DNA of 60,107 nucleotides from a virus, in the IMG/VR virus record IMGVR_UViG_3300005613_000072, positions 1 through 60,107 of that record, one strand, 5' to 3'. Positions 1 through 60,107 of the stretch are shown here, piece by piece. The notes under the pieces are model-generated. The model saw only the letters and a program-made list of their open reading frames with translations, was not told the DNA's origin and did no database searches. Position numbers and translations under genes: made by a program. Numbering within the stretch: position 1 is the stretch's first letter; each line of letters begins with the position of its first letter.

Positions 1-303
1 AACACGAATATACTGGTAGGTATTCGTCTTAAAATCAAATGCTTTAGTTAATTCAAGTGCTTCTGCATCTGTAGCTTGAAAAATCTCGGTTTCAACTGGA
101 ACAGAAGAATACGTAGTATTATCCGCCGAAGCATAAACATTAACTGTAACATTGTCAGCCGTACTTGTTGCAAATGTAACTTTAGCTACAACCGAAGCCT
201 CGAAAGTTCGTGGAATAGTCCTGCAAATAATATTACTATCCGTAACCGCCGTTGCTAATGTAACCCCAGACCACAAAGTAGTAGTAGTCTTTTGAAAAGC
301 CAT
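1..303 (-). CDS. Partial virion-associated protein, 3' end outside window
   Basis: The minus strand is open from an ATG at 303 to the window edge (101 codons), preceded by GGAGGT at good spacing. The N-terminus reads MAFQKTTTTLWSGVT and continues with short alternating T/V/S-rich stretches, consistent with a beta-rich tail or fibre component. It lies 38 bases downstream of the 972-residue structural gene in the same direction, so it is probably the next late gene. I do not recognise the family; the C-terminus is outside the window. Confidence 0.7.
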   Translation of the reverse strand, partial: MAFQKTTTTLWSGVTLATAVTDSNIICRTIPRTFEASVVAKVTFATSTADNVTVNVYASADNTTYSSVPVETEIFQATDAEALELTKAFDFKTNTYQYIRV

Positions 304-341
304 ACAAATCAACCTCCTAATATAGTTAATTTACACCTAAG

Positions 342-3260
342 TTAGTAGCGAAAAACATCGCGTGTAATAGCTTTCTGTTCGTTATTATGCCACCTACGCA
401 CAAAAGCTTTAGGTATATTTCCAACTCTATGTTGGAAAGGAATTTGCCCTACTCCGCGTTTCATAATAAATGATTTACGTGAATACCCTGATGTTGTTGT
501 AAGCAAAGCAGTATTAAATAAAAAAGTACCTCCAGATAGATGTATTCCAAATAAGTTAATATCAGATACTGCTGCTGTGCTATAAGGTGGTTTTGATACA
601 CACCCATACCAGGAATAAGTAGTAATTTCATCACTTTCATCTTTATAAATAAATGTAATTTCTACCCACTTAGGAGAATTACTGGATATCTTAAAAAAAT
701 ATCGTTTTGTAGGATCAAACTCATACTCTCTATAAACGCCATGCCCCTCAATAGTTATACCACCGTCACTTGGAAACGGATCAGAATGGTAATGGTAATC
801 AGCAGAAATTTGCCCCCCGCCAAAATTAATAAGATTACCAGAAGTTACTTCAGCATAATCGCAGGTAAAATGTAGTCCTTTCTTATCAGCTGTGAGTACC
901 TCACCACGGAACGTCTGAGGAATAAAACCATTTTTATCAGACCAGTAGCTATCAACAAAACGTTCTACACTACCGCTACTAATATTAACATACGAATTAG
1001 TTTGCGGATTAATAAAAGAATTATAAGTTTCTCCTGGAACAAAAAAGTTATGTATTGACCAATTACTATCCGAAACATCTTGTTGCGTAAACTCACCTAT
1101 AGAAGTATAGGCTCCGTCTCTTTCTAATTCACGTACTATAATTGTATTTTCAAAATCGTTAACCTCAATAGCATATAAATGCCCAAATGTATTATAAATA
1201 CCATATACCAAGTCTCTATACCCTGCTGTATTACTATTAAATAGATATAAGTAACCATAATCGCTACCTGACCATTGGCTAAATGGTTTGAATGTCCACA
1301 CAGGTTCGCCATCAAAAGTAGGATCACTAACAACCACGCTTGGAAAAGCTAAAAAATCTGATTCACAGTTTGTGGCGTTTGTTACAGTATTCCCGCTACT
1401 AACAAGATTTGTTGGTTGTGGTTCTGCAAATGTCTCCCCGTCCCCAAAGAAAGGAAAGTCAGACCAAAAACCTCTATATTCTGCTCTACGTTTTAAATTA
1501 TAACCTGGATCAAATGAATAACTTGTTTTTGTAAAAAGATCGGGAGAAAGAGTACCATTATAAGGCACAGCTACAGGCACATAGTGATCAAATTCATAGC
1601 GCGGAAAATTATTTATAGTTTTTATTACTTTTACAGCCGTTCCATAATCTCTTTCACTCGCAGAATACCCAGTAGAGAATTCCTCCGGATCAGTATACGA
1701 TTCAAGTGCAGTCGTATGATCCCATATTGGTCCAACATTGTACCTTTTTACTATTTTTCTTTGTGGAAGGCTAATTGATTTTCTTTCATCAACACTCGTT
1801 GAATAATCTGAAAATGAGTAAGATTGAGTATCATAGCTTAGCTCAAATGGCGGATGTATATTTATTCTAAATTGATTGTTACTACACCAAGAGTACTGAT
1901 CTCCAGATGCAGATGCTGTTAGCATTAATAATAAAACAATAGGCCTATCAACGTCATTATAGTTACAAAAAGCAGAATAATAAGGGTAAGGGTTTTGTGC
2001 ATTAAATCCTTCCGAGGAATTCTTTATGTATAATGGGAATGGGGGCTTACCAGGAAAATTAAAAGTAACACTTTTTCCCCAAGTTACGTACCATAGTTTG
2101 TTTCCTGGATTTGTCAAAGTAATTCGTTGTATACCGTCTGTACACTCTGACCAAGCACCAGGTGTATACGGATAAGCTGAACTTACATACCTTCTCCAGG
2201 CTGTAACACCGAAGCTTATAGATCGTGGCGCGTTAACATTGATATCGCCATGTGTAGCCCAAAATGGTCCAAGTCCTCTTGGTGATACACCTAATGGATA
2301 ATAAAGTGGCATCCGCCATACCTCTGACAAAAAATAGTATTGTGTTCCGTCAAAAGGCATATGTCCATAGTACGTACCAGTATCATTAATACCGATAGAC
2401 CTAAATTCATTGGAGTTAAGATAAACTAAACTTTGCGGCTCAAAAGGATAACGAACACTATTGGTTTCATCTGTGCCAAAAAGTTTATTTACTCCTGCCC
2501 ACCAGCTACCTGGTATAGGATTTTCTACTGTTTCCTCAACGTGTATACCGGTTATAGAAACGCCCTCTGTAACCACATCAAGTGTGGGCATAGATACTAA
2601 CCCGTAAAAATCTTCTGTGCCATATGGCTGGTTTCTCACTTTTGGGTAGTCTTCGTCTGTTATTTGATCGCTAATAGCCCAATTATTATCACATGGTTCC
2701 GCAGACAACGTAGCAGCTACAGTACCTGTTCTAACTAAAGTTGTCGCATCTCCATCATTTAATTCTTCCCCTTCATCATCAATCAAATCTTCCCCATCTT
2801 CTTGGAAAGACATAACATAAGAAATAATTTTTCCTGTTGACATGATTGACTCGTGTACCGATTTTGTAAAAATCCCCGGGTAATAGTTATATTCAAGCGG
2901 CGATAAATATCCAAAGTTAAGCCCATCAAGTGTAAAATACCATCCATCGTCACCTTCAGCTAATGTAAAATCCTTAAATGTGGGCAAAATTTCTACTTCG
3001 TTGGAAGTTGCAGCCGTAACTGGGCTTTCAATTATTTGTACTGTATGATTCTCATCAACTATAAAATTAACTGTACTTCCTACATCTAAGTTTGAGTCTC
3101 CGGCGACATTAGCCTCTAATGTACCACCACTTGGTCCTACTTCGGTGACTTGGGCTAACGGGCTAACTCCGCCAAAAAAACTTTTTATTTTAACACGGAC
3201 ACCGTTCTTTGCGGTTATAGTACCTTGAAAAAACCTTTGCCTACCCCGTGATCGATTCAT
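342..3260 (-). CDS. Large tail-tip or fibre-like structural protein (972 aa)
   Basis: This long late gene begins with ATG at 3260 and overlaps the end of the upstream tail gene by 20 bases. The first 60 or so residues (RFFQGTITAKNGVRVKI...) look like a small beta barrel similar in pattern to the 58-aa protein at 5265-5441. The rest is rich in aromatic, G, S, T and N residues with few charges and no coiled coil, typical of secreted-like beta structures in receptor-binding or tip proteins. I see no enzymatic motif. Its position after tape measure and tip genes suggests an adsorption or fibre role (inference). No closer family assignment is possible by eye. Confidence 0.75.
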   Translation of the reverse strand: MNRSRGRQRFFQGTITAKNGVRVKIKSFFGGVSPLAQVTEVGPSGGTLEANVAGDSNLDVGSTVNFIVDENHTVQIIESPVTAATSNEVEILPTFKDFTLAEGDDGWYFTLDGLNFGYLSPLEYNYYPGIFTKSVHESIMSTGKIISYVMSFQEDGEDLIDDEGEELNDGDATTLVRTGTVAATLSAEPCDNNWAISDQITDEDYPKVRNQPYGTEDFYGLVSMPTLDVVTEGVSITGIHVEETVENPIPGSWWAGVNKLFGTDETNSVRYPFEPQSLVYLNSNEFRSIGINDTGTYYGHMPFDGTQYYFLSEVWRMPLYYPLGVSPRGLGPFWATHGDINVNAPRSISFGVTAWRRYVSSAYPYTPGAWSECTDGIQRITLTNPGNKLWYVTWGKSVTFNFPGKPPFPLYIKNSSEGFNAQNPYPYYSAFCNYNDVDRPIVLLLMLTASASGDQYSWCSNNQFRINIHPPFELSYDTQSYSFSDYSTSVDERKSISLPQRKIVKRYNVGPIWDHTTALESYTDPEEFSTGYSASERDYGTAVKVIKTINNFPRYEFDHYVPVAVPYNGTLSPDLFTKTSYSFDPGYNLKRRAEYRGFWSDFPFFGDGETFAEPQPTNLVSSGNTVTNATNCESDFLAFPSVVVSDPTFDGEPVWTFKPFSQWSGSDYGYLYLFNSNTAGYRDLVYGIYNTFGHLYAIEVNDFENTIIVRELERDGAYTSIGEFTQQDVSDSNWSIHNFFVPGETYNSFINPQTNSYVNISSGSVERFVDSYWSDKNGFIPQTFRGEVLTADKKGLHFTCDYAEVTSGNLINFGGGQISADYHYHSDPFPSDGGITIEGHGVYREYEFDPTKRYFFKISSNSPKWVEITFIYKDESDEITTYSWYGCVSKPPYSTAAVSDINLFGIHLSGGTFLFNTALLTTTSGYSRKSFIMKRGVGQIPFQHRVGNIPKAFVRRWHNNEQKAITRDVFRY

Positions 3261-5265
3261 ACGAAAACCCCTCGATAGTAGATTCTATATTTTTTTCGTT
3301 GTCAAACCGCAATGATATTCTTTCTACTACCAAGGTGTATTGGTTACCCTGATAACTGTATGCTATAATATCCCCTGGTTTTACTTCTACATAACTTTTC
3401 AAAGTAAGTGTTATGGTAGTTAATCGCGCATTTTCTTTTTCTAAAATATAGTCCGCTAAAGCGTCTATTGTTCCATTAGACTGTCCTTGCATCAATGCCG
3501 CATTATGCTGGTATACATTTTCAGTTCCACCTTTTGCATAGTAACCAAGCAAGATAGTTGAAAAATTTCCTCCCGGATTTTTAACAGGCACAAAAATTTC
3601 AAAGTATATTAACGAATCATAGTCACCAAAAACATTTATCCGAAATTCTCCGGGTGTATCCCCGCTACTTCCACCACTTCCGGAAGGTACACAATCAAAG
3701 TAAATAGATTTATCGGATACTAAAGAACTGGGCTGTATACCTTGAATTCGTAAGTCCTGTCCGGTATATCTCCAGATAGCTTCTTGATCTTCGGAAGATG
3801 GTTCTTGGCGAATATACTGCGAAAGTTCCGGTCTAACAGACACGGTTATAGTTTTTGCATAGTTTGTTGTGTCTAAACTATAACCAGCTAATGCTGATTG
3901 CAAAGAACTTGGATAATTAATATAGTCATAAGTGCCCTCAGATACGGATAAGCCCATCCCTTCTTCGTATTCATCATCAATTACAAACTCAAAAGAAGTA
4001 GAATCAGATACTGGTTCGTCAGTATCTACGGGTAATCCGGTTTGATAATCGATAGCTTGACCAGCAATATATAGTTTATTGTAACATTTTATTTTCACGT
4101 TGGACATAGCAACGTTGGCTCTAAGAAGAGAAAGATTACCGGTAACTTCTATACCATCATAACTACGTGTTGCATTATAAGTTATTGTTCGATCTTCTAT
4201 CATGCTCTGTGGTAGGTTATGTGTAATAGCCATCCCACCATTATTAGCCCTTCTGGCTTCTGCGTGTAGATGTACTACACCATCAACCACAGTTAAAAAA
4301 TATCCGTATGTTTCTGCTGCTGCAACCAATACTTGCCATACAGACTGATCTATAAAAGCAAATGAATCAAAATTTGTATTATGAAAACTTCGATTAAAAT
4401 CATTGTCCCCCATATCTAAAACAAATAATGCGGATGAAGGGGCATTTACGTGTTCTCGTAGAAGCAATGTTATGACATTTTCTATAGTATTAACCCAGTC
4501 GTAAGACATACCGCCTTCATCGTTATATACTAAATAACGTTGTCCATAGTAGGCGGAAGTACTAATTATTTTTTCGGATAAGTATATTTCACTACCCATA
4601 GCTTTTAATGAACTTTTGTTAATATCAACTAATTTCCCCGAAAAAATTGCTTGCCCATCAAGCATAAGAGTTACAGGTATGTCACGATCTATTGGGCTTA
4701 ATGTTTCTACAAATTCTTCTACTGTATCGGTAACATCGTCTTCATCCTCTTCTTCAGAAGAAGAACTACTATCCATATATTCAGCAAGAACAATGGACAC
4801 ATCATAATATTTTACAGTTTCTTCGTAAACAATCGTATTTTTATACGTAATTTCTTTGACAAGGTATTCACCTTTAACAGCATATTGTTTATAATCTGTG
4901 GTCTCCCCAACTCTTTCGCCATAATCAACTTCTACGGGATTTTCAATTTCAACATCTATAAATTCTCCTACAGTTGGGATATCTGAAATATCCATAGCAA
5001 AATAATGTAGCGTAATTTCTTTGTGCGAATTTTCTGGAATATTAGATGAAGAAGATTCCGCTAAATCTTGTATGTTAACTGACAGCGAAGTTATTTCTTT
5101 GTTATTCCTATCATATGTAAATGGAATATCGTTATACACAGCGTCGCCAACCGTCAGGATAGCCCAGTGTATTCCTTCGGGATTTTCTGGGTCTTGGTTT
5201 ATATACTCATCTAAGTCATCAGAACCAAGACCGTAACTAATTTCTTCTGGTTGTAGTGTTAACAT
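3241..5265 (-). CDS. Baseplate hub / tail-associated protein candidate (674 aa)
   Basis: The ATG at 5265 overlaps the stop of the small gene upstream as TAATG. Residues around 165-180 form a striking low-complexity acidic stretch (SSSSSEEEDEDD) separating an N-terminal beta-rich part from a larger domain. The middle contains a segment (SVWQVLVAAAETYGYFL followed by a short strand, VVHLHAEA) that resembles hub proteins of the gp27/Tal type, in which a helix-strand unit precedes a beta domain. The C-terminus (YVEVKPGDIIAYSYQGNQYTL) looks like a beta-barrel end. Placement two genes downstream of the tape measure fits a hub. The hub assignment is inference from order and pattern. Confidence 0.6.
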   Translation of the reverse strand: MLTLQPEEISYGLGSDDLDEYINQDPENPEGIHWAILTVGDAVYNDIPFTYDRNNKEITSLSVNIQDLAESSSSNIPENSHKEITLHYFAMDISDIPTVGEFIDVEIENPVEVDYGERVGETTDYKQYAVKGEYLVKEITYKNTIVYEETVKYYDVSIVLAEYMDSSSSSEEEDEDDVTDTVEEFVETLSPIDRDIPVTLMLDGQAIFSGKLVDINKSSLKAMGSEIYLSEKIISTSAYYGQRYLVYNDEGGMSYDWVNTIENVITLLLREHVNAPSSALFVLDMGDNDFNRSFHNTNFDSFAFIDQSVWQVLVAAAETYGYFLTVVDGVVHLHAEARRANNGGMAITHNLPQSMIEDRTITYNATRSYDGIEVTGNLSLLRANVAMSNVKIKCYNKLYIAGQAIDYQTGLPVDTDEPVSDSTSFEFVIDDEYEEGMGLSVSEGTYDYINYPSSLQSALAGYSLDTTNYAKTITVSVRPELSQYIRQEPSSEDQEAIWRYTGQDLRIQGIQPSSLVSDKSIYFDCVPSGSGGSSGDTPGEFRINVFGDYDSLIYFEIFVPVKNPGGNFSTILLGYYAKGGTENVYQHNAALMQGQSNGTIDALADYILEKENARLTTITLTLKSYVEVKPGDIIAYSYQGNQYTLVVERISLRFDNEKNIESTIEGFSYESITG

Positions 5266-5441
5266 TATTTCACCCCAACAATCGTGGCGGTAACGCCTGT
5301 TAGTATAACCGAAACGCGCCTTCCTACGTCTATACTAAGCGGGGAAAACGCGGAATAAATCTTTCCATTAATGTTTAATCGATAGTAATTCCCGTTTTTA
5401 CTTGTTACAACACCTACGTACAATCTGTAATCAGTCCGCAT
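5265..5441 (-). CDS. Small beta-barrel tail protein (58 aa)
   Basis: This short gene starts at ATG 5441 (MRTDYRLYVGVVTSKNG) and ends with TAA at 5265-5267, sharing an A with the next start codon. Coding is supported by tight coupling on both sides: only two bases separate it from the gene upstream. The pattern GVVTSKNGNYYRLNINGKIYSAF followed by SIDVGRRVSVILTG is one small OB/SH3-like barrel and resembles the N-terminal region of the 972-aa protein (GTITAKNGVRVKI). It probably belongs to the tail tip; its function is unknown. Confidence 0.7.
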   Translation of the reverse strand: MRTDYRLYVGVVTSKNGNYYRLNINGKIYSAFSPLSIDVGRRVSVILTGVTATIVGVK

Positions 5442-5443
5442 AA

Positions 5444-6019
5444 TTATGTTTCCTCATATGGTACTAACGTAATTGTTTGAAAACTAATAGTATCAATTAC
5501 GTGTATATCACCATCCGTATAGGAAGTGTTTTCACTGAAATATTCGGAAACCATCTCGCCGTCTTTCATGATAAAAAATCCTTTCCACGGCTCTAAAGTA
5601 ATACTACCCTCATAAAATCCCATAGGTGTCATTCTTTTTAAGCTATAATTTGAAATGCCAAACAGTACATTAAAATCGTATGTTAGATTTATATAGGGAA
5701 TGTATAAAGCTACATTATATTCTCTCATGATTAAATAATCAAATAAAATTGGCGGTAATTTCACATTGGCCGATAAAGAATTTTTTGGGGCTTTAGTATT
5801 ATTTTTATCTATCGTTATAGAAAAAAACGTTTGCGGATTAAACATGGCAAAAATAGAATCTTCAATTGGCTCCGTTAAAGTACAACTAATCCCCATCTGA
5901 AGTAGCGGAGGCATTTCCGGGCCTTCAAAATCGGTAGAAGTGCCTTCCGGAACATAGTCAGTAATTCTATAGGTAGCCGTGATATTAGACGGAATATAGA
6001 TAGCATTTGTTACAATCAT
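5444..6019 (-). CDS. Distal tail protein candidate (191 aa)
   Basis: The start ATG at 6019 overlaps the tape-measure stop in an ATGA junction, so it is translationally coupled to that gene. In siphophages the gene directly after the tape measure commonly encodes the distal tail protein (Dit). The sequence is beta-rich (MIVTNAIYIPSNITATYRITDY...) with no recognisable catalytic motif. At 191 residues it is shorter than most Dit proteins and could represent only the N-terminal ring domain. The assignment rests on position and size. Confidence 0.5.
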   Translation of the reverse strand: MIVTNAIYIPSNITATYRITDYVPEGTSTDFEGPEMPPLLQMGISCTLTEPIEDSIFAMFNPQTFFSITIDKNNTKAPKNSLSANVKLPPILFDYLIMREYNVALYIPYINLTYDFNVLFGISNYSLKRMTPMGFYEGSITLEPWKGFFIMKDGEMVSEYFSENTSYTDGDIHVIDTISFQTITLVPYEET

Positions 6020-9000
6020 CCCCGTACACCCGCCATTCGTTTTTCCCAGGCCATTCTATCGGTAAGTTCCTTCATAATTTTATTGGATAGGGTTGACTCG
6101 TTTATTCCTGTGCCATTAATTTGAATAGCCCCTTGTTCAACTACAATATCTATGTTACTTGATGTTTGTTGAGACGTTGGTGCTGCCGTTGTTGTACCGG
6201 GTATATTTGACATTGCCATCTTTAGTTTGTCTGCAACATCATTAAACCCTGCGGAAAAAGCTCTTCTTAATATGCTTTCAAAGTCACCAGAAGTTAGTCC
6301 TTCAGTTACTTGTTGCCCTAAACCGCGTAGGGTAGAAGAATCTTCAAAAATTTTCCAGTAAGGGTATATCGGTATCTCGTTTGTCTTACCAACGGCGTCG
6401 TCAGTTACTTGTTGCCCTAAACCGCGTAGTAGGGTAGCAGAATCTTCAAAAATTTTCCAGTAAGGGTATATCGGTATCTCGTTTGTCTTACCAACGGCGT
6501 CGTCAGTTCCACCAGCCTTATCCTGTGAATCAAGCAATTCTTTAATTTTCCAGTAAGGGTATATCGGTATCTCGTTTGTCTTACCAACGGCGTCGTCAGT
6601 TCCGCCTGACTCAGGTTCTACCCTACCATCTGATCTAACTATAGTTTCTAAAACACCGCGAATACCACGTACACCATCAGCAATATCTCCTGTATTTACA
6701 GACGTTTCTTCTTCAATTTTTATGCTTCTGGCAGCGGATTCAGCTTCTTTTTGATTTGTACTACCGCTACTACTTTGACTATTATTTTGTGTTGATCCCC
6801 TTAGAAGACTTATTATCTGATCTAATTTACCATTTGTAGTATTAAATTCAGTAGATATCGTATCTTTTACCGCTATTGTATCTTGAGATATTTTAGACGT
6901 AGATTGAGCAATATCACTAAAGTAATCAGCAGACTCTTTGTAATATTCTTCGGCGCCCTTTAATGTGTCAAGAGCTTCTTCTTGATATTTTTTTGCCTCT
7001 TCAGCAGCTTTTGCAACCTCTTCTTTAGCTTCTGTAAGCTGTTCCCTAAGTATAGTGAGTTGAACATCGATACCTTCAGTTAATTGAGCTATCATAACAT
7101 CTCTATCCGGGTCAGTAACATTAATTTCCGTAGATAGGGATTCTAATATCTGTTCCAAGTATTCTTTAGATTGTTCTGCAACGGTCTTATCATCTTCGTG
7201 GAAACCAACACCTTGATCAATTAAATCTTGGACGTAAGCAAGTAGTTCTTCTGTAGACATATCGGAAAAATCTACGCCACTACCGGCTCCAAAATCATCA
7301 AGATTTGATAATTCACCAGTTAAGGCTTCTAAGGCTTTTTTTAGATCGGCAGCACCGCTAAGATTACCCTGATTAACAAGTTCTGTTAACACTTGATTAA
7401 TTTGTTGATAGGTAGAATCACTTATAGAACCTTCTGCCGACATTTCTTCTTTGATAGTGTTAATAAGATCGCTGTATTCCCCTGTACCTTGTAAAATTGC
7501 TATGACACTATCAAAGCCGCCTTGCACAATATCATCTATCTTAGGTTTATCTTCTGGTTTTGCAAAATCATAGATTGCTTCACTTACTTCGTTAAGTCCT
7601 TCGCCAATTTGTTCATCAGATTCTTCGTATAGGAAATGGAAGTCCGGCGTAAAATTAGGGTTAGAAATTTGTTCCATTGTCCATAAAATATCATTTACAC
7701 CGTCACTTGTAGAACCTACTGCCATTCCAAGCATTTTCATTACATCTGATAACATCTGTCCAGCTAAGTCTACGGTTTCCATTAAACCGTCAGTCATTAA
7801 AGCAACCATATCTAATTCGCCAGAAGTGATCATGCCATCTTCTAAAGAATCTACAATGAATTTACCAATAGCCATTACTTTGTCTTTTATAAGCGCTGAT
7901 TCTAAAACCGCTTCTATTAATCCATTAACAATCGCACTTTTTACATTTTCTTTTATTTCTGTGTGTAGTACTTCCCAAGCCTTACTTTCGCCAAGATCAA
8001 CTAAATTTTTAGTGAAATTATCAAACGCCCCAGCTAATACATCACTTATAGAATCAGCCCAATCCGCTATTGCGTCTTCATAAGCTTTTAATGCGGCTTG
8101 TTCTGCTTCCATATTTTCAATTGCTTGTTGTAATGCACCATAAGCATCTACTAAATTTTGAAGTTGATCATCATATTCATCTAACCACTGGATATTAGGA
8201 TCATCGTTTTCAAGCAAGTACTGTTTCATGTCATATAGTTCTTCGATAGCACTTTCTAAAGCCGAAAGTTTATCCTTCATTGCAGAAAGATCGTCATCAC
8301 CAACAATTGCAGACATAAAATCTATCTTATCAAACTCAGCTTGTAACCTATCGAAAATCTTACGGACTTCTTCTGTCATAATCATTTGGATATACTGCAT
8401 CGCTTTTTGTATCATGTCTTGCACTGTCTTTATGTACTGCTGTAATTTACTTATTCCTTGCTGGTAAATTTCTGTTCCAACAATGATGTCACTATCTCCA
8501 GCCTGATACGTAGCAAACGTAGCTTCACTTGATTCGGCTAAAAGTTCATTCCAGTCTGTTATTTGTTCTTTTATTTTTTCAATAGCTTCTTCTGCACGTT
8601 CTAAGTAGTCGTAGTAATAGTCAATTGCAGCTTTCCAGCCGTCTGGTGGTTCAAAAGCACCCAGCAATTCTGCGGGATGTAAACTTTCAAGTATGCCCTC
8701 AACTTCTTCTTTGACACGTTTCCATTCTGCAATATACCAATCAACATATTCTATCACTCTTTTTTTCTGATCTTCAAGATCAGCTATCTGAGCTTCGATT
8801 TTAGCTACTTTATCCAACGCTTTTTGTAATCTTAGCAATTGATGTTCAGTTTCCCTAATTGCGTCTTGTAACTTAGCAAAGAATTGTGTATTAGGATCAG
8901 CTGTAGCTAATAACTTGCGGAATCTGTCTAAAGCACTACTAAGTGCCGTAATCATAGCTTGGCCAACAGAAGATACATTAGCCACAGTTTCTTTTAGACC

Positions 9001-12000
9001 TTTTAATTTATCTTCAGTACTACCAGATACAATAGTAAAATCTTCAAGAGTCCCGGCAGCTTGAATAATAGCTTCACTACTTTCTAACATAACTTCGGCA
9101 ATAGTTAAATCTTCTATCATAGATTGTAAGTTACCTAACTCAGTATTTAAGTTGGCTACAGCGGCTGTACTTCGCCCTAATCCCAAATTACCTTCCATAG
9201 CTGCTTCAAAACCACTGGCAGCTGCAGTAGTTTCTTTTATTTCCGTTTGTAGTTTATTAAATTCAGCCGCAAGTTCTTCACTTGAGAAGTCGTAAGTTAT
9301 ATCACCTGTATCTGATTCTATCTTATTGTAAGCGGCTGCATTATCCGCCAAAAATTTTTCTCTTTTCAATAGAAGAGCGTCTAATGTATTTGAAATTTGC
9401 TCATATTTCTGGGTAAATAGTCCTAAATCATTTACAGCGGCTTCTCGCAATCCTACTGACCAAGACTCTAATTCCTCTTCGACAAGTTTTATAGCTGTGC
9501 CGACTTTTTCTATGGGTTCAGTAAATGTTCCACCATCAACAGTTATATTAGCCTCTTGTTCTTGTTGAAATTCGGCGTAAAGTTCTTTTAACTCTTCCAG
9601 CTCAGAATGTAACCCAGTTATTTGGGAAGCCGCTTCCTTGCTACCATTTGTTAACTGGTGTATCTGGAATCCAACTTCTACATATCTATCTTTTAGAATA
9701 CCAAGAACATCCGAAACAGCACTGTAGGCACTTTCTCCAGGTAAATCTAACTGTATAGATATTTTAACCAGCTGATCTGAAATAACAGATCGCTCAAACT
9801 CTTGTCTAAGTCTTAAATATTCTTCGTACGCACTTTCTATCGATTCTTGTAAATTCTTGTACAATCGATCAAAATATACTGCGTCTTCAAGATCTTCATT
9901 TAATTCATCAACAGCTCTTGCTTGATCTTTAATGCTTTTAGTTATACCAGACATTTGTTGTTGATAATCTCTATCTAACTCAAATTTTACCCGCGCAAAT
10001 TCTGCATCAGCTGTCTGTTTAATGAACTCGTCCGTAGCATCTGTATATTTTTTATTTGCATCTTGTACTATACGTTCATAAGTTGTTGACAAAAAGTCAT
10101 TATATTCTTGCGAAAGATTCTTTGCGGTTTCTTTCTGTGCTTGAACAAAGGAATCTTTCATTGATATTTGATCCACTAAAGCTTGTTGATCTTCCTTACT
10201 TATAATAAGTTCTTTCCAGTTAAAACTAAGTAGGGTTGTTTTTAATTCCCCTATCATTTTATTGGTGGATTGTAGCTGATCATTAAGGTAAGCTGTTTTA
10301 TCCCCAAGATATAAAAAGTCTATAGCAGCAAATTGCAGCGAAAAATTTTGTGCGGCATCTGCGGCAGCCATGCTAAACTGTATCATAGCACCAGCAGCCC
10401 TCTTAAGCTCACTATCTAAGTCCATAGCAACCGCTGTGTCTTTTAATAAACTTAGTTCTTGCCGTGCAAAATCAATTTGTTCGCCAAGAAGTTGAGCTTC
10501 TTTCGCCGCGTCCGTAAATTCTTGGGAATTAAATGCTTCGGAACCTTGCTCCTTAATTAAATCTTGTTTTACTTGCGCTAATTGTTCGTATTTTTCTACA
10601 TAACCAGCAAGCTCTTCTTCTTTGTTACCAATATCGATAGCTAAAGCGTCTCTATCAAAGGAAGCTTGCAAACCAGCTAAATCTTGGTAAGTTTGTTTTG
10701 CTGTATTTAATAGGCTATTAAAGTACTCAACTTGCGTACCAACATATGTAAAAGATGTTTCTATAACTTTAATTTTTTCTGCGGCCTCTTCAAAAATTTC
10801 GGCTATTTGTGAATTTACTAAGTCTAAAACAACTTGGCGTAATTCGATAGTCGCCGCACGTACTGCCTGTAGGTAAGTATAAGCATTTTGTAATTCCGCA
10901 GTCCAACCGGCTAAATCCCTTTGGACAACTCCTATATCTGCTTTTAAATCTTCAATAGTTCCGGTAAAACCAATAGTTTCTGCTGCTAATTCAAAATCTT
11001 CTGAGTTAACAAGATAATCATAAGTAGCTTGCATTTCTTGTAGCTTAGTAGTCAACTCAGAAACCTGGTTATTCATCTCTTGGTACTGCTCGTACATATC
11101 CTGTGCATCAGCACTAAATCCCTGTTCTGCACCAACTTCTGCAAGCAAAAGTTGAGCTTCAACTAAATCTTCTACTTTAGTTGCTAAGGCTTCTACCCGT
11201 TCAGAAGCACCGCCAAAAGCTTGGTACATAATTTCGCGTAAACTCTCGCCATAAGAAACCGTCTTCTCGAACTCGGTATTTACATCGCGAATAGATAGAT
11301 AAAAGTCTTCAATACCTTTTGAAAACTTAAGTTGAGAAAGTCTGGCTTGCAACTCTAATAAAGTGCTGTTAGCATTAACATACGATAATAATAAACGTTG
11401 TTGTTCTTCGGTTAAATCAGCAAGAGCCCCATCCTTTTGAAAAAGCGCATAAAAATTTTCGTTTAATTCAATTAACTTTTCATCCGCCTTAGCCATCGCT
11501 TCTGTTTTTTCTTGCACAGATTCAGTAAGAACACCCATGCGCTCTTTTTCTGCATCATTTAACTGGTCATATTGGGAATAAAGTTTTTCTACTTCTTCAC
11601 GTTCAGCGCGTACTTCACGCGATAAATTTTCATGCTCTTTTTCTGTATCTGCTATAGCATCGGCTAATGTGCGATACTGCCTTACGCCCTCAGTTGGAAG
11701 AACACCACTTTGTTCAAGTTCTACCTGCGCTGTAATTAAATCCTCGATAGCCTGTGTTACCATGTCTATTTCTGTATCTGCCGCAGAAAAATCTTCACCA
11801 AGAGCTGCAGCAACCCTACTATTTATTTCATATATTTTATCGTATTCTTTGTTAACATCTTGTAAAGCTTCTACCCAATTTTTGGTAGCTTCAACCATAT
11901 CTTCATACTTTGATCGAGTGTTCAGCGCATCTATAACTAAAGACATACTTTCTAAAGAAGTGGTGGCATTTTGTATGTTATCAGAAAGTTCCTTATATTT

Positions 12001-15000
12001 TAGTGCTTCTTCATCAGATAAAGTCTCTCCATTAGCTACACGTTCATCGAAAATATCTAAGTCTTTTTGTAGTAAAGCTATTGCTTCACTCTGTTTTACA
12101 GCAATTTCCGAAACACGATAAATTTCTTTTTCTGTTTCAGTAAATGCCCCGGCAAATAAGTAATCCATTTCTTTCTGTAGATTTTCAATTTCATAGAAAA
12201 TCTTGTTAAAAGACATCTGATCAATCTGACCCTGTAAATCTTGCAACGCCTGTTCCATTTCGGCAGTCCATTCAACAAGCGGATTTTCTTTAGCCAAATT
12301 TTTTAGGGTCAATAATTCTATCACTTCATTTTTTAACTCATCAATAACACCAGACGCATATTCTACATCATCAGAGTCAAAAAATATACCATCCGAAAAA
12401 TAAGCATGCTCAGAGGCTAACTGATACAAAGTTGTTTGCAAATTATTTAATGAAGCCGTAAGCATATTATCAACAACAGCTCCAGCATTACCAGCGACAG
12501 CTCGAAGCTCTAACAAATTATCTTCGAGTTTGATAATAGCTTCATCTATCATTGTTGCCGCAATACCTTCTGCGCCAGCTCGTTCAGAATATAAGGCGTC
12601 TAATTGTGCGTTTAATTCTCCGATATCAGTTGTTATAGTATCTATGTAGGAAGAATAATTTTCAAAATCACTAACAAGATCACCAGTTACCTTAAACGGG
12701 GTTATTTCTTGAGTTTTTACATCAGTTAAATCTTCTATATAATCTAAATATTCTTCGGTTTCCGTTATAATTCCGCGCAGCGTAAAGATTTCCTGGCGAA
12801 GTTTTTCTAACCACTCATCCTGAACTTGTACACCATCATACTTGGCTTCAATTAGTTCCCGATACGTTTGTTCTGCTAAGCTAAGCCTACTATTTTGATA
12901 GTCTAACTCACGATTAGTTTCATCCATCGCCGCCGAAAGAACCCCGCGGGTTTCTATTAGTTCGTATATAGAATCATTATACTCTTCCCAAATAGTTTTT
13001 ACAGCCTTTTGATTTTCCGCTTGTTCTAATTCTTCAGAAAGATTGACTACTTCATCACGAAGACGTGTAATGGCACCTTCATCTACAACTTTACCTTCCG
13101 CTTGAGCGTCTAAAAGTCCCTGTAAAGCTGCAGTAGCTGCCGATAGTCGCTCTGCCAAATATGCTGCGGCTTCCCCGGAATCCACAGATGTTCCGGCAAA
13201 TAATTCCTGTAATTTTGCAGCTGTTTCTATTTCTGTATGATAAGTTTTATAGATATTAAGTATATCCGCGCGTTCTTCTTCCTTTTCTTTTAACTGGTCA
13301 AGAACATCGATTTCACGATTAACTACCCCAAGTTTTTCGTATGCAGCAGCTAATTGCTCTTGAATTTCTGCCGTAATACTACCTTCTGTTTCAGCTTGCC
13401 GTTCAAGATCGGATATTGTGGAAGTGATAATACTACGCTGTCTTTCTAAAAATGTTTCCTTATCTTCCAAACCAATCTTAGAAAACTGTCTTTGTAACGC
13501 TAAAGAATCCTCTAAAGATAAACGTAATTCATCCTCTTTATCGCTTTTTTTGTCTAACAATCCTATTTGTTCATTAATAATATTCAGCATTTCATAAGCT
13601 AACGACAACTGTTTTTGCATAGACTCCGAGATTTCCCCATCTAAAAGCACTTCGCGTTCAGAGGAGCTTATAAAATCTTCAATAGCATCTTGTTGCCTTT
13701 CAAGAGTAGCAAGTCTGTCTTCCCCGCTAATCTCACCTAATTGCCCATAAATATCTAAGGTATGTTCAAGTCCAGCTATGTTAGTAATATAGGCATCCTG
13801 CGCTGCGGCTAAATTACTAAGTTGGTTGTTAGCTTCAGAAATCGCAGTGGCAATTTTTATATATACTTCAGACATTTCAATACCCTCAATGCCTGCAGCT
13901 TCTAACATTTCTAATAAATCTTTAAACAACTGTAGTTTAACTTCTAAGGGCTCGTTAGTAGCATTGATAGCATCAAAAGCGTCCAAAAATTCCTTGCGTA
14001 AGTTATCTTCAAGCAACTTCACTTCGGCAGAAAATCTCGCTGCACTATCTTTAGCAAGTGCCATTTCGTCTTTTAATTTACCGAGTTGCACTATCAACAT
14101 ATGCACTGTATTTGGATCAAAAGTTATAGAGGATATTAAAGTGTCGCTATCCCCAGTAATTCTTGGTCCGAACCCTTGCAACTTTATATCAAGTTCTTTT
14201 CCAAGCTCTTTGGCTGCAGTATTTATTTTGCTAAAAAATTGCTCTATTTCATTCAAAGCAGTGGGCACTTGACTTGGAGTTAAATTATCCCAAGAATTTT
14301 GTACATCAACCCCAAAAGATTTAGCTAATTCAGACAGCTCGCGTAAACCTTCTTTAGGCCCATTTAAAAATTCTCCTGTATCATCGTCAATAATTTTAAA
14401 CAACTTACCAATAATTTCAACAGCTTCTTCATACTTATCAATTTTAGCCTGAATAGCCGCTGCCGTATCTTCGGCTGAAGTTAGTTCTAACGCCGCTAAT
14501 GCTTGCTGTTCGTCCAAAGATTTTCTCTGGTAATCTTCAGAAATCTGTAAAATTTCCCTAAGTGCGCCTACATTACCGGCATATGCTTCAGATATTAATC
14601 CAATACCAACAACATAGCTTGGAATTTTAGATAAAACATTGTCTAAGGCACTCTTAAACTGGTCGGTTACTTCTACTACATCCCCGGCATTAACAATATA
14701 AGACTGCAAAGTAGCAGAAGAAGCGCGTAACTGTTCACTGCTCTGGACCTGCTGATCAATAAATTCCTTTGTAGCCTTGCTTAATCTTTCTTGAGCACCG
14801 CGCCACGCAATAAAAGAAGTTATAAGAACTCCTACAGCGGCACCAATTAGTGTTAAAACACCGGTTAAAGGCATGGATATATGTAACAAGCTTGCGAACC
14901 CCGCTACAAAAGTCTTCATCGTAGTTATTAATCCACCAATACTTTTCGCGACAAGCCCAAAACCAGTTAAAATAAGTGTCAATACAGTTACTACCAAACC

Positions 15001-16167
15001 AGACTGCGAAATAAACCCGGCAATAGCTGGATTTAATGCCTGAAATCCAGTACTAAGATCGGCAACAAATTCCGAAAAAAGTTTAATAGAAGGTATTAAT
15101 GATTCCCCTAATACTACCTTGAAATTATTAAGGTTATTAGAAAGAATTTGCATCTGCGCGCCAAAACCTTCTTCGCGTTTTGCTGCCATATCATAGGCAT
15201 CAGAAGAGTTTTTAATCGCAACAGAATGAGCTTGTAATTCAGTAGTATAGTTACTAAGTATAGAAACAGCCTTAACACCGCGCTGTCCAAAAACAGTGAG
15301 CAGCTTAGTATATTTATCAACTTCCGTAGTACCTTCTGTAAATGACGAAGAAATAATTTCGATTAAATCTGCAAGAGACTTAATATGCCCTGATGAATCA
15401 TAAACTTCTATACCCATATCAGTAGCCGCTTTGCCAATTCGCTCATACACATTCTTTAATGCTGTACCGGCTTCTTCGGCAGACAAACCAGCGGTTTTTA
15501 GAATACCAATACCAACACTCATGTCTTCTAAAGATACACCAAGAGTATTGGCAACACCGGTTACTTTAGCTAAACCACTTTCTAATTCGGGTAAAATAAT
15601 GCGGAATTTTTGCACGGTGTATGCAAAAGAGTTCATAATACTATCTGCTTTTTCCGCTTCCGACATAGACATACCAAGCGCCTTACCAAAAGTAAGCATA
15701 GCACTTGCCATAGCTCTTGTAGCTTCTTCCATCGAACCAAAAGTAGCCACAGATAGTGTGGCAGCTCTATTCATTGTCTCCATAATCTGTACTTGATTTA
15801 ACCCGGCAGAAGCCATATCATAAGTAGCTTTAGTGATATCATTAAGTGATGTTACATGATTATTTGACCAATCCATCGCGGCTTTAGATATTTCTTGAAA
15901 CCCACGAGCATTTGTATCTAATACGGTCGACAAGTCAGCCATAGCTTGATCTAACTCGCCAGCGGCTTGGGCTACATCTAACCAAACAGCAAGAGACGCA
16001 CGCGCCCCATATTGCGCCGTTACCATAAGAGCACGCATCTTCTGCTCAGCAGAATGCGCCAAGCTTTCCATAACGTTCAACTGGAAACCAACTTGGCGCA
16101 ATTCTTTTACAAACTGATTCACATTTGACTTAAATTCAATAAATACTCCGCCTAAATCAACAGCCAT
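6016..16167 (-). CDS. Giant tail tape measure protein (3383 aa), TP901-like core
   Basis: This 10.1-kb gene encodes the tail-length ruler. The N-terminal 300 residues have the TP901/PhageMin core pattern (IMNSFAYTV, SLEDMSVGIGILKTAGLSAEEAGTALKN, VFGQRGVKAVSIL). Residues about 380-460 hold hydrophobic stretches that may act as membrane-inserting segments. Nearly all the rest is long amphipathic helix or coiled coil rich in E, Q, L and A. Near the C-terminus a 19-residue motif, TDDAVGKTNEIPIYPYWKI, occurs three times. At the commonly used 0.15 nm per residue the tail would be about 500 nm. It lies just downstream of the frameshifted chaperone, the classical position. No lysozyme or peptidase motif was seen. 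The N-terminus starts MAVDLGGVFIEFKSNV. Confidence 0.95.
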   Translation of the reverse strand: MAVDLGGVFIEFKSNVNQFVKELRQVGFQLNVMESLAHSAEQKMRALMVTAQYGARASLAVWLDVAQAAGELDQAMADLSTVLDTNARGFQEISKAAMDWSNNHVTSLNDITKATYDMASAGLNQVQIMETMNRAATLSVATFGSMEEATRAMASAMLTFGKALGMSMSEAEKADSIMNSFAYTVQKFRIILPELESGLAKVTGVANTLGVSLEDMSVGIGILKTAGLSAEEAGTALKNVYERIGKAATDMGIEVYDSSGHIKSLADLIEIISSSFTEGTTEVDKYTKLLTVFGQRGVKAVSILSNYTTELQAHSVAIKNSSDAYDMAAKREEGFGAQMQILSNNLNNFKVVLGESLIPSIKLFSEFVADLSTGFQALNPAIAGFISQSGLVVTVLTLILTGFGLVAKSIGGLITTMKTFVAGFASLLHISMPLTGVLTLIGAAVGVLITSFIAWRGAQERLSKATKEFIDQQVQSSEQLRASSATLQSYIVNAGDVVEVTDQFKSALDNVLSKIPSYVVGIGLISEAYAGNVGALREILQISEDYQRKSLDEQQALAALELTSAEDTAAAIQAKIDKYEEAVEIIGKLFKIIDDDTGEFLNGPKEGLRELSELAKSFGVDVQNSWDNLTPSQVPTALNEIEQFFSKINTAAKELGKELDIKLQGFGPRITGDSDTLISSITFDPNTVHMLIVQLGKLKDEMALAKDSAARFSAEVKLLEDNLRKEFLDAFDAINATNEPLEVKLQLFKDLLEMLEAAGIEGIEMSEVYIKIATAISEANNQLSNLAAAQDAYITNIAGLEHTLDIYGQLGEISGEDRLATLERQQDAIEDFISSSEREVLLDGEISESMQKQLSLAYEMLNIINEQIGLLDKKSDKEDELRLSLEDSLALQRQFSKIGLEDKETFLERQRSIITSTISDLERQAETEGSITAEIQEQLAAAYEKLGVVNREIDVLDQLKEKEEERADILNIYKTYHTEIETAAKLQELFAGTSVDSGEAAAYLAERLSAATAALQGLLDAQAEGKVVDEGAITRLRDEVVNLSEELEQAENQKAVKTIWEEYNDSIYELIETRGVLSAAMDETNRELDYQNSRLSLAEQTYRELIEAKYDGVQVQDEWLEKLRQEIFTLRGIITETEEYLDYIEDLTDVKTQEITPFKVTGDLVSDFENYSSYIDTITTDIGELNAQLDALYSERAGAEGIAATMIDEAIIKLEDNLLELRAVAGNAGAVVDNMLTASLNNLQTTLYQLASEHAYFSDGIFFDSDDVEYASGVIDELKNEVIELLTLKNLAKENPLVEWTAEMEQALQDLQGQIDQMSFNKIFYEIENLQKEMDYLFAGAFTETEKEIYRVSEIAVKQSEAIALLQKDLDIFDERVANGETLSDEEALKYKELSDNIQNATTSLESMSLVIDALNTRSKYEDMVEATKNWVEALQDVNKEYDKIYEINSRVAAALGEDFSAADTEIDMVTQAIEDLITAQVELEQSGVLPTEGVRQYRTLADAIADTEKEHENLSREVRAEREEVEKLYSQYDQLNDAEKERMGVLTESVQEKTEAMAKADEKLIELNENFYALFQKDGALADLTEEQQRLLLSYVNANSTLLELQARLSQLKFSKGIEDFYLSIRDVNTEFEKTVSYGESLREIMYQAFGGASERVEALATKVEDLVEAQLLLAEVGAEQGFSADAQDMYEQYQEMNNQVSELTTKLQEMQATYDYLVNSEDFELAAETIGFTGTIEDLKADIGVVQRDLAGWTAELQNAYTYLQAVRAATIELRQVVLDLVNSQIAEIFEEAAEKIKVIETSFTYVGTQVEYFNSLLNTAKQTYQDLAGLQASFDRDALAIDIGNKEEELAGYVEKYEQLAQVKQDLIKEQGSEAFNSQEFTDAAKEAQLLGEQIDFARQELSLLKDTAVAMDLDSELKRAAGAMIQFSMAAADAAQNFSLQFAAIDFLYLGDKTAYLNDQLQSTNKMIGELKTTLLSFNWKELIISKEDQQALVDQISMKDSFVQAQKETAKNLSQEYNDFLSTTYERIVQDANKKYTDATDEFIKQTADAEFARVKFELDRDYQQQMSGITKSIKDQARAVDELNEDLEDAVYFDRLYKNLQESIESAYEEYLRLRQEFERSVISDQLVKISIQLDLPGESAYSAVSDVLGILKDRYVEVGFQIHQLTNGSKEAASQITGLHSELEELKELYAEFQQEQEANITVDGGTFTEPIEKVGTAIKLVEEELESWSVGLREAAVNDLGLFTQKYEQISNTLDALLLKREKFLADNAAAYNKIESDTGDITYDFSSEELAAEFNKLQTEIKETTAAASGFEAAMEGNLGLGRSTAAVANLNTELGNLQSMIEDLTIAEVMLESSEAIIQAAGTLEDFTIVSGSTEDKLKGLKETVANVSSVGQAMITALSSALDRFRKLLATADPNTQFFAKLQDAIRETEHQLLRLQKALDKVAKIEAQIADLEDQKKRVIEYVDWYIAEWKRVKEEVEGILESLHPAELLGAFEPPDGWKAAIDYYYDYLERAEEAIEKIKEQITDWNELLAESSEATFATYQAGDSDIIVGTEIYQQGISKLQQYIKTVQDMIQKAMQYIQMIMTEEVRKIFDRLQAEFDKIDFMSAIVGDDDLSAMKDKLSALESAIEELYDMKQYLLENDDPNIQWLDEYDDQLQNLVDAYGALQQAIENMEAEQAALKAYEDAIADWADSISDVLAGAFDNFTKNLVDLGESKAWEVLHTEIKENVKSAIVNGLIEAVLESALIKDKVMAIGKFIVDSLEDGMITSGELDMVALMTDGLMETVDLAGQMLSDVMKMLGMAVGSTSDGVNDILWTMEQISNPNFTPDFHFLYEESDEQIGEGLNEVSEAIYDFAKPEDKPKIDDIVQGGFDSVIAILQGTGEYSDLINTIKEEMSAEGSISDSTYQQINQVLTELVNQGNLSGAADLKKALEALTGELSNLDDFGAGSGVDFSDMSTEELLAYVQDLIDQGVGFHEDDKTVAEQSKEYLEQILESLSTEINVTDPDRDVMIAQLTEGIDVQLTILREQLTEAKEEVAKAAEEAKKYQEEALDTLKGAEEYYKESADYFSDIAQSTSKISQDTIAVKDTISTEFNTTNGKLDQIISLLRGSTQNNSQSSSGSTNQKEAESAARSIKIEEETSVNTGDIADGVRGIRGVLETIVRSDGRVEPESGGTDDAVGKTNEIPIYPYWKIKELLDSQDKAGGTDDAVGKTNEIPIYPYWKIFEDSATLLRGLGQQVTDDAVGKTNEIPIYPYWKIFEDSSTLRGLGQQVTEGLTSGDFESILRRAFSAGFNDVADKLKMAMSNIPGTTTAAPTSQQTSSNIDIVVEQGAIQINGTGINESTLSNKIMKELTDRMAWEKRMAGVRG
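6349..6604 (-). repeat. Three near-identical ~55-bp direct repeats inside the tape measure gene
   Basis: Three copies of a segment beginning TTTTCCAGTAAGGGTATATC (plus strand) lie at about 6351-6406, 6453-6508 and 6546-6601. Copies one and two extend into a longer duplicated unit of about 100 bp that includes CAGTTACTTGTTGCCCTAAA. DNA identity is nearly complete, so the duplications are recent and in frame. Each encodes TDDAVGKTNEIPIYPYWKI. Copies one and two differ by a 3-base TAG insertion in the linker. Confidence 0.95.
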
Positions 16168-16194
16168 AACTCATACCTCGGTTCATAATACCAC

Positions 16195-16544
16195 CTACCC
16201 CACGCTGAAACCCAACTTTTTCCAATCATCAAGCGATATGTTATCCCCATCAATAACACGACGTTTACTACCGTCTGGGTTAGTGGATACTTTAACGTGG
16301 GGATTTTTCCCTTTAGTATTTTCTTCGGGCTTTGTAGAATATGCTTCCGCTTCACGTTCTTTTCTTTCGGTCAAAGCCCCTATGTAGCTGTATATCTGTG
16401 GAAGTGTTAATAAGTAAATTTCTGACGGAGTCCAACCGTACTCGGTGCTAAATCTTTCAAAAACACCGCTCCACCGTAGTGGATCACCCGAAGATGTCGC
16501 TACTTCCGCGTGATAGACCCCATCATCTTTGTTACGTTTTTTAG
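16195..16544 (-). CDS. Tail assembly chaperone GT extension, made by -1 frameshift
   Basis: This frame has no good initiation codon but is open without interruption from the slippery site in the upstream gene to a TAG at 16195-16197. After the shift the product reads ...LKKRNKDDGVYHAEVATSS and then SGVFERFSTEYGWTPSEIYLLTLPQIYSYIGALTERK (written in two parts), the expected composition for the T part of a siphophage G/GT chaperone. Full fusion product runs from 17000 to 16195. It ends 28 bases before the tape measure start, exactly where GT extensions sit. It binds tape measure protein during tail assembly in the known family. Confidence 0.9.
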
Positions 16545-17000
16545 TATGAAAGAGACATCATTGATCTCAAAAAGAAGGTTAATTGCCCGTACGGACTGTT
16601 TAAGTGTAGCAGCATTAAGAATTTCTTCTCCGCGTTTTTCAAGCTGTTCTTTCGAAGGATTCTCGTCCGGTTCAAAAGTAGCCATAGCTACAATTTCCGT
16701 CAAATCTCCGAGGTTGTTTGTAATAAAACTATCAATTGCATCCGACAGCTTAAATTTACCTTCTTCTTTGAACAACTGACTACCAATCCTACCAATCATC
16801 TTACTTACCTTTGAAAGGTCTTTCAAAGCAAAAGGGTACATGAAGTATTCCTGCACAGAATTCTTAGTTTTCCCGAAAATAATTTTGTGTTCCTGTGGGA
16901 TTAGAAAATCGAGGTCTTCACCAGCAATCCCAAGAATGTCCTTGTCAACTTTAGGTTGCTCTTCCTTTACCGAGTGCTTTTTCGCGATTTTTTCTTCCAT
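16500..17000 (-). CDS. Tail assembly chaperone (G), 166 aa
   Basis: I chose ATG 17000 (MEEKIAKKHSVKEEQ) because GGAGGT precedes it at correct spacing; the upstream in-frame ATG at 17060 has no such site. The protein is helical and charged, with a body like phage tail chaperones of the XkdN/DUF6673 class (FGKTKNSVQEYFMYPFALKDLSKV). It ends with ...SFILKNVTKMMGSITRK. Codons 16544-16536 contain the slippery heptamer A AAA AAC, giving a minor -1 product (see the GT extension). It lies between the tail tube and tape measure genes, the standard position. Confidence 0.85.
   Translation of the reverse strand: MEEKIAKKHSVKEEQPKVDKDILGIAGEDLDFLIPQEHKIIFGKTKNSVQEYFMYPFALKDLSKVSKMIGRIGSQLFKEEGKFKLSDAIDSFITNNLGDLTEIVAMATFEPDENPSKEQLEKRGEEILNAATLKQSVRAINLLFEINDVSFILKNVTKMMGSITRK
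16536..16542 (-). other. Programmed -1 ribosomal frameshift heptamer A AAA AAC
   Basis: On the minus strand the zero-frame codons CTA AAA AAC create A AAA AAC, the canonical slippery heptamer. Zero-frame translation stops 12 codons later at 16500-16502. The -1 frame remains open for 113 codons after the slip. The position, 36 nt before the zero-frame stop and upstream of the tape measure, matches the conserved G/GT arrangement. Confidence 0.9.
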
Positions 17001-17091
17001 GATATATTTTACCTCCAAGTTTTTTGTGATTAGTAAAAATAGAAAAGATGGTAGGGGCACGCTAAATATGCCCCTACCACATAGAATTCAA

Positions 17092-17622
17092 TTACACAGA
17101 AGTAATAGAAATATAACCGAGCTGGGAACCAGCGTCTTTGTCGAAGTCGGCAATCGCATCAAAAGTTACATTCGAAGATGACCAGGCTCCGTCACTAAAG
17201 GTCAATTCAGCAGTTCCATTAACGGCTGCCTTGTGGAATACAACCCTAATAATCTTACTATCTGGTCGCGTGTGGGTAAACACAAGAGACGGAATTTCTG
17301 CCATACCGGACGCAGACCCACCGAAATTAAGTTGAGTACCATTAGCAATGGTAGAAACAGCAGAGTCGGGAAGTCCCATAACAACCTGCAAGTTTTCCGC
17401 ATCAAATTCACAGAATTCAGCAGTCAAAGAAGCGTTTTCGGAACTTTTCGCTTGCTTAACAAGCATGATAGGAATACCAGCTTCAAGCTTAAGCATATCT
17501 ACACTGTAATTAAAGGTTACATCCCCCAGAAGCAAACCAAGCGTCTGGGTAGCGCCGGTACCCCAAGTAATGATACCATTACCAAGAGTAATAGAATCAG
17601 TATTCTTGTAATAAATACCCAT
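17092..17622 (-). CDS. Major tail tube protein (176 aa)
   Basis: ATG 17622 is preceded by AGGAGAGG. The small beta-rich protein (MGIYYKNTDSITLGNG, ...LLLGDVTFNYSVDMLKLEAG, ...YISITSV) has the size and pattern of siphophage tail tube subunits. It sits directly upstream of the tail chaperone and downstream of the terminator-like gene. High-expression codon choices and a strong Shine-Dalgarno fit an abundant virion protein. The exact family was not resolved by eye. Confidence 0.75.
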   Translation of the reverse strand: MGIYYKNTDSITLGNGIITWGTGATQTLGLLLGDVTFNYSVDMLKLEAGIPIMLVKQAKSSENASLTAEFCEFDAENLQVVMGLPDSAVSTIANGTQLNFGGSASGMAEIPSLVFTHTRPDSKIIRVVFHKAAVNGTAELTFSDGAWSSSNVTFDAIADFDKDAGSQLGYISITSV

Positions 17623-17638
17623 TGTTATCCTCTCCTCA

Positions 17639-18055
17639 TTAAGTCTTTAGAGTAGCACGAAAACCCAGAAGTTGGTGTAATTGAAATTCTCTGCTTTCCG
17701 GGTAATACATCACGTCATAATCATTAGAAAACTCAAACCAAAACTTGTAGCTATCCGTTTCAAATATTTTTTGACCGTCGCCCAATAAAAAGTTTCTTAT
17801 ACTTCCGCTATCTAATTCTATATTTTCAGGTGAACCATAAAATAAAGAAATGCCAAGATTACCGTTAACAGAAAGATGCTGCGCATCACGCCAGTAGCTA
17901 AGTCTAAGTCTACATACCTTAAAGTCTAATCCTTCGTCTTGTATGGAATAGTTTGATGCCGAATCAGTGAAGTCTATCTCCGGAAAATTTGTTGCAAGCG
18001 TGGATATTAAATTAGCCTTAGCTTCGTATGAAAAAGTCGCAAAATTATCTATCAT
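17639..18055 (-). CDS. Tail terminator-like protein (138 aa)
   Basis: This small gene lies immediately before the tail tube gene and overlaps the stop of the upstream gene at 18055. Size and order match tail terminator (gpU-like) proteins that cap the tube and join it to the head. The sequence (MIDNFATFSYEAKANLISTLATNFPEIDF...) has one N-terminal helix and then mixed strands, compatible with that fold. There is no distinctive motif, so the call is by position. Confidence 0.5.
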   Translation of the reverse strand: MIDNFATFSYEAKANLISTLATNFPEIDFTDSASNYSIQDEGLDFKVCRLRLSYWRDAQHLSVNGNLGISLFYGSPENIELDSGSIRNFLLGDGQKIFETDSYKFWFEFSNDYDVMYYPESREFQLHQLLGFRATLKT

Positions 18056-18510
18056 TACCTTGTACCCCCACCAGGGAATGCATAATCGGGCACTTCATCA
18101 CCTATCGGATACCAACCACCGGTAGCGGTGATATATTCCTTTGCTGTGTTTTGAAAGATAATACGCATAGTATTGTTAGCCCGAGCTTCTTCAAGAGCTC
18201 TTGTCATAAAGAATCTTCCACGCCTAAAACGGGTGCCAAACTCAACAAATGCCGTATAATCATAGCCGCTTGAATTCTTTGTGTTTTCATCGCCGGCTGC
18301 AATTCTAAATGATATATTTCCAGTTCTTGTTTCACCAGTCTTAATAACTCTGATAGACTTTCGTAAGTTACCAGTTTTCCCCACAGGCGCTAATGTTTTT
18401 GCTCTGTCCACAACCCAGTTAGCTGTTCGGCGAATTGTCTCGATTGTTAATCGCGCAAATTTTTCGTCTAACTTATTCAACCCACGTGTATAAATCTGGA
18501 CTTCAACCAT
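18055..18510 (-). CDS. HK97 gp10-like head-tail joining protein
   Basis: The likely start is ATG 18510 (MVEVQIYTRGLNKLDEKF), with an alternative start three codons upstream at 18519. The pattern RRTANWVVDRAKTLAPVGKTGNLRKSI, followed by YTAFVEFGTRFRRGRFFMTRALEEA, is characteristic of the HK97 gp10 family of neck/tail proteins: a helix, the APVxTGxLRxSI motif, and an FVEFGT motif. The gene overlaps its neighbours in a compact connector cluster. Confidence 0.85.
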   Translation of the reverse strand: MVEVQIYTRGLNKLDEKFARLTIETIRRTANWVVDRAKTLAPVGKTGNLRKSIRVIKTGETRTGNISFRIAAGDENTKNSSGYDYTAFVEFGTRFRRGRFFMTRALEEARANNTMRIIFQNTAKEYITATGGWYPIGDEVPDYAFPGGGTR

Positions 18511-18886
18511 TAGTCTCAACTTCTTTAATCGTATACATATATACCCCGTGCATTACTAAGCTTCGCTGTATCTCATACAGTACCCCGGAGTACTCAATAC
18601 GATCGCGTAAATTAAGTTCCGTGTCAGACCATAAAAAAGACTGTTGCGTATCTACTAACCCGCTATTACCAAACTGCATGGTAACATTCTTAAGCACCAC
18701 GATACCCTTGATTGTGTCGCCAAAAGTATAGGATATAACATCTCTGTTCATAGCATCTTTGGCTATAACCCGTCGATAATTAGTAATGTTTTCCCCAACC
18801 TCGTCGACAAGTGTTATATAATCTTGAGCGATTTCTTCCAAGTACGTAGGCGTTAAATTTGAAAGAACCAGCTCATTAAGATTCAT
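18503..18886 (-). CDS. Head closure / head-tail stopper candidate (127 aa)
   Basis: This gene starts at ATG 18886, overlapping the previous stop, and lies between the 205-aa connector and the gp10-like gene. The C-terminal half is a small beta barrel (YTFGDTIKGIVVLKNV..., LNLRDRIEYSGVLYEIQRSL), like SPP1 gp16/HK97 stopper proteins in which a phrase such as 'DRI.y.g..Y.I' recurs. Position and pattern support a stopper; no enzymatic residue was seen. Confidence 0.6.
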   Translation of the reverse strand: MNLNELVLSNLTPTYLEEIAQDYITLVDEVGENITNYRRVIAKDAMNRDVISYTFGDTIKGIVVLKNVTMQFGNSGLVDTQQSFLWSDTELNLRDRIEYSGVLYEIQRSLVMHGVYMYTIKEVETNG

Positions 18887-19500
18887 AACTCAACCTCGCT
18901 GCTACTATACAGTTCACCAGAATATATCCTAATTTCTGCGTAACTAAAGGGTTCTGTATCGTGGTAAGTCTGGTAACGATTTGTAATTTCCTCTGCTTCT
19001 ATACCATCAACGTACACAACGTATTTTGTAAAGAAGTGCGATAAAGACGCGTCCCAGGAAATTCTAACATTACCGTTACGTAAGTACTCTGTGCGAATTA
19101 TTGGCGGAGAAAGAATAGGCGCGTTATCATCAATCAAGTCTCTGTCTACACGGGCAAATTCTAACGTTGATGTAAGATTTGCACGTTCGTCTTCGGCTTT
19201 CATTGCCCACTGCTCCGACAGCTCAATAAAATTCCGCGTAATTTTACTCTTGTCAATCTGTACGCCAATAGCAATTGGAATTTCATACTTATCCGCGTAC
19301 TCAGTTGCTAACAGCAAAAACAGCTGCGAAAGGGCTTCGTAGATTACAAACGTTCTGTCAATTGATTTCGGGGATTGATATGATACACCGTTAGATGCAC
19401 ACACATCAGAAACTACTTGTTCAACTTTTGTTTGATCTACTTCCGGTAAGTCAGCAAACTTACCAAGATATCGTCTAATGCTTGCGTACCAGTCCATCAT
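18883..19500 (-). CDS. Head-tail connector region protein with FnIII-like end (205 aa)
   Basis: ATG 19500 (or 19497) follows AGGGGG. The N-terminal 110 residues are helical (DWYASIRRYLGKFADLPEV...), as in head-completion adaptors. The C-terminal 80 residues (IIRTEYLRNGNVRISWDAS...FTKYVVYVDGIEAEEI...) form a fibronectin type III-like pattern, with the W and Y positions of that fold. A decorated adaptor would be unusual. The call is inference from order and pattern. Confidence 0.5.
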   Translation of the reverse strand: MMDWYASIRRYLGKFADLPEVDQTKVEQVVSDVCASNGVSYQSPKSIDRTFVIYEALSQLFLLLATEYADKYEIPIAIGVQIDKSKITRNFIELSEQWAMKAEDERANLTSTLEFARVDRDLIDDNAPILSPPIIRTEYLRNGNVRISWDASLSHFFTKYVVYVDGIEAEEITNRYQTYHDTEPFSYAEIRIYSGELYSSSEVEL

Positions 19501-19516
19501 ATCCCCCTAAAACCGT

Positions 19517-19762
19517 CTACGCTTTAATTACTTTTCCGGCTCGTTTAAGAACATCGTATGCGTAGACTGGAATGGTGATCTTTTCGCCGATTTTTCCGTA
19601 AAACATTCTTTCACCAATCAAGTTGCGAAAAGTTTTAGTAACTTCTACTTCTATATCGGTTTCAATACGCTTTGGTTTCAATTCAGCCTTTGTAGCCGGC
19701 TTTGCAACCTCTTGATCAATAAATTCAGATATATCGCTTGATTCAGATTTAGCTCTTGCCAT
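19517..19762 (-). CDS. Small virion-cluster protein (81 aa)
   Basis: The start ATG 19762 (MARAKSESSDISEFIDQEV) has AGGGGG upstream; the longer open frame extends back through the capsid gene without a ribosome site. The N-terminus is polar and probably disordered. The C-terminal half (TKTFRNLIGERMFYGKIGEKITIPVYAYDVLKRAGKV) is a small folded unit. It follows the capsid gene and an inter-gene hairpin. A minor head or head-tail protein is likely; the function is unknown. Confidence 0.65.
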   Translation of the reverse strand: MARAKSESSDISEFIDQEVAKPATKAELKPKRIETDIEVEVTKTFRNLIGERMFYGKIGEKITIPVYAYDVLKRAGKVIKA

Positions 19763-19790
19763 AATAACCCCCTGTAAAAGAAAGGAAGGA

Positions 19791-19808
19791 AGCCCCCTTG
19801 CGGGGGCT
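19791..19808 (-). terminator. GC-rich hairpin between capsid and downstream genes
   Basis: AGCCCCC and GGGGGCT form a perfect 7-bp stem with a TTGC loop (plus strand). On the minus strand it is followed by TCCTTCCTTTT, a weak T-rich tail. It lies 5 bases after the capsid stop, so partial termination or 3' protection of capsid mRNA is likely, allowing more capsid than connector. Confidence 0.65.
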
Positions 19809-19812
19809 AACC

Positions 19813-20829
19813 TTAACTCGCGGTTTCGTTGGCACCGGTAATGATCTTCATCGTAGACTCTTCGTTGACGATTCCAGAACCCCAGATGGAGTACCATGCA
19901 ACTTTGAGAATACGTCCGAAATCTTCAATGCCATTTTCGCGGAAAGAAAGTGGTTGCCTTTCAGCATAGCCAACTCCATTGTACCCGGCAAAGATAGCAG
20001 TCAAAAGGTCCGCAGAGCTTGCGCCGGCAGCATCAAGATCAGAGTCATAGCTCCATGCATCGTTAGCATCAATACCCTGCTTGACAAGCGTAGTCTGGAC
20101 AAGCTTAATATTGTCTACTTGGGCAACTTCCCCACGCCACACCGGTCGTCCCGCGGGATAGTCCTTGACGTAAGTAAGTCGATTAAAGCGTTCCATACCA
20201 GAATCAATCTGGCGCTTAAGCTGGGTGAAGTGGCGAGGGTGAATAAACAGAACAAAATATCGTTCGCCATTAGGCGCTACAAATGGTCGAGATTTCAGGG
20301 TAGCGGCTTTTTCAATCAGCGAGTCAAGCATCTGGTAAGTCAACACGTCAGTAGAAGCAACGGAAGCAGCGGTAGTGTTTCCACCGGCATACACGACGTT
20401 GGTAGTTTCGTAGAACGAGTCACGAACTTCGCTGTCAAGCACAAGCCCGGCATCCTCACCAAGCGCCATAGCAGCTTCAAACAAAACATCAACCTTACCG
20501 GCTTGTACCAACAAGTTGGATACGGCAACAGCGTTACCACGTTCACCAACGGAAATCTCAACCGTGGAAGTTTCCAAGTTGTTGGTTGGAATAGGCACAT
20601 TCTCAGTCAGTGTTCCACCTTTGTCCAATGCGCCAAATTTAATAAATTCAATCTTCAGTCCATGCTCAGTCCTAAGGTCTTGCTTATACGTAGCGGCTTG
20701 CAGAAACACAGTTTCCGGCAAAGCCGTACGGAGAATCTCTTTCGAGAGAACTTCTTTAATAACATCCGAAAGTTGTACATAACCCCCAGAAGTATCGCTG
20801 TAAACGGCAGTGTTCATATTAGAAGCCAT
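19813..20829 (-). CDS. Major capsid protein, N4-gp56-like family (338 aa)
   Basis: The sequence has a strongly diagnostic tail: DNIKLVQTTLVKQG, then an ALLTAIFAGYNGVGYAE-type stretch, and ILKVAWYSIWGSGIVNEESTMKI, as in the N4-gp56 family of HK97-fold capsids. The segment FVLFIHPRHFTQLKRQ is another family-like block. Codon use is biased to C-ending and G-ending optimal codons, higher in GC than neighbours, as expected for the most abundant virion protein. The scaffold-like gene lies immediately upstream. No protease gene is visible. Confidence 0.9.
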   Translation of the reverse strand: MASNMNTAVYSDTSGGYVQLSDVIKEVLSKEILRTALPETVFLQAATYKQDLRTEHGLKIEFIKFGALDKGGTLTENVPIPTNNLETSTVEISVGERGNAVAVSNLLVQAGKVDVLFEAAMALGEDAGLVLDSEVRDSFYETTNVVYAGGNTTAASVASTDVLTYQMLDSLIEKAATLKSRPFVAPNGERYFVLFIHPRHFTQLKRQIDSGMERFNRLTYVKDYPAGRPVWRGEVAQVDNIKLVQTTLVKQGIDANDAWSYDSDLDAAGASSADLLTAIFAGYNGVGYAERQPLSFRENGIEDFGRILKVAWYSIWGSGIVNEESTMKIITGANETAS

Positions 20830-20843
20830 TTTTTCTCACCTTC

Positions 20844-21563
20844 CTAAAGTTTTTGTGCTAATTTCAAAAGCGCATCTCTCTGCTTTTCGTACTCTTCAAG
20901 ACTCATGCCTTGAATTTTCTTGGCGTTTTCGTCCATTTCTGGTACACCAGCAGGTTCTGAACTCGGAACATTATTGGGCGGTAGTTTTGTTCCTCGGCGT
21001 TTTTCTTTTTCTTGGGTAGCAAGCTCTTCTAAAATTCGTTCTTTCATGGCTTTGTAAGTTTCGTTAGATCGCTTAACGGATTCTAAGATTGCTTCTTCGG
21101 AACTACCGGAAATAATATCCGGGATAATTTCCGATCCGTACTTAGCCAATTGTTTTTCTTTGAACAAATCCAGTTTTGCTTGCTTAATGTCTCGTTCGAA
21201 AGATTCTTTTTCTACCAGCAAACTTTCCCGCATTTTTTGAATGTCTGTTAGCGTAGCGGCTGCCCTTTCCTCTGGCGTCGGTTCTTTCTTTTCGACAAAC
21301 GCCTCAGAAAGTTTGGAAAATTTACTGTCGAACGAACTAAGTTGGTTCTGCAAAGCCTTAAGCTCGTCATTCTTTTGCGCGTTTTCAGACGAAAGCTTTT
21401 CCAGCTTTGCGTACAACTTTTCTTTTTCGTCTTTTCTGGCTTCCTCAACAAGTTTCTGCACTGCCGCATCCTTGGTGATGTCTGTCCTAACGGAAGAGCT
21501 TTCCTCCGTCTGTGAACCAGTATCTTTAGGATTTTCCTCGAAAGTAGTTTTATCAGTATCCAT
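20844..21563 (-). CDS. Scaffolding protein candidate (239 aa)
   Basis: I chose ATG 21563 (MDTDKTTFEENPKDTGSQ), which has AGGGGG upstream; the open frame further upstream covers the promoter. The protein is acidic and almost wholly helical, with heptad-like E/K/L content (DEKEKLYAKLEKLSSENAQKN and following) and a disordered N-terminus. Size and place directly before the capsid gene match phage scaffolds of the DUF4355 type. It is the first gene of the late operon, 25 bases below the nearest promoter. Confidence 0.8.
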   Translation of the reverse strand: MDTDKTTFEENPKDTGSQTEESSSVRTDITKDAAVQKLVEEARKDEKEKLYAKLEKLSSENAQKNDELKALQNQLSSFDSKFSKLSEAFVEKKEPTPEERAAATLTDIQKMRESLLVEKESFERDIKQAKLDLFKEKQLAKYGSEIIPDIISGSSEEAILESVKRSNETYKAMKERILEELATQEKEKRRGTKLPPNNVPSSEPAGVPEMDENAKKIQGMSLEEYEKQRDALLKLAQKL

Positions 21564-21588
21564 GCTAAACCCCCTGAATAATTTTCTG

Positions 21589-21617
21589 ATTATACCATAA
21601 ATTCTGTAGCTTGTCAA
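21589..21617 (-). promoter_or_regulatory. Late promoter 1, consensus sigma-A
   Basis: Minus strand TTGACA (21617-21612), 17-bp spacer, TATAAT (21594-21589), with TATGG immediately before the -10 giving an extended TGG. It is the nearest of three tandem promoters to the scaffold gene. Confidence 0.9.
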
Positions 21618-21619
21618 TA

Positions 21620-21737
21620 GGTTGTGCAAAATAAAAATGGGCGGGATTTTTATTTTCCAGCAACTATTGGTATTATACCACAAAATTTATCGTTTGTCAA
21701 TAGGTTGGTAAAAATACGGGCGGATATTTTTACCAAC
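21620..21737 (-). promoter_or_regulatory. Two palindromes located at the starts of late promoter 2 and 3 transcripts
   Basis: The segment 21704-21737 is an inverted repeat: GTTGGTAAAAAT pairs with ATTTTTACCAAC across a CGGGCGG-containing centre. A related but less perfect palindrome spans about 21620-21663 around GGGCGGG. Each sits just downstream of a promoter, so each would be an operator or a 5'-terminal mRNA hairpin. The shared GGGCGG centre indicates duplication of a promoter-plus-palindrome module. Confidence 0.7.
21672..21700 (-). promoter_or_regulatory. Late promoter 2, consensus sigma-A
   Basis: Minus strand TTGACA (21700-21695), 17-bp spacer ending TTTGTGG, TATAAT (21677-21672). 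It lies 83 bp upstream of promoter 1 and shares the CCTATTGACA context with it. Confidence 0.9.
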
Positions 21738-21744
21738 TGTGGGT

Positions 21745-21773
21745 ATTATACCACAAATTTTTTGGTTTGTCAA
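21745..21773 (-). promoter_or_regulatory. Late promoter 3, consensus sigma-A
   Basis: Minus strand TTGACA (21773-21768), 17-bp spacer ending TTTGTGG, TATAAT (21750-21745). It lies 73 bp upstream of promoter 2. Confidence 0.9.
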
Positions 21774-21862
21774 GGGGTACAAAAAAATTTATTTTTCAAA
21801 GAACTAAGTTTCTGGTACTTAGACGTAAAAAATTGCTTTTTAGTTCAAGTTAGTTATATCTA

Positions 21863-22340
21863 ACTTCGGAATTAATTATTTTCTGCGAAACGATGTATCT
21901 ATGCCGGGCAAAAAAGAAACCGGTTATTCTGTGTGGTGGCAATGTATTGTTCTATGGCAAGGGTAAAAAATCCTACGGTACCCCAGAAAAAAAAATCGCC
22001 GAAAAAAAAATCTATCCCCACATAGGATTAGCTTAGTTACTTTCTTAGAAAAATTTTATCCACGGTGGGGTGGTTTTTCCCCACCGTGGGTACCCGTAGG
22101 GTACGACGGAAAACCTGGCGTAAAAGAAAAAAGTGCACAAAAAAGAAAAGATTACCAGTGTACACTACGTGTACCCACGGTGTGGAAGATCACCACACCG
22201 TGGATCATAAAGAAAAAGAGAAAAAGAAAGATAAAAGATCTTAAGTACTTAAGATCTTAAGTACTTATATATATATATATATGCACACTGACCATTTTTT
22301 TCGGCTGAAACCCGCATCAACAGCCAAAAGTTGCTTGCAA
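21863..22340. other. Candidate replication origin / divergent control region
   Basis: No gene is visible here. It contains TTATCCAC (22056-22063), like a DnaA box, within an 11-bp stem CCACGGTGGGG/CCCCACCGTGG (22060-22089). Next is GTACCC-GTA-GGGTAC (22090-22104), then a second 11-bp stem CCACGGTGTGG/CCACACCGTGG (22175-22203) sharing the CCACGGTG arm. A purine-only run follows, then a perfect 16-bp tandem repeat AGATCTTAAGTACTTA (22236-22267) and a TA run (to 22282) that would melt easily. Arms, repeats and melting zone between divergent operons are the usual parts of an origin; the assignment is inference. Confidence 0.55.
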
Positions 22341-22426
22341 AAACGCTGTGTTTGGCTATTTAAGCCTATCACAAAATCTGTTATTTTTGTTATACTCACA
22401 GCGCTGATTTGTAATTTTTCTGATAC

Positions 22427-22455
22427 TTGACTTGTAACAAAATTTGTGGTAAAAT
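22427..22455 (+). promoter_or_regulatory. Early promoter, distal
   Basis: TTGACT (22427-22432), 17-bp spacer ending TTTGTGG, TAAAAT (22450-22455). One mismatch per hexamer compared with the promoter 46 bp downstream, with the same TGTGG context. Confidence 0.7.
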
Positions 22456-22472
22456 TATTTTGTTCAGGGGGG

Positions 22473-22501
22473 TTGACAAACGGGAAAATTTGTGGTATAA
22501 T
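22473..22501 (+). promoter_or_regulatory. Early promoter, perfect consensus
   Basis: TTGACA (22473-22478), 17-bp spacer ending TTTGTGG, TATAAT (22496-22501). It lies directly upstream of the first rightward gene and is the main candidate for early transcription. Confidence 0.92.
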
Positions 22502-22516
22502 TGGAGGTGATGAAGG

Positions 22517-22810
22517 ATGATTGAAAACAAGCTTAGCTTTTTATTGCACGATAATCCAGAGCTAACTAAGTATTTAGACGGGTTAGAGTACTGGATTATT
22601 CTGGCTGAGTCTGCTTTTCTACCCACAAAAAATATTGGTTTACTGAAGCTAAGAAAACTCGGGCGGGTAATTAGCACGGTGCCAATAGAAAAGTTAGATT
22701 TATCCAGCAAAGCAAAGGATGATTTGGATCATTTAGTTGATTACGAAAAGGTCGGTAATTTGACGTATGCTAACATTGGAAAACTTCTTTTTAAGCGCGA
22801 AATTTTCTGA
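22517..22810 (+). CDS. Early protein of unknown function (97 aa)
   Basis: This is the first rightward gene, 15 bases below the consensus promoter, with GGAGGTGATGAAGG ahead of ATG 22517. The sequence (MIENKLSFLLHDNPELTKYLDGLEY..., PTKNIGLLKLRKLGRVI) is small and helical. A leading early position often holds host-takeover or regulatory proteins, but no domain is recognisable. Confidence 0.75.
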   Translation: MIENKLSFLLHDNPELTKYLDGLEYWIILAESAFLPTKNIGLLKLRKLGRVISTVPIEKLDLSSKAKDDLDHLVDYEKVGNLTYANIGKLLFKREIF

Positions 22811-22841
22811 TGACATCACAGTACGGAAAGGGGAAATTTTT

Positions 22842-23552
22842 ATGAATCTGATCGAACTTCTGTCGTTTGGTGTGTTAAAAACCTTGGCGGAAAAAAAGGC
22901 GCTGGTTATTTTTGTGCTGCTTGTTAGCGAGGCGATGAAAGAAGTTGCTTTATTCAAGCAAATGGTAGAAGCTCAACTTTCAGTTGATAACATCGCAACC
23001 CTGACAGGCGCTGATAAAGCGGATATCACAGAAAAACTAAAATTATTGGAATCTTTGAACCTAATAAAACTGACTGGTAGTCATATTTTAGTTGGTAAGG
23101 TTGTTGATGAACAGTTCTATTTGCTGAACGAAAAAACACCACAAAATTCTTCTAAAAAAGAAATGCCAAAGGTAATTACTGGGCGGTATATTCCATTGGC
23201 AAAAAAAGAAGAGGACTACGAAGTTATCGAGTGTCTAATCTACATGAACAGACTATTCTATGAAGAATTCGGTTTTAGTGAAACAACTATTTTGCCTAAG
23301 CAGCTTAATAGTCTAAAAAGTATCTATAACACATCTGGATTAAATCTAAAACAAATCTATAAGGTTTATAAATTTTATCTGAAAAATTTTAGAACTTGGG
23401 GTGTAAATAGCCCTACTATGCCAGCATTTAATGGGTTTTTTAACGCTGTTATTATGGACTACAAACAGCTTGGCAAAAAAAGTTACGACAAGAAAGAAGA
23501 AACAAAACCAGCTGAAGTTTTTAGCGGATTTGTGGGGCGGCATCATGAATAA
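22842..23552 (+). CDS. Replisome organiser / initiation protein, DnaD-like (236 aa)
   Basis: ATG 22842 (MNLIELLSFGVLKTLAEKK) follows GGAAAGGGG. The N-terminal half contains a winged-helix-like segment (LSVDNIATLTGADKADITEKLKLLESLNLIKLTGSHI). The C-terminal half (...TTILPKQLNSLKSIYNTSGLNLKQIYKVYKFYLKNF) resembles DnaD/phage replisome-organiser C-terminal helices. It overlaps the helicase loader and lies just right of the candidate origin, the standard initiator-loader arrangement. The precise family is not certain. Confidence 0.65.
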   Translation: MNLIELLSFGVLKTLAEKKALVIFVLLVSEAMKEVALFKQMVEAQLSVDNIATLTGADKADITEKLKLLESLNLIKLTGSHILVGKVVDEQFYLLNEKTPQNSSKKEMPKVITGRYIPLAKKEEDYEVIECLIYMNRLFYEEFGFSETTILPKQLNSLKSIYNTSGLNLKQIYKVYKFYLKNFRTWGVNSPTMPAFNGFFNAVIMDYKQLGKKSYDKKEETKPAEVFSGFVGRHHE

Positions 23553-24162
23553 ACAACTGGCAGTAGCTACATACGAACAAGCTGGACTACCTAAGAAATA
23601 CTGGAATTTTTCTTTTATCGATTTCACAGAACTACCTGTAAACAGGGAAAAATATCAAGACATTGCTAAGAAACTCAAAGCCTACGCAGATAACAGATTA
23701 GATACCAGTGGCTATGGCATAATGTTTACAGGTCCTTTTCGAAGCGGAAAAACTGCTTTATCGATTGCATTTGCAAAGTATTTCATGAAACAGCATGGAT
23801 TTATGCCTATGTTTGTATCAAATCATAGACTATATTCTGCGTACTTTGGTAACGATTTATGGTCATTTTCTGATCTACTTTTGAGCAAGTTTATCATTTT
23901 GGACGATATTGGAAGGGAATATAAACGCAAAGATTTTGCCGGAAATGTTTTAGAAGATTTGATTAGGGAACGAATTAACAGCAACTTAGGAACACTAATT
24001 ACAACTAATCTAACTCCGGATGAATTGAAAGATTTTTATGGGACGGCTTTTTATAGCCTACTAAATGAAATGTTTAGACTACAGGTTAAGATGCCAGAAA
24101 TGCGTGATAACTTCACTATGATTAGTGATAATGTTTATAAAAAGTTGGGTGGAATTACGTGA
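23545..24162 (+). CDS. DnaC/DnaI-like helicase loader ATPase (205 aa)
   Basis: The start ATG 23545 (MNKQLAVATYEQAGLPKKYW) overlaps the initiator gene by 8 bases. The AAA+ core has Walker A GPFRSGKT (about residue 63), Walker B FIILDDIG, and sensor-1 TLITTNLTPDEL, as in DnaC/IstB. The N-terminal phrase AGLPKKYWNFSF resembles loader linkers ('lP..y....f.dF'). It would load the DnaB-like helicase encoded at 27505. It overlaps the terminase start by 4 bases (GTGA). Confidence 0.88.
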   Translation: MNKQLAVATYEQAGLPKKYWNFSFIDFTELPVNREKYQDIAKKLKAYADNRLDTSGYGIMFTGPFRSGKTALSIAFAKYFMKQHGFMPMFVSNHRLYSAYFGNDLWSFSDLLLSKFIILDDIGREYKRKDFAGNVLEDLIRERINSNLGTLITTNLTPDELKDFYGTAFYSLLNEMFRLQVKMPEMRDNFTMISDNVYKKLGGIT

Positions 24163-25709
24163 AAAAAATTAATCTCGGAAAACCAACCCCGAAATTAGAA
24201 GATGCTATATCTTCCAATGTAGATGAGTCTAAAGATAGGGGCTTTGACGTAGATTTTTTGGCGGAAAAAATCATTACGTTTGGCGAACTATTTGATAATA
24301 TAAGCTTATACGAATACCAAAAAGAAGTTGGTATGCACATTGTAAAAGATATTTTGCTAAACAGGGGCAATGTGTTTACAGTAGAGATAGCTCGGCAAGC
24401 CGGTAAAACAGAAGTTTTAGCACTTATAATTAAAGCTATGGCTATTTTGCTACCAAGGCTTGCCGAAATTTTTCCGGAAGAATTAGGGCACTACAAACGT
24501 GGATTCAAATCTGGAATTTTTGCGCCTCAAAAAGAGTTGTCTAAAACAATGTACGGGCGGGTACTTGATAGGTTAGACTCAGAAGACGCACAACCTTTTC
24601 TACTTGATCCATCAATTAACACGGACTTAAAATCGAGAAATCCGATTAAACTGTCGAATGGTTCATTAATTCAAGGTCACTCTTTGTTAGCGAAAAACTT
24701 GGTATCTTTCACCTATGATTTTATTGTAATTGACGAAGCCCAAGCTATCCCTGATGATGATTTTGTTACTGAACACGTTTATCCTATGGGATCAGCAACA
24801 AATGCATCTATTGTACTTGTTGGGGTTGCCGGTGATCAAGAAGGACTATTTTCATATAACATAAACACTAATCGCGAACGGGAAGATGGCGATGAAAAAT
24901 ACCACTTTGAGTACGATTATAGACACGTCCAACAGTTTAACCCGCGGTATGAAAAATTTGTTGCTAAAAGACGCGAAGATGTGAAGCGGGGTATTATGAG
25001 CCAAACTTCCTTTGATAGGGGGTATTTGTTGAAGTGGGGATTTAGCAGCGAATTATTTTTGCCTAAAGAAAGACTTACCAGTATGCTTGATACTTCGTTA
25101 GACTATGTACATACCGACATGAACCCTCTATCCGTAATTATCGCCGGTATTGACCTGGGCAAGAAAAACGATAGCACCGTTGTGACCATTATGAGATTTG
25201 AAAATGATAAGTACCGTGTGCTAAAATGGCTACAATTAGATCGCATTCCATACTCGGAGCAAAAATTAAACATATACGATTTCTTAGCAAACTATAACAT
25301 ATCAAGTGTATTAATAGACTCTACCGGTGTTGGCGAAGCCATTGCGGATGAAATTGAAGCTTACTATGAGTTAGGTAAGATATTTGTCGACAGATTTGTA
25401 TATTCGGATAAAAATAAATCCGCGGGATATGTACTACTTGATGAATTAATCGAGAAAAATAAAATTGTTATACCAGCAAACTATGCCGTACAACAAACCC
25501 CAGAGTATAAAAGATTCAGGCGTGACTGTATGTCAGCACATAGGGGATATCGTAGAAGCTACCTTACTGTTGAAACCCCTAATTCAAAAGCGCGTACTTT
25601 GCACGATGACTATCTTGATTCTTTAATGTTAGCGGCTTACTGTATGGGCGAAGAGTTGCAAAACGAGGAAATTAGTGATATTCCCGGAAATTTTTGGTTA
25701 AGAGACTAA
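24159..25709 (+). CDS. terL: Terminase large subunit (516 aa)
   Basis: GTG start overlapping the loader stop. ATPase: Walker A region RQAGKT (79-84), Walker B FIVIDEA (188-194). RNase H-like nuclease: AGIDLGKKND (D332), LIDSTGVGE (D387) and LHDDYLDSLMLA (D483/D484 and D487) give the acidic metal-binding set. Length is typical. It cuts concatemers and packages DNA into proheads through the portal encoded next. It lies in the early, rightward unit rather than with the capsid genes, and no small terminase was recognised beside it. Confidence 0.95.
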   Translation: MKKINLGKPTPKLEDAISSNVDESKDRGFDVDFLAEKIITFGELFDNISLYEYQKEVGMHIVKDILLNRGNVFTVEIARQAGKTEVLALIIKAMAILLPRLAEIFPEELGHYKRGFKSGIFAPQKELSKTMYGRVLDRLDSEDAQPFLLDPSINTDLKSRNPIKLSNGSLIQGHSLLAKNLVSFTYDFIVIDEAQAIPDDDFVTEHVYPMGSATNASIVLVGVAGDQEGLFSYNINTNREREDGDEKYHFEYDYRHVQQFNPRYEKFVAKRREDVKRGIMSQTSFDRGYLLKWGFSSELFLPKERLTSMLDTSLDYVHTDMNPLSVIIAGIDLGKKNDSTVVTIMRFENDKYRVLKWLQLDRIPYSEQKLNIYDFLANYNISSVLIDSTGVGEAIADEIEAYYELGKIFVDRFVYSDKNKSAGYVLLDELIEKNKIVIPANYAVQQTPEYKRFRRDCMSAHRGYRRSYLTVETPNSKARTLHDDYLDSLMLAAYCMGEELQNEEISDIPGNFWLRD

Positions 25710-25719
25710 GGGGTGAAGT

Positions 25720-27117
25720 ATGGAAAATATACTTAGTGTAATCCGAAGTGACGAAGAGTACATGACAAAACGTGCGAAATGGAATTTATATTGGATGGCT
25801 TTTAGAGGTATTTACTATAACCGGTTAACTAAAAAATACGAAGAAGATGTTGCTGTAAACAACCTAAAAAAAGTTGTTACCACACTTAACTGGTTTTTAT
25901 TCGGCGAATCTGGCGCACAACCGTTCTTTAATGAAGGAACTAAAGGGGTTCAAATGGCGGTGCAGCAAGTGTTAGATTATGCTAATTTTCCTGCAATATG
26001 TAATGATATTGGTTCGGATGCCAGCATTTATGGGGATGCTTTTGTTAAACTTGGCTACGAAGAGCTTGAAGCGGATGATCCAAGAAAAGTAAAATACGGG
26101 CTTAAAAACGGAATCATAAATATGAAAGTTGTTGATCCTGCAATAGTGTATCCAAAGTTAAGTACCCTTGATAAGGACAAAGTAGAATACTATGTAATTG
26201 ACTATACCACTGACCAGTATACGTATACTGAAATTCACCATAAAGATCGCATAGAAATCTACAATAACGACTCACTTGTAATGGAACATGAAAATCCTTT
26301 GAATGAATTTCTAATTGTTCACGTTCCTAACTATCGTAATACTAAGTCTTTTTATGGGCTATCTGACTTTGAAGATGTTTTCCTTTTGAACCGCGAGATT
26401 GTTGCTAAAGTCAAAGACTTGTCTGATATCATAGACTACCATGGTAGCCCTATTACACTTTTGTTTGGTGTTAAACGCCAAGATTTGATCAAGGGTGCGC
26501 GAAGAGTTTGGTCCGGGTTACCAAAGGATGCTAAAGTAGAAAACCTACAGTTAGATACTGACTTAGAGTCTATTAACAATTTTATTAAGTTGCTGGATGA
26601 TAAAGTTTGGGAACTTGCAGATATCCCAGAAATTGCGCGCGGAAAAAAGATTTCCATCAGTAATACATCTTCTGCTGCTATGAAAATGATGTACTACCCG
26701 CTTATTCAAAAAGCCGGAAGGAAGAAGATTCTTTTAACTCCAGCTGTTAAAGATATTATCTGGCTTGTTATGTCCTTGTTAGAAGCTAAGGGAGAGATTG
26801 AGTTACCTACAAATCCGATGGATTTTAGGATTGAATATCCATCACCATTCCCACAAGATGAACTTATTGCTATGTCTGTTATTGAACGTAGAAAAGCACT
26901 TGGAATGATCACTAAGCGCAAGGCTTTGGAATATATTGGTGAAACTGATATTGACAGGATCATTGAAATTTTGGGCGAAGAATTTCCAGTAGAAGAAGAT
27001 GGTGTCAACCACGCTAATAATGAAAAACAACGCGAAGTAAAAGATTCTTACTACTCCGAGCTTCAACAAGAATCCGATCCACTATACCAGGACACGGAAA
27101 ATATAAAGGTGAAATAA
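25720..27117 (+). CDS. Portal protein (465 aa)
   Basis: The gene is 10 bases after terL with GGGGTGA ahead of ATG. The order TerL-portal, size and sequence pattern (NLKKVVTTLNWFLFGE..., SDASIYGDAFVKLGY, IVDPAIVYP-like VVDPAIVYPKL, VWELADIPEIARGK) are those of SPP1 gp6-type/DUF1073-like portals. The C-terminal 60 residues are charged and helical. It forms the dodecameric DNA channel of the capsid. The capsid gene is more than 5 kb away on the other strand. Confidence 0.88.
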   Translation: MENILSVIRSDEEYMTKRAKWNLYWMAFRGIYYNRLTKKYEEDVAVNNLKKVVTTLNWFLFGESGAQPFFNEGTKGVQMAVQQVLDYANFPAICNDIGSDASIYGDAFVKLGYEELEADDPRKVKYGLKNGIINMKVVDPAIVYPKLSTLDKDKVEYYVIDYTTDQYTYTEIHHKDRIEIYNNDSLVMEHENPLNEFLIVHVPNYRNTKSFYGLSDFEDVFLLNREIVAKVKDLSDIIDYHGSPITLLFGVKRQDLIKGARRVWSGLPKDAKVENLQLDTDLESINNFIKLLDDKVWELADIPEIARGKKISISNTSSAAMKMMYYPLIQKAGRKKILLTPAVKDIIWLVMSLLEAKGEIELPTNPMDFRIEYPSPFPQDELIAMSVIERRKALGMITKRKALEYIGETDIDRIIEILGEEFPVEEDGVNHANNEKQREVKDSYYSELQQESDPLYQDTENIKVK

Positions 27118-27479
27118 TGCAGTATAATGAGATTTCTTTTAACGCTGGCATGACAATTGTTATAGACGATACGTTTCTTATAGCGGATAAAAATTTAGAC
27201 TTCGAAATAATTTCTGCGCTAATTAGGGTTGTCATGGAATTAGATGTGAATACTTACGTCTATACAACCAAGCGCCGAAAAAAGTTGATTGAAAAACGTA
27301 TTGATCTATTAGACCTTCCTGTAAAATATATTCTTTACCCCGAAGACCTTGACGTTGTGTTAAAAGGGCACAGCGTTAGGTTTTTTACAAAAGACCCAGA
27401 ACTCTCGGCGAAATACAAACAAGCACATCGACTACAAAACATGGAAGAAATTTATAAGTATCTGATAGTGGAACTTTAA
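27117..27479 (+). CDS. Unknown protein (120 aa)
   Basis: The start ATG 27117 overlaps the portal stop (ATAATG context), so it is coupled. The sequence contains alternating strands and helices (MTIVIDDTFLIADKN..., VNTYVYTTKRRKKLIEKRIDLL, VKYILYPEDLDVV, HSVRFFTKDPEL). This resembles a small Rossmannoid/HAD-like fold, but the expected DxDxT and C-terminal DD acid pair are missing, so an active phosphatase is unlikely. No function is assigned. Confidence 0.75.
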   Translation: MQYNEISFNAGMTIVIDDTFLIADKNLDFEIISALIRVVMELDVNTYVYTTKRRKKLIEKRIDLLDLPVKYILYPEDLDVVLKGHSVRFFTKDPELSAKYKQAHRLQNMEEIYKYLIVEL

Positions 27480-27504
27480 CCATACGCTGAAAGGATGATT
27501 TACT

Positions 27505-28722
27505 ATGGAAGATAAACTTTTATCTAAGATAATTGATGAAAAAAAATTCCCGGAAAAAACTGAAGCGCACCACTTTATTAGGAACAAAGAACTATTTTTA
27601 TACCTACAAAAATTTTTCCGTGAGTATGGAACACTACCAGATATTGATACTATCTTTGAATACTTCCCAAACTTTGCGTATTCTAAAGCTGTAGAACCGG
27701 TAGAATTCTACGAAGAAAATGTTATTGCAAATTATAACATTGGAAAATTAAACGGCGGAATACTTGATAGCTTATCTGCTTTAGAAAATAAAAACTTAGA
27801 CGCTGCTGTTACTAAGCTATATGATGTACTTACTCAAATTGAAGAAAAAGAACTTACTGATATTTCTATTGACGACTTAACGATAATGAGTAAGTATGAA
27901 CATTCTAATGAACGTATAGGTGGTTACTATACCGGTATTGACAGATATGACGAACTACTTGGCGGAGTTTTCAAGAAAGAATTACACATTATAGCTGGTA
28001 GGGCCAAAGTAGGAAAAACAATGTTCATGCTGAAAGTTGCCCATAATATGTTTATTAACGGGGCAAACGTTATGTTCATTTCTAAAGAGATGAGCGCAGA
28101 AAAACTTGTGCAAAGATTTGATGCTATCCATAACAATATACCATTAGGCAATATGCGTAGCGGGAAACTATCCTTTATTGACGTAGAAAAAATTCGCCGG
28201 TCAAAAGAAGAGTTTTCAAAAATGGATAATAGCTGCGTATTTTTAGCCAATGAAAACTTAGATAGACAGACAACCGTATGGAGTATTGTACAGAAGATTA
28301 ACAAGTATAAACCAGACGTTGTTTTTGTTGATTCCTTCTACTTGTTTAATGACGGAGGAAAAAACTCCGATGTGTGGGTACGCGTGGGTAATGTAGCTAA
28401 CGATTTAGCTGATATTGCACGTAGGTGTAACGTCTGTATGTTTGGTTCAACGCAGCTTAATAGGCAAGTTTCCGAAAAAGAAAATAATACTTCTTTCAAA
28501 AGTGTGGGTTATTCTGACACCATTATTCAAGTAAGTAACTCGTTGCTAACCCTGTATCAGAATCCTATTCTAAAGAATGCTAATGTGATGAATCTATCTT
28601 TAATTGCTGCACGTGATGGTGAAATAGGGGAATTTAATCTTGAATGGAATTTTTCTTCTGGGTGTACAATAAACTCAATTGATGAAGAATTTGATGATGA
28701 GGAGCTTATCGATGTTGACTAA
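27505..28722 (+). CDS. Replicative DNA helicase, DnaB-like (405 aa)
   Basis: The RecA-like helicase core shows YYTGIDRYDELLGGVFKKELHIIAG-type entry (written over the boundary), Walker A GRAKVGKT (165-172), FISKEMSAEKLVQRF, Walker B VVFVDSFYLF, and QLNRQV plus a DGEIGEFNLEWNF C-terminal segment, all typical of DnaB. The N-terminal 130 residues are short and helical, a reduced collar domain. It overlaps the primase start and pairs with the loader upstream. Confidence 0.9.
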   Translation: MEDKLLSKIIDEKKFPEKTEAHHFIRNKELFLYLQKFFREYGTLPDIDTIFEYFPNFAYSKAVEPVEFYEENVIANYNIGKLNGGILDSLSALENKNLDAAVTKLYDVLTQIEEKELTDISIDDLTIMSKYEHSNERIGGYYTGIDRYDELLGGVFKKELHIIAGRAKVGKTMFMLKVAHNMFINGANVMFISKEMSAEKLVQRFDAIHNNIPLGNMRSGKLSFIDVEKIRRSKEEFSKMDNSCVFLANENLDRQTTVWSIVQKINKYKPDVVFVDSFYLFNDGGKNSDVWVRVGNVANDLADIARRCNVCMFGSTQLNRQVSEKENNTSFKSVGYSDTIIQVSNSLLTLYQNPILKNANVMNLSLIAARDGEIGEFNLEWNFSSGCTINSIDEEFDDEELIDVD

Positions 28723-29545
28723 AAGGATGTTAGAGAATGCCGGAATTAGTGTTGTAAAAGAAGGCAATGACGGGAACTTTGTGTGTCATTGCCCTTTTCA
28801 CGAAGATTATCACCCGTCTTTCGCTATTAAGGACAATGGTCTATGGATATGTTTCTCGTGCGGTCGAAAAGGTAATTTAGAGACACTAAGTTACTTACTT
28901 GGTGTGACTTTTCCAGAAACAGACTTAGCCACTGTAGATGATGTTAAACACAAGTTAGCATCTAAGGATATTGATACATCTTCTTTTTTAATTGAATGCG
29001 GGGTATACTTTGATACTTATGACCATACTTACCTTTCTTCGCGCGGAATTTCTTTAGAAACAGCAAAAAGATTTTTTACTGGGTACGATAGACTTACACT
29101 AAGCGTTGTTTTCCCATTCAAATCCCACGAAGGGAATATTTTTGCTTTTACTAAACGTTCAACGGAAACGAAAGCACATAAAACTTACGGTAAGAAATCT
29201 GACGGGTTTTATGGGCAACAATTCTTGGACTATGACAAACCTATTATAATCGTAGAAGGGCAAATAGATGCTATGACTGCGTACCAACTTGGTATAGAGA
29301 ATGTTGTAGCTGTTGGCGGGGCTACGTTATCCCAAAAACAAATTGATATTATAACACGATTTCCCAAAGTTATTTTAGGATTTGATAACGATAAAACCGG
29401 CAAAGAATCTAATCTACACTACGGCAATATATTGTTCAGACTTATGCCTACGTATATCATTGACTATGGTAATGCAAAAGATTTCGGGGAATCAGATGGG
29501 GATGTTAAATTTGTCCACTATGTGAGGTATCGATGGAATGTATAG
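28712..29545 (+). CDS. DNA primase, DnaG-like, zinc finger plus Toprim (277 aa)
   Basis: The likely start ATG 28712 (MLTKRMLENAGISVVK) overlaps the helicase stop by 11 bases and has GGAGC upstream. Residues C27-H30-C47-C50 form a CHC2 zinc ribbon (CHCPFH...CFSCGRKGN). A Toprim domain follows: IIIVEGQIDAMTAYQLG and VILGFDNDKTGKES supply the catalytic E and DxD acids. It is compact compared with bacterial DnaG and lacks the helicase-binding tail; a possible substitute is direct coupling with the neighbour helicase. Confidence 0.9.
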   Translation: MLTKRMLENAGISVVKEGNDGNFVCHCPFHEDYHPSFAIKDNGLWICFSCGRKGNLETLSYLLGVTFPETDLATVDDVKHKLASKDIDTSSFLIECGVYFDTYDHTYLSSRGISLETAKRFFTGYDRLTLSVVFPFKSHEGNIFAFTKRSTETKAHKTYGKKSDGFYGQQFLDYDKPIIIVEGQIDAMTAYQLGIENVVAVGGATLSQKQIDIITRFPKVILGFDNDKTGKESNLHYGNILFRLMPTYIIDYGNAKDFGESDGDVKFVHYVRYRWNV

Positions 29546-30866
29546 AGATAGTGTATTACATTTACCGGAAGAGTATGAACCTGTCATACGCGAAAAATAC
29601 AAAATATTAAATCCCGCTTGGGTATATGCCGCACGACATGGTTACGAAGGCAGACAAGAAACCCGTGCAAAATATCTACTGTTCTACTGGAAACAGCATG
29701 GACGGTTAAATGTCCCACGGATGTACGAAGACGAGTCACTTCCAATGGACTTAATAGAAGATAAAACATTATGGAACAACCCCGTAGACATGGCATTTAA
29801 GGGGAAACTATTCCCAAAACAGCAAGAAGCTTTTGATTTGGTAGCAGAAAAAAACGGCAATGTGATTTTAGAAATGCCTACCGGAACCGGTAAAACTGTA
29901 GTTGGTATGGCTTTAGCAACGCACTTTAAGCGCAGAACACTAATACTTACACATAAACAGTATCTACTAAAACAATGGGAAGCACAATTTAGGGAATTTA
30001 CTAATGTTAAACCACAACTACTTAGAGCGGAAAGAATGCAATTTATAAACATTCCACAGGTAATGATTGCTATGGCACAAACTATTCGGGCAAGAAAACG
30101 TATGCTGTATGAATCCGGGTTTTTTAATCAGTTCGATGTTCTTATAGTTGATGAATGCCATAGATTTTCCGCATATACTTTTTTTGATGCGATTGCAAGT
30201 TTCCCCGGAAGAATTAGGCTTGGACTAACCGCAACGGCATTTAGAAACGATGGTATGGATATTATATTCAGAGATAGTATTGGACCTATTATAACCGTAG
30301 ATGCAAAGATTGAAAAGTATCCCACAATAATAGTTAGGCATACTAACTATAAGCAAGCTGGTAATCCAAACTCAAAGTATAGTATACTGATTACTCAAAT
30401 GTCAAAAAGTAAGCGGCGGAATAATATCATTCTAAAAGACGTCTATACCTGTGTAGAGAATGGTAGGACTGTCTTAGTTCTATCCGACAGACTAAATCAA
30501 GTAAGAAATATCAAATCTTCGCTTGAAACAAAATTCCCAGAAAAAAAGATTGCTATACTTACGGGAAGCGATCCGATTGAAGTTGATCCAAAAACAGCGG
30601 ATGTAGTAGTAGCAACAAACGGAGTTGCTAAAGAAGGTGTGGATATTCCGCAGTTAGACACATTGATATACGCAACTCCTATATCAGACAGAATCAGTGT
30701 TATTCAGTCCATAGGAAGATTATTACGCGGGCAAAATGAAAAAGAGCTACTAATTTTCGACTACGTAGATGCTTCCCCAATGAGCAAAGCCCTATATGCT
30801 AAAAGACTACCATTTTATAAGGCTATAGGCATTGAAAAAATTATTCACAAAAAGGGGGATTTTTGA
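29538..30866 (+). CDS. SF2 DNA helicase, UvsW/XPB-like (442 aa)
   Basis: Starts ATG 29538 overlapping the primase. Motif I is MPTGTGKT, motif II DECH, motif III LTAT, and motif VI QSIGRLLRG. A short N-terminal segment before FPKQQEAFDLVAEKNG acts as the Q-like region. This DEAH/DECH architecture resembles T4 UvsW and phage XPB-type helicases that remodel branched recombination or origin R-loops. It is well placed among replication genes. Confidence 0.9.
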   Translation: MYRDSVLHLPEEYEPVIREKYKILNPAWVYAARHGYEGRQETRAKYLLFYWKQHGRLNVPRMYEDESLPMDLIEDKTLWNNPVDMAFKGKLFPKQQEAFDLVAEKNGNVILEMPTGTGKTVVGMALATHFKRRTLILTHKQYLLKQWEAQFREFTNVKPQLLRAERMQFINIPQVMIAMAQTIRARKRMLYESGFFNQFDVLIVDECHRFSAYTFFDAIASFPGRIRLGLTATAFRNDGMDIIFRDSIGPIITVDAKIEKYPTIIVRHTNYKQAGNPNSKYSILITQMSKSKRRNNIILKDVYTCVENGRTVLVLSDRLNQVRNIKSSLETKFPEKKIAILTGSDPIEVDPKTADVVVATNGVAKEGVDIPQLDTLIYATPISDRISVIQSIGRLLRGQNEKELLIFDYVDASPMSKALYAKRLPFYKAIGIEKIIHKKGDF

Positions 30867-31184
30867 TTGCCGAAATTATATGAAGTAGCGGGACAGAAAG
30901 TATGGCTTTACAAAAAGAACGAAGTATCAAAAATGTTTGGATTATCCAAAACTTTTCTAAGCTACTTAACAAAGGAAGGCGCTATCCCAGAGACGCCTTT
31001 AACTGATTCAGATCAGCTAAAATCACGCCTATATTGTTGGGCACAGTTAGAGCCAATTGTACGTATTTGTGCTTGGCATAATCTAACTAAGCGCCAGAAA
31101 AAAACAGCCTACAAAGAAATTTTAGAAGAATGGAAAAAGATTCCATTATTTGCTGGTTTAACCGATGAAGATTTTTCGCGTTAA
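30867..31184 (+). CDS. Small HTH-containing protein (105 aa)
   Basis: TTG 30867 directly follows the helicase stop and is preceded by AAGGGGGA. The segment NEVSKMFGLSKTFLSYLTKEGAIPETP reads as a winged helix or MerR-type HTH (KxEVAxxxGxSxxxLxxxxxxGxIP). A regulator or small DNA-binding adaptor is likely, but its target is unknown. It ends this operon; a new promoter begins 24 bases downstream. Confidence 0.7.
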   Translation: MPKLYEVAGQKVWLYKKNEVSKMFGLSKTFLSYLTKEGAIPETPLTDSDQLKSRLYCWAQLEPIVRICAWHNLTKRQKKTAYKEILEEWKKIPLFAGLTDEDFSR

Positions 31185-31207
31185 CGCAACTGTTACTTTG
31201 TAGGGTA

Positions 31208-31236
31208 TTGACACGTAATAAAACTTATGGTATAAT
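31208..31236 (+). promoter_or_regulatory. Perfect sigma-A promoter before recombination genes
   Basis: TTGACA (31208-31213), 17-bp spacer ending TTATGG, TATAAT (31231-31236). It opens the SSB-RecA-nucleotide unit. Confidence 0.93.
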
Positions 31237-31250
31237 AGTGGTGAAGTTGG

Positions 31251-31418
31251 ATGGACGAGAAAGATAAAAGAATGCTTCGGGAAACCATAAAAAAGATTTG
31301 GGAGAATAGGGGAATAACTATATTCTCTACATACGTTGAAGGATTCGATATCAGTGGTGCTGTAGATAGGTGGGAAAAAATTTTGGGAAAAATTTCATGG
31401 TGGAAAAGATTCTCGTAA
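31251..31418 (+). CDS. Small unknown protein (55 aa)
   Basis: ATG 31251 is 14 bases after the promoter -10, so the leader is almost absent. The product reads MDEKDKRMLRETIKKIWENRG...ending WWKRFS. A single amphipathic helix and aromatic C-terminus are visible. The unit is open and in a consistent position, but the very short leader makes leaderless or weak initiation likely; the next gene has a clear AAGGAG site. Confidence 0.55.
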   Translation: MDEKDKRMLRETIKKIWENRGITIFSTYVEGFDISGAVDRWEKILGKISWWKRFS

Positions 31419-31430
31419 AGGAGTGGTACA

Positions 31431-31706
31431 ATGTTGTATGTTAAAGACGGGCAAGTTGCAGAATTTTATGAATTTCTACAAGGCGAAGATGATGTTACAC
31501 TAAGTAACTGGGTAACGCTGTTAAGTAACCTGCTTAGTAGCAGGAAGGAACAATTACACGATGCTATTATTGAAGATGTTTTGTCTAAAGAAGACTTAGA
31601 AGAAATGGAAGCAGATTTGAAGGGCACAATATACGAAATTAACGAAATTAAGCAGGAACAAAAGCGGAGAAAGCTAAAGGAGGGTAATCATGAAGGGCAA
31701 TCATGA
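31431..31706 (+). CDS. Unknown acidic helical protein (91 aa)
   Basis: AAAGGAG precedes ATG 31431. The product MLYVKDGQVAEFYEFLQGEDD... is helical and acidic with a basic C-terminal end (KQEQKRRKLKEGNHEGQS). It overlaps the next gene. No family recognised. Confidence 0.75.
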   Translation: MLYVKDGQVAEFYEFLQGEDDVTLSNWVTLLSNLLSSRKEQLHDAIIEDVLSKEDLEEMEADLKGTIYEINEIKQEQKRRKLKEGNHEGQS

Positions 31707-31905
31707 CGTAGGAAATTCTAAAGTAGGACTTAGTGTTGGGGTTACAATTAACCTTGGGAACTATGAATCTGCGCGTGTAGATGCTTGGGCAGAATTAGCC
31801 GTGAATGAGGGGGAAAAACCCGAAGATGTTTTTGAAAAGGTTAATACAATGCTGCAAGAACAGTTGAAGATTCGTTCCAAAGAAATGTTAGAACAATACA
31901 AATAA
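31690..31905 (+). CDS. Unknown protein (71 aa)
   Basis: It overlaps the preceding gene by 17 bases, with AAAGGAGG ahead of ATG 31690. The core VGLSVGVTINLGNYESARVDAWAELAVNEGEKPEDVFEKVNTMLQ has the pattern of small phage proteins of DUF-type found before recombination functions ('VTLNLGNYESARVEVGL'). It probably works with the downstream SSB-RecA genes (inference). Confidence 0.75.
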   Translation: MKGNHDVGNSKVGLSVGVTINLGNYESARVDAWAELAVNEGEKPEDVFEKVNTMLQEQLKIRSKEMLEQYK

Positions 31906-31919
31906 GGAGATGATTTACT

Positions 31920-32558
31920 ATGGGTAATGCCTTCTCAACCGGTTGGAATAGTGTACACGAAGCAAAAACAAGCCTTTCTAATGGATTGTGGAATTTGTGG
32001 ATTCCGGCAGATGAAGCACGGGTTGTACATTTTCTTACGACAGAACCTATTACATACTACCAGCACGTGGTACGTGGAAGCAACGGAAAATGGGATCAGC
32101 ACATTTGTACACAAGATGACTGTCCTTACTGTAAACAGGGCGAACGAAAATCTTTTGTAGGCGCATTTTTAGTGCTTGTACGTGGATTCACTAATAACTC
32201 CGGAAAAGAAGTACCACCACAAGTTAGGATTTATACACCAACTATGCGTGTTTTGTCGCAGCTTGAAAAATTTCCGGAAGAAGCCGAAGTAGGAAGTCTT
32301 GATACAAATGACATTAGAATTTCCCGTATTGGTTCTGGTACAAGTACCACGTATAGTTTTATGCCGAGGATTGGTAAGTTGACTAACGAAGACAAGGAAC
32401 TTGTTAAACAAGCACTTGAAGTTGACGAGCTAACCCCAGAATCTTTGAAGAAAGTAATTGTAGCGCATCTTACGGAAGAGCTTGAAAATGCCAAGAAAGT
32501 TAATTCTACGCTTGAAACGAATTTTGAAGAATCTGATGATGAGGACATTCCGTTCTAA
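31920..32558 (+). CDS. Single-stranded DNA-binding protein (212 aa)
   Basis: The protein carries a Cys cluster, CTQDDCPYCKQGE (about residue 60-72), like the zinc-bearing subdomain of T4 gp32-type SSBs, flanked by beta strands (SFVGAFLVLVRGF, VRIYTPTMRVLSQLE). The C-terminal tail is strongly acidic and ends DEDIPF, the same tip bacterial SSBs use to recruit partners. It is immediately upstream of recA. The role is to coat ssDNA in replication and recombination. Confidence 0.85.
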   Translation: MGNAFSTGWNSVHEAKTSLSNGLWNLWIPADEARVVHFLTTEPITYYQHVVRGSNGKWDQHICTQDDCPYCKQGERKSFVGAFLVLVRGFTNNSGKEVPPQVRIYTPTMRVLSQLEKFPEEAEVGSLDTNDIRISRIGSGTSTTYSFMPRIGKLTNEDKELVKQALEVDELTPESLKKVIVAHLTEELENAKKVNSTLETNFEESDDEDIPF

Positions 32559-33583
32559 TGAACGACATTGATGTTAGAAAGTTAGCGGAAAAACTTTCTA
32601 AACAGTTCAAAGGTTCCATTCGAGTAGGAAGCGATATTCCCCCGGTAGAAAAGTTGTCTACCGGGGTGGATATTATCGACATTAAGACTGGTGGTGGATT
32701 GCCCTTTGGTAGAACAATTGAAATTTTTGGGAAAGAAAGCTCCGGAAAAAGTTGGCTATCATATCAAATCATTAGACAAGCACAACAACGCGGAATTATT
32801 CCAGCCTTAGTAGATGCCGAAAACGCCTTTGACCCGGAATGGGTTGCAAAGATGGGCGTAGACTTAGACAAGCTAATTTATTTATCCCCAGAAAATGCCG
32901 AAGAAGGTATTGATATTATCACCAAGCTACTAAATGAAAATGTAACCAGCCTAATTGTATTAGATTCTATCGATGCTTTAGCCCCAGACGTTGAGATTAA
33001 TTCGTCCGCAGCTAATGCTCAAATGGCTACAAAGGCTAAATTAATTAATAAAGGTTTGCGTGTATGGACAAGCCGTATTAATGTATCTAAACTTGATCCA
33101 AAACCGATGTTAATTTTTATCAACCAGTTACGGGATGCTATGGTTTTATATGGCAACCCAACAACCACCCCTGGTGGTAGGGGATTAAAGTTCTACGCAA
33201 GCATTAGATTAGAACTAAACCGCGGAAAACGTAAAGAAGATAGTGCCGGTGGTAAGTATCAAGAAGTAAATTTTGGCGTAGAAAAAAACAAGGTTGGAAT
33301 TCCTTTCAAGCGTGGTTCTTATCGACTATACGTTGAAGATGGATTAAAACCTGCTGGAACGTATGATGATAAAGAAGAAATTATCGCCGAGGCACAAGTT
33401 AAGGGAATTATTAATGAAGGATCATGGATTAACTATAAAGGCGAACAATATCATGGAAAAACAAAACTTACGGAATACTTTATAGCTAATCCGGACAAGT
33501 ACGCAGAGTTTTTGGAGGAGTTTTATGGACAAAAACGACAGCAAAGTACAGGAGAAGAGACTTGCGAATCTTCTATCGGGTAG
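32558..33583 (+). CDS. recA: RecA/UvsX-like recombinase (341 aa)
   Basis: ATG 32558 overlaps the SSB stop. The RecA core has LSTGVDIIDIKTGGGLPFGRTIEIFG (in family order), Walker A GKESSGKS (58-65), LVDAENAFDP, Walker B LIVLDSIDAL and INQLRDA, then TTPGGRGLKFYAS. These are the strand-exchange ATPase motifs including the loop 2 region. The C-terminus is short (341 residues, close to bacterial RecA). Its end overlaps the next nuclease gene by 59 bases. Confidence 0.95.
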   Translation: MNDIDVRKLAEKLSKQFKGSIRVGSDIPPVEKLSTGVDIIDIKTGGGLPFGRTIEIFGKESSGKSWLSYQIIRQAQQRGIIPALVDAENAFDPEWVAKMGVDLDKLIYLSPENAEEGIDIITKLLNENVTSLIVLDSIDALAPDVEINSSAANAQMATKAKLINKGLRVWTSRINVSKLDPKPMLIFINQLRDAMVLYGNPTTTPGGRGLKFYASIRLELNRGKRKEDSAGGKYQEVNFGVEKNKVGIPFKRGSYRLYVEDGLKPAGTYDDKEEIIAEAQVKGIINEGSWINYKGEQYHGKTKLTEYFIANPDKYAEFLEEFYGQKRQQSTGEETCESSIG

Positions 33584-33827
33584 AAAAACTATAGCTTCTG
33601 GAGCTTTGAAAATTGACCAAGGCGACGTAGAAACTAATGACTACCTTATAGAATGTAAAATTACCGGAAAAAAATCTTTTTCGATTAAAAACGATACCTT
33701 GGAAAAGATCAGAGTAGAAGCCTTACGAAAAGGAAAGACCGGAATAATGCACATCGACATATCAGGAAATAGAATGTTTGTTATTCCTGAACACGAATTT
33801 CTAAGACTTCTGGAGGAGTTAAAATGA
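33525..33827 (+). CDS. Small PD-(D/E)XK-like resolvase or endonuclease (100 aa)
   Basis: TTTTGGAGGAG precedes ATG 33525. The core DYLIECKITGKKSFSIKNDTLEKIRVEALRKGKTGIMHIDI with E-C-K matches the catalytic (E/Q)XK strand and helix of small phage Holliday-junction or Hjc-like nucleases, and RMFVIPEHEFLRLLEEL is the usual final unit. It follows recA and could resolve or process recombination intermediates. The overlap with recA is in a different frame and is unusually long. Confidence 0.7.
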   Translation: MDKNDSKVQEKRLANLLSGRKTIASGALKIDQGDVETNDYLIECKITGKKSFSIKNDTLEKIRVEALRKGKTGIMHIDISGNRMFVIPEHEFLRLLEELK

Positions 33828-33886
33828 ATCATCATGAATACTTGTTATTTCAAAACAAATTACAATACCGTAAACCAAGAAGGTAG
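33824..33886 (+). CDS. Tiny basic peptide (20 aa)
   Basis: An ATGA overlap with the preceding stop and a GGAGG site 7 bases before ATG 33824 support translation. The product MNHHEYLLFQNKLQYRKPRR is basic. It may only couple ribosomes to the dUTPase gene. The case for an independent function is weak. Confidence 0.4.
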   Translation: MNHHEYLLFQNKLQYRKPRR

Positions 33887-33894
33887 GCGATACT

Positions 33895-34305
33895 ATGATT
33901 TTTTATACCGTTGATAAACTTAGTCCCGAAAAAGGTTATGAGTTTGATGCCGGATTTGATTTGAAAGCCGGTGAAACTGTTACCCTGCAGCCCGGTGAGA
34001 TTCGTGCTATTGGTACAGGGATATCTTTGCGTATCCCAAAAGGAAATGTAGGGCTTGTAAAAGAACGTAGCTCTATGGCACTTGAAGGTATTTTTGTGCA
34101 CGGCGGAGTTATTGACAGTGGGTACGACGGGGAAATTAAAGTAATCATGCATAATAGTACCAATCAAGAGTATAAAATTGAAATTTACCAACGTATTGCA
34201 CAACTGCTTATTTTGCCCGTAAGAGTTAGTATGCCAATGCGAAAAGGCGCAGCACCACAGGTACACCTACGCGGCGAAAACGGCTTTGGAAGCACCGGGA
34301 AATGA
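33895..34305 (+). CDS. dut: dUTPase (136 aa)
   Basis: The trimeric dUTPase motifs are in order: AGFDL (1), ERSSMA (2), GVIDSGYDGEI (3), QRIAQLLI (4), and a final RGENGFGSTGK (5). Motif 5 is complete. The enzyme hydrolyses dUTP to dUMP, supplying the substrate for ThyX (41020) and keeping uracil out of DNA. ATG 33895 follows AAGAAGG. Confidence 0.95.
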   Translation: MIFYTVDKLSPEKGYEFDAGFDLKAGETVTLQPGEIRAIGTGISLRIPKGNVGLVKERSSMALEGIFVHGGVIDSGYDGEIKVIMHNSTNQEYKIEIYQRIAQLLILPVRVSMPMRKGAAPQVHLRGENGFGSTGK

Positions 34306-35048
34306 TTCGCGATAAAATATTAAAGACGCCGTCTATCAAAGTTATTATTGATGACTTTATTGATAAACGCAATGCAGAAAATGGCCGCGAAAAAACACCC
34401 TTCTTTTTTCACCCGTACTTTTTTAACCTGAATTGCCAGAGGCAGCAGCAGTTCTATTATTTAGAAAGCTCGCTAAATCTAAAGTTTAGGACTAAAAATT
34501 CCGGGGTAAATGCTCAACTTCAAAGAATTTTTGACAATGGTTCAAGTATGCATATAAGGTGGCAGAAGTACTTAGAAGATGCTGGTATACTTGTAGAAGC
34601 AGAACATAGATTTATTGACCAAGTAAACAGAATTTCCGGATATATTGATGCCATAGTGGTAGTAAATAACATTAAGTATATTGTTGAATTAAAATCTATT
34701 AATCATTTTTCTTTCCAAAAGCTAAAAGAGCCTAAACCAGAGCATTGTATACAAGTACAGCTCTATAGTATGGTAACAGGGTTAGACTGTTTTGTTTTAT
34801 ATGAAAACAAGAATACCCAAGAAGTGAAAGAATTTTTTGTGCGAAAAAATGAAGATGTTGTTAAGCAAATCAAAAGCCTAATGTTTACTATTAAAGAAAG
34901 CCCTAATATACAAATCATACTACCGAAAACAGACCAAATTAACCTATGCCAGTCCTGTAGGTACATGGATATTTGTTATAGGCATCCAGACGCAACTTTT
35001 AACGATATTTTTGATGCAAACAAACTTAAGGAGATGGAAGAATTATGA
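34302..35048 (+). CDS. Cas4/RecB-like PD-(D/E)XK nuclease with Fe-S cysteines (248 aa)
   Basis: It overlaps dut by 4 bases. The catalytic region is HRFIDQVNRISGYIDAIVVV (D) then YIVELKSINH (E-x-K) and a Q-containing helix (QVQLYSM). A cysteine in FNLNCQRQQQ near residue 45 and the cluster CQSCRYMDIC (about 228-237) supply four cysteines, the arrangement of iron-sulfur Cas4/AddB-type exonucleases. Without Cas1-Cas2 or CRISPR in the window, it is a replication-recombination nuclease. Confidence 0.85.
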   Translation: MIRDKILKTPSIKVIIDDFIDKRNAENGREKTPFFFHPYFFNLNCQRQQQFYYLESSLNLKFRTKNSGVNAQLQRIFDNGSSMHIRWQKYLEDAGILVEAEHRFIDQVNRISGYIDAIVVVNNIKYIVELKSINHFSFQKLKEPKPEHCIQVQLYSMVTGLDCFVLYENKNTQEVKEFFVRKNEDVVKQIKSLMFTIKESPNIQIILPKTDQINLCQSCRYMDICYRHPDATFNDIFDANKLKEMEEL

Positions 35049-35302
35049 AAAACTATTACACTATGACGGGTGTTGATGAAAGATTTTTTAATGAGTTTTA
35101 CTGGGAGGTAAACCGCAAACAAGAAGATGGGTCTGTAAAAACTATCACAAGAACCGGGAAGGTAATTGAAACCCGAAATACAGATGGATTAGAGTCCTAC
35201 TCTATCTTTGTTAAATTCGGAACAAGCTGGCAATACTACTGTCCTTCAGACTACTTGGAGTATATTGAAGATTCAATTTTCTTTGAAAAAGAAGGTGAGT
35301 AG
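35045..35302 (+). CDS. Unknown protein (85 aa)
   Basis: ATGA overlap with the nuclease gene and GGAG upstream. The sequence MKNYYTMTGVDERFFNEFYWEV... is aromatic-rich with one beta-like stretch (SYSIFVKFGTSWQYYCPSDYLEYI). No family recognised; it belongs to the nucleotide-recombination unit. Confidence 0.75.
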   Translation: MKNYYTMTGVDERFFNEFYWEVNRKQEDGSVKTITRTGKVIETRNTDGLESYSIFVKFGTSWQYYCPSDYLEYIEDSIFFEKEGE

Positions 35303-35770
35303 ATGCTAAAAGAAACCGTGTTAGCTAAATTAGAACAGTCGGGGGTGCCTATACCTACTAAACCAAAGAAAGCTACCACGGAATTATTTGATGTGTTAGC
35401 AGATTTATCAGAAGTGCCGGATAGTATGCTCGGAGATATACACGCAAAATTTGCTTCTTGGTATTGTTATGCAAACTACCTATTGCTAAGAGCTAACCTG
35501 GACAAGATGGGAAACGAGAGCAACTACACGGCTAATTTTAATCAGGCGCTTTTGAATATTGATCCGGATTCTGTGAAAAACGTAACTGAAAGAAAAGCTA
35601 TCGCCGCAACCAAAACACAGAAGGTTAATGATAAATTACAGGAGGCGGTAGCATCGTGTATGGCTTTAGAGACTATCGTAGAAAACTTAGAGCTTGCGAT
35701 GAAGACAATTTCAAGGGAAATTTCCCGAAGACAATTCGTGTATTCAGCAGCGCACAATCTATCAATGTAA
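35303..35770 (+). CDS. Unknown helical protein (155 aa)
   Basis: ATG 35303 follows the previous stop immediately with GGTGAG upstream. The sequence contains long helices (SWYCYANYLLLRANLDKMG, AIAATKTQKVNDKLQEAVASC, ISREISRRQFVYSAAHNL). It resembles small phage proteins of unknown function that precede resolvases. No catalytic pattern was seen. Confidence 0.7.
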   Translation: MLKETVLAKLEQSGVPIPTKPKKATTELFDVLADLSEVPDSMLGDIHAKFASWYCYANYLLLRANLDKMGNESNYTANFNQALLNIDPDSVKNVTERKAIAATKTQKVNDKLQEAVASCMALETIVENLELAMKTISREISRRQFVYSAAHNLSM

Positions 35771-35784
35771 GAACTAAGGGTAAT

Positions 35785-36258
35785 ATGTATGAAAGAAAGA
35801 TTGCAAAAATGTTTGACGAAGTTTTTGGGTTTAAGTTTGCGCGAACCCCTAATTCTGGTGGTCTATACTTAAAAGGAGATATAATGCCGGAAGATAGAAC
35901 GATCGATTTTCCTTTTGTCGTTGAATGCAAGAACCACAAACTTCTTGCTATAAATAGCTGGGAACGCCAGCTTTTAGGCGACATGGAACGCACGGGAAAA
36001 CTCGGCGTCCTTATTTTTCACAGGTACAATACCAGTGAAGACTACGGGTATCTTCCGGCTTTTTCTTATAATCTTAGCGATGAAAAACTTGACTATCATA
36101 AAGCAACTTTTTACGATAAGTTAACCACCGGAAAAATTTACAGATTCAAAGAAGGGTATATAGCGACGGTTAAAAAGATTCTATTGGCGATGAAGTACTT
36201 TTACGAAAAGAGGGATGATTATGGCTATTTCACAACAAAAGCTACCAAAAAAGATTGA
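35785..36258 (+). CDS. Hjc/VRR-type Holliday junction resolvase candidate (157 aa)
   Basis: The open frame extends back to 35656, overlapping the upstream gene by 115 bases; I prefer ATG 35785, which has AAGGGT upstream. The active-site order is YERKIAKMF (E), KGDIMP (D), VVECKNHK (E-x-K), as in PD-(D/E)XK resolvases. The family phrase 'K.N.ERKIA' just before the ATG (INVRTKGNMYERK) hints that translation may begin slightly earlier. It would resolve recombination branches before packaging. Confidence 0.75.
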   Translation: MYERKIAKMFDEVFGFKFARTPNSGGLYLKGDIMPEDRTIDFPFVVECKNHKLLAINSWERQLLGDMERTGKLGVLIFHRYNTSEDYGYLPAFSYNLSDEKLDYHKATFYDKLTTGKIYRFKEGYIATVKKILLAMKYFYEKRDDYGYFTTKATKKD

Positions 36259-36568
36259 CATTATGGGTGTTGAATACTCTATTGTTGTGCGGGATTTATC
36301 CAAAGAGACTGAAGAAGAGATTAGTAAAGCTGTAGGATTAGATGATAGTATTGAATATTCTATCCAAGGGCTTTGTGAATATAACGACGCACGAATTTCT
36401 ATCAGCGATAAACTCAAGAATAAAGACGTAGTATTTTCCGTCTTGTATCATGAGGTTGTGCACGCACTGATGTTTGCGCTTGGTATGAATACCGAAGACG
36501 AGCACACTGTACAAGCTTTGTCTCAAGGATTGCTGCAAGTTTGTAAAGCTAACGGGTGGTTAAAGTGA
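36221..36568 (+). CDS. HExxH metallopeptidase-like protein (115 aa)
   Basis: AAAAGAGGGATG precedes ATG 36221. The C-terminal half reads LYHEVVHALMFALGMNTEDEHTVQALSQGL: HEVVH is a zinc-metallopeptidase HExxH motif and the E in EDEHTVQALS may be the third ligand, as in ImmA/IrrE-like phage peptidases. It could cleave a host regulator, but the target is unknown. The N-terminus has a beta-strand pair (IDIMGVEYSIVVRDL). Confidence 0.75.
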   Translation: MAISQQKLPKKIDIMGVEYSIVVRDLSKETEEEISKAVGLDDSIEYSIQGLCEYNDARISISDKLKNKDVVFSVLYHEVVHALMFALGMNTEDEHTVQALSQGLLQVCKANGWLK

Positions 36569-36813
36569 TTATTGGGGATATTAAGCACACTGTTTTAATT
36601 GGGCAAGAAGGGTGTGCTGCTTGTGAAAAAGTTAAACAAAATCTCGATCTTAAGGGTGAACCATATATTTACATAGATATTAATGATTTGCCAAAAAGTA
36701 TGTCAAAAGAAATTATACGCTGCAGAAAAGAAAATGGCGTTAAAAAAATCGGTGTTCCTTTAGTTATCCAGAACGGGGAACTTCGCATGGGTTTTGAAAA
36801 GTCTGATATGTAA
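36565..36813 (+). CDS. Glutaredoxin/NrdH-like redox protein (82 aa)
   Basis: GTG 36565 overlaps the previous stop (GTGA), with GGGTGG upstream. The thioredoxin-fold pattern VLIGQEGCAACEKVKQNLD carries a CxxC active site, IYIDINDLPKS is the second strand, and VPLVIQNGELRMGFEK supplies the cis-Pro (VP) loop. It sits directly before the ribonucleotide reductase and is probably its electron donor. A second, more diverged paralogue is at 57367. Confidence 0.85.
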   Translation: MIIGDIKHTVLIGQEGCAACEKVKQNLDLKGEPYIYIDINDLPKSMSKEIIRCRKENGVKKIGVPLVIQNGELRMGFEKSDM

Positions 36814-36826
36814 AGAAGGCGGTACT

Positions 36827-39553
36827 GTGAAGGTACAAAAAAGAAACGGCAAGATTATTGATTTTGATGCTAATAAAATATCCAAAGCAATTATGCTCGC
36901 TATGGAAGATACGTTAGTTGGGGTAGACGAAGACTTAGCAATCGAAATTTCCGACGACGTAGTCAAAGAAGTTGCTTCCGAAATAGTTAGTGTTGACACC
37001 ATCCAGGACATGGTGGAATTACATCTTATGTCTTCGGATCGTAAAGACGTAGCTAAGGCTTACATTTTATACCGCGAAAAACGTGATAGGGAACGTCAAC
37101 CAAAGAAAAAACCGGGGATTCTCAGCGAAGAATTTCTCGCGAAGTATAAACACCAAAATCCGTTCCCAACGCAATTAGGCCAGTTTGTGTATTACAGGAC
37201 TTACTCGCGATGGCTTCCGGATAAGAACAGAAGGGAGCAATGGTGGGAAACAGTTAGACGCGCTGTAGAGTATAATTGCTCACTTATTCCTGGGGTTACT
37301 AAAGCGGAAGCTGAAGCTTTATATGATAATGTTTTTAACTTAAGGCTGTTTTTATCCGGGCGTACCTTATGGACTGGTGGAACAGAAGTATCTGCAAAAT
37401 TTCCAAGCAGCTCTTTTAATTGTGCTTTTACCGTAGTGGATAGCTTTAGTTCTTTTGTAGACTTATTCTATCTACTAATGGTAGGAACCGGGTGCGGTAT
37501 TAGGGTATTGCCAGAAGATGTTAGCAAGCTACCAAAAGTACGGACAAACGCGGAAATTATTCATTCTGCATACCAGCCGGTAGCCAAGAAAGAGCGCGTA
37601 GATTTTACGACACTTAGTTTCCCAGCTACTAATATCGCAAAAATTACTGTTGGTGATAGCAAGGAAGGCTGGAAAAATTCCCTTAAGTATTATTTTGAAC
37701 TGCTTACAGCAAGCGAATATGCTGGAATTAACACTATTGTTATAAATTATGACAATGTACGCCCCAAAGGTGAACGTTTACAGACTTTTGGCGGAAAAGC
37801 TTCCGGGCATTCTTCCTTGCAGAATATGTATAAAAAAATTGACCGTGTTATTAAGGGTTATAATACACCGCGGGCAAAACTTAGACCTATTGATTGTATT
37901 GATATTGCCAATATAATTGGTGAAAACGTTACTGTTGGCGGTATTAGACGAACTTCGGAAATTTGTTTAGTATCCCCAGAAGATACTGATTCCATCAATG
38001 CGAAACAAAAATTATATGAATTTATTGATGGCGAATACAAGGTAAACGAGTCTTTGTTACATCGACAGATGTCAAATAATAGCATCTACTACACTGAAAA
38101 ACCTACGCGGGAACAGCTACACGCCCAGTTAGAAAAGATAAAACTTTCTGGAGAGCCCGGATTTGTAAATGCAGAAGCGGCTAAGAAACGTAGAAAAGAT
38201 TTCCACGGCGTAAACCCATGTTTTACCGGAGACATGAAACTAAAAACCGGGGAAGGTTATGAAAGATTTGATGTGTTAGCTAAACAGGGCGAAGGTAAAG
38301 AAAAAGGCTTGTGCAGGGTAGTTAACCACCTTGGATTAGCTACGGATGGAAAAGTATGGTATACCGGTGTAAAAGAAACTGTAGAAGTTGCTTTTGAAAA
38401 TGGCACCAAGATTAAGTGTACCCCCGACCATCAATTTATGCTCTATACCGGAAAACTTTGTAAAGCAGAAAATTTGGCGGGAAAAAAAGTTCTACGATAT
38501 CGTATGGATACACCCGTAAAAGTTCTTTCTGTAACCCCGAATGGCAAGGCTAAAGTCTATGATTTCACAGAACCATCTGCACACTTGGGGGTCGTAGAGG
38601 GTATTATCGTGCATAATTGTGCGGAAGTACTTCTTGCCGACAAAGGCACCTGTAACTTAACTTCTCTAAATGTAGCAGCATTTGTTAAAGACGGTGTTTT
38701 AGACATGGAGTATCTTTTAGCTGCGCAAGTTTTATCCGCAAGAGCTGGATATCGCATGACTAACGTTGAAATGGAGCTACACGATTGGGACTACGTACAA
38801 CGTAGGGATAGACTAACTGGTTGTTCTTTAATGGGGTGGCAAGACCTTGTAAATATGTTAGGGCTATCTAAAGCCAAGGAAAAAGAAATACTTTCAAGCC
38901 TACGTTATACGGCTAAAACAGCTGCTGAAGCTTACGCCGACGAAGCCGGTTTACCTAAGCCGTTGTTAACCACGGTTCAAAAACCAGAAGGTTCTTTGGC
39001 ACAACTCCCTACGGTATCATCTGGTATTCACTATCAGCATTCTGAGTACTTTATTCGTAGGGTTAGAATTAGTGCAACCGATCCATTAGTAAAAGTAGCC
39101 GAAGAACTTGGGTGGATTGTAGAAAATGAAGTGGGGCAAACAGACGAAAACTGCACTATAAAAGTTATTTCCTTCCCTGTAAAAGCACCAGCTGGTAGGA
39201 ATAAGTACGATGTAACGGCAATTGAGCAGCTTGAAAACTACAAAATGTTTATGGAAAACTATGTAGAGCAAAACACATCTATTACCGTTAGTGTGAAAGA
39301 ACATGAATGGGAAGATGTTGAACAGTGGTTATGGGATAACTGGGATGAAGTAATTGCTGTATCATTTCTAAACTTAGATAATTCTTTTTATCAACTAATG
39401 CCATACGAAAAAATTTCGCGCGAAAAGTATTTAGAAATGTCATCAAGCATAAAACCATTCACCCCGTCTCTTCTGTCAAAATATGAAACGGAAGAAATTG
39501 AATTAGATGTTGGTGATGAAGGATGCGAAACAGGCGTATGTCCTATACGTTAG
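36827..39553 (+). CDS. Class II (B12-dependent) ribonucleotide reductase interrupted by an intein (908 aa)
   Basis: I chose GTG 36827 (MKVQKRNGKIIDFDANKISKAI), which has AAGAAGGCGG upstream. Residues 1-90 are an ATP-cone regulatory domain. The catalytic barrel has FVYYRTYSRWLPDKNRREQW, typical of monomeric B12-type reductase (RTPR), SSSFNCAFTV (redox Cys), and, after splicing, NPCAEVLL (thiyl-radical Cys) with TCNLTSLN (second redox Cys). The C-terminus ends CETGVCPIR, a CxxxxC shuttle pair. No separate radical subunit gene is next to it, consistent with class II. Residues 465-597 are an intein. Confidence 0.93.
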   Translation: MKVQKRNGKIIDFDANKISKAIMLAMEDTLVGVDEDLAIEISDDVVKEVASEIVSVDTIQDMVELHLMSSDRKDVAKAYILYREKRDRERQPKKKPGILSEEFLAKYKHQNPFPTQLGQFVYYRTYSRWLPDKNRREQWWETVRRAVEYNCSLIPGVTKAEAEALYDNVFNLRLFLSGRTLWTGGTEVSAKFPSSSFNCAFTVVDSFSSFVDLFYLLMVGTGCGIRVLPEDVSKLPKVRTNAEIIHSAYQPVAKKERVDFTTLSFPATNIAKITVGDSKEGWKNSLKYYFELLTASEYAGINTIVINYDNVRPKGERLQTFGGKASGHSSLQNMYKKIDRVIKGYNTPRAKLRPIDCIDIANIIGENVTVGGIRRTSEICLVSPEDTDSINAKQKLYEFIDGEYKVNESLLHRQMSNNSIYYTEKPTREQLHAQLEKIKLSGEPGFVNAEAAKKRRKDFHGVNPCFTGDMKLKTGEGYERFDVLAKQGEGKEKGLCRVVNHLGLATDGKVWYTGVKETVEVAFENGTKIKCTPDHQFMLYTGKLCKAENLAGKKVLRYRMDTPVKVLSVTPNGKAKVYDFTEPSAHLGVVEGIIVHNCAEVLLADKGTCNLTSLNVAAFVKDGVLDMEYLLAAQVLSARAGYRMTNVEMELHDWDYVQRRDRLTGCSLMGWQDLVNMLGLSKAKEKEILSSLRYTAKTAAEAYADEAGLPKPLLTTVQKPEGSLAQLPTVSSGIHYQHSEYFIRRVRISATDPLVKVAEELGWIVENEVGQTDENCTIKVISFPVKAPAGRNKYDVTAIEQLENYKMFMENYVEQNTSITVSVKEHEWEDVEQWLWDNWDEVIAVSFLNLDNSFYQLMPYEKISREKYLEMSSSIKPFTPSLLSKYETEEIELDVGDEGCETGVCPIR
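38219..38617 (+). other. Mini-intein (133 aa) in the ribonucleotide reductase
   Basis: It begins with Cys (CFTGDMKLKTGEGYERF, block A), has block B GTKIKCTPDHQFMLYTG (the T-x-x-H), and ends with block F KVYDFTEPSAHLGVVEGI followed by IVHN and Cys+1. No homing endonuclease is present. Insertion lies between Pro and Cys of the NPC motif, so the +1 extein residue is the catalytic thiyl-radical cysteine. The exteins join as GVNP plus CAEVLLADKGTC. Confidence 0.93.
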
Positions 39554-39921
39554 AGGAATACCCCACAATAAATTTAATAGCAGATTACTTACTTCGTATC
39601 AAATATGAGCCTGAACCTGAAGCTATTGTTGAAGCTATTGGGCTTGGTTTACACTCTGGTTTTGACTTATACGGAATCAAAGTGTTTGCTGAGCCCTTAG
39701 CGGCAGCAATTATATACATGTGCGATAATGAGTATCCAGAAGACTTACTTGAGCACTTCGTTAGTATTTGCGAAGTAGCCAAACTAACAACCAAACGCGC
39801 GGAAATGGATAAAACAATTGATAGCTTGTATGAATATCATGATACGCCATCAAAAGATATTTTTATTAAACTTATCATGCACTTATTTAACTATGTCTTT
39901 TTAGTTGATATAAACGCATAA
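39523..39921 (+). CDS. Unknown protein (132 aa)
   Basis: ATG 39523 overlaps the reductase end; ATG 39538 is an alternative. The sequence is helical and acidic (NLIADYLLRIKYEPEPEAIVEAIGLGL, ...PEDLLEHFVSICEVAKLTTKRA). No motif is recognised. It may fine-tune the reductase or be a coupled filler gene. Confidence 0.7.
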   Translation: MRNRRMSYTLEEYPTINLIADYLLRIKYEPEPEAIVEAIGLGLHSGFDLYGIKVFAEPLAAAIIYMCDNEYPEDLLEHFVSICEVAKLTTKRAEMDKTIDSLYEYHDTPSKDIFIKLIMHLFNYVFLVDINA

Positions 39922-39939
39922 CGAAAAGAGGTTTCAACT

Positions 39940-40224
39940 ATGGAAAAGGTATCAAACTGTAAAGCGAGAAAAGTGCGTGCCGAGATACTCGCAGATATTT
40001 TTGCGCAAGAAATTTATAGCCATGAAATAATCCTAAAGTTTTTGACGTCTTCAATATTTGACACGGCTGATTTTGATCAAGTATCAGAATTAGTAGATGT
40101 ACTTGAAGGTATTGGGGAAAGTTTACAAAAAGCGCAGACGTCAATGCAAAATTTTACCCAGAAAGAAAGCGACAACTACTACCGTAGTTTAGTTGAAGCA
40201 AACGAAAAAGCCGGAAACTTTTAA
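39940..40224 (+). CDS. Unknown helical protein (94 aa)
   Basis: AAGAGG precedes ATG 39940. The product MEKVSNCKARKVRAEILADIFAQE... contains three likely helices and no recognised motif. It lies in the nucleotide-supply unit. Confidence 0.7.
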   Translation: MEKVSNCKARKVRAEILADIFAQEIYSHEIILKFLTSSIFDTADFDQVSELVDVLEGIGESLQKAQTSMQNFTQKESDNYYRSLVEANEKAGNF

Positions 40225-40253
40225 TCTAAAACATCTTATAGGAGGAAAAAACT

Positions 40254-41012
40254 ATGTTAACTGATCTCGAAAAAATTATTACCGATGTGTATACTTTGTT
40301 GAAAAAGAAGAACAGTATGTATGGTGACACTAATATCGAAAAACATGGCGTTCAAGGGATCTTGATTCGTATGGACGATAAACTTTCTCGAATCAAGAAC
40401 CTACTTGGCAAAGACTACAAGGACGAAGAAACTATCATTGATACTGCTATGGATATGATTGGGTACCTTGTACACCTTATTCGACTGGAAAAGAAGGCAG
40501 AGAAACCCGCAGACAAAATTAGTGATATTATCCATAAGCTTGAAGGACTTTCTTCCGTAGAAAAACTTGAATTTTTGAAGCGCATTGATGAAGTTGTTTT
40601 GGGCGGCAAAAAGAAAATTTATAATGACAAGAAACGTCTGAAGCATAAAACAGAACTTCCTTACAAAGTAGAACCACAGAACAAGGTAGAACCAAGGAAA
40701 GAAAAAGCTAAAGAAAGTCCTAAATACGAAGAAGATGAAGGGTTTACTGTTATTACCTTTCCTAACAAAATCAGCACTGCTGAAGCTGTGCAGTTCTTTG
40801 CTGAATTCTATAGCGAGAGTAAAATTAAGTTTGACAACGAAAATAACATTCTTTACGTAGATGACGGGGTACTGCAAGCCGGGATTAAAGGGGATAAGAT
40901 TATTCTGAGTCTTCCAATGGATTATTTTGCAGATTCTTTTTTTGCGGAACTTATTGAGAAATATGGAATTACCGACGTAGAATCAACAAAATCCCATATT
41001 ACTATTAAGTGA
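40254..41012 (+). CDS. Nmad1/DUF1599-like protein with C-terminal extension (252 aa)
   Basis: A strong AGGAGG precedes ATG 40254. Residues 1-80 (TLLKKKNSMYGDTNIEKHGVQGILIRMDDKLSRI..., EETIIDTAMDMIGYLVHLIRLE) match the pattern of the nucleotide-modification-associated domain 1, an all-alpha NTP-pyrophosphatase-like fold with YGD, DK.R and D..D positions. The middle is a charged linker. The C-terminus (FTVITFPNKISTAEAVQFFAEFYSESK...) is a separate small domain of unknown family. It may sanitise or modify a nucleotide pool ahead of ThyX (inference). Confidence 0.7.
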   Translation: MLTDLEKIITDVYTLLKKKNSMYGDTNIEKHGVQGILIRMDDKLSRIKNLLGKDYKDEETIIDTAMDMIGYLVHLIRLEKKAEKPADKISDIIHKLEGLSSVEKLEFLKRIDEVVLGGKKKIYNDKKRLKHKTELPYKVEPQNKVEPRKEKAKESPKYEEDEGFTVITFPNKISTAEAVQFFAEFYSESKIKFDNENNILYVDDGVLQAGIKGDKIILSLPMDYFADSFFAELIEKYGITDVESTKSHITIK

Positions 41013-41019
41013 TATTGCT

Positions 41020-41586
41020 ATGGCTGTTGAATTAGTAGCATCTTGGGGCTCTATGGTACAATTAGCAAGCATCGCTAATCTATCGTACGGTGGTACTAAG
41101 AAATACACGCAAAAAACAGCTAAACAACTGGTAGAAAAAATCATCAAACTCGGGCACACTTCTGTGCTTGAGTTTGGTGGTGCTACCTTCTATGTTAAAA
41201 CCCCTATTTTTGTTGCAAGGCAGTGGATGCGGCATAGACACTTTAGCTACTTAGAACGATCTGGAAGATATACTAAGTTTACAGAAGAAAGTATTCCGCA
41301 AGATATTGATCCTACCATGCGGGAAGAATTAAAGAATCAATTAGAAATATACGCACAATTGTTAGAGAACCATAAAAAAGAAGACGCAAGGGCTGTATTA
41401 GGGACGGGATTTTTAACCGAATTTTATGTTAGCGGAAACCTCAGGGCATGGGCAAACTTCTTGAAACTCAGACTAACAGAACACGCACAAAAAGAAATTC
41501 GCGTAGAAGCAGAGGCTATTTTGCACATTCTTAATACGGCCTGGGATGGCTTATTTACAAGGGGTTGGTTATGTGAAACTTGTTGA
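41020..41586 (+). CDS. thyX: Flavin-dependent thymidylate synthase ThyX (188 aa)
   Basis: The ThyX signature RHRxxSxxxxSxR appears as RHRHFSYLERSGRY. LGHTSVLEFGGATFYVKTPIFVARQWM is the preceding family segment and AWANFLKLRLTEHAQKEIR the later helix. The enzyme converts dUMP to dTMP with FAD and methylene-tetrahydrofolate. Together with dUTPase and ribonucleotide reductase it supplies dTTP. Its end overlaps the LpxD-like gene by 14 bases. Confidence 0.95.
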   Translation: MAVELVASWGSMVQLASIANLSYGGTKKYTQKTAKQLVEKIIKLGHTSVLEFGGATFYVKTPIFVARQWMRHRHFSYLERSGRYTKFTEESIPQDIDPTMREELKNQLEIYAQLLENHKKEDARAVLGTGFLTEFYVSGNLRAWANFLKLRLTEHAQKEIRVEAEAILHILNTAWDGLFTRGWLCETC

Positions 41587-42490
41587 TACAATTCTTAAAA
41601 CGGAAGATGTTGATATTAATGGTATTCGTTGTGGCAACTTAGTTAATTCTTCTATTCTAAGGGACGGGTACTTTGAAAACGTTACTAAAGTATTTAGCGC
41701 TATGCCGCCGCACTGTTTAACGTTTATTACTAATCCTAAGTTTGCCGATAATTTATATAATGTATCCTGTGTTATTACTACAAAAGAAATTGCGCAGAAA
41801 ATTCCCAAAGAGCTTGGTTTAGTTATATCAGATAATCCAAAACTTCTCTTCTATGCGGTACATGAACTTCTTTTAGAGGAAGAATATCATAGCTATTCTG
41901 CGTCAGTTACACGGACGGTTATTGGCGAACGAAATGTTAGGTATGCTGTTACGGGTGTTGACATAGGCGAAAAATGTATCTTTGAGCCTAATGTAGTTAT
42001 CCAAACAGGTTCTACACTTGGTAATAATGTGTACGTAGGCTCTTTTGTAACTATTGGCGGGGAAGGTTTTGAAGTTATATCAACCACAGCTGGAAACTAT
42101 ATGGTTATGCATCGCGGAAAAGTTTTAATCGGGGACTATGTTAATATACAGAACAACGTGTGTATTGACAAAGGCGTATTTCCAAATAGACCAACAATTT
42201 TAGAAGATTATGTTAGTCTGGATAATTTTGTACATATTGCGCATGGAGTTCAAGTTGGAGCTAACACAAAGATTGCAGCGTCTACCATGATCGCCGGGAA
42301 TACAACCATCGGAAAAAACGTCTATATAGGACCGGGTGTAAGGATTTCTAATGGGATTACAGTTGGGGATAATGCACGTATTAGTATTGGTTCCGTAGTT
42401 ACTAAAGACGTACCCGAAGGTGCTACTGTTACCGGTAACTTTGCAATTCCCCACGAAAAATTTATTGAGAACTTGAGGCGAATACGATGA
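41573..42490 (+). CDS. LpxD-like left-handed beta-helix acyltransferase (305 aa)
   Basis: I chose GTG 41573 (MKLVDTILKTEDVDINGI), with AAGGGG upstream inside thyX. Residues 110-300 are hexapeptide repeats of a left-handed beta helix (ISIGERN..., VDIGEKCIFEPNVVIQTG-type, VHIAHGVQVGANTKIAAS, IAGNTTIGKNVYIGPGVRI). The N-terminal domain with EYHSYSAS before the helix and HIAH in the helix correspond to LpxD (UDP-3-O-acyl-GlcN N-acyltransferase), the His being the usual base. Lipid-A-like acylation is expected of the family; the phage's substrate is unknown. Confidence 0.8.
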   Translation: MKLVDTILKTEDVDINGIRCGNLVNSSILRDGYFENVTKVFSAMPPHCLTFITNPKFADNLYNVSCVITTKEIAQKIPKELGLVISDNPKLLFYAVHELLLEEEYHSYSASVTRTVIGERNVRYAVTGVDIGEKCIFEPNVVIQTGSTLGNNVYVGSFVTIGGEGFEVISTTAGNYMVMHRGKVLIGDYVNIQNNVCIDKGVFPNRPTILEDYVSLDNFVHIAHGVQVGANTKIAASTMIAGNTTIGKNVYIGPGVRISNGITVGDNARISIGSVVTKDVPEGATVTGNFAIPHEKFIENLRRIR

Positions 42491-43482
42491 TTACAGTTGG
42501 GATTATAAATTACAATAAAGAAGCTTTTATTGAAGAATGCATCTTTACGGCTATGTACCAAAATTTTCCGCCAAAAGAAATTATTATTGTGGATGATTGT
42601 TCCACAGATAATTCTAAACAAAGAATTGAACACATGATCGCTACAAATAAAACAAATGTCAAAATTAAAGCTATATACTTTGAAAAGAATAGTGGTGATC
42701 CAGCAGAGCCTATTAATACAATTATCGAACTTACAAAAACAGATTACCTATTTTTAACCGCCAGTGATGATTTCTTATACCAAGACGCATTAAAAATGTT
42801 ACATACAGAGATACAAAAAGGCGGATACGACTTTGTTACCAGTGGGCTAATGTTAGTTAACGAAAAAGGAAGTCCACAGGAAGCTTGGATTCAAGAAAAT
42901 ATACCCCCGCACACGATGGTTGCCGAAATTTGGAAAACTGGTGGATCGGGGAAAATGACCACCGTAGGTTTATATAGGACTTCTTTCTTAAAAGACGTTG
43001 GTTATATTAAATATCATGATATTGAATCTGATGTAATAAATACGCTCAACTACATTAAAAATAAGTGCCGATATAAAATTATGCAGGAGCCCCTTATAGC
43101 CTATAGACAGCACGCTGGAAATAATTCAAAGAACCTAAAAAAACGAGTTAATAGGATAGGGGCAATTATGGACTTTATAGTTAAAAATTTTCCACCACGT
43201 ATTTTTTTAGCCGGCATACCTATACCAAATGTAGGAAGGGATCAGTTCGTAAATGTCATAATCGCTAAGTTTTACTTAGGGGTGAGTAAGCTTTATATTG
43301 AAAATAAACTGCCCGCCTATCTAAACGTATCTGCTACAGACGAAGAGCTAAAACAGCTTGCACAACCACTTCTATTAGAGGCCAGGAAATATCTAAGCGA
43401 AGCGGAAAAACATGGCGAGTACTACTGGAAAGAAATTATAGACACCTATGAAGAGATAGATTCGTTACTGATCACTTCATAA
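42487..43482 (+). CDS. Family 2 (GT-A) glycosyltransferase (331 aa)
   Basis: ATGA overlap with the LpxD-like gene. The GT-A core starts MITVGIINYNKEAFIEECIFTA, then EIIIVDDCSTDNSKQRI (nucleotide-binding D-D), then LFLTASDDFLYQDALKML with the D-D metal site. The C-terminal 130 residues are helical and unique. It probably adds a sugar to a surface polysaccharide or lipid together with the LpxD-like protein. No membrane anchor was seen. Confidence 0.88.
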   Translation: MITVGIINYNKEAFIEECIFTAMYQNFPPKEIIIVDDCSTDNSKQRIEHMIATNKTNVKIKAIYFEKNSGDPAEPINTIIELTKTDYLFLTASDDFLYQDALKMLHTEIQKGGYDFVTSGLMLVNEKGSPQEAWIQENIPPHTMVAEIWKTGGSGKMTTVGLYRTSFLKDVGYIKYHDIESDVINTLNYIKNKCRYKIMQEPLIAYRQHAGNNSKNLKKRVNRIGAIMDFIVKNFPPRIFLAGIPIPNVGRDQFVNVIIAKFYLGVSKLYIENKLPAYLNVSATDEELKQLAQPLLLEARKYLSEAEKHGEYYWKEIIDTYEEIDSLLITS

Positions 43483-43502
43483 GAAATTTACACGCTGGGG
43501 TA

Positions 43503-43531
43503 TTGATTTGTAATGAATCTTTTGGTATAAT
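43503..43531 (+). promoter_or_regulatory. Sigma-A promoter before the Lar-CYTH unit
   Basis: TTGATT (43503-43508), 17-bp spacer ending TTTTGG, TATAAT (43526-43531); the spacer end TGG gives the extended -10 seen elsewhere. Confidence 0.85.
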
Positions 43532-43555
43532 TAGCTTGTAAACATGAGGTGATTC

Positions 43556-43789
43556 ATGAAAGTCTGTCCAAAATGCGGAAGCAGAAATGTGCGAATCATC
43601 GACATGGAAGAAAGTTTTATAGTAATATGCGATGATTGTGGATTTACGCCTAATCACGGCGGGTTAACTGTAGCAGATGCTATTGAAATCTGGAATAATA
43701 CTATATGCGAAGACAGAATTATAAATGCCAAAAATAAAATTTCAGCCGGAAAACTGGCAAATAAAAGGAGGAAATTAGATGGAAATTGA
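43556..43789 (+). CDS. Lar-like restriction alleviation protein (77 aa)
   Basis: The protein opens with a zinc ribbon, CPKCGSRN...CDDCGF, followed by TVADAIEIWNN. This CPxCG-CxxCG-EAxxxWN pattern defines the Lar family, known to weaken type I restriction. GAGGTGAT precedes ATG 43556, which lies 25 bases after the promoter. It probably complements the phage DNA methyltransferases in protecting the genome. Confidence 0.8.
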   Translation: MKVCPKCGSRNVRIIDMEESFIVICDDCGFTPNHGGLTVADAIEIWNNTICEDRIINAKNKISAGKLANKRRKLDGN

Positions 43790-44342
43790 ACGAAAATTTA
43801 TAGTACCCGGGGATGAAGCAGCAGAATTTTCTAAAGAAGGTAACCCGAACATTATTATCCAGTACTATACCGAACTATCACCGAACAGCGAAAAACGTAG
43901 ACGGATGATTATTACACAAGAATCTATTAACTGTTATGAAACAGTTAAGACAGGAACAGGGTTAGTACGCCAAGAAGAAGAGTACCCCATTACCACAGAA
44001 GAATTTAATAGCCTATTATTACACGGAAGTACTCAACCACAAAAAAAGAAAAACGGCAAACGTATTGGCAGTGTTATTAAAAAATTTCGTACTAAAATTG
44101 AAAAAGACGGATACATTTTTGAGCTTGATTTTTATGGGAATCCTACTATATTCTATCCGGATGGTAGACTTGCATCCGTTGTAGAAATTGAATTTGAATC
44201 TGAAGAATCCGCAAAAAATTTTGATATGTCTAAGTACTTTAGAGAATTTATCGATGTAACAGAAGACCCAACTTACAAGAATAAGAACTTAGCGACGGAA
44301 GCTTTTAGCATTAGACCGAGAAAAATTAAAAAGCAACTATAA
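43779..44342 (+). CDS. CYTH-domain triphosphate tunnel enzyme (187 aa)
   Basis: The N-terminus MEIERKFIV is the ExExK signature of CYTH/TTM proteins. Additional alternating charged strands (RRRMIITQE, IKKFRTKIEK, VVEIEFESEE) build the tunnel. Family members hydrolyse inorganic triphosphate, thiamine triphosphate or nucleoside triphosphates, or make cAMP. It overlaps the Lar-like gene. A role in nucleotide signalling or phosphate handling is inference. Confidence 0.88.
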   Translation: MEIERKFIVPGDEAAEFSKEGNPNIIIQYYTELSPNSEKRRRMIITQESINCYETVKTGTGLVRQEEEYPITTEEFNSLLLHGSTQPQKKKNGKRIGSVIKKFRTKIEKDGYIFELDFYGNPTIFYPDGRLASVVEIEFESEESAKNFDMSKYFREFIDVTEDPTYKNKNLATEAFSIRPRKIKKQL

Positions 44343-44357
44343 AGGGAGATGAATGGT

Positions 44358-44696
44358 ATGAATACGCACGAATCTATGGCACAGGTAGTTATTAACGAAC
44401 AGCACAAGTTGGTTAAAAATCAGGAAGATTTGCTCAACGAAAAATTTGGTTCTAACTGGAAACTATTTCATATTCCCATGAGTGGCTGGGACTTTGAACA
44501 ACTACAAGGCGTACTAAAGCTTCTTACTGGAGACGTTGTTGTATTTGCAAGCCCCGTACCTTATCTATTAAAAGAACTGTCCGCAATTCAACCAGACGAT
44601 ACTTTTATCTTCTATAACGACAGCAGAAACCAGAAAAACATCGCTAACGGCAAAACGGTGTATTCCGTAGCTAAGTCTGGCTGGATGATTGTTTAA
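44358..44696 (+). CDS. Unknown protein (112 aa)
   Basis: AAGGGAG is 10 bases before ATG 44358, so I prefer it to ATG 44349, which is too close to the site. The sequence (MNTHESMAQVVINEQHKLVKNQED..., VVVFASPVPYLLKELSAIQ, FIFYNDSRNQKNIANGK) has an alpha-beta pattern. Similarity to no family was recognised. Confidence 0.75.
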   Translation: MNTHESMAQVVINEQHKLVKNQEDLLNEKFGSNWKLFHIPMSGWDFEQLQGVLKLLTGDVVVFASPVPYLLKELSAIQPDDTFIFYNDSRNQKNIANGKTVYSVAKSGWMIV

Positions 44697-44744
44697 TCCA
44701 CATAAGGATGAAAAGGCTATTTTAACCTAAAAAGGGGTGATTTT

Positions 44745-44990
44745 ATGCAGATTTCAAAAGTAACGGATATTTACACACAAGTATTAAATACTAACGAGGA
44801 ACAGTTTTACAAGCATTTTAGTGCGTCATTACACGATTATTTTTCACGGAATTTAGGTTTTAGAAAAAAGAAATTCTGTAAACACGTACTTAGAGTAGAT
44901 TATAAAACGGAAGAACAAATGTTAAATGATACGGCACTACTTTATGGAAAAATTTCCGCGGATTTAATTAGATATTTACTGTATGTTTAA
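44745..44990 (+). CDS. Unknown protein (81 aa)
   Basis: AAAAAGGGGTGAT precedes ATG 44745. The product MQISKVTDIYTQVLNTNEEQFYKHF... is helical with a basic centre (LGFRKKKFCKHVLRV). It ends just before the next promoter. Function unknown. Confidence 0.75.
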   Translation: MQISKVTDIYTQVLNTNEEQFYKHFSASLHDYFSRNLGFRKKKFCKHVLRVDYKTEEQMLNDTALLYGKISADLIRYLLYV

Positions 44991-44999
44991 CTATGGCAC

Positions 45000-45028
45000 T
45001 TGACAAACGAGTATTTTTGTGGTATAAT
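45000..45028 (+). promoter_or_regulatory. Perfect sigma-A promoter before the clamp operon
   Basis: TTGACA (45000-45005), 17-bp spacer ending TTTGTGG, TATAAT (45023-45028). An open frame running through it starts before the promoter and is not used. Confidence 0.93.
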
Positions 45029-45058
45029 TGGGTACAAACTAAGAAAGGAGAGATACTT

Positions 45059-45427
45059 ATGACTTCTAAACGAATGATGGAATTTGCAAAATTACTGGAA
45101 GAAAAGACACTACTGGAGGAAAAACTGCGGGAATTAAAAACAAGGATTGATCTTGAATCATTAGGAATTGCCGAATACTTCAACGAAGAAGGCATCAACG
45201 AAATTACCGGTACTTTTGGAACATTAACCCGCAAAAATGTTCGATCTGTTCACCGTAAAAAAGATAGTAATGCCGTAGAATACGTAGAACAGCATTTCCC
45301 GGAATTAGTACGCAAAGACTTCAATACCCGAGCACTCACAGCAAGGCTCGCTGATGGCGTACCTAACCCGGAAGAGTTTAACCAGTACTTTATTGTCGAA
45401 GAAAAAGAAACTATTATTCTTAAATAA
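45059..45427 (+). CDS. Unknown coiled-coil protein (122 aa)
   Basis: I chose ATG 45059 (MTSKRMMEFAKLLEEKTLLEE), with AAGAAAGGAG upstream. An N-terminal coiled coil (about residues 6-35) precedes a small folded domain (GTFGTLTRKNVRSVHRK..., VRKDFNTRALTARLADG). It is cotranscribed with the sliding clamp, so a replication accessory is possible; there is no direct evidence. Confidence 0.75.
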   Translation: MTSKRMMEFAKLLEEKTLLEEKLRELKTRIDLESLGIAEYFNEEGINEITGTFGTLTRKNVRSVHRKKDSNAVEYVEQHFPELVRKDFNTRALTARLADGVPNPEEFNQYFIVEEKETIILK

Positions 45428-45443
45428 AAAGGAGTGTGCTACT

Positions 45444-46571
45444 ATGGTAATTGATGGTGCAATGTTAAAGTATATTTGGAAAATGGCAAAATTAATTATT
45501 CCAAAGAAAGTTAGCTACCCGTTTATCCCGGCTGTTGCCGGGGTATATATTCACGAAGTACCTACGGATACGGGTTCTGAGCTTATAGCAGAAACTACTA
45601 ATGGGATTGAGTCAGTCTATGTTAAAGTAAAAGATTTCTCCGAATCTACAGAAGTAAAAGAACTTTTTAAGGCACTAATTCCATTAGATAATCTAAAATA
45701 TCTGGCAGATATTGGGCAGACAATAGCGTTGTACAGAGAAAATGGTATGGTGTATGCAAAAACCAATAGCAAAGTTTTTTCCGTGTATTCAGCGGATTAT
45801 GAAGAACTATTGGATGCTCATCCTTGGTTAGAAGCTAAAGATATACCAGAAAATGCTTTACCGGTAGATAAAACAAAACTACAAGAAACTTTGAAGACCC
45901 TTCGATTTTCTATGGGCACTGATTCCTTTTTGCAGAACTTGTACGGTGTTTACATGGAACCAGTAGATGATAAATTACGGTTTGTTAGTTCAGACGGATA
46001 CAGGTTAACCATGTGTGATTTAAGTACCACTAATGGAATTGAACATCCCGCGGTACTTATTAGAAATCCTTTTATTGAAATTCTTACGGCACTTAAGAAA
46101 TTTACATTGTATATTGATAAAAATACTTTATTTGCGACAACCACAGCCTATGTTGGGGATAAAACATACTTTGACGTAGAAACAACCTTTTTATCTAAAG
46201 CGGCTGATTATCAGTATCCAGATTACCGTAAAGTTTTGCCGGAATCACGAAAACACATTATGGTATTTGATACTTTGGATATCACCAAAGCAGTAGAAAA
46301 AGCCGTGAAATCTAAGGTTGATAGGGTTGAGTTAGTAACTTATGAAGATCAATTAGGGGTATGCTATAAAACTGGTGAGTCTTATGTGCCTATTTTGGAA
46401 CGTCTATCTACTAACTTACAGTTTTCTGTGTGGGTAAACCCAGAATTTTTACTGGAAACCCTGAGAGCTTGTGATACTAATGAAATTAATGCTGTATTCA
46501 ACGATAGAAACGAACCAATCGAGCTGTATTGGGAAGACAAACGGCATATTCTAATGCCTATCCGTAGTTAA
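45444..46571 (+). CDS. dnaN: DNA polymerase III beta subunit (sliding clamp), 375 aa
   Basis: I chose ATG 45444 (MVIDGAMLKYIWKMAK) with AAGGAGTGT upstream. The three-domain clamp pattern is clear: FVSSDGYRLTMCDL (DnaN FVATDGHRL), YQYPDYRKVLPE (central domain), VNPEFLLETLRACD and the terminal HILMPIRS (DnaN VVMPMR). Length is standard. The phage clamp could tether the host polymerase to phage forks, as no polymerase gene was recognised. Confidence 0.92.
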   Translation: MVIDGAMLKYIWKMAKLIIPKKVSYPFIPAVAGVYIHEVPTDTGSELIAETTNGIESVYVKVKDFSESTEVKELFKALIPLDNLKYLADIGQTIALYRENGMVYAKTNSKVFSVYSADYEELLDAHPWLEAKDIPENALPVDKTKLQETLKTLRFSMGTDSFLQNLYGVYMEPVDDKLRFVSSDGYRLTMCDLSTTNGIEHPAVLIRNPFIEILTALKKFTLYIDKNTLFATTTAYVGDKTYFDVETTFLSKAADYQYPDYRKVLPESRKHIMVFDTLDITKAVEKAVKSKVDRVELVTYEDQLGVCYKTGESYVPILERLSTNLQFSVWVNPEFLLETLRACDTNEINAVFNDRNEPIELYWEDKRHILMPIRS

Positions 46572-46594
46572 GTATTTAACTAAAGAAGTTAAAT

Positions 46595-46666
46595 GGGCGC
46601 GTAGCTCAATGGAAGAGCGTCTGACTCATAATCAGTTGGTTGTTGGTTCAATTCCAACCGCGCCCA
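46595..46666 (+). tRNA. tRNA with CAU anticodon (Met or lysidine-Ile2)
   Basis: The 7-bp acceptor GGGCGCG/CGCGCCC, a D arm GCTC/GAGC, an anticodon loop CTCATAA with CAT at 46627-46629, T arm GTTGG/CCAAC and discriminator A form a full cloverleaf. No CCA is encoded. The anticodon stem has a U-U mismatch at 27-43. It is not an initiator (the first pair is G-C and there is no G-rich triple). ATA codons are frequent in the neighbouring genes, so a lysidine-modified Ile2 tRNA is plausible. Confidence 0.95.
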
Positions 46667-46711
46667 TTACTTTTGACAATTGAATAATCCTGCATAAGAG
46701 AGGCGATTTTT

Positions 46712-47551
46712 TTGCTAACCACTTGGTACACTTCGTTAGTTGACGGCGCAGTTAGGCGATATGGGGACTTACCACAGCCGAATAATAAGATTGCAGGAGT
46801 TTCTTCTATAACCGAGTTTGTTAAAGTACGTGGCGGAGAATTTAGACTTGGGAAACCGGATAAAATCCGCGGATTAAAAGACTTACCAAGGCACACAGCA
46901 ATACTAAACTATAACTACTTTATTGGTAAATACACTATAACGGAAAAAACTTTTTCCAGATTTAACGGGGATTACGATATATCGGAACCAAGTATTCCGG
47001 CTACGTCTATAAGTTGGTTTGATGCCTTAGATTTTTGTAACGATGTAAGTAGACTAAACAACTTGCCAGTAGCTTATAATAAGCATGGGGAACTTTTAGA
47101 TCAGTATGGCAATACTACCGTTGATATAACAAAAGTTGTGGGGTACAGGCTACCTACGGAAACAGAATGGGAGTATGCTGCTATAGGCGGTATATCAGAA
47201 CTAAATTTTCAATTTTCTGGAAGTAACATTATTGATTATGTAGGTTGGCATAAAGATAATTCTGGTAATCATTTACATGAGGTAGGTGAATTACAATCTA
47301 ATACCTTGGGAATTTTTGATATGACTGGAAACGTAAATGAGTGGTGTTATGATTCCTTTGATTATGGAAACCCGGAATTTTTTAAGGAGACTATAAATAA
47401 CATAGGCGGTTATACGGGAGCTTACAAAATTGTGCGCGGAGGAAGTTGGGCAGACCCAGTTGGGCACTGTGCTATTACATACAGGGATTACTGCGCACCA
47501 CACCAGAAATACCCCGTTATAGGCTTTAGACTTACAAGAACTGAAGTATAA
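46712..47551 (+). CDS. FGE-sulfatase/C-type-lectin-fold protein (279 aa)
   Basis: TTG 46712 is preceded by GAGAGGCG. The SUMF1/FGE fold is evident: VRGGEFRLG, TEKTFSRFNG, ATSISWFDALDFCNDVSRL, YRLPTETEWEYAA, FDMTGNVNEWCYD, IVRGGSWADP and a final GFRLTRTE. The catalytic Cys pair of true formylglycine enzymes is not conserved (CAITYRDYC instead of CxxxxC), so a binding role is more likely. No reverse transcriptase or template repeat is present, so it is not shown to be diversified. Confidence 0.88.
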   Translation: MLTTWYTSLVDGAVRRYGDLPQPNNKIAGVSSITEFVKVRGGEFRLGKPDKIRGLKDLPRHTAILNYNYFIGKYTITEKTFSRFNGDYDISEPSIPATSISWFDALDFCNDVSRLNNLPVAYNKHGELLDQYGNTTVDITKVVGYRLPTETEWEYAAIGGISELNFQFSGSNIIDYVGWHKDNSGNHLHEVGELQSNTLGIFDMTGNVNEWCYDSFDYGNPEFFKETINNIGGYTGAYKIVRGGSWADPVGHCAITYRDYCAPHQKYPVIGFRLTRTEV

Positions 47552-47576
47552 ACCCACACAAAATCGGAGGAAAAAA

Positions 47577-48767
47577 ATGTTATCTAAACCCAAACTTTTT
47601 GTAATGTCGTTGCAACATTTGTTAGCAATGTTTGGCGCAACTGTGCTTGTACCGGTACTGGTAGGGATTCCGCCTTCCGTGGCGTTGTTTACGTCCGGTG
47701 TAGGAACCTTAATTTTCCATTGGTGTACAAAATTCAAGGTACCGGCTTACCTTGGTAGCTCTTTTGCGTATATTGCACCAATTATTACAGTAACATCTTA
47801 CTACGCGGCTAACGGAAATAACGTTGATGCTATTGCGTATGCAACCGGTGGTATTCTTTTAGCGGGTTTTGTAAAAATGCTCTTTGCCTACTTGATGTAT
47901 AAAATTGGCATCGAAAAAATTACAAAAGTTTTTACGCCGGTTATTACGGGAACCATGATTGTACTAATAGGGTTGATCTTAGCTCCTGTGGCGGTAGATA
48001 TGGCAGCCACGAACTGGCTACTGGCTGCAGCCACAATCTTAATGGTTATTGTCACTAAAAGCTTTGGTAAAGGTTTTATTAAGCTACTTCCAATTATTGT
48101 TGGAGCTCTTTCTGGATATTTGTTAGCTTTGGCTATTGGTGAAGTTAGTTTTGAATTTACAAGTTTTATTAGCATTCCTAAGTTTGTTTTGCCGAAATTT
48201 TCTTGGTTTGCTATTAGCGTAGTAGTGCCAGCAGCTATTGCACCGGCAATTGAACATATTGGTGATATTTTTGTTATATCGGAAACAGCAGAAAAACCTT
48301 TCTATAAAGACCCGGGTATGCACAGAACGCTTCTTGGGGATGGATTAGCCACTTCTTTTGCCGGATTACTTGGCGGCCCCGCTAATACAACCTACTCGGA
48401 GAATACTGGGGTAATGGCTCTAACTAAAGTTTATGATCCAGTCATTATGCGAGTTGCCGCGATTTTTGCTATTATCTTATCTTTTTTCCCGCCCGTAGAA
48501 GCGCTTATCATGAGTATTCCACAGTCTGTAATGGGCGGTATTAGTATCTTTTTGTTTGGTATGATTGCTTCTATTGGTATGAAAGTACTGGTCCATAATA
48601 AGGTTAAATTCACAGACAAAAACTTGATTATCATGTCTTTAATGTTGATTTCTGGACTTGGTGGAGCCGCTTTTTCTTACGGAGAATTTATCTTGCAAGG
48701 ATTGGGGTTAGCTGCTGTTATAGGGGTACTTCTACAGTTAGTCTTGCCTAACAACAAGGAAGTATAA
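47577..48767 (+). CDS. NCS2 uracil/xanthine permease, UraA-like (396 aa)
   Basis: An inner-membrane protein with about 12-14 hydrophobic segments. It starts MLSKPKLFVMSLQHLLAMFGA, the NCS2 QH motif, and carries PAIEHIGDIFVISETAEKPF and AGLLGGPANTTYSENTGVMALT, the uracil-permease helix regions with the substrate-contacting E residues. It imports uracil or a related base with protons. Upstream has CGGAGG. Such transporters are very unusual in phages; nucleobase salvage to feed the large dTTP need is a reasonable role. Confidence 0.93.
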   Translation: MLSKPKLFVMSLQHLLAMFGATVLVPVLVGIPPSVALFTSGVGTLIFHWCTKFKVPAYLGSSFAYIAPIITVTSYYAANGNNVDAIAYATGGILLAGFVKMLFAYLMYKIGIEKITKVFTPVITGTMIVLIGLILAPVAVDMAATNWLLAAATILMVIVTKSFGKGFIKLLPIIVGALSGYLLALAIGEVSFEFTSFISIPKFVLPKFSWFAISVVVPAAIAPAIEHIGDIFVISETAEKPFYKDPGMHRTLLGDGLATSFAGLLGGPANTTYSENTGVMALTKVYDPVIMRVAAIFAIILSFFPPVEALIMSIPQSVMGGISIFLFGMIASIGMKVLVHNKVKFTDKNLIIMSLMLISGLGGAAFSYGEFILQGLGLAAVIGVLLQLVLPNNKEV

Positions 48768-48792
48768 CCCTACTTGAGGGGGAAAATTATAG

Positions 48793-49512
48793 ATGTTTAG
48801 TCAGATAGTTTCTTTTAGTGGCGGTAAAGATAGTACCGCCATGCTTCTTATGATGCTGGAAAAAGGGATGCAGGTAGACGAAATAATTTTCGTTGATACA
48901 ACAAAAGAATTTCCGGAAATTTATAGGAATATCACTAAAGTAGAAGCCTACATTGGTAGAAAAGTCACTAAAGTAGCTATTGATTTTGATTACTGGTTTA
49001 AGGATATTGATCATAAATCTAAAGATCGCAACGGATATGGCTGGCCAACACCAAAAAATAGATGGTGTACAGGACGTAAACGAGGTGCTTTTAATCAAGC
49101 TGCTAAGGGACGAAAGTATGATTCACATACTCAAAATCGTACTACACCACCACGAAGAGCCGATATCTACTTGGGAATTGCTGCAGATGAACCACGTAGA
49201 ATAAGAGACATTAAAAATACCCACTACCCATTAGCGGAATGGGGAATTACTGAAGCACAAGCACTACAGTACTGCTATGACCATGGATTTGACTTTGAAG
49301 GTGCTTACGAACACTTTCGTTCATTATCTTGCTATTTATGCCCTTTTCACACATTAGACCAAACAGAAGCGGTTTATAATTACTACCCTGAACAATGGAA
49401 AGATATGCTTCGTTTAGACGATTACGCACACAACCTATACAAAAATAAGTATCGCATCGCAGACTTGCCGGCTATATTTGAACAACGCAGGCTAAAAAAG
49501 AAGGTGGAATAA
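48793..49512 (+). CDS. PP-loop (PAPS reductase-like) protein (239 aa)
   Basis: The N-terminus has the PP-loop SFSGGKDSTAMLLMML. RWCTGRKRGAFNQA and FRSLSCYLCPFHTLDQ supply cysteines that could bind metal or a cluster. The family includes PAPS reductases and DndC-type sulfur-transfer ATPases. In phages such proteins adjoin methyltransferases. A sulfur or nucleotide modification role is possible but not proven. It overlaps the FAD protein start by 1 base. Confidence 0.82.
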   Translation: MFSQIVSFSGGKDSTAMLLMMLEKGMQVDEIIFVDTTKEFPEIYRNITKVEAYIGRKVTKVAIDFDYWFKDIDHKSKDRNGYGWPTPKNRWCTGRKRGAFNQAAKGRKYDSHTQNRTTPPRRADIYLGIAADEPRRIRDIKNTHYPLAEWGITEAQALQYCYDHGFDFEGAYEHFRSLSCYLCPFHTLDQTEAVYNYYPEQWKDMLRLDDYAHNLYKNKYRIADLPAIFEQRRLKKKVE

Positions 49513-50705
49513 TGGAAATTGCAATTATCGGCGGCGGAACTGCCGGTATTACCTTAGCGTATCTACTAAAAGATTGTTATAATATCTGTATTTTTGAGCG
49601 TGGTAAGGACCCATATCATAGGGAACCCGATTATGGCTTTGGTGGCTCCGGAACTTTTTCCGACGGAAAACTTACCCTATCTAAAGAAGTTGGGGGACAA
49701 CTCGGTGGAATTCTGCCCAACGATAAGTATGTAGAATACGAAACAAAGGCTCTTAACTTCTGGCTTGGAAATAGGGATATTAGGGATTTTGAATTTGGCA
49801 AATATACCGCAGATCAAAATAAATTGCGCAGGGAATTATTAGCCCACAACTATCGTCTAATAGAAGCAGGGTTTATCCATCTTGGCACAGAAACTATGCA
49901 GGCACGTGCAAAAGAGCTATACGAAGAATTAGTAAGTCATCCACGTGTTACTATTATGCTGGAACAACCCGTGGAAGACATTGAAGCTATTGCGAAAAAT
50001 TTTGATCTGACTGTTATTGCTACGGGTAGAACTGGTTACATAGCGTTAGAAAATTTTTTGCGCAAAAAAAGACTTAAGTACTTAGACAATATAGTAGATG
50101 TAGGTATTCGCTACGAAGTAAAAAACGAAGTTGTAGAACATCTGACTAAGACGCTATATGAATTTAAGATCACCCGGAATAATGTTAGAACATTTTGCGT
50201 CAATCCAAGTGGCTTTGTTGTAGAAGAAAATGGGTTGGCTAATGGGCATAGTTTTTTAAGCACGAAAAGTGATTTCACAAATTTTGCTGTATTATACAAA
50301 TACATAACTAAGAATGCGTCTAAATTTGCAGATAAACTAAAGTCACATTTTAATGGTGTCAAAGTAATGCCTTATGGAAAATTTTGCGGGAAAAAAGATA
50401 TTTTACCTAATGGAAGAACTTACCTTAATGCCAAAGAAGAAGATTTTGTAAGTTTAATACCGGAAACCGTAGTAACACAACTAACAGACTTTATTAATGG
50501 ATTAGAACCTATAATCCCAGGCATTGCAAACGATACTAATAATGTATATGCCCCGGAAATTAAAACAAATTCCATAGTACCACAGATGTTAGAGTTATTT
50601 AAGTTAGTAGATAATACCTATATTATCGGCGATATTACAGGCTATACACGGGGTATCATGCAAGCAACTATTTCCGCATTTTACTTAGCGGACAAGCTTA
50701 TTTAG
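49512..50705 (+). CDS. FAD-dependent oxidoreductase, COG2509-like (397 aa)
   Basis: An N-terminal Rossmann motif, IGGGTAGITLAYLL, is followed by the characteristic GGSGTFSDGKLT. The C-terminus has TYIIGDITGYTRGIMQATIS, the FAD-binding G-D-x-T-G motif of this family of uncharacterised flavoproteins. It is coupled with the PP-loop gene. The substrate is unknown. An enzyme pair with sulfur-type chemistry is suggested by the order. Confidence 0.85.
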   Translation: MEIAIIGGGTAGITLAYLLKDCYNICIFERGKDPYHREPDYGFGGSGTFSDGKLTLSKEVGGQLGGILPNDKYVEYETKALNFWLGNRDIRDFEFGKYTADQNKLRRELLAHNYRLIEAGFIHLGTETMQARAKELYEELVSHPRVTIMLEQPVEDIEAIAKNFDLTVIATGRTGYIALENFLRKKRLKYLDNIVDVGIRYEVKNEVVEHLTKTLYEFKITRNNVRTFCVNPSGFVVEENGLANGHSFLSTKSDFTNFAVLYKYITKNASKFADKLKSHFNGVKVMPYGKFCGKKDILPNGRTYLNAKEEDFVSLIPETVVTQLTDFINGLEPIIPGIANDTNNVYAPEIKTNSIVPQMLELFKLVDNTYIIGDITGYTRGIMQATISAFYLADKLI

Positions 50706-50713
50706 GAGGTATT

Positions 50714-50926
50714 ATGTTAGAAACGGGTATGGAAATTATTCATAAAGATGGCGAACTTGTAGAAAAACACAAGCTTTTTAGGGTTACCAGCGGAAAAAAC
50801 TCGGGTTTATTCTATCTATTAGAAGATGGTACTATTGTAGCAGCAGAACTAAACGGTGAAATTATTAGCGAAAAAACTTTTTTGCCAAAAAAAGGTAGTT
50901 TAACCGCCTATGAAAATCCAAAGTAA
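50714..50926 (+). CDS. Unknown protein (70 aa)
   Basis: GGAGG precedes ATG 50714. It has a beta-strand-rich pattern (FRVTSGKNSGLFYLLEDGTIVAAEL). The C-terminus, KTFLPKKGSL, is repeated as the start of a short open frame 1 kb downstream, beyond the methyltransferase, which points to duplication or insertion. Confidence 0.75.
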   Translation: MLETGMEIIHKDGELVEKHKLFRVTSGKNSGLFYLLEDGTIVAAELNGEIISEKTFLPKKGSLTAYENPK

Positions 50927-51924
50927 GGGTAAGTTATGGAAAATATTATCGAACAATTACTGGAAAGTACTGGAAAACTAACAACCCGCAAAAAAGGTGT
51001 ATTGGCGGAAAAGTATGTTGTCTCACCTTTTTCTATACTATACACTCGTGACGGTAGCTGGCAAAGCAGAAAAAAAGCATGGCTTAGCTTAGGATTACGA
51101 AGCGAACTTGGAAGGGATAAGGCATTAACATACCCACAAATAGAAAATCGCACTGATTTTGTAGGCGAAGCTATCAAAGCAAAGGGCGGTACAAGCGTAT
51201 TTGATCCGGTACTAACAGAATGTTTATACCGCTGGTTTACGGGCACTAATTACCAAGTTATTGATCCTTTTGCCGGTGGGTCTGTGCGTGGGATTATAGC
51301 GGGTTTAATGGGAAGAAAATACTGGGGATGCGACCTAAGCCAAAAGCAAATCAGTGCAAATAAACAACAAGCAGAAAGTATTATTATAAAAAGGAATGAG
51401 CCTAAGTTTCATGTTCCAGTATGGATTACAGGAGATAGTTTAACCGAAATGTATACAGCACCACAAGCAGATTTTATATTAACTTGCCCACCGTATGGCC
51501 AGTTAGAAAAATATAGTGATGACCCGCGAGATTTATCAAATATGGATTATAATACATTTATAGACGTTTACGGGAAAATAATTTCCATAAGCATTGAAAA
51601 ACTGAAAGATAATAGATTTTGCGCAATTGTTGTTGGAAATTTCCGTAATAAATTAGGTTTCTACGAGGATTTTGTTGGGGATACAGTACGCATATTTCAA
51701 AAAGAGGGCGCGAAATTATACAATGATGCTATATTAGTAAATCAGATAGGCACTGGTGCTATAAGGGCTTCGAGTCACTTTGACCCGGGACGTAAACTTG
51801 TAAAAATGCACCAAAATGTACTGGTATTCTGTAAAGGTGATTGGCGACAAGCCACGCAAGAGTTAAAAACTGGAGGCGTATTATGATTATGCAAAAAACT
51901 TTTTTGCCAAAAAAAGGTAATTTA
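50870..51924 (+). repeat. 33-bp imperfect direct repeats bracketing a methyltransferase gene
   Basis: AAAAAACTTTTTTGCC followed by AAAAAAAGGTA(G/A)TTTA occurs at 50870-50902 and 51892-51924 (about 31 of 33 identical). The first is the end of the 70-aa gene; the second starts a 31-codon remnant frame. The gene between is a complete DNA methyltransferase. Confidence 0.9.
50936..51886 (+). CDS. DNA methyltransferase with CPPY motif (316 aa)
   Basis: Motif I DPFAGGSVRGIIAGL (AdoMet binding) and catalytic motif IV LTCPPYGQLEKY define an N4-cytosine or N6-adenine methylase. The order (X region, I, IV) and the 'dPFaGs' form are of the beta/gamma type. AAGGGTAAG precedes the ATG. It is bracketed by 33-bp imperfect direct repeats (50870-50902, 51892-51924). 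It likely protects DNA from host restriction; the target site cannot be read from sequence. Confidence 0.88.
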   Translation: MENIIEQLLESTGKLTTRKKGVLAEKYVVSPFSILYTRDGSWQSRKKAWLSLGLRSELGRDKALTYPQIENRTDFVGEAIKAKGGTSVFDPVLTECLYRWFTGTNYQVIDPFAGGSVRGIIAGLMGRKYWGCDLSQKQISANKQQAESIIIKRNEPKFHVPVWITGDSLTEMYTAPQADFILTCPPYGQLEKYSDDPRDLSNMDYNTFIDVYGKIISISIEKLKDNRFCAIVVGNFRNKLGFYEDFVGDTVRIFQKEGAKLYNDAILVNQIGTGAIRASSHFDPGRKLVKMHQNVLVFCKGDWRQATQELKTGGVL

Positions 51925-51978
51925 AATACCCCTGAAATTAAACAAAACAGTCAGGAGTTAAAAAATGCCGAAAATTAA
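51883..51978 (+). CDS. Short remnant frame (31 aa) duplicating KTFLPKKG
   Basis: It begins at ATGATTATG overlapping the previous stop and reads MIMQKTFLPKKGNL..., the same phrase that ends the 70-aa protein at 50714. It overlaps the next methyltransferase start. It is most likely the end of a duplicated gene left by insertion of the methyltransferase, rather than a functional protein. Confidence 0.35.
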   Translation: MIMQKTFLPKKGNLNTPEIKQNSQELKNAEN

Positions 51979-52582
51979 ATTGATACAAGGTGATTGTTTG
52001 GAAAAAATGAAAGATATTCCTGATAAAAGTGTGGATTTGGTACTCACTGATCCTCCCTATGGTATAGGATTAAAATATAACACATACCAAGACACAGAAG
52101 AAAATTGGTATAATTTAATGACTAATGCACTACCAGAAATTAAACGAATAAGTAAAATGGCAATACTGCCTTCCTGTAAAATACATAGAATGAAGTGGAT
52201 TTACGATAATTTCCCCCCAGATTGGTTAATTTGTTGGTATAAGGGGTCTACTGGGCACGCTTCTTTTATTGGGTTTAATGACTGGGAACCTCATTTAGTT
52301 TATGGAAGACGTCTAAACAATCAATATATGCATGATTATTTTCAAACAAAACCAAGTCCAAAAAAAGGTGAATTTAATCACCCCTGTCCCAAGCCTTTAG
52401 AATGGGCGGAATGGCTAATTACCAGAGTTGCGCGTAAAGATACAATAACAGTTTGTGATCCATTTATGGGGAGCGGGACCGTTGGTGTTGTATCTAAAAA
52501 ACTTAACCACAATTTTATTGGAATAGAACTTGATCCAGAATACTTTAAAGTTGCAGAGAAACGAATAAATGAAAATATATAA
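51965..52582 (+). CDS. DNA methyltransferase with DPPY motif (205 aa)
   Basis: Motif IV TDPPYGIG and motif I CDPFMGSGTVGVV near the C-terminus give the beta-class order (IV before I), as in many small phage N6-adenine/N4-cytosine methylases. At 205 residues it is short, lacking a large target-recognition domain. AGGAGT precedes ATG 51965. It is adjacent to two further methylases. Confidence 0.88.
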   Translation: MPKIKLIQGDCLEKMKDIPDKSVDLVLTDPPYGIGLKYNTYQDTEENWYNLMTNALPEIKRISKMAILPSCKIHRMKWIYDNFPPDWLICWYKGSTGHASFIGFNDWEPHLVYGRRLNNQYMHDYFQTKPSPKKGEFNHPCPKPLEWAEWLITRVARKDTITVCDPFMGSGTVGVVSKKLNHNFIGIELDPEYFKVAEKRINENI

Positions 52583-52605
52583 AACTACAGAGGAGTTAAA
52601 ATATC

Positions 52606-53667
52606 ATGAATGTGTTAAGCTTATTTGATGGTATGTCATGTGGTCAAATTGCGCTTGAAAGATCGGGGATCAAAGTTGAAAATTACTTTGCTTCTGAGAT
52701 TGATAAATATACTATACAAGTAACTAAACACAATTACCCAAACACAAAACATATAGGGGATGTAACAAAGGTTAAAGGTACCGATTTACCCAAAATAGAT
52801 TTATTAATAGGCGGGAGTCCGTGCCAAGGATTTAGTTTTGCGGGTAAACAGTTAAACTTTGAGGACCCAAGAAGCAAATTGTTTTTTGACTTTGTAAGAT
52901 TACTGCAAGAAACAAAACCTAAATATTTTTTACTCGAAAATGTGGTGATGAAACAAGAATATCAAGATATAATAAGTCAACATTTAGGTATTAAGCCCAT
53001 TTTAATAAATAGTAGTTTAGTTTCTGCCCAAAATAGAAAACGCCTTTACTGGACTAACATACCAAATATAACCAAACCACAGGATAAAGGTATAACCTGG
53101 GGCGATGTTAGAGAGTATGGCGTAAATACTGAGAGCTATTACTATACAGATAAAGCAATGCAGTGGTTAGCGAGAGTAAGCCAAAAGAAAAACAAACCTT
53201 TAACTGTACATTCTAACAACGATAAGATGCAGATGCTTGAAGCAAGTCATTATAAAAAATATAGTAATCAACGGTTTTTTGGGATTGTGGATTTGCCAGA
53301 AAATAAACAAGCAGTTGCGGGAATGAGAGGGCGTTATTTAATTAATGGTAAAGCGCAGATTGGAAAACAAAGTTTAAAAGGACTAACAAAGCAATACATT
53401 GAGTTTAAATACGACGGAAAAACTAATGCTCTAACTACTGTCGCAAAAGATAATGTAGTAGTACCTTTTACTTTACCAAATAGAGTACCTGCCGATGAAT
53501 TTTTCTTTCGTTATTTAACGCCTTTAGAATGTGAAAGATTACAAACAGTGCCGGATAACTATACAGTTTGTGTAAGTAATACGCAAAGATACCGAATGCT
53601 GGGCAATGGATGGACTGTCGATGTGATTGCACATATCTTTAAGGGATTGTTAAAGGATGTATTGTAA
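52606..53667 (+). CDS. DNA cytosine-5 methyltransferase (353 aa)
   Basis: The C5-methylase motifs are present: I SLFDGMSCGQIALERSG, IV GGSPCQGFSFAG (catalytic Cys in PCQ), VI LENV, VIII AQNRKRLYW, and X RYRMLGNGWTVDVIAHIF. The variable segment of about 140 residues between VIII and IX is the target-recognition part. TAGGGG-type DNMT3-like N-terminus MNVLSLFDGMSCGQ is common in phage methylases. GAGGAG precedes the ATG. The target sequence is unknown. Confidence 0.93.
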   Translation: MNVLSLFDGMSCGQIALERSGIKVENYFASEIDKYTIQVTKHNYPNTKHIGDVTKVKGTDLPKIDLLIGGSPCQGFSFAGKQLNFEDPRSKLFFDFVRLLQETKPKYFLLENVVMKQEYQDIISQHLGIKPILINSSLVSAQNRKRLYWTNIPNITKPQDKGITWGDVREYGVNTESYYYTDKAMQWLARVSQKKNKPLTVHSNNDKMQMLEASHYKKYSNQRFFGIVDLPENKQAVAGMRGRYLINGKAQIGKQSLKGLTKQYIEFKYDGKTNALTTVAKDNVVVPFTLPNRVPADEFFFRYLTPLECERLQTVPDNYTVCVSNTQRYRMLGNGWTVDVIAHIFKGLLKDVL

Positions 53668-53808
53668 AAATGGCGCAGATTAAACCAGAGGAATAAAAAT
53701 GCGATGGCGTAGAATAGTAAATCAATTTTAAAGTCATTCTCAGGTCTGTAGCGATGTTTTACCGCACTTTTGTGTGTGCTTAACAAAGATAAATTAACGG
53801 AGGATATC

Positions 53809-54324
53809 ATGACTAAACTAAAAACATACCTAAAGAAAAAGTATTTTAGATCAATGGCAAATTTGTTAGTTAAAGGAACTAAAGTATTAAGTACCCACGA
53901 AATAAATGATATTTGGACTAACTTTGAACAAGAAATTAACCAAGCGGCAAAAACTTTTCGTTTTGAAGCGAACACAAAGAGCCAAATAGAGCATCTATTA
54001 GATTTGGTAATTAGCAATATGTACATAATGGGTGAATTTCCAGCCGCATGTAAAGTAAATATAAATCCCAAACACTATGCTTACATTAAAGAAGAATACT
54101 TTGATGCATTCCTAAAAAAGTTAGAGCATTCCCTAAATATAAAATATCCCTACTATAGTTTTAGGGTAATTGTAACCGGTGGTAACTACAGCGTAGAATG
54201 CGAAGATTTTGGCGTTGACATGGAAAAACAAGTTCAAGAAACAATTGATAATCTTGTAGAGCGAAGTCTATTGAAGAGCTTACGCAGACACTTGGAGGTA
54301 CCGGATGTTATACCAGAAGATTAA
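53809..54324 (+). CDS. Unknown protein (171 aa)
   Basis: I chose ATG 53809 (MTKLKTYLKKKYFRSMANLL) because ACGGAGG is 6 bases before it. The protein is helical at first and mixed later (YPYYSFRVIVTGGNYSVECEDFG). Its 141-base upstream gap has no clear feature apart from a short non-coding stretch after the C5 methylase. It overlaps the dehydrogenase start by 20 bases. Function unknown. Confidence 0.75.
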   Translation: MTKLKTYLKKKYFRSMANLLVKGTKVLSTHEINDIWTNFEQEINQAAKTFRFEANTKSQIEHLLDLVISNMYIMGEFPAACKVNINPKHYAYIKEEYFDAFLKKLEHSLNIKYPYYSFRVIVTGGNYSVECEDFGVDMEKQVQETIDNLVERSLLKSLRRHLEVPDVIPED

Positions 54325-55564
54325 AGACAAAACCGCAAAAATTGGTGTTATAGGATTAGGTTACGTAGGTTTACCGTTAGCTGTTGAAAAGGCTAAAGCG
54401 GGTTTTGAAGTGGTAGGATTTGATATTCAAGGGCAAAAAGTTTGGCAAATTAACCGCGGCGAGAATTATATCGGTGATATTGTTAGTGAGGACTTAAAAG
54501 AATTAGTTAAGACTAACAAGCTACGTGCGACTACACGTATGAATCAACTTGAAGACTGTGATATTATGACTATCTGTGTACCAACACCTTTAGACAAATA
54601 CAAGCAGCCCGATCTAACCCATGTTATAAACGTAACAAATGAAGTCGCTAAGTATCTATATGCAGACAACTTAGTTATTTTAGAGTCTACAACCTATCCG
54701 GGAACTACAGAAGATGTAATCAAGCCTATCTTAGAGACGAAATCTTGGTTTACTTGCGGGAAAGACTTCTACTTAGCTTTTAGCCCGGAGCGCGTAGACC
54801 CGGGAAATAATATTTACAAAACAAAAAACACTCCTAAAGTAGTTGGTGGTGTAGGCTATAAGTCAGCGGAGCTTGCACAATTGCTGTATGAAGCTGTATT
54901 AGAAGCCCCGGTAAAAGTTGTTTCGTCACCAAGAGCAGCTGAAATGACAAAAATCTTAGAAAATTCCTATCGATTAGTAAACATATCCCTAATCAACGAG
55001 CTAACCATGCTTGCAGATAAGATGGGAATTAATATCTGGGAAGTAATTGATGCTGCAGCTACCAAACCATTTGGATTCACGCCATTTTACCCCGGTGCCG
55101 GTGCCGGTGGACACTGTATCCCTATCGATCCATTCTACCTATCATATATCGCCAAAAAATTTGATTCTACAACCACCCTAATAAACCTTGCGGGCGAAAT
55201 AAATGATCAGATGCCAAACTATATTGTACAAAGAATTGCAGATATTCTTAACACAAGGGAAAAACCACTAAAAAACACCAAGATACTATTAGTTGGTGCT
55301 ACCTATAAAGGTGATATCGACGATATACGCGAATCCCCGGCATTAAAAGTAGCAGAAATTCTCCAAGAAAAAGGCTGTCAATTAGATATTTATGATCCAT
55401 ACATACAAAAATTCGCGGCAAAAAAAGACTACAACTTATATGATCTAACAGTAATAACAACAGCACACAAACACAATATAGATTACCAAGAACTACAAAA
55501 AAACTCCAAACTTATCTTTGACACAAAAAACATATTACAAGGAGGCAATGTAATAAAACTATGA
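54305..55564 (+). CDS. UDP-N-acetyl-hexosamine 6-dehydrogenase, WecC/WbpA-like (419 aa)
   Basis: The NAD fold has IGVIGLGYVGLPLAVEKAKAG (GxGYVGLP), CVPTPLDKYKQPDLTHV is the family signature, AFSPERVDPGN the substrate site, and GAGAGGHCIPIDPFYLSY contains the catalytic Cys. Two dehydrogenation steps make a UDP-uronic acid. It likely supplies sugar for the glycosyltransferase or surface glycans. GGAGG precedes ATG 54305. The last 250 bases change to A/C-ending codons. Confidence 0.92.
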   Translation: MLYQKIKDKTAKIGVIGLGYVGLPLAVEKAKAGFEVVGFDIQGQKVWQINRGENYIGDIVSEDLKELVKTNKLRATTRMNQLEDCDIMTICVPTPLDKYKQPDLTHVINVTNEVAKYLYADNLVILESTTYPGTTEDVIKPILETKSWFTCGKDFYLAFSPERVDPGNNIYKTKNTPKVVGGVGYKSAELAQLLYEAVLEAPVKVVSSPRAAEMTKILENSYRLVNISLINELTMLADKMGINIWEVIDAAATKPFGFTPFYPGAGAGGHCIPIDPFYLSYIAKKFDSTTTLINLAGEINDQMPNYIVQRIADILNTREKPLKNTKILLVGATYKGDIDDIRESPALKVAEILQEKGCQLDIYDPYIQKFAAKKDYNLYDLTVITTAHKHNIDYQELQKNSKLIFDTKNILQGGNVIKL

Positions 55565-56136
55565 AAACAGAACAATACTGGGAACAACGCTATGCAAGAG
55601 GAGGAAATTCCGGTGATGGTTCATATGGTGACTTAGCGCTATTCAAAGCACAAGTAATTAATGACTACATAAAAAAGCTAAACATCGTATCCATGAACGA
55701 CTGGGGATTCGGCGACTGCAACCAGCTACAATACTTCCCCGATATCGACTACGTAGGCTACGAAGTAAGCCAAACAGCAATAAAAAACGCGCAAAAAAGA
55801 TACCCAAATAAAATTTTTCGCCAAATAAAAGAATACTCAAATCAAAAAAAAGAACTATCAATATCATTAGATGTACTATACCACCTAATAGAAAACGAAC
55901 TATACTATGAATACCTAAACAACCTATTTAACTCAGCAACAAGATTAGTAATAATCTACTCTTCAAACTACCAAGAACAACCAAAAGGACATCAATACAG
56001 AAGAAACTTCACCCCGGACATAGAAAAACTACACCCGGAATGGCAACTAACAGAAACAATACTAAACAAATACCCATACAAACTAACAACCGGAAAAGGA
56101 TCACACTGTAACTTCTACATCTACCAACCAAAATAA
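55561..56136 (+). CDS. SAM-dependent methyltransferase-like protein (191 aa)
   Basis: ATGA overlap with the dehydrogenase. The N-terminus EQYWEQRYARGGNSGDGSYGDLALFKAQV is typical of class I methyltransferases found in glycan clusters; the glycine loop is degenerate (NDWGFGDCNQ), VSQTAIKNAQKRYPN and ISLDVLYHLIENELYYEYL match motifs II-IV. It probably modifies a sugar or small molecule. Its codons end almost only in A or C, unlike earlier genes. Confidence 0.75.
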   Translation: MKTEQYWEQRYARGGNSGDGSYGDLALFKAQVINDYIKKLNIVSMNDWGFGDCNQLQYFPDIDYVGYEVSQTAIKNAQKRYPNKIFRQIKEYSNQKKELSISLDVLYHLIENELYYEYLNNLFNSATRLVIIYSSNYQEQPKGHQYRRNFTPDIEKLHPEWQLTETILNKYPYKLTTGKGSHCNFYIYQPK

Positions 56137-56140
56137 TTTT

Positions 56141-56172
56141 TTCGCGCAAAAAAAGAGGTAATAATATGATAA
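56141..56172 (+). repeat. Direct repeat (left) flanking a methyltransferase gene
   Basis: TTCGCGCAAAAAAAGAGGTA, continuing ATAATATGATAA, recurs in near-identical form at 57344-57373 (CGCGAAAAAAAGAGGTAAT, then ACTATGATAA) and partly at 57612-57630. The repeat contains the ribosome binding site and start codon of both following genes. Confidence 0.85.
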
Positions 56173-57338
56173 ATATTAATCTAATACAAGGTAACTGTTT
56201 AGAAAAACTAAAAAATATTCCTAATGAAAGTATAGAAGCTATTGTATGTGATCCCCCATATGAGCTAAACTTGATGAATAAAAAATGGGACAATACGGGA
56301 ATTGCATATAATATAGATTTATGGAAAGAATGTTTTAGGGTACTAAAGCCAGGAGGACATTTAACAGCTTTCGGGGGCACAAGAACTTATCACAGAATGG
56401 CTGTAGCTATTGAAGACGCTGGATTTGAAGTAAGAGATATGTTAGAGTGGATATATGCAAGCGGATTCCCAAAAAATTTAGATGTAGGCAAGGCAGTAGA
56501 TAAGCTGTGTGGTAACGAAAGAACGAATTTAGGCGCTGTACGCGGCTGTGGAAATAATAATACAGAATCAATGAATAACGGCGTAAAAAAATCAAGTGAG
56601 TTTAAGCCTACATACACTTTAACTAAAGGCTCTTCTGAATGGGAAGGTTTTGGTACGGCTCTTAAACCAGCCCATGAACCAATCATCCTTTGTAGAAAAC
56701 CTTTATCAGAGAAAAATATCGCAAAAAATGTACTAAAACATGGAACAGGTGCAATTGACATTGACGGATGTAGAATACCGACAAATGACTTAACACCAAG
56801 AAACAACAGGGAATCTGCAACATGGGGGACTTATGGTAATGGGTATGCTGCACCTTCCCCACACGGCCGTTTTCCAGCCAATATTATCTGTACAGATGAT
56901 GCTTTAAATGACCACGGAAGTACAGTAGAATCAAAATCCCGTTACTTTGACATAGATGTCTGGGCAGAAAAACACGGGCTACTCCAATTCCCAAAAGCAA
57001 GTAAAAAAGAAAGAAACGAAGGGTGTGATGGATTAGAAAAGAAAAATCTTGCAGGAAGTAATAAATGGACAGACGTTGACTATAGAAAAGGGGACGGAAA
57101 AATTACAGCACAACCACAACACAACCACCATCCAACAGTCAAACCAATTCATCTTATATCCTGGCTTATAAGACTAATCAGCAAAAAAGGCGGCACAGTT
57201 TTAGATCCATTTATGGGTTCAGGAACAACAGGTGTTGCTTGTGCAAATCTTGATCGTAATTTCGTTGGTATCGAACTTAATGCCGATTATTTCAAAATTG
57301 CAGAAAAACGAATAAACGCAGCCCGTTTAGACACATAA
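56166..57338 (+). CDS. DNA methyltransferase with DPPY motif (390 aa)
   Basis: Motif IV CDPPYELNLMNKKWDN and motif I LDPFMGSGTTGVACANL (C-terminal) again give the beta order. WIYASGFPKNLDVGKAVD and KPAHEPIILCRKPL are hallmark segments of phage N6A/N4C methylases. Codon use is ordinary, in contrast to the two A/C-biased genes on either side. AAGAGG precedes the ATG. It looks like a recent insertion between them. Confidence 0.92.
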   Translation: MININLIQGNCLEKLKNIPNESIEAIVCDPPYELNLMNKKWDNTGIAYNIDLWKECFRVLKPGGHLTAFGGTRTYHRMAVAIEDAGFEVRDMLEWIYASGFPKNLDVGKAVDKLCGNERTNLGAVRGCGNNNTESMNNGVKKSSEFKPTYTLTKGSSEWEGFGTALKPAHEPIILCRKPLSEKNIAKNVLKHGTGAIDIDGCRIPTNDLTPRNNRESATWGTYGNGYAAPSPHGRFPANIICTDDALNDHGSTVESKSRYFDIDVWAEKHGLLQFPKASKKERNEGCDGLEKKNLAGSNKWTDVDYRKGDGKITAQPQHNHHPTVKPIHLISWLIRLISKKGGTVLDPFMGSGTTGVACANLDRNFVGIELNADYFKIAEKRINAARLDT

Positions 57339-57366
57339 AAAAAACGCGAAAAAAAGAGGTAATACT

Positions 57367-57603
57367 ATGATAATAATAATAGGTAAAGAAAACTGCAAAA
57401 AAAGCATAAAAGCAAAACAAACCATAGAAAAACAAGAAATACCATACATATACACAACAATAAACAACCTACCAACTATAACACAAAAAATGCTAACAGA
57501 CCTACACAAAAGTGGATTAATAAACTGGGAATTCCCAATAATAATCCGTAACTCAGAAATATTCACAGGATTCACACCAGAACTATTAGATGAACTATAC
57601 TAA
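57367..57603 (+). CDS. Diverged glutaredoxin-like protein (78 aa)
   Basis: The thioredoxin-type beta-alpha-beta pattern (MIIIIGKENCKKSIKAKQTIEKQ, IPYIYTTINNLP, FPIIIRNSEIFTGF) aligns with the protein at 36565, but the active site is CKKS, a monothiol rather than CxxC. Its codons end almost only in A or C. AAGAGG precedes ATG 57367. It may be a decayed or repurposed paralogue. Confidence 0.75.
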   Translation: MIIIIGKENCKKSIKAKQTIEKQEIPYIYTTINNLPTITQKMLTDLHKSGLINWEFPIIIRNSEIFTGFTPELLDELY

Positions 57604-57693
57604 AAAAATTTTTCGCGCAAAAAAAGATAACCACAATAAGTACTATACCACATAATAAAACCCAATACACATAAGTAACCTATTACCTAATAA

Positions 57694-57778
57694 AACCCGT
57701 TTTCCAGAAAAAATCCAGATTTTTTATACGCATCCAGAAAACCCGTTTTCCAGAAAAAAGTCAGATTTTTTACATGCA
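57694..57778 (+). repeat. Two imperfect 39-bp direct repeats
   Basis: ACCCGTTTTCCAGAAAAAA begins both copies (57695 and 57741), and both continue into CAGATTTTTTA. The period is 46 bp. Each copy has an A6/T6 palindrome. There is no open frame here; a regulatory or spacer function is possible. Confidence 0.85.
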
Positions 57779-57802
57779 CCTCCCCGGCGCCAGACCCCGA
57801 AT

Positions 57803-57960
57803 GTTACATCGATGTTACCCCCCGGTTACGGGAATGTAACACCCCCGAATGTTACCGGAAGGTTACAATGTGTGATGCTAAAGTAACAATCTGTGTTGTT
57901 ACCTGCAGGTTACAATGTGTGGCGATAAAGTAACACTCTGTGTTGTTACCGGAAGGTTAC
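57803..57960. repeat. GTTAC iteron array with 11-bp phasing and 47-bp tandem repeat
   Basis: GTTAC occurs at 57803, 57814, 57825, 57851, 57862, 57898, 57909, 57945 and 57956; GTAAC at 57836, 57883 and 57930. The first four sites are 11 bp apart; later pairs are also 11 bp apart. From 57861 the region is a 47-bp tandem repeat beginning GGTTACAATGTGTG. The 11-bp phase puts sites on one face of the helix, as in operators or origin iterons. No gene overlaps. Confidence 0.9.
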
Positions 57961-57990
57961 CACCACCACACATTTGGTAGATCTCACACT

Positions 57991-58049
57991 TGATATATCG
58001 GAGGCCGATATATCATGCCTCGGTATATCGACCTCCGATATAGCCAGGC
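57991..58049. promoter_or_regulatory. Two consecutive palindromes built on GATATATCGG
   Basis: TGATATATCGG and CCGATATATCA (57991-58001, 58005-58015) form a perfect 11-bp stem with a 3-base loop. The next segment, 58017-58049, pairs 12 of 14 positions around TATATCG/CGATATA. Neither is followed by a T tract in either direction, so operator or cruciform sites are more likely than terminators. Confidence 0.8.
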
Positions 58050-58060
58050 AAAAAAAATAT

Positions 58061-58129
58061 GGACATGGAACAAAAAAAGATCCATGTCCACTCGACGTTT
58101 TATAAAAAGTTGAGTGGGACATGGAACAA
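58061..58129. repeat. Stem-loop element A and duplicated arm
   Basis: ATGTCCACTC (58084) and GAGTGGGACAT (58112) flank an 18-bp core GACGTTTTATAAAAAGTT (58094-58111). An extra copy of GGACATGGAACAA lies at 58061, giving two mutually exclusive hairpins (58061-58089 or 58081-58125). Element B at 59641 has the same arms and tail with the core inverted. Confidence 0.85.
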
Positions 58130-58163
58130 AAAAAACCCCTCCCCAAAAATTGGGGAGGGGTTT
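58071..58163 (-). terminator. Strong double Rho-independent terminator of the minus-strand operon
   Basis: AAACCCCTCCCCAA pairs with TTGGGGAGGGGTTT (14 bp, loop 58147-58149); on the minus strand it is followed by TTTTTTTTGTT (58132-58124 approx). The next hairpin (58125-58081) is followed by TCTTTTTTTG. Both tails read in the minus direction only, so the unit ends transcripts coming from the right. Confidence 0.9.
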
Positions 58164-59149
58164 ACTGCTATGACTGCCTATTTCCATTGGCAGTCATAGC
58201 ACAGAGGCTTGTTGCTTAACCTTGATACCACGTGCCCACAGATCGGGCACATGGTATCCGCCTGGACCCACTTCGGAGGGAAGGACCATGCCTTCCCCCA
58301 ACAGGACGTTGGGTCATCGACCCAACCGTCCCTCGATGTAAAGCTATAGTGGTCCCTGTGTTCAAACCCCAGGTACCTTAACCAGGCATATAATCCAAGC
58401 ATGGGTCGGTATTTTCCCGACCCACCATACGTCGGCAGGACAAATAATCCGTCCTGCCCTCCGAGAATCAAGCAGCGTGCAAACTTGATTCCCGACTCTC
58501 GGACCGAAGCCACGACGTAGGCTTCGGTCCCTATGTAGGAAGCCAGGGTCCGCGTGTAGGACCCCGACCAGGACATACAGCTTGTGTACTCCGACGCTTC
58601 CGAAGCTGCTAAAATAGCAGCAACGGAAGCGGTTACAACGGTTTCAAGTCGGAGCTCCTGGACGTCCGCCAGGAGCTCTCCGTCAAGAGTCGCTCCCGGA
58701 GGCATTAAAGCAGCCTCCGCGCGACTTGTCTTCATCCCACGTGGAAATTTCCTTCCCACGTGAAAATAATCTTTCTCCAGGACGCCCGTTTTCCATGCTT
58801 CCATGGAAAAGGACGTCGTCCACTTAACCGTGAACTCCTGCTCTTTGAATCGAGCAGGAATTATTCCACGGGCAGGTAAAAACCTGCCCGTGGAGTGGAA
58901 TTTCTCGAACTCCGGTAGAACACGGAGTCCGAAGCCGAAGTAATCTTCGAAGGCGTCCAAAGACGCCTTCTCCAGGGATCTGACTGGATTGGACGTCAAG
59001 ACTCGACGTCTTCCAGATCCCTTGCAAACCGGACTTCCCGGTTTGGCAAACCTTCCTCATCCCTTTTTTCAAGCGCCTTGTCGATGTTCCAGGCGCTGTA
59101 TAGCTTGTACTTCCATGCTACCTTCGGAGAGAGTAAAATAATCTCTCCG
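58133..59149 (-). other. Hairpin-saturated message covering two coding regions
   Basis: Over about 1,000 bases nearly every stretch folds into a local hairpin. Clear examples: 58167-58178 with 58189-58200 (12 bp), 58224-58237 with 58245-58258, 58501-58511 with 58520-58530, 58595-58631, 58652-58678, 58789-58797 with 58802-58810 (9 bp), 58866-58877 with 58882-58893 (12 bp), 58949-58957 with 58962-58970, 59072-59097, 59125-59149. I count at least 20. Single stem mismatches are mostly A-C on the plus strand (e.g. 58231/58251, 58277/58298, 58541/58569, 58543/58567, 58545/58565, 58745/58755, 58835/58860, 58908/58929) and become G-U on the minus strand. Confidence 0.85.
58178..58999 (-). CDS. Unknown protein with C-terminal zinc ribbon (273 aa)
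   Basis: The frame starts at TTG 58999 inside a TTGA overlap with the upstream stop. Residues about 138-200 (SCMSWSGSYTRTLASYIG..., KFARCLILGG...FVLPTYGGSGKYRPML) resemble a phage family in which an SCM segment precedes strands and a short arm. The C-terminus MCPICGHVVSRLSNKPLCYDC has the CxxC-CxxC zinc pattern. GC content is higher than elsewhere. A real protein is likely, but its reading frame runs through the hairpin array, so translation and RNA structure share the same bases. Function unknown. Confidence 0.65.
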   Translation of the reverse strand: MTSNPVRSLEKASLDAFEDYFGFGLRVLPEFEKFHSTGRFLPARGIIPARFKEQEFTVKWTTSFSMEAWKTGVLEKDYFHVGRKFPRGMKTSRAEAALMPPGATLDGELLADVQELRLETVVTASVAAILAASEASEYTSCMSWSGSYTRTLASYIGTEAYVVASVRESGIKFARCLILGGQDGLFVLPTYGGSGKYRPMLGLYAWLRYLGFEHRDHYSFTSRDGWVDDPTSCWGKAWSFPPKWVQADTMCPICGHVVSRLSNKPLCYDCQWK

Positions 59150-59184
59150 TCCGTCATCAGTACATAGCGGTAATTTGGCTTCAT
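58996..59184 (-). CDS. Small unknown protein (62 aa)
   Basis: I prefer ATG 59184 (MKPNYRYVLMTDGEIILLSPKV), with AAGGGA 11 bases upstream; the in-frame TTG 59214 would add ten basic residues. It has two beta strands and a helix (WKYKLYSAWNIDKALEKRDEE). Its stop overlaps the start of the 273-aa gene, so coupling or a -1 fusion of both frames is possible. Hairpins 59072-59097 and 59125-59149 lie within it. Confidence 0.6.
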   Translation of the reverse strand: MKPNYRYVLMTDGEIILLSPKVAWKYKLYSAWNIDKALEKRDEEGLPNREVRFARDLEDVES

Positions 59185-59241
59185 TTCTTTCAGTCCCTTT
59201 TTTTTGATAGTCAAGCCGATTCAAATGCGCTTGAATAACGC

Positions 59242-59271
59242 ATTTTAGCAGCTTGCCTATTCAATTGTCAA
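59242..59271 (-). promoter_or_regulatory. Promoter of the hairpin-rich operon
   Basis: Minus strand TTGACA (59271-59266), 18-bp spacer, TAAAAT (59247-59242). It is 28 bases upstream of the TTG start and 58 bases upstream of the ATG start of the first gene. It lacks the extended TGG seen in other window promoters. Confidence 0.75.
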
Positions 59272-59283
59272 TGATCGATCGAG

Positions 59284-59406
59284 TCCTGTTTCCAACCTGG
59301 CGATTGGCGCCAGGACCCTTTGGCAGGAAGCGCGTGGTCCGGATACCTGGGGAGGGTACCGTCCCCCGCTTCCACGCATCAATAATAGCAGAGTCAAGCG
59401 TGGAAG
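59284..59406. other. Palindrome cluster upstream of the operon promoter
   Basis: CCTGGCG/CGCCAGG (59296-59302, 59308-59314) is a perfect stem with extended pairing CCAA/TTGG and CCTG/CAGG outside it. CTTCCACGC/GCGTGGAAG (59369-59377, 59398-59406) is a perfect 9-bp stem across 20 bases. No convincing gene is present. A plus-strand open frame through here is not credible because it is composed of these repeats. Confidence 0.7.
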
Positions 59407-59610
59407 TCAAATTTTATATTGTAACGCGCTATAGAAGCGGGTTTCCGGGGTTTTTTGGGTTATTTCCAAATTCTGTGTTTGGCTTTTCATGCGGGTTTCC
59501 GGGGTTTGCCGATTCAATTCATAAAATCTTTCTATGCCAAAAATTCTTTTTTTGGTATGGAAAACACGTGTAACCTGCTATAGCAGCGCGTTTCCGGCTA
59601 TTCCCTTCCA

Positions 59611-59738
59611 CTGGTGCTGCTGGTGCTGCTGGTGCTGCTGATGTCCACTCAACTTTTTATAAAACGTCGAGTGGAACATGGAACAAGTGCTGCTGGTGCT
59701 GCTGGTGCTGCTGGTGCTGCTGGTGCTGCTGGTGCTAT
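59611..59738 (+). repeat. (GTGCTGCTG)n tandem repeat interrupted by element B
   Basis: About three units occupy 59611-59640 and five to six occupy 59687-59738. The 46-bp element B lies exactly between them. The repeat is too short and unlinked to any start codon to count as a gene. Confidence 0.95.
59641..59686 (+). repeat. Stem-loop element B (core inverted relative to element A)
   Basis: ATGTCCACTC, core AACTTTTTATAAAACGTC, then GAGTGGAACATGGAACAA. Arms and tail match element A in the same orientation (one substitution), while the 18-bp core is the exact reverse complement of the core of A. Confidence 0.92.
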
Positions 59739-59846
59739 GAATTATACAATACTAACACGCTATAATCCGCTATAGAAGCGTGTTTCCGGGGTATTGAACA
59801 AAAACGCTTGAATTGACGTCTAATGTATGCCCAAAAATACAAGTTG

Positions 59847-59911
59847 ATACGAAAACCGTATCATTTGGCAGTCCAATGCAAGGACTGCTAAAAATAATAC
59901 GGTTTTCGTAT
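59847..59911. other. 65-bp two-level cruciform
   Basis: ATACGAAAACCGTAT (59847-59861) and ATACGGTTTTCGTAT (59897-59911) form a perfect 15-bp outer stem. GCAGTCC/GGACTGC (59868-59874, 59882-59888) forms an inner 7-bp stem, with unpaired A/T-rich flanks of 6-8 bases between. It is not followed by a T run, so it is not a normal terminator. A protein site or structured RNA is likely. Confidence 0.9.
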
Positions 59912-59950
59912 TATATGAGTGTACTATGATTGTAGAACACTTAATTCACC

Positions 59951-59964
59951 AGAAAGGAGGTGAT
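59951..59964 (+). promoter_or_regulatory. 14-base complement of the 16S rRNA 3' end
   Basis: AGAAAGGAGGTGAT is the complement of the common Firmicutes-type end ATCACCTCCTTTCT. It is an extreme Shine-Dalgarno site. It precedes a possible TTG-started 24-codon frame (59966-60040) that overlaps the first 41-bp repeat; that frame has no other support. Confidence 0.7.
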
Positions 59965-59987
59965 ATTGCAACACACCATTCATATTT

Positions 59988-60107
59988 CCAGAATGTTTCC
60001 ATTTGTGCCTTTTTCACTCCGGTTTTTTTCCGGATTGTAAAATTCTACGCATTTTTGGTAACGTTGCCAGAATGTTTCCATTTGTGCCTTTTTCACTCCG
60101 GTTTTTT
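59988..60107 (+). repeat. 41-bp direct repeat at the right edge
   Basis: CCAGAATGTTTCCATTTGTG (then CCTTTTTCACTCCGGTTTTTT) occurs at 59988-60028 and 60067-60107, a period of 79 bp. The second copy runs to the last base, so more copies may continue outside the window. No gene is visible between them. Confidence 0.95.

Follow-up and report, generated by a model that had tools for sequence, protein, structure and literature searches.

The window studied here, a stretch of 60,107 bases from an IMG/VR virus record, almost certainly carries a class 1 mini-intein at the active-site point of a monomeric-type phage class II ribonucleotide reductase, derived from a widespread phage intein family by loss of the LAGLIDADG endonuclease. 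It is one of many inteins at a recurrent site in phage reductases. Terminase, portal, head, helicase and sliding-clamp genes are also present in the window, as is a gene for the thymidylate synthase ThyX (NCBIfam). The features discussed below are the following; precursor residues are numbered from the GTG at 36827, and intein residues from C1 to N133.

36574..36813, plus strand: glutaredoxin-like ORF, directly upstream of the reductase (PF00462, 24.1 bits vs 22.9)
36827..39553, plus strand: precursor of a class II ribonucleotide reductase (RTPR/NrdJm), 908 aa from the GTG to the stop codon at 39551-39553
36827..37090, plus strand: N-terminal ATP-cone domain (Pfam PF03477, residues 1-88, E 2.3e-20)
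36827..38218, plus strand: N-extein, ending in ...HGVNP, with Pro464 as residue -1
37421..37423, plus strand: Cys199, aligning with residue 119 of 1l1l
38219..38617, plus strand: predicted class 1 cis-splicing mini-intein, C1 to N133 (TIGR01445 and PF14890 above cut-off)
38402..38443, plus strand: block B, G62-L75 with T68-x-x-H71
38507..38512, plus strand: position of LAGLIDADG in related full-length inteins by alignment, about D97/T98 of the window intein
38552..38617, plus strand: blocks F and G, KVYDFTEPSAHLGVVEGIIVHN, with D115, H132 and N133
38618..38620, plus strand: Cys598, predicted +1 splicing nucleophile and thiyl-radical cysteine of the mature enzyme, aligning with residue 408 of 1l1l and invariant in the extein alignment
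38618..39550, plus strand: C-extein, CAEVLL...CETGVCPIR, with Cys609, Cys900 and Cys905 opposite residues 419, 731 and 736 of 1l1l in the alignment

By far the best NCBIfam model for the reductase ORF is TIGR02505 (E 1.2e-99), with 334.4 bits for the ORF scored as precursor, slightly below the curated cut-off of 340.05. The closest solved structure found by phmmer is 1l1l, the Lactobacillus leichmannii RTPR (E 5e-52). The ATP cone, the reductase alpha domain and the class II insertion domain (RNR-II_ins_dom, 34.4 bits vs a cut-off of 27) all score above their Pfam cut-offs. By alignment to 1l1l, the complete catalytic-cysteine set of the monomeric class II reductases (5/5) is present in the exteins as Cys199, Cys598, Cys609, Cys900 and Cys905. 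Residue 408 is the thiyl-radical cysteine of the L. leichmannii enzyme, and cysteines 119, 408, 419, 731 and 736 of that enzyme are its catalytic set. Model match and cysteine alignment group the protein with the adenosylcobalamin-dependent class II reductases of the monomeric type, and the alignment of Cys598 with residue 408 bears out the original prediction that the +1 residue is the catalytic cysteine of such a phage enzyme. The glutaredoxin-like ORF is a possible reductant. The ATP cone is also found in an intein-free relative (L002), and two other relatives (L063, L080) carry a different intein immediately before the cysteine equivalent to Cys199.

The insert consists of 399 nt, or 133 aa, in frame, and covers precursor residues 465-597, with Cys465 at 38219, His596-Asn597 at 38612-38617 and Cys598 at 38618. 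It scores above the cut-offs of TIGR01445 intein_Nterm (34.2 bits vs 24.5, E 3.9e-8) and of the Pfam model Intein_splicing, PF14890 (38.9 bits vs 35.8, E 9.8e-10), and the proposed boundaries, directly before the catalytic cysteine, proved exact. It bears the marks of a class 1 intein, namely Cys1 as first residue, TxxH in block B and a C-terminal His-Asn followed by Cys; its splicing blocks are named A, B, F and G. When it was compared with the other mini-inteins shorter than 140 aa (19 including its own), T68, H71, D115, H132 and N133 were kept in 19/19 and Cys1 in 18/19. The catalytic residues C1, T68xxH71, D115, H132-N133 and the +1 Cys are all intact. The window intein departs from the set at K9, where 18/19 have Leu, and at L123, where 17/19 have Trp, and has about seven additional residues after position 20.

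Once the insert is left out, the joined exteins form a protein of 775 residues. The extein alignment over the junction, which had been set beforehand as the refuting test, is continuous and gapless against intein-free phage RTPRs, with 56-57% identity to L002, 57-58% to L004, 52-53% to L006 and 39-42% to that of Thermus phage P23-45. There is no sign of a very recent arrival, since the GC content of the intein (0.41) is nearly equal to that of the exteins (0.40).

Two scans of IMG/VR were used to see how common the site and the intein family are; they share some contigs (L022, L024, L026 and L027 are the contigs of L109, L107, L102 and L112, respectively). Searching with the reductase alignment found 304 relatives, reduced to 79 distinct loci; this set is biased toward intein carriers because the query contained an intein. 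The window's insertion point, written NP^C with the caret marking the junction, is occupied in 14 of these 79 loci, and 65 have no intein there. The intein alignment, used as query, found 83 relatives in 78 distinct loci (L102-L179). Here the intein lies at NP^C in 62 loci, at NPC^ in 13 and at IPC^ in one (L172, with just 15 residues of open frame upstream of its intein); in the remaining two it lies in another protein (L178) or is represented by its C-terminal part alone (L179). Mini-inteins of 125-135 aa account for 18 of the 78 loci (L102-L115, L117, L122, L124 and L176), 15 of them at NP^C and three at NPC^ (L106, L113 and L122). Nine representative host proteins from the 78 loci were scanned, and all nine are class II reductases, with RTPR, the monomeric type, as best model in five and NrdJ_Z or PRK08665 in four. 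A minimal intein at this residue of a phage class II enzyme had been considered notable; with 62 of 78 loci at NP^C, including 15 mini-inteins, this view is overstated, and related inteins at the same site in several annotated phages also contradict rarity.

In INPHARED, 1273 of 50,697 records match the reductase. Ten records, drawn from these hits and those of a second search, were examined, and they give no rate because they were chosen partly as long or intein-annotated. Seven of them (the two Nodularia phages, G20c, stolb1, a Manatee Spring phage, P1201 and PAU) have an intein at the same residue whose ends could be located. The inteins of Nodularia phages kac65v151 and 2AV2 (336 aa each) and of Thermus phages G20c (332 aa), P23-45_stolb1 (230 aa) and TSP4 lie, like that of the window, exactly at NP^C of a phage RTPR, so the comparison with other reductase inteins that had been called for places the window intein at the same codon. 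These Nodularia and Thermus inteins have 230-336 aa, whereas the window intein has 133. Those of Nodularia and G20c retain LAGLIDADG, the shorter stolb1 intein gave no LAGLIDADG match, and the TSP4 intein, unlike that of the window, contains a stop. The annotation of the Nodularia product reads 'intein-containing RnR', and PMC6459318 refers to 'a likely intein' in G20c. The Manatee Spring phage has an NP^C intein of 370 aa with Ser1 as first residue, phiLo has a reductase intein at another position, and P23-45 has none in its reductase. At the equivalent class I site, NL^C, inteins were found in P1201 (159 aa) and PAU (151 aa).

The window intein lies inside a clade of 56 phage reductase inteins (support 99/94), within which its place is not settled. 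It is 42-54% identical to seven IMG/VR alleles and 36-39% identical to the Nodularia inteins over the shared part. The closest matches are the mini allele L026/L102 (52-54%) and L176 (47%), and identity to L029, an endonuclease-bearing allele at the same site, is 48%. Among seven longer NP^C alleles scanned, LAGLIDADG_3 was found in five (L029, L047, L012, L014 and L053), and LAGLIDADG stayed below threshold in L056 and stolb1. The same kind of domain scan found none in the 133 aa of the window intein, in agreement with the claim that no endonuclease is left; mini-inteins lack a homing endonuclease domain and are shorter than about 170 aa, as this one is. That the endonuclease has been lost within the family is shown by L026 (126 aa) and L029 (324 aa), whose ends are nearly identical and whose difference lies in the endonuclease region. 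A single genome scan returned only L101, an Atribacteria MAG.

Class 1 splicing proceeds by thioester formation, chain transfer, Asn cyclisation and an S-N shift. In the window protein, Cys465 (Cys1 of the intein) would take over the carbonyl of Pro464 as a thioester in an N-S shift helped by T68 and H71, and the chain would be transferred from Cys465 to Cys598. Assisted by His596, Asn597 would then cyclise, after which an S-N shift would join Pro464 to Cys598, restoring NPC and freeing Cys598 to become the thiyl-radical cysteine. Because Cys598 lies at the splice junction, the precursor can safely be presumed inactive until spliced. The window intein presumably splices in its phage. The related mini-inteins very probably splice, since their sequences are under purifying selection as strong as that on the exteins, and a dead insert would hardly be kept in this way: in nine pairs (L108-L111, L103-L105) dN/dS is 0.07-0.16 for the mini-inteins and 0.04-0.16 for 200 codons of the C-exteins of the same loci, with similar dS. 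This test applies to the related mini-inteins, the window intein being without a close relative.

The intein might instead serve as a switch that keeps the reductase off and splices in response to redox state, metal or temperature, and the expected inactivity of the precursor would suit such a role. Two of its four cysteines are well conserved among the mini-inteins besides C1 (18/19), namely C67 (18/19) and C81 (15/19), the fourth being C32 (1/19). A proline at residue -1 could slow the first splicing step; that of the Mth RIR1 mini-intein makes it splice poorly in E. coli. The window intein also has Pro at this position (Pro464), which counts against easy splicing. There is a precedent for an effect of an intein on the maturation of a reductase: PMC8772380 describes an Aquifex R2 intein that separates iron ligands, and the construct with the intein yielded a product with more iron and twice the activity. 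The redox or zinc control that had been proposed nevertheless finds no footing in the window intein, which has no CxxC pair and no convincing conserved cysteine pair; residue -3 is Val, so that an N-extein cysteine of the redox-trap type is absent. C67 occurs in full-length as well as mini alleles and need not, for this reason, be part of a switch, and with 65 of the 79 relatives lacking an intein at the site, control is evidently not generally needed. We therefore regard conditional splicing as improbable. Cys81 was also considered as a functional mark specific to mini-inteins and was rejected, as by eye it is found in many full-length rows and the rows are related. RNA-family searches of the interrupted relatives L117, L067 and L026 gave nothing significant. 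Most likely, the element persists because it is hard to remove precisely and any inexact deletion destroys the enzyme, and not because it is regulatory.

Still less probable is a dead remnant, in which the intein would no longer splice and the gene would be a pseudogene. The deviating residues K9 and L123 fall at otherwise conserved positions, and the selection test speaks for the relatives rather than for the window intein itself. Yet the catalytic residues of the intein are all intact, the frame is open over 908 codons, the exteins keep all five catalytic cysteines, and the fold is predicted with confidence. The AlphaFold2 model of the intein, built from a 13-row alignment, has a mean pLDDT of 94.2 and shows a Hint fold; a prediction for the whole precursor, run without alignment, was set aside (pLDDT 33.9). 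The best PDB matches to the intein model in Foldseek are inteins, with NpuDnaE (4kl5) at E 9e-9 and a TM score of 0.83 by query length, and the NrdJ-1 split intein (8ubs) is also among the matches (E 3.6e-7). The alternatives that the insert is another kind of Hint domain (BIL or hedgehog-like) or belongs naturally to the enzyme can be dismissed, since hedgehog and BIL structures do occur in the Foldseek list but stand below the inteins, the insert ends in His-Asn followed by Cys, and the exteins are exactly continuous with intein-free relatives.

As a class 1 mini-intein, the window element can be compared with several known systems, and reductase inteins in phages are already well known. In PMC3653736, phage reductase inteins are listed, two nrdJ cases from ocean metagenomes are cited, and P1201 nrdE with its RIR1 intein is reported as functionally active; PMC12918982 gives eight intein-containing sequences in a curated marine viral reductase set of about 18,700 sequences, and PMC5050341 describes inteins in active centres as a general phage pattern. 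Four scored mini-inteins of IMG/VR phage class II reductases (L022, L024, L026 and L027) are 44-54% identical to the window intein and belong to its family. The mini-inteins of P1201, a Corynebacterium phage, and PAU, a Sphingomonas phage, also precede the equivalent cysteine and are too short for an endonuclease domain, but their hosts are class I reductases, their identity to the window intein is 26-33%, and they fall outside the family on the tree. The nearest case known to have been studied is the Mth RIR1 mini-intein of an archaeal reductase, 134 aa long with Pro at -1 and Cys at +1, which resembles the window intein in size and junction. NrdJ-1, from a metagenomic class II reductase, matches in fold and, unlike the window intein, is split. 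Its insertion site, NPC^S, is the one-codon-shifted site found in 13 of the 78 loci. A phmmer search of PDB matched it neither to the window intein nor to two NPC^ inteins. The lower size of natural mini-inteins is put at 134 residues in PMC4031507. Several inteins of the present family have 125 aa. The split gp41-1 intein is about as short. Neither the one-codon shift considered below nor a phage class II reductase with a mini-intein at NP^C was described in the passages that we searched, which covered few subscription journals and are weak evidence of absence.

One intein family has probably moved repeatedly between NP^C and NPC^[S/C], on either side of the radical cysteine, and the window carries an endonuclease-free NP^C member of it. 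Fourteen of the 78 loci carry this family one codon downstream, where the radical cysteine is residue -1. The splicing nucleophile is the radical cysteine itself at NP^C and a different residue at NPC^. In the 13 NPC^ loci with a readable C-terminal junction, the +1 residue is Ser or Cys (Ser in eight and Cys in three of 11 unique rows). The residue following the cysteine in the 47 unique NP^C rows, which include the window, G20c and stolb1, is Gly in 26, Ala in 16, His in three, Val in one and Ser in one. Full-length inteins of the two sites are homologous from end to end, endonuclease included, with 49% identity over 326 aa between L146 and L172. In a tree of 37 long inteins, which includes the long rows L138 and L125 and from which the mini-inteins and the two Thermus inteins were left out, the eight NPC^ rows do not form one clade; constraining them to one was rejected with moderate strength (p-AU 0.026), and well-supported branches force at least three changes of site. 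The insertion point thus seems to have shifted more than once. The tree of splicing domains, which includes the mini-inteins (60 rows, 140 columns, bootstrap unsettled), would not show repeated shifts by itself, since by site the rows group together barely more than after shuffling of the labels (77 of 500 shuffles were as low for site 'b'). L101, L139 and L178, with no readable C-terminal junction or no reductase context, were left out of the trees and of the table of unique rows, L179 had been dropped earlier as a C-terminal part only, and identical splicing domains were collapsed.

For the window by itself the result is modest: its mini-intein is an ordinary one, and the site is recurrent. 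More broadly, one large intein family has a hot spot at the radical cysteine of phage class II reductases. Its mini alleles occur alongside alleles that carry the endonuclease, a good natural series in which to follow the loss of the endonuclease, the reduction of inteins to as few as 125 aa and the one-codon shifts of the insertion point.

Residue 81 of the mini-intein in the class II ribonucleotide reductase of the window is a cysteine (Cys81, 38459-38461), which is kept in 15 of the 19 mini-inteins, the window intein included, and in part only among full-length inteins. The same intein was found directly before the thiyl-radical cysteine in an Atribacteria MAG (L101, positions 3995-4980), where it lies in two frames: its N part stops after 76 aa, and its C part is located about 700 nt further on in a different frame. 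This broken intein reflects either a frameshift or a split intein.

In three related loci the reductase frame ends a few residues past the radical cysteine (NPCG):
about 4380-5308, frame break in L117
about 2690, frame break in L150
about 5110, frame break in L067

In L117 the reductase resumes about 900 nt past the break, as if an intron adjoined the intein site. An Rfam search of the L117 and L067 loci gave no intron match in either. Inside the same phage reductase gene, the related locus L069 has a group I intron at 5490-5741, matched by RF00028 at 66.2 bits.

The window also carries the following genes:
46594-49512, tRNA-Met gene, then genes for an FGE-sulfatase-like protein, an NCS2 nucleobase permease and a protein resembling PAPS reductase
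50936-51886, DNA methyltransferase-like gene
52606-53667, DNA methyltransferase-like gene
56166-57338, DNA methyltransferase-like gene

A membrane permease of the NCS2 nucleobase kind seems unusual for a phage. The methyltransferase-like genes belong to two types (N6/N4 and C5) and are close to one end of the window.

Intein-like inserts of 361-390 aa were found at further conserved motifs of the same reductase, after GVRR in loci L028 and L061 and after KPEG in L033; L028 bears two inteins in a single reductase gene. Two other reductases contain inteins directly before the cysteine matching window Cys199:
4001-7267, L063 reductase with a 311-aa intein
3575-6349, L080 reductase with a 147-aa intein, likewise of mini size

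Both differ from the intein at window Cys598. By alignment, Cys199 corresponds to residue 119 of the L. leichmannii reductase structure (1l1l), the other active-site cysteine. Since these inserts adjoin its equivalent, two catalytic cysteines are targeted by inteins in these reductases.

What the first reader, a model, noticed from the sequence alone, without database searches (positions are those of the whole stretch)
58133..59272. A transcription unit packed end to end with hairpins while coding for two proteins
Seen in sequence: a minus-strand promoter (59271-59242) and a double terminator (58163-58071) bracket about 1.1 kb in which at least 20 consecutive stems of 6-12 bp occur, roughly one per 45 bases. 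About nine single mismatches are A-C in plus and G-U in minus orientation, against about three the other way, all at stem ends or beside bulges, so the message strand is the likely selected structure. The same bases appear to encode a 62-aa protein and a 273-aa protein with a zinc ribbon. Established: coding RNA this densely paired is known mainly for ssRNA phages, whereas GOLLD and ROOL RNAs are large structured phage RNAs without such coding. Inference: a new structured mRNA that could resist nucleases or RNA-targeting defence, form a particle, regulate ribosomes or be packaged.
Basis: partly seen in the sequence, partly recalled or inferred. Interest (0 to 1): 0.93.

Follow-up and report, generated by a model that had tools for sequence, protein, structure and literature searches.

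The report
Phage message packed with coding hairpins
A virus of bacteria carries a two-gene message whose coding letters also appear selected to fold into about twenty tight hairpins, more than in the genomes of RNA phages tested, which suggests that the folded message itself has a job such as surviving RNA-cutting enzymes.

Summary
Minus strand 59240-58133 of this 60-kb phage contig has a strong promoter-like site, a 62-aa ORF, a TTGA-coupled 273-aa ORF ending in a zinc ribbon, and a strong terminator. The transcript folds to -550 kcal/mol with 19 confident hairpins. The 273-aa ORF is far more structured than its own synonymous shuffles (z = -12; other phage genes tested 0.1 to -2.9) and than MS2 or Qbeta coding segments (excess stability 46% against 25-37%). 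Among 6735 ORFs, mostly from related phages, it ranks first by far. Imperfect pairs are 11 G-U against 1 A-C in message sense (P = 0.006 after composition), so the RNA, not the DNA, is the likely selected form. The frame looks truly coding: 2 of 20,000 structure-preserving shuffles have such an open frame. No relative of protein or RNA was found in any collection searched, so covariation cannot be tested and function is inferred. Best guess: an armoured, nuclease-resistant message whose second gene is opened by translation of the first. By the tests I could run it is not a GOLLD or ROOL RNA, a levivirus or an Obelisk.

The parts
59242..59271 (-). Promoter-like site TTGACA-18-TAAAAT with TG before the -10
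   Evidence: 11 of 12 matches; scan as a whole not above chance
58996..59184 (-). 62-aa ORF with an A-rich, open ribosome-binding region (AAAAAAAAGGGACTGAAAGAAATG)
   Evidence: mean pairing probability 0.32 around the start; single-sequence AlphaFold2 model, mean pLDDT 75, beta-beta-alpha-alpha-beta
58178..58999 (-). 273-aa ORF, TTG start overlapping the upstream stop (TTGA), C-terminal CPxCG...CxxC zinc ribbon; densest hairpins
58992..59010 (-). Hairpin that holds the TTG start of the 273-aa ORF inside its 8-bp stem (pair probability 0.95)
58865..58894 (-). Longest perfect hairpin inside the coding frame, 13 bp, loop TTTT
58224..58258 (-). 14-15-bp hairpin that encodes the zinc knuckle MCPICGHVV
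58166..58201 (-). Hairpin (13 Watson-Crick pairs plus extension) that contains the last codons and the stop of the 273-aa ORF
58133..58163 (-). Intrinsic terminator, perfect 14-bp stem then T8
58084..58129 (-). Second hairpin followed by a T run (second terminator); the same 46-nt element recurs at 59641-59686 (89%)

Best explanation
It is a phage gene pair transcribed as one unit from its own promoter to its own terminator. Its coding sequence has been shaped, mostly at synonymous sites and to a small extent in the amino acids, to fold into a string of about 20 short, mostly perfect hairpins. Most likely this is a natural 'armoured' message. No single-stranded stretch longer than about 15 nt is left for single-strand RNases (host decay enzymes, or ribonucleases switched on by anti-phage defence), while stems of 7-15 bp stay short of good RNase III substrates. 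Ribosomes enter at the open 5' part and translate the 62-aa ORF; on terminating at TGA they melt the hairpin that hides the overlapping TTG start, so the 273-aa zinc-ribbon protein is made mainly by coupling. Shown by computation: the coding frames, the structure excess, the message-strand bias and, as predicted structure, the sequestered second start. Inferred: transcription, coupling in cells, nuclease resistance and its benefit.
For: Synonymous shuffles z = -12.0, and -10.7 with dinucleotides kept; other window genes 0.1, -1.3, -1.3, -0.2, -2.9. Excess stability 46% over base shuffles against 25-37% for in-frame MS2 and Qbeta coding segments. 19 hairpins of at least 6 bp with mean pair probability above 0.9; longest unpaired run 15 nt; 93% of the energy kept when pairs may span at most 70 nt. 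G-U 11 against A-C 1, P = 0.006 against shuffled messages. Coding: 273-codon open frame in 2 of 20,000 structure-preserving shuffles; codon-position periodicity P = 0.0014; zinc ribbon; the frame ends about 15 nt before the terminator stem. Start of the first ORF open (0.32), start of the second paired (0.74). That added structure lengthens mRNA life is reported for designed mRNAs (PMC10499610, PMC8499941).
Against: No homologue, so neither covariation nor joint conservation of protein and structure can be tested. No transcript data. The flanking non-coding DNA is also richer in palindromes than the rest of the phage, which an mRNA-only explanation does not need. The other genes of this phage that I tested are not armoured, so a general RNase threat would need a reason for this gene alone. 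The G-U excess could in part come from C-to-T change on the non-template strand.
Confidence: 0.4

Rival explanations
1. A dual-function RNA: besides coding, the folded RNA itself acts, as a decoy or sponge for a host RNA-binding or defence protein, or as a scaffold or particle in the manner proposed for GOLLD and ROOL.
For: Structure exceeds that of the ssRNA phage coding segments tested and is well defined; amino-acid order is itself slightly adapted to pairing, synonymous shuffles -312 against codon-order shuffles -293, sd 8-10.
Against: No shared loop motif and no strong k-mer signal that a specific binder would read; simple consecutive hairpins rather than the junctions and pseudoknots of the ornate RNAs; no Rfam match.
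Confidence: 0.22
2. Autoregulation: the 273-aa zinc-ribbon protein or the 62-aa protein binds the hairpins of its own message and controls its translation or packs it.
For: Second start is hidden in a hairpin and coupled to the first ORF, the logic of coat-to-replicase coupling in ssRNA phages (own knowledge); the protein is slightly basic (pI 8.1) with a zinc ribbon (sequence).
Against: One operator hairpin would be enough; about 20 hairpins with unrelated sequences are not explained unless binding is purely by shape. The structure prediction of the 273-aa protein was uninformative (pLDDT 31).
Confidence: 0.13
3. DNA-level or mutational cause: a palindrome-rich stretch at the end of the right arm (replication origin, recombination or hairpin-binding site, or template-switch repair of quasi-palindromes) in which a gene happens to lie.
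For: The antisense strand is almost as unusual (z = -11.5); flanks 57.8-58.1 and 59.3-60.1 kb are also stem-rich; a non-coding array of perfect hairpins exists in another phage (L164:1740-2073).
Against: G-U against A-C asymmetry 11:1 in the unit; stems are densest inside the coding frame (0.42 of bases against 0.14-0.26 in the flanks, terminator apart); repeated template switching would be expected to break the frame.
Confidence: 0.15
4. A large non-coding structured RNA in which the 273-codon frame is an accident.
For: Amino-acid composition of the frame is only weakly protein-like (log-likelihood ratio 0.007 per residue, though the best of six frames); no homologue of the protein; the single-sequence model has very low confidence.
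Against: 2 of 20,000 structure-preserving shuffles reach such a frame; periodicity P = 0.0014 and G1 over G2 P = 0.003 in this frame; CPxCG...CxxC motif; TTGA overlap with a credible upstream ORF; the frame fills the unit up to the terminator.
Confidence: 0.08

Closest known systems
Coding RNA of ssRNA phages (Leviviricetes: MS2, Qbeta)
   Same: Protein-coding RNA far more structured than its synonymous shuffles; second start hidden in structure and opened by upstream translation (coupling known for these phages, own knowledge).
   Different: Here a transcript of a dsDNA phage; excess stability 46% against 25-37%; local perfect hairpins (stem fraction 0.38 against 0.07-0.15 in in-frame segments); no replicase or coat homologue.
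GOLLD, ROOL and OLE large ornate RNAs (PMC12286853)
   Same: Phage-encoded (GOLLD, ROOL) large, highly structured RNA of similar length.
   Different: Those are non-coding and, for GOLLD and ROOL, often near tRNA islands; this one codes almost end to end, matches no Rfam model and lies about 11.5 kb from the only tRNA.
Obelisks (PMC13096302)
   Same: About 1 kb, about two thirds paired, one main protein frame.
   Different: Obelisks are apparently circular RNA replicons with one long rod; this is DNA-encoded between a promoter and a terminator, with short-range hairpins (93% of the energy within 70-nt spans).
Designed 'superfolder' mRNAs (PMC8499941, PMC10499610, PMC8940940)
   Same: Synonymous choice raises pairing while the protein is kept.
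   Different: Those are man-made for stability; this would be a natural example, built of short hairpins.
Genome-scale ordered RNA structure (GORS) of persistent RNA viruses (PMC3950689)
   Same: Pervasive structure inside coding RNA, associated there with interactions with host defences.
   Different: Seen in RNA viruses of vertebrates; this is one locus of a dsDNA phage.

Membership tests
GOLLD / ROOL / OLE RNA | Match to the Rfam covariance models | tested here: not met
   gathering, whole window: only a tRNA; permissive, E up to 5: no ornate RNA
GOLLD / ROOL / OLE RNA | Non-coding | tested here: not met
   frame length and periodicity beyond structure-preserving shuffles
GOLLD / ROOL / OLE RNA | Assembles into homo-multimers | not testable with these tools
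   needs native gels or cryo-EM
Leviviricetes | Replicase, coat or maturation protein homologue | tested here: not met
   no significant family match for either protein (PDB searched with the 273-aa protein only)
Leviviricetes | Coding RNA with structure well beyond synonymous shuffles | tested here: met
Obelisk | Single long rod | tested here: not met
   93% of the energy is kept when pairs may span at most 70 nt; structure
Obelisk | Oblin-1 fold | tested here: inconclusive
   No Pfam, NCBIfam or PDB match; the 273-aa model was too poor to compare
Armoured (nuclease-resistant) message | Longer half-life than a stem-disrupted synonymous control | not testable with these tools
   needs cells

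The most novel reading that the evidence does not exclude
A natural counterpart of engineered superfolder mRNA: a DNA-encoded phage message in which selection on the RNA fold governs the whole coding region, possibly a first member of a class of armoured or bifunctional coding RNAs that gene finders and RNA finders both miss.
Probability: 0.45. Interest if true: 0.85.

Novelty: categorically new. Interest (0 to 1): 0.68.

Why it matters
Coding and folding normally compete. A coding region that is packed with perfect hairpins and still keeps a zinc-ribbon protein would show that evolution can optimise a message as a structure, beyond what ssRNA phages do, in a DNA genome. It would make it directly testable whether structure protects phage messages from RNA-cutting defences, and it shows that such elements can be found by codon-preserving fold scans.

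Tried and rejected
Homology: 273-aa protein in IMG/VR, GTDB genomes, INPHARED (20), PLSDB (32), 49 related phage records, 249 genomes of one order and 103 of one phylum guessed as possible hosts from the nearest relatives of one phage gene; 62-aa protein in IMG/VR (19), INPHARED (31), the same order. All empty; the host is unknown, so the genome searches are weak negatives. DNA of the unit in phages, flank and unit in plasmids, exact hairpins in IMG/VR (22, 85): empty. Families: Pfam, PHROGs, NCBIfam, PADLOC, PDB (8, 9, 30, 97, 29): only a sub-threshold zinc ribbon (E = 0.25). AlphaFold2 without an alignment: useless for the 273-aa protein; fair for the 62-aa protein (77) but no fold match. 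Restriction- or RNase-motif avoidance as the driver: no strong k-mer signal. Codon-register preference of the stems: 9, 9 and 5, no clear bias. Whether G-U pairs sit where repair would change the protein: 5 of 11 could be repaired silently, no signal. Thermophily: the tRNA T-stem is A+T-rich, no sign of it. Next densest regions: L164:1501 is a non-coding hairpin array in a GC-rich phage; L200:1801 is A+T-rich chance. The MS2_rep2 row is out of frame and was ignored.

Full report
What is there. The window is an IMG/VR record of 60,107 bases, a tailed phage with terminase, portal, major head protein, DnaB helicase, primase, RecA, ribonucleotide reductase, thymidylate synthase, beta clamp and several DNA methyltransferases. 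Its terminase is about 30-35% identical to those of Streptomyces phage BRock, Bacteroides phage BS162P1 and many uncultured phages; one fragment is 98% identical. The finding lies at the right end, on the minus strand, against the direction of the neighbouring genes, with its own promoter-like site and terminator and with 48-54% G+C in its two ORFs against about 37% for the phage. That is the layout of an acquired independent cassette (a 'moron'; own knowledge).

Anatomy. A promoter-like site at 59271-59242 leads to an A-rich leader with AAGGGA before the ATG of a 62-aa ORF (59184-58996). Its TGA overlaps the TTG of a 273-aa ORF (58999-58178) in TTGA. The second ORF ends in CPICGH...CYDC, a zinc ribbon, and stops about 15 nt before a perfect 14-bp terminator with T8; a second hairpin plus T run follows.

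Is the structure more than chance? The 1170-nt message to the second terminator folds to -576 kcal/mol, and 59240-58133 to -550. In 300 windows of 200 nt over the whole contig, both strands, the lowest z-scores are here (-13, -12, -11; median -0.2 to -0.4). For the 273-aa ORF, 200 synonymous shuffles average -311, sd 9.6, against -426.5 observed: z = -12.0, and -10.7 when dinucleotides are kept too. The 62-aa ORF is only mildly structured (z = -2.3). Other genes of the phage give 0.1 to -2.9. The structure is well defined: 62% of the pairs of the predicted fold have probability above 0.9, and for the 273-aa ORF 56% against 28% in shuffles; 19 hairpins of 6 bp or more have mean probability above 0.9.

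How rare is it? In 2.6 million bases of loci, mostly phage relatives and partly overlapping, the stem fraction of 600-nt pieces has median 0.027; the unit has 0.40. Among 6735 ORFs of 100 aa or more it is first with 0.404, next 0.298 and 0.269. A further 0.35 Mb adds nothing above 0.26. Against in-frame coding segments of MS2 and Qbeta of equal length, its excess stability is 46% against 25-37% and its synonymous z -12.0 against -6.6 to -9.5. The ssRNA phages reach the same paired fraction with imperfect helices, whereas this message uses perfect local hairpins (stem fraction 0.38 against 0.07-0.15).

Is it really coding? Shuffling base pairs among paired sites and bases among unpaired sites keeps structure and composition; 2 of 20,000 such sequences have an open frame of 273 codons or more. 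The frame shows codon-position periodicity (P = 0.0014) and the usual G1 over G2 excess (P = 0.003). With the zinc ribbon, the TTGA overlap and the fit between promoter and terminator, I take both ORFs as coding. Weak points: amino-acid composition is only slightly protein-like and no homologue was found. The zinc knuckle MCPICGHVV is encoded inside a 14-15-bp stem (58258-58224), so protein and stem share the same letters.

RNA or DNA? The antisense strand is nearly as unusual (z = -11.5), as it must be for perfect stems, so energy does not decide. Imperfect pairs do: treating G-U and A-C alike when stems are called, the message has 11 G-U and 1 A-C; the rest of the window has 277 and 335; base-shuffled messages predict 53% G-U, P = 0.006. 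G-U pairs hold only in the message, so selection on the RNA is the simplest reading; non-template-strand C-to-T change is a possible confounder. The flanks are also stem-rich, less so, with G-U to A-C of 11:2 on the left and 3:5 on the right. This is unexplained.

Which leads, protein or fold? Synonymous shuffles (-312) are still lower than codon-order shuffles (-293, sd 8): about 2.4 sd of pairing potential sits in the amino-acid order. Most of the excess is carried by synonymous choice.

How it may work. The start of the 62-aa ORF is open (mean pairing probability 0.32), while the second start is held in an 8-bp stem (0.95) and its surroundings are 0.74 paired. That predicts translation of the 273-aa protein by coupling, as in ssRNA phages (own knowledge). 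Unpaired runs are short (longest 15 nt), and stems are 7-15 bp, too short for efficient RNase III cutting (own knowledge). A message protected from single-strand RNases is therefore the best-supported mechanism (0.40). Rivals are an RNA with an activity of its own (0.22), a DNA-level or mutational palindrome process (0.15), autoregulation by the encoded proteins (0.13) and a non-coding RNA (0.08).

Relation to the known. No Rfam family, so not GOLLD, ROOL or OLE. No levivirus protein. Not rod-like as Obelisks are. Designed superfolder mRNAs are the nearest thing in kind. My ten literature searches found no natural DNA-encoded example, but the library is partial and the searches were few.

Limits. 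One contig, no reads, no transcript, no relatives, host unknown. 'Categorically new' rests on the measured anatomy, not on a shown function.

Noticed in passing
L164:1740-2073 (IMG/VR 3300043313_001951, about 15.7-16.1 kb): Non-coding array of about nine perfect or near-perfect hairpins of 8-14 bp, most with three-base loops, several joined by the same linker AGTTGCTAATGG, in a GC-rich phage; each hairpin has a different sequence.
   Followed up: partly
window 58084-58129 and 59641-59686: A 46-nt palindromic element (89% identical) occurs as the second terminator of the unit and again 1.56 kb upstream inside a GTGCTGCTG repeat array.
   Followed up: no
window 59422-59795: Four copies of a 33-nt element (GCTATAGAAGCGGGTTTCCGGGGT) in non-coding DNA upstream of the promoter.
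   Followed up: no
window 57795-57973 and 57994-58042: 47-nt tandem repeats built of GTTAC palindromes, followed by a 19-bp inverted repeat of GATATATCGGAGG units; message-sense G-U pairs again outnumber A-C (11:2).
   Followed up: partly
window 59985-60107: The contig ends inside a direct repeat (44 nt, 98% identical, spacing 79), so the assembly probably broke in a repeat and the genome continues.
   Followed up: no
window 59847-59911: 20-bp hairpin of ATACGAAAACCGTATCATTT whose 25-nt loop holds a second hairpin (GGCAGTCC/GGACTGCT).
   Followed up: no
window 47577-50705: Phage-borne xanthine/uracil-type permease, PAPS-reductase-like and FAD-oxidoreductase-like genes in a row: unusual auxiliary metabolic genes.
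   Followed up: no
window 50936-57338: Four DNA methyltransferase-like genes (three amino-MTase-like, one C5-MTase) close together next to the hairpin unit.
   Followed up: partly
window 6302-6601: 102-nt tandem repeat (3.1 copies) inside a gene for a 3383-aa protein.
   Followed up: no
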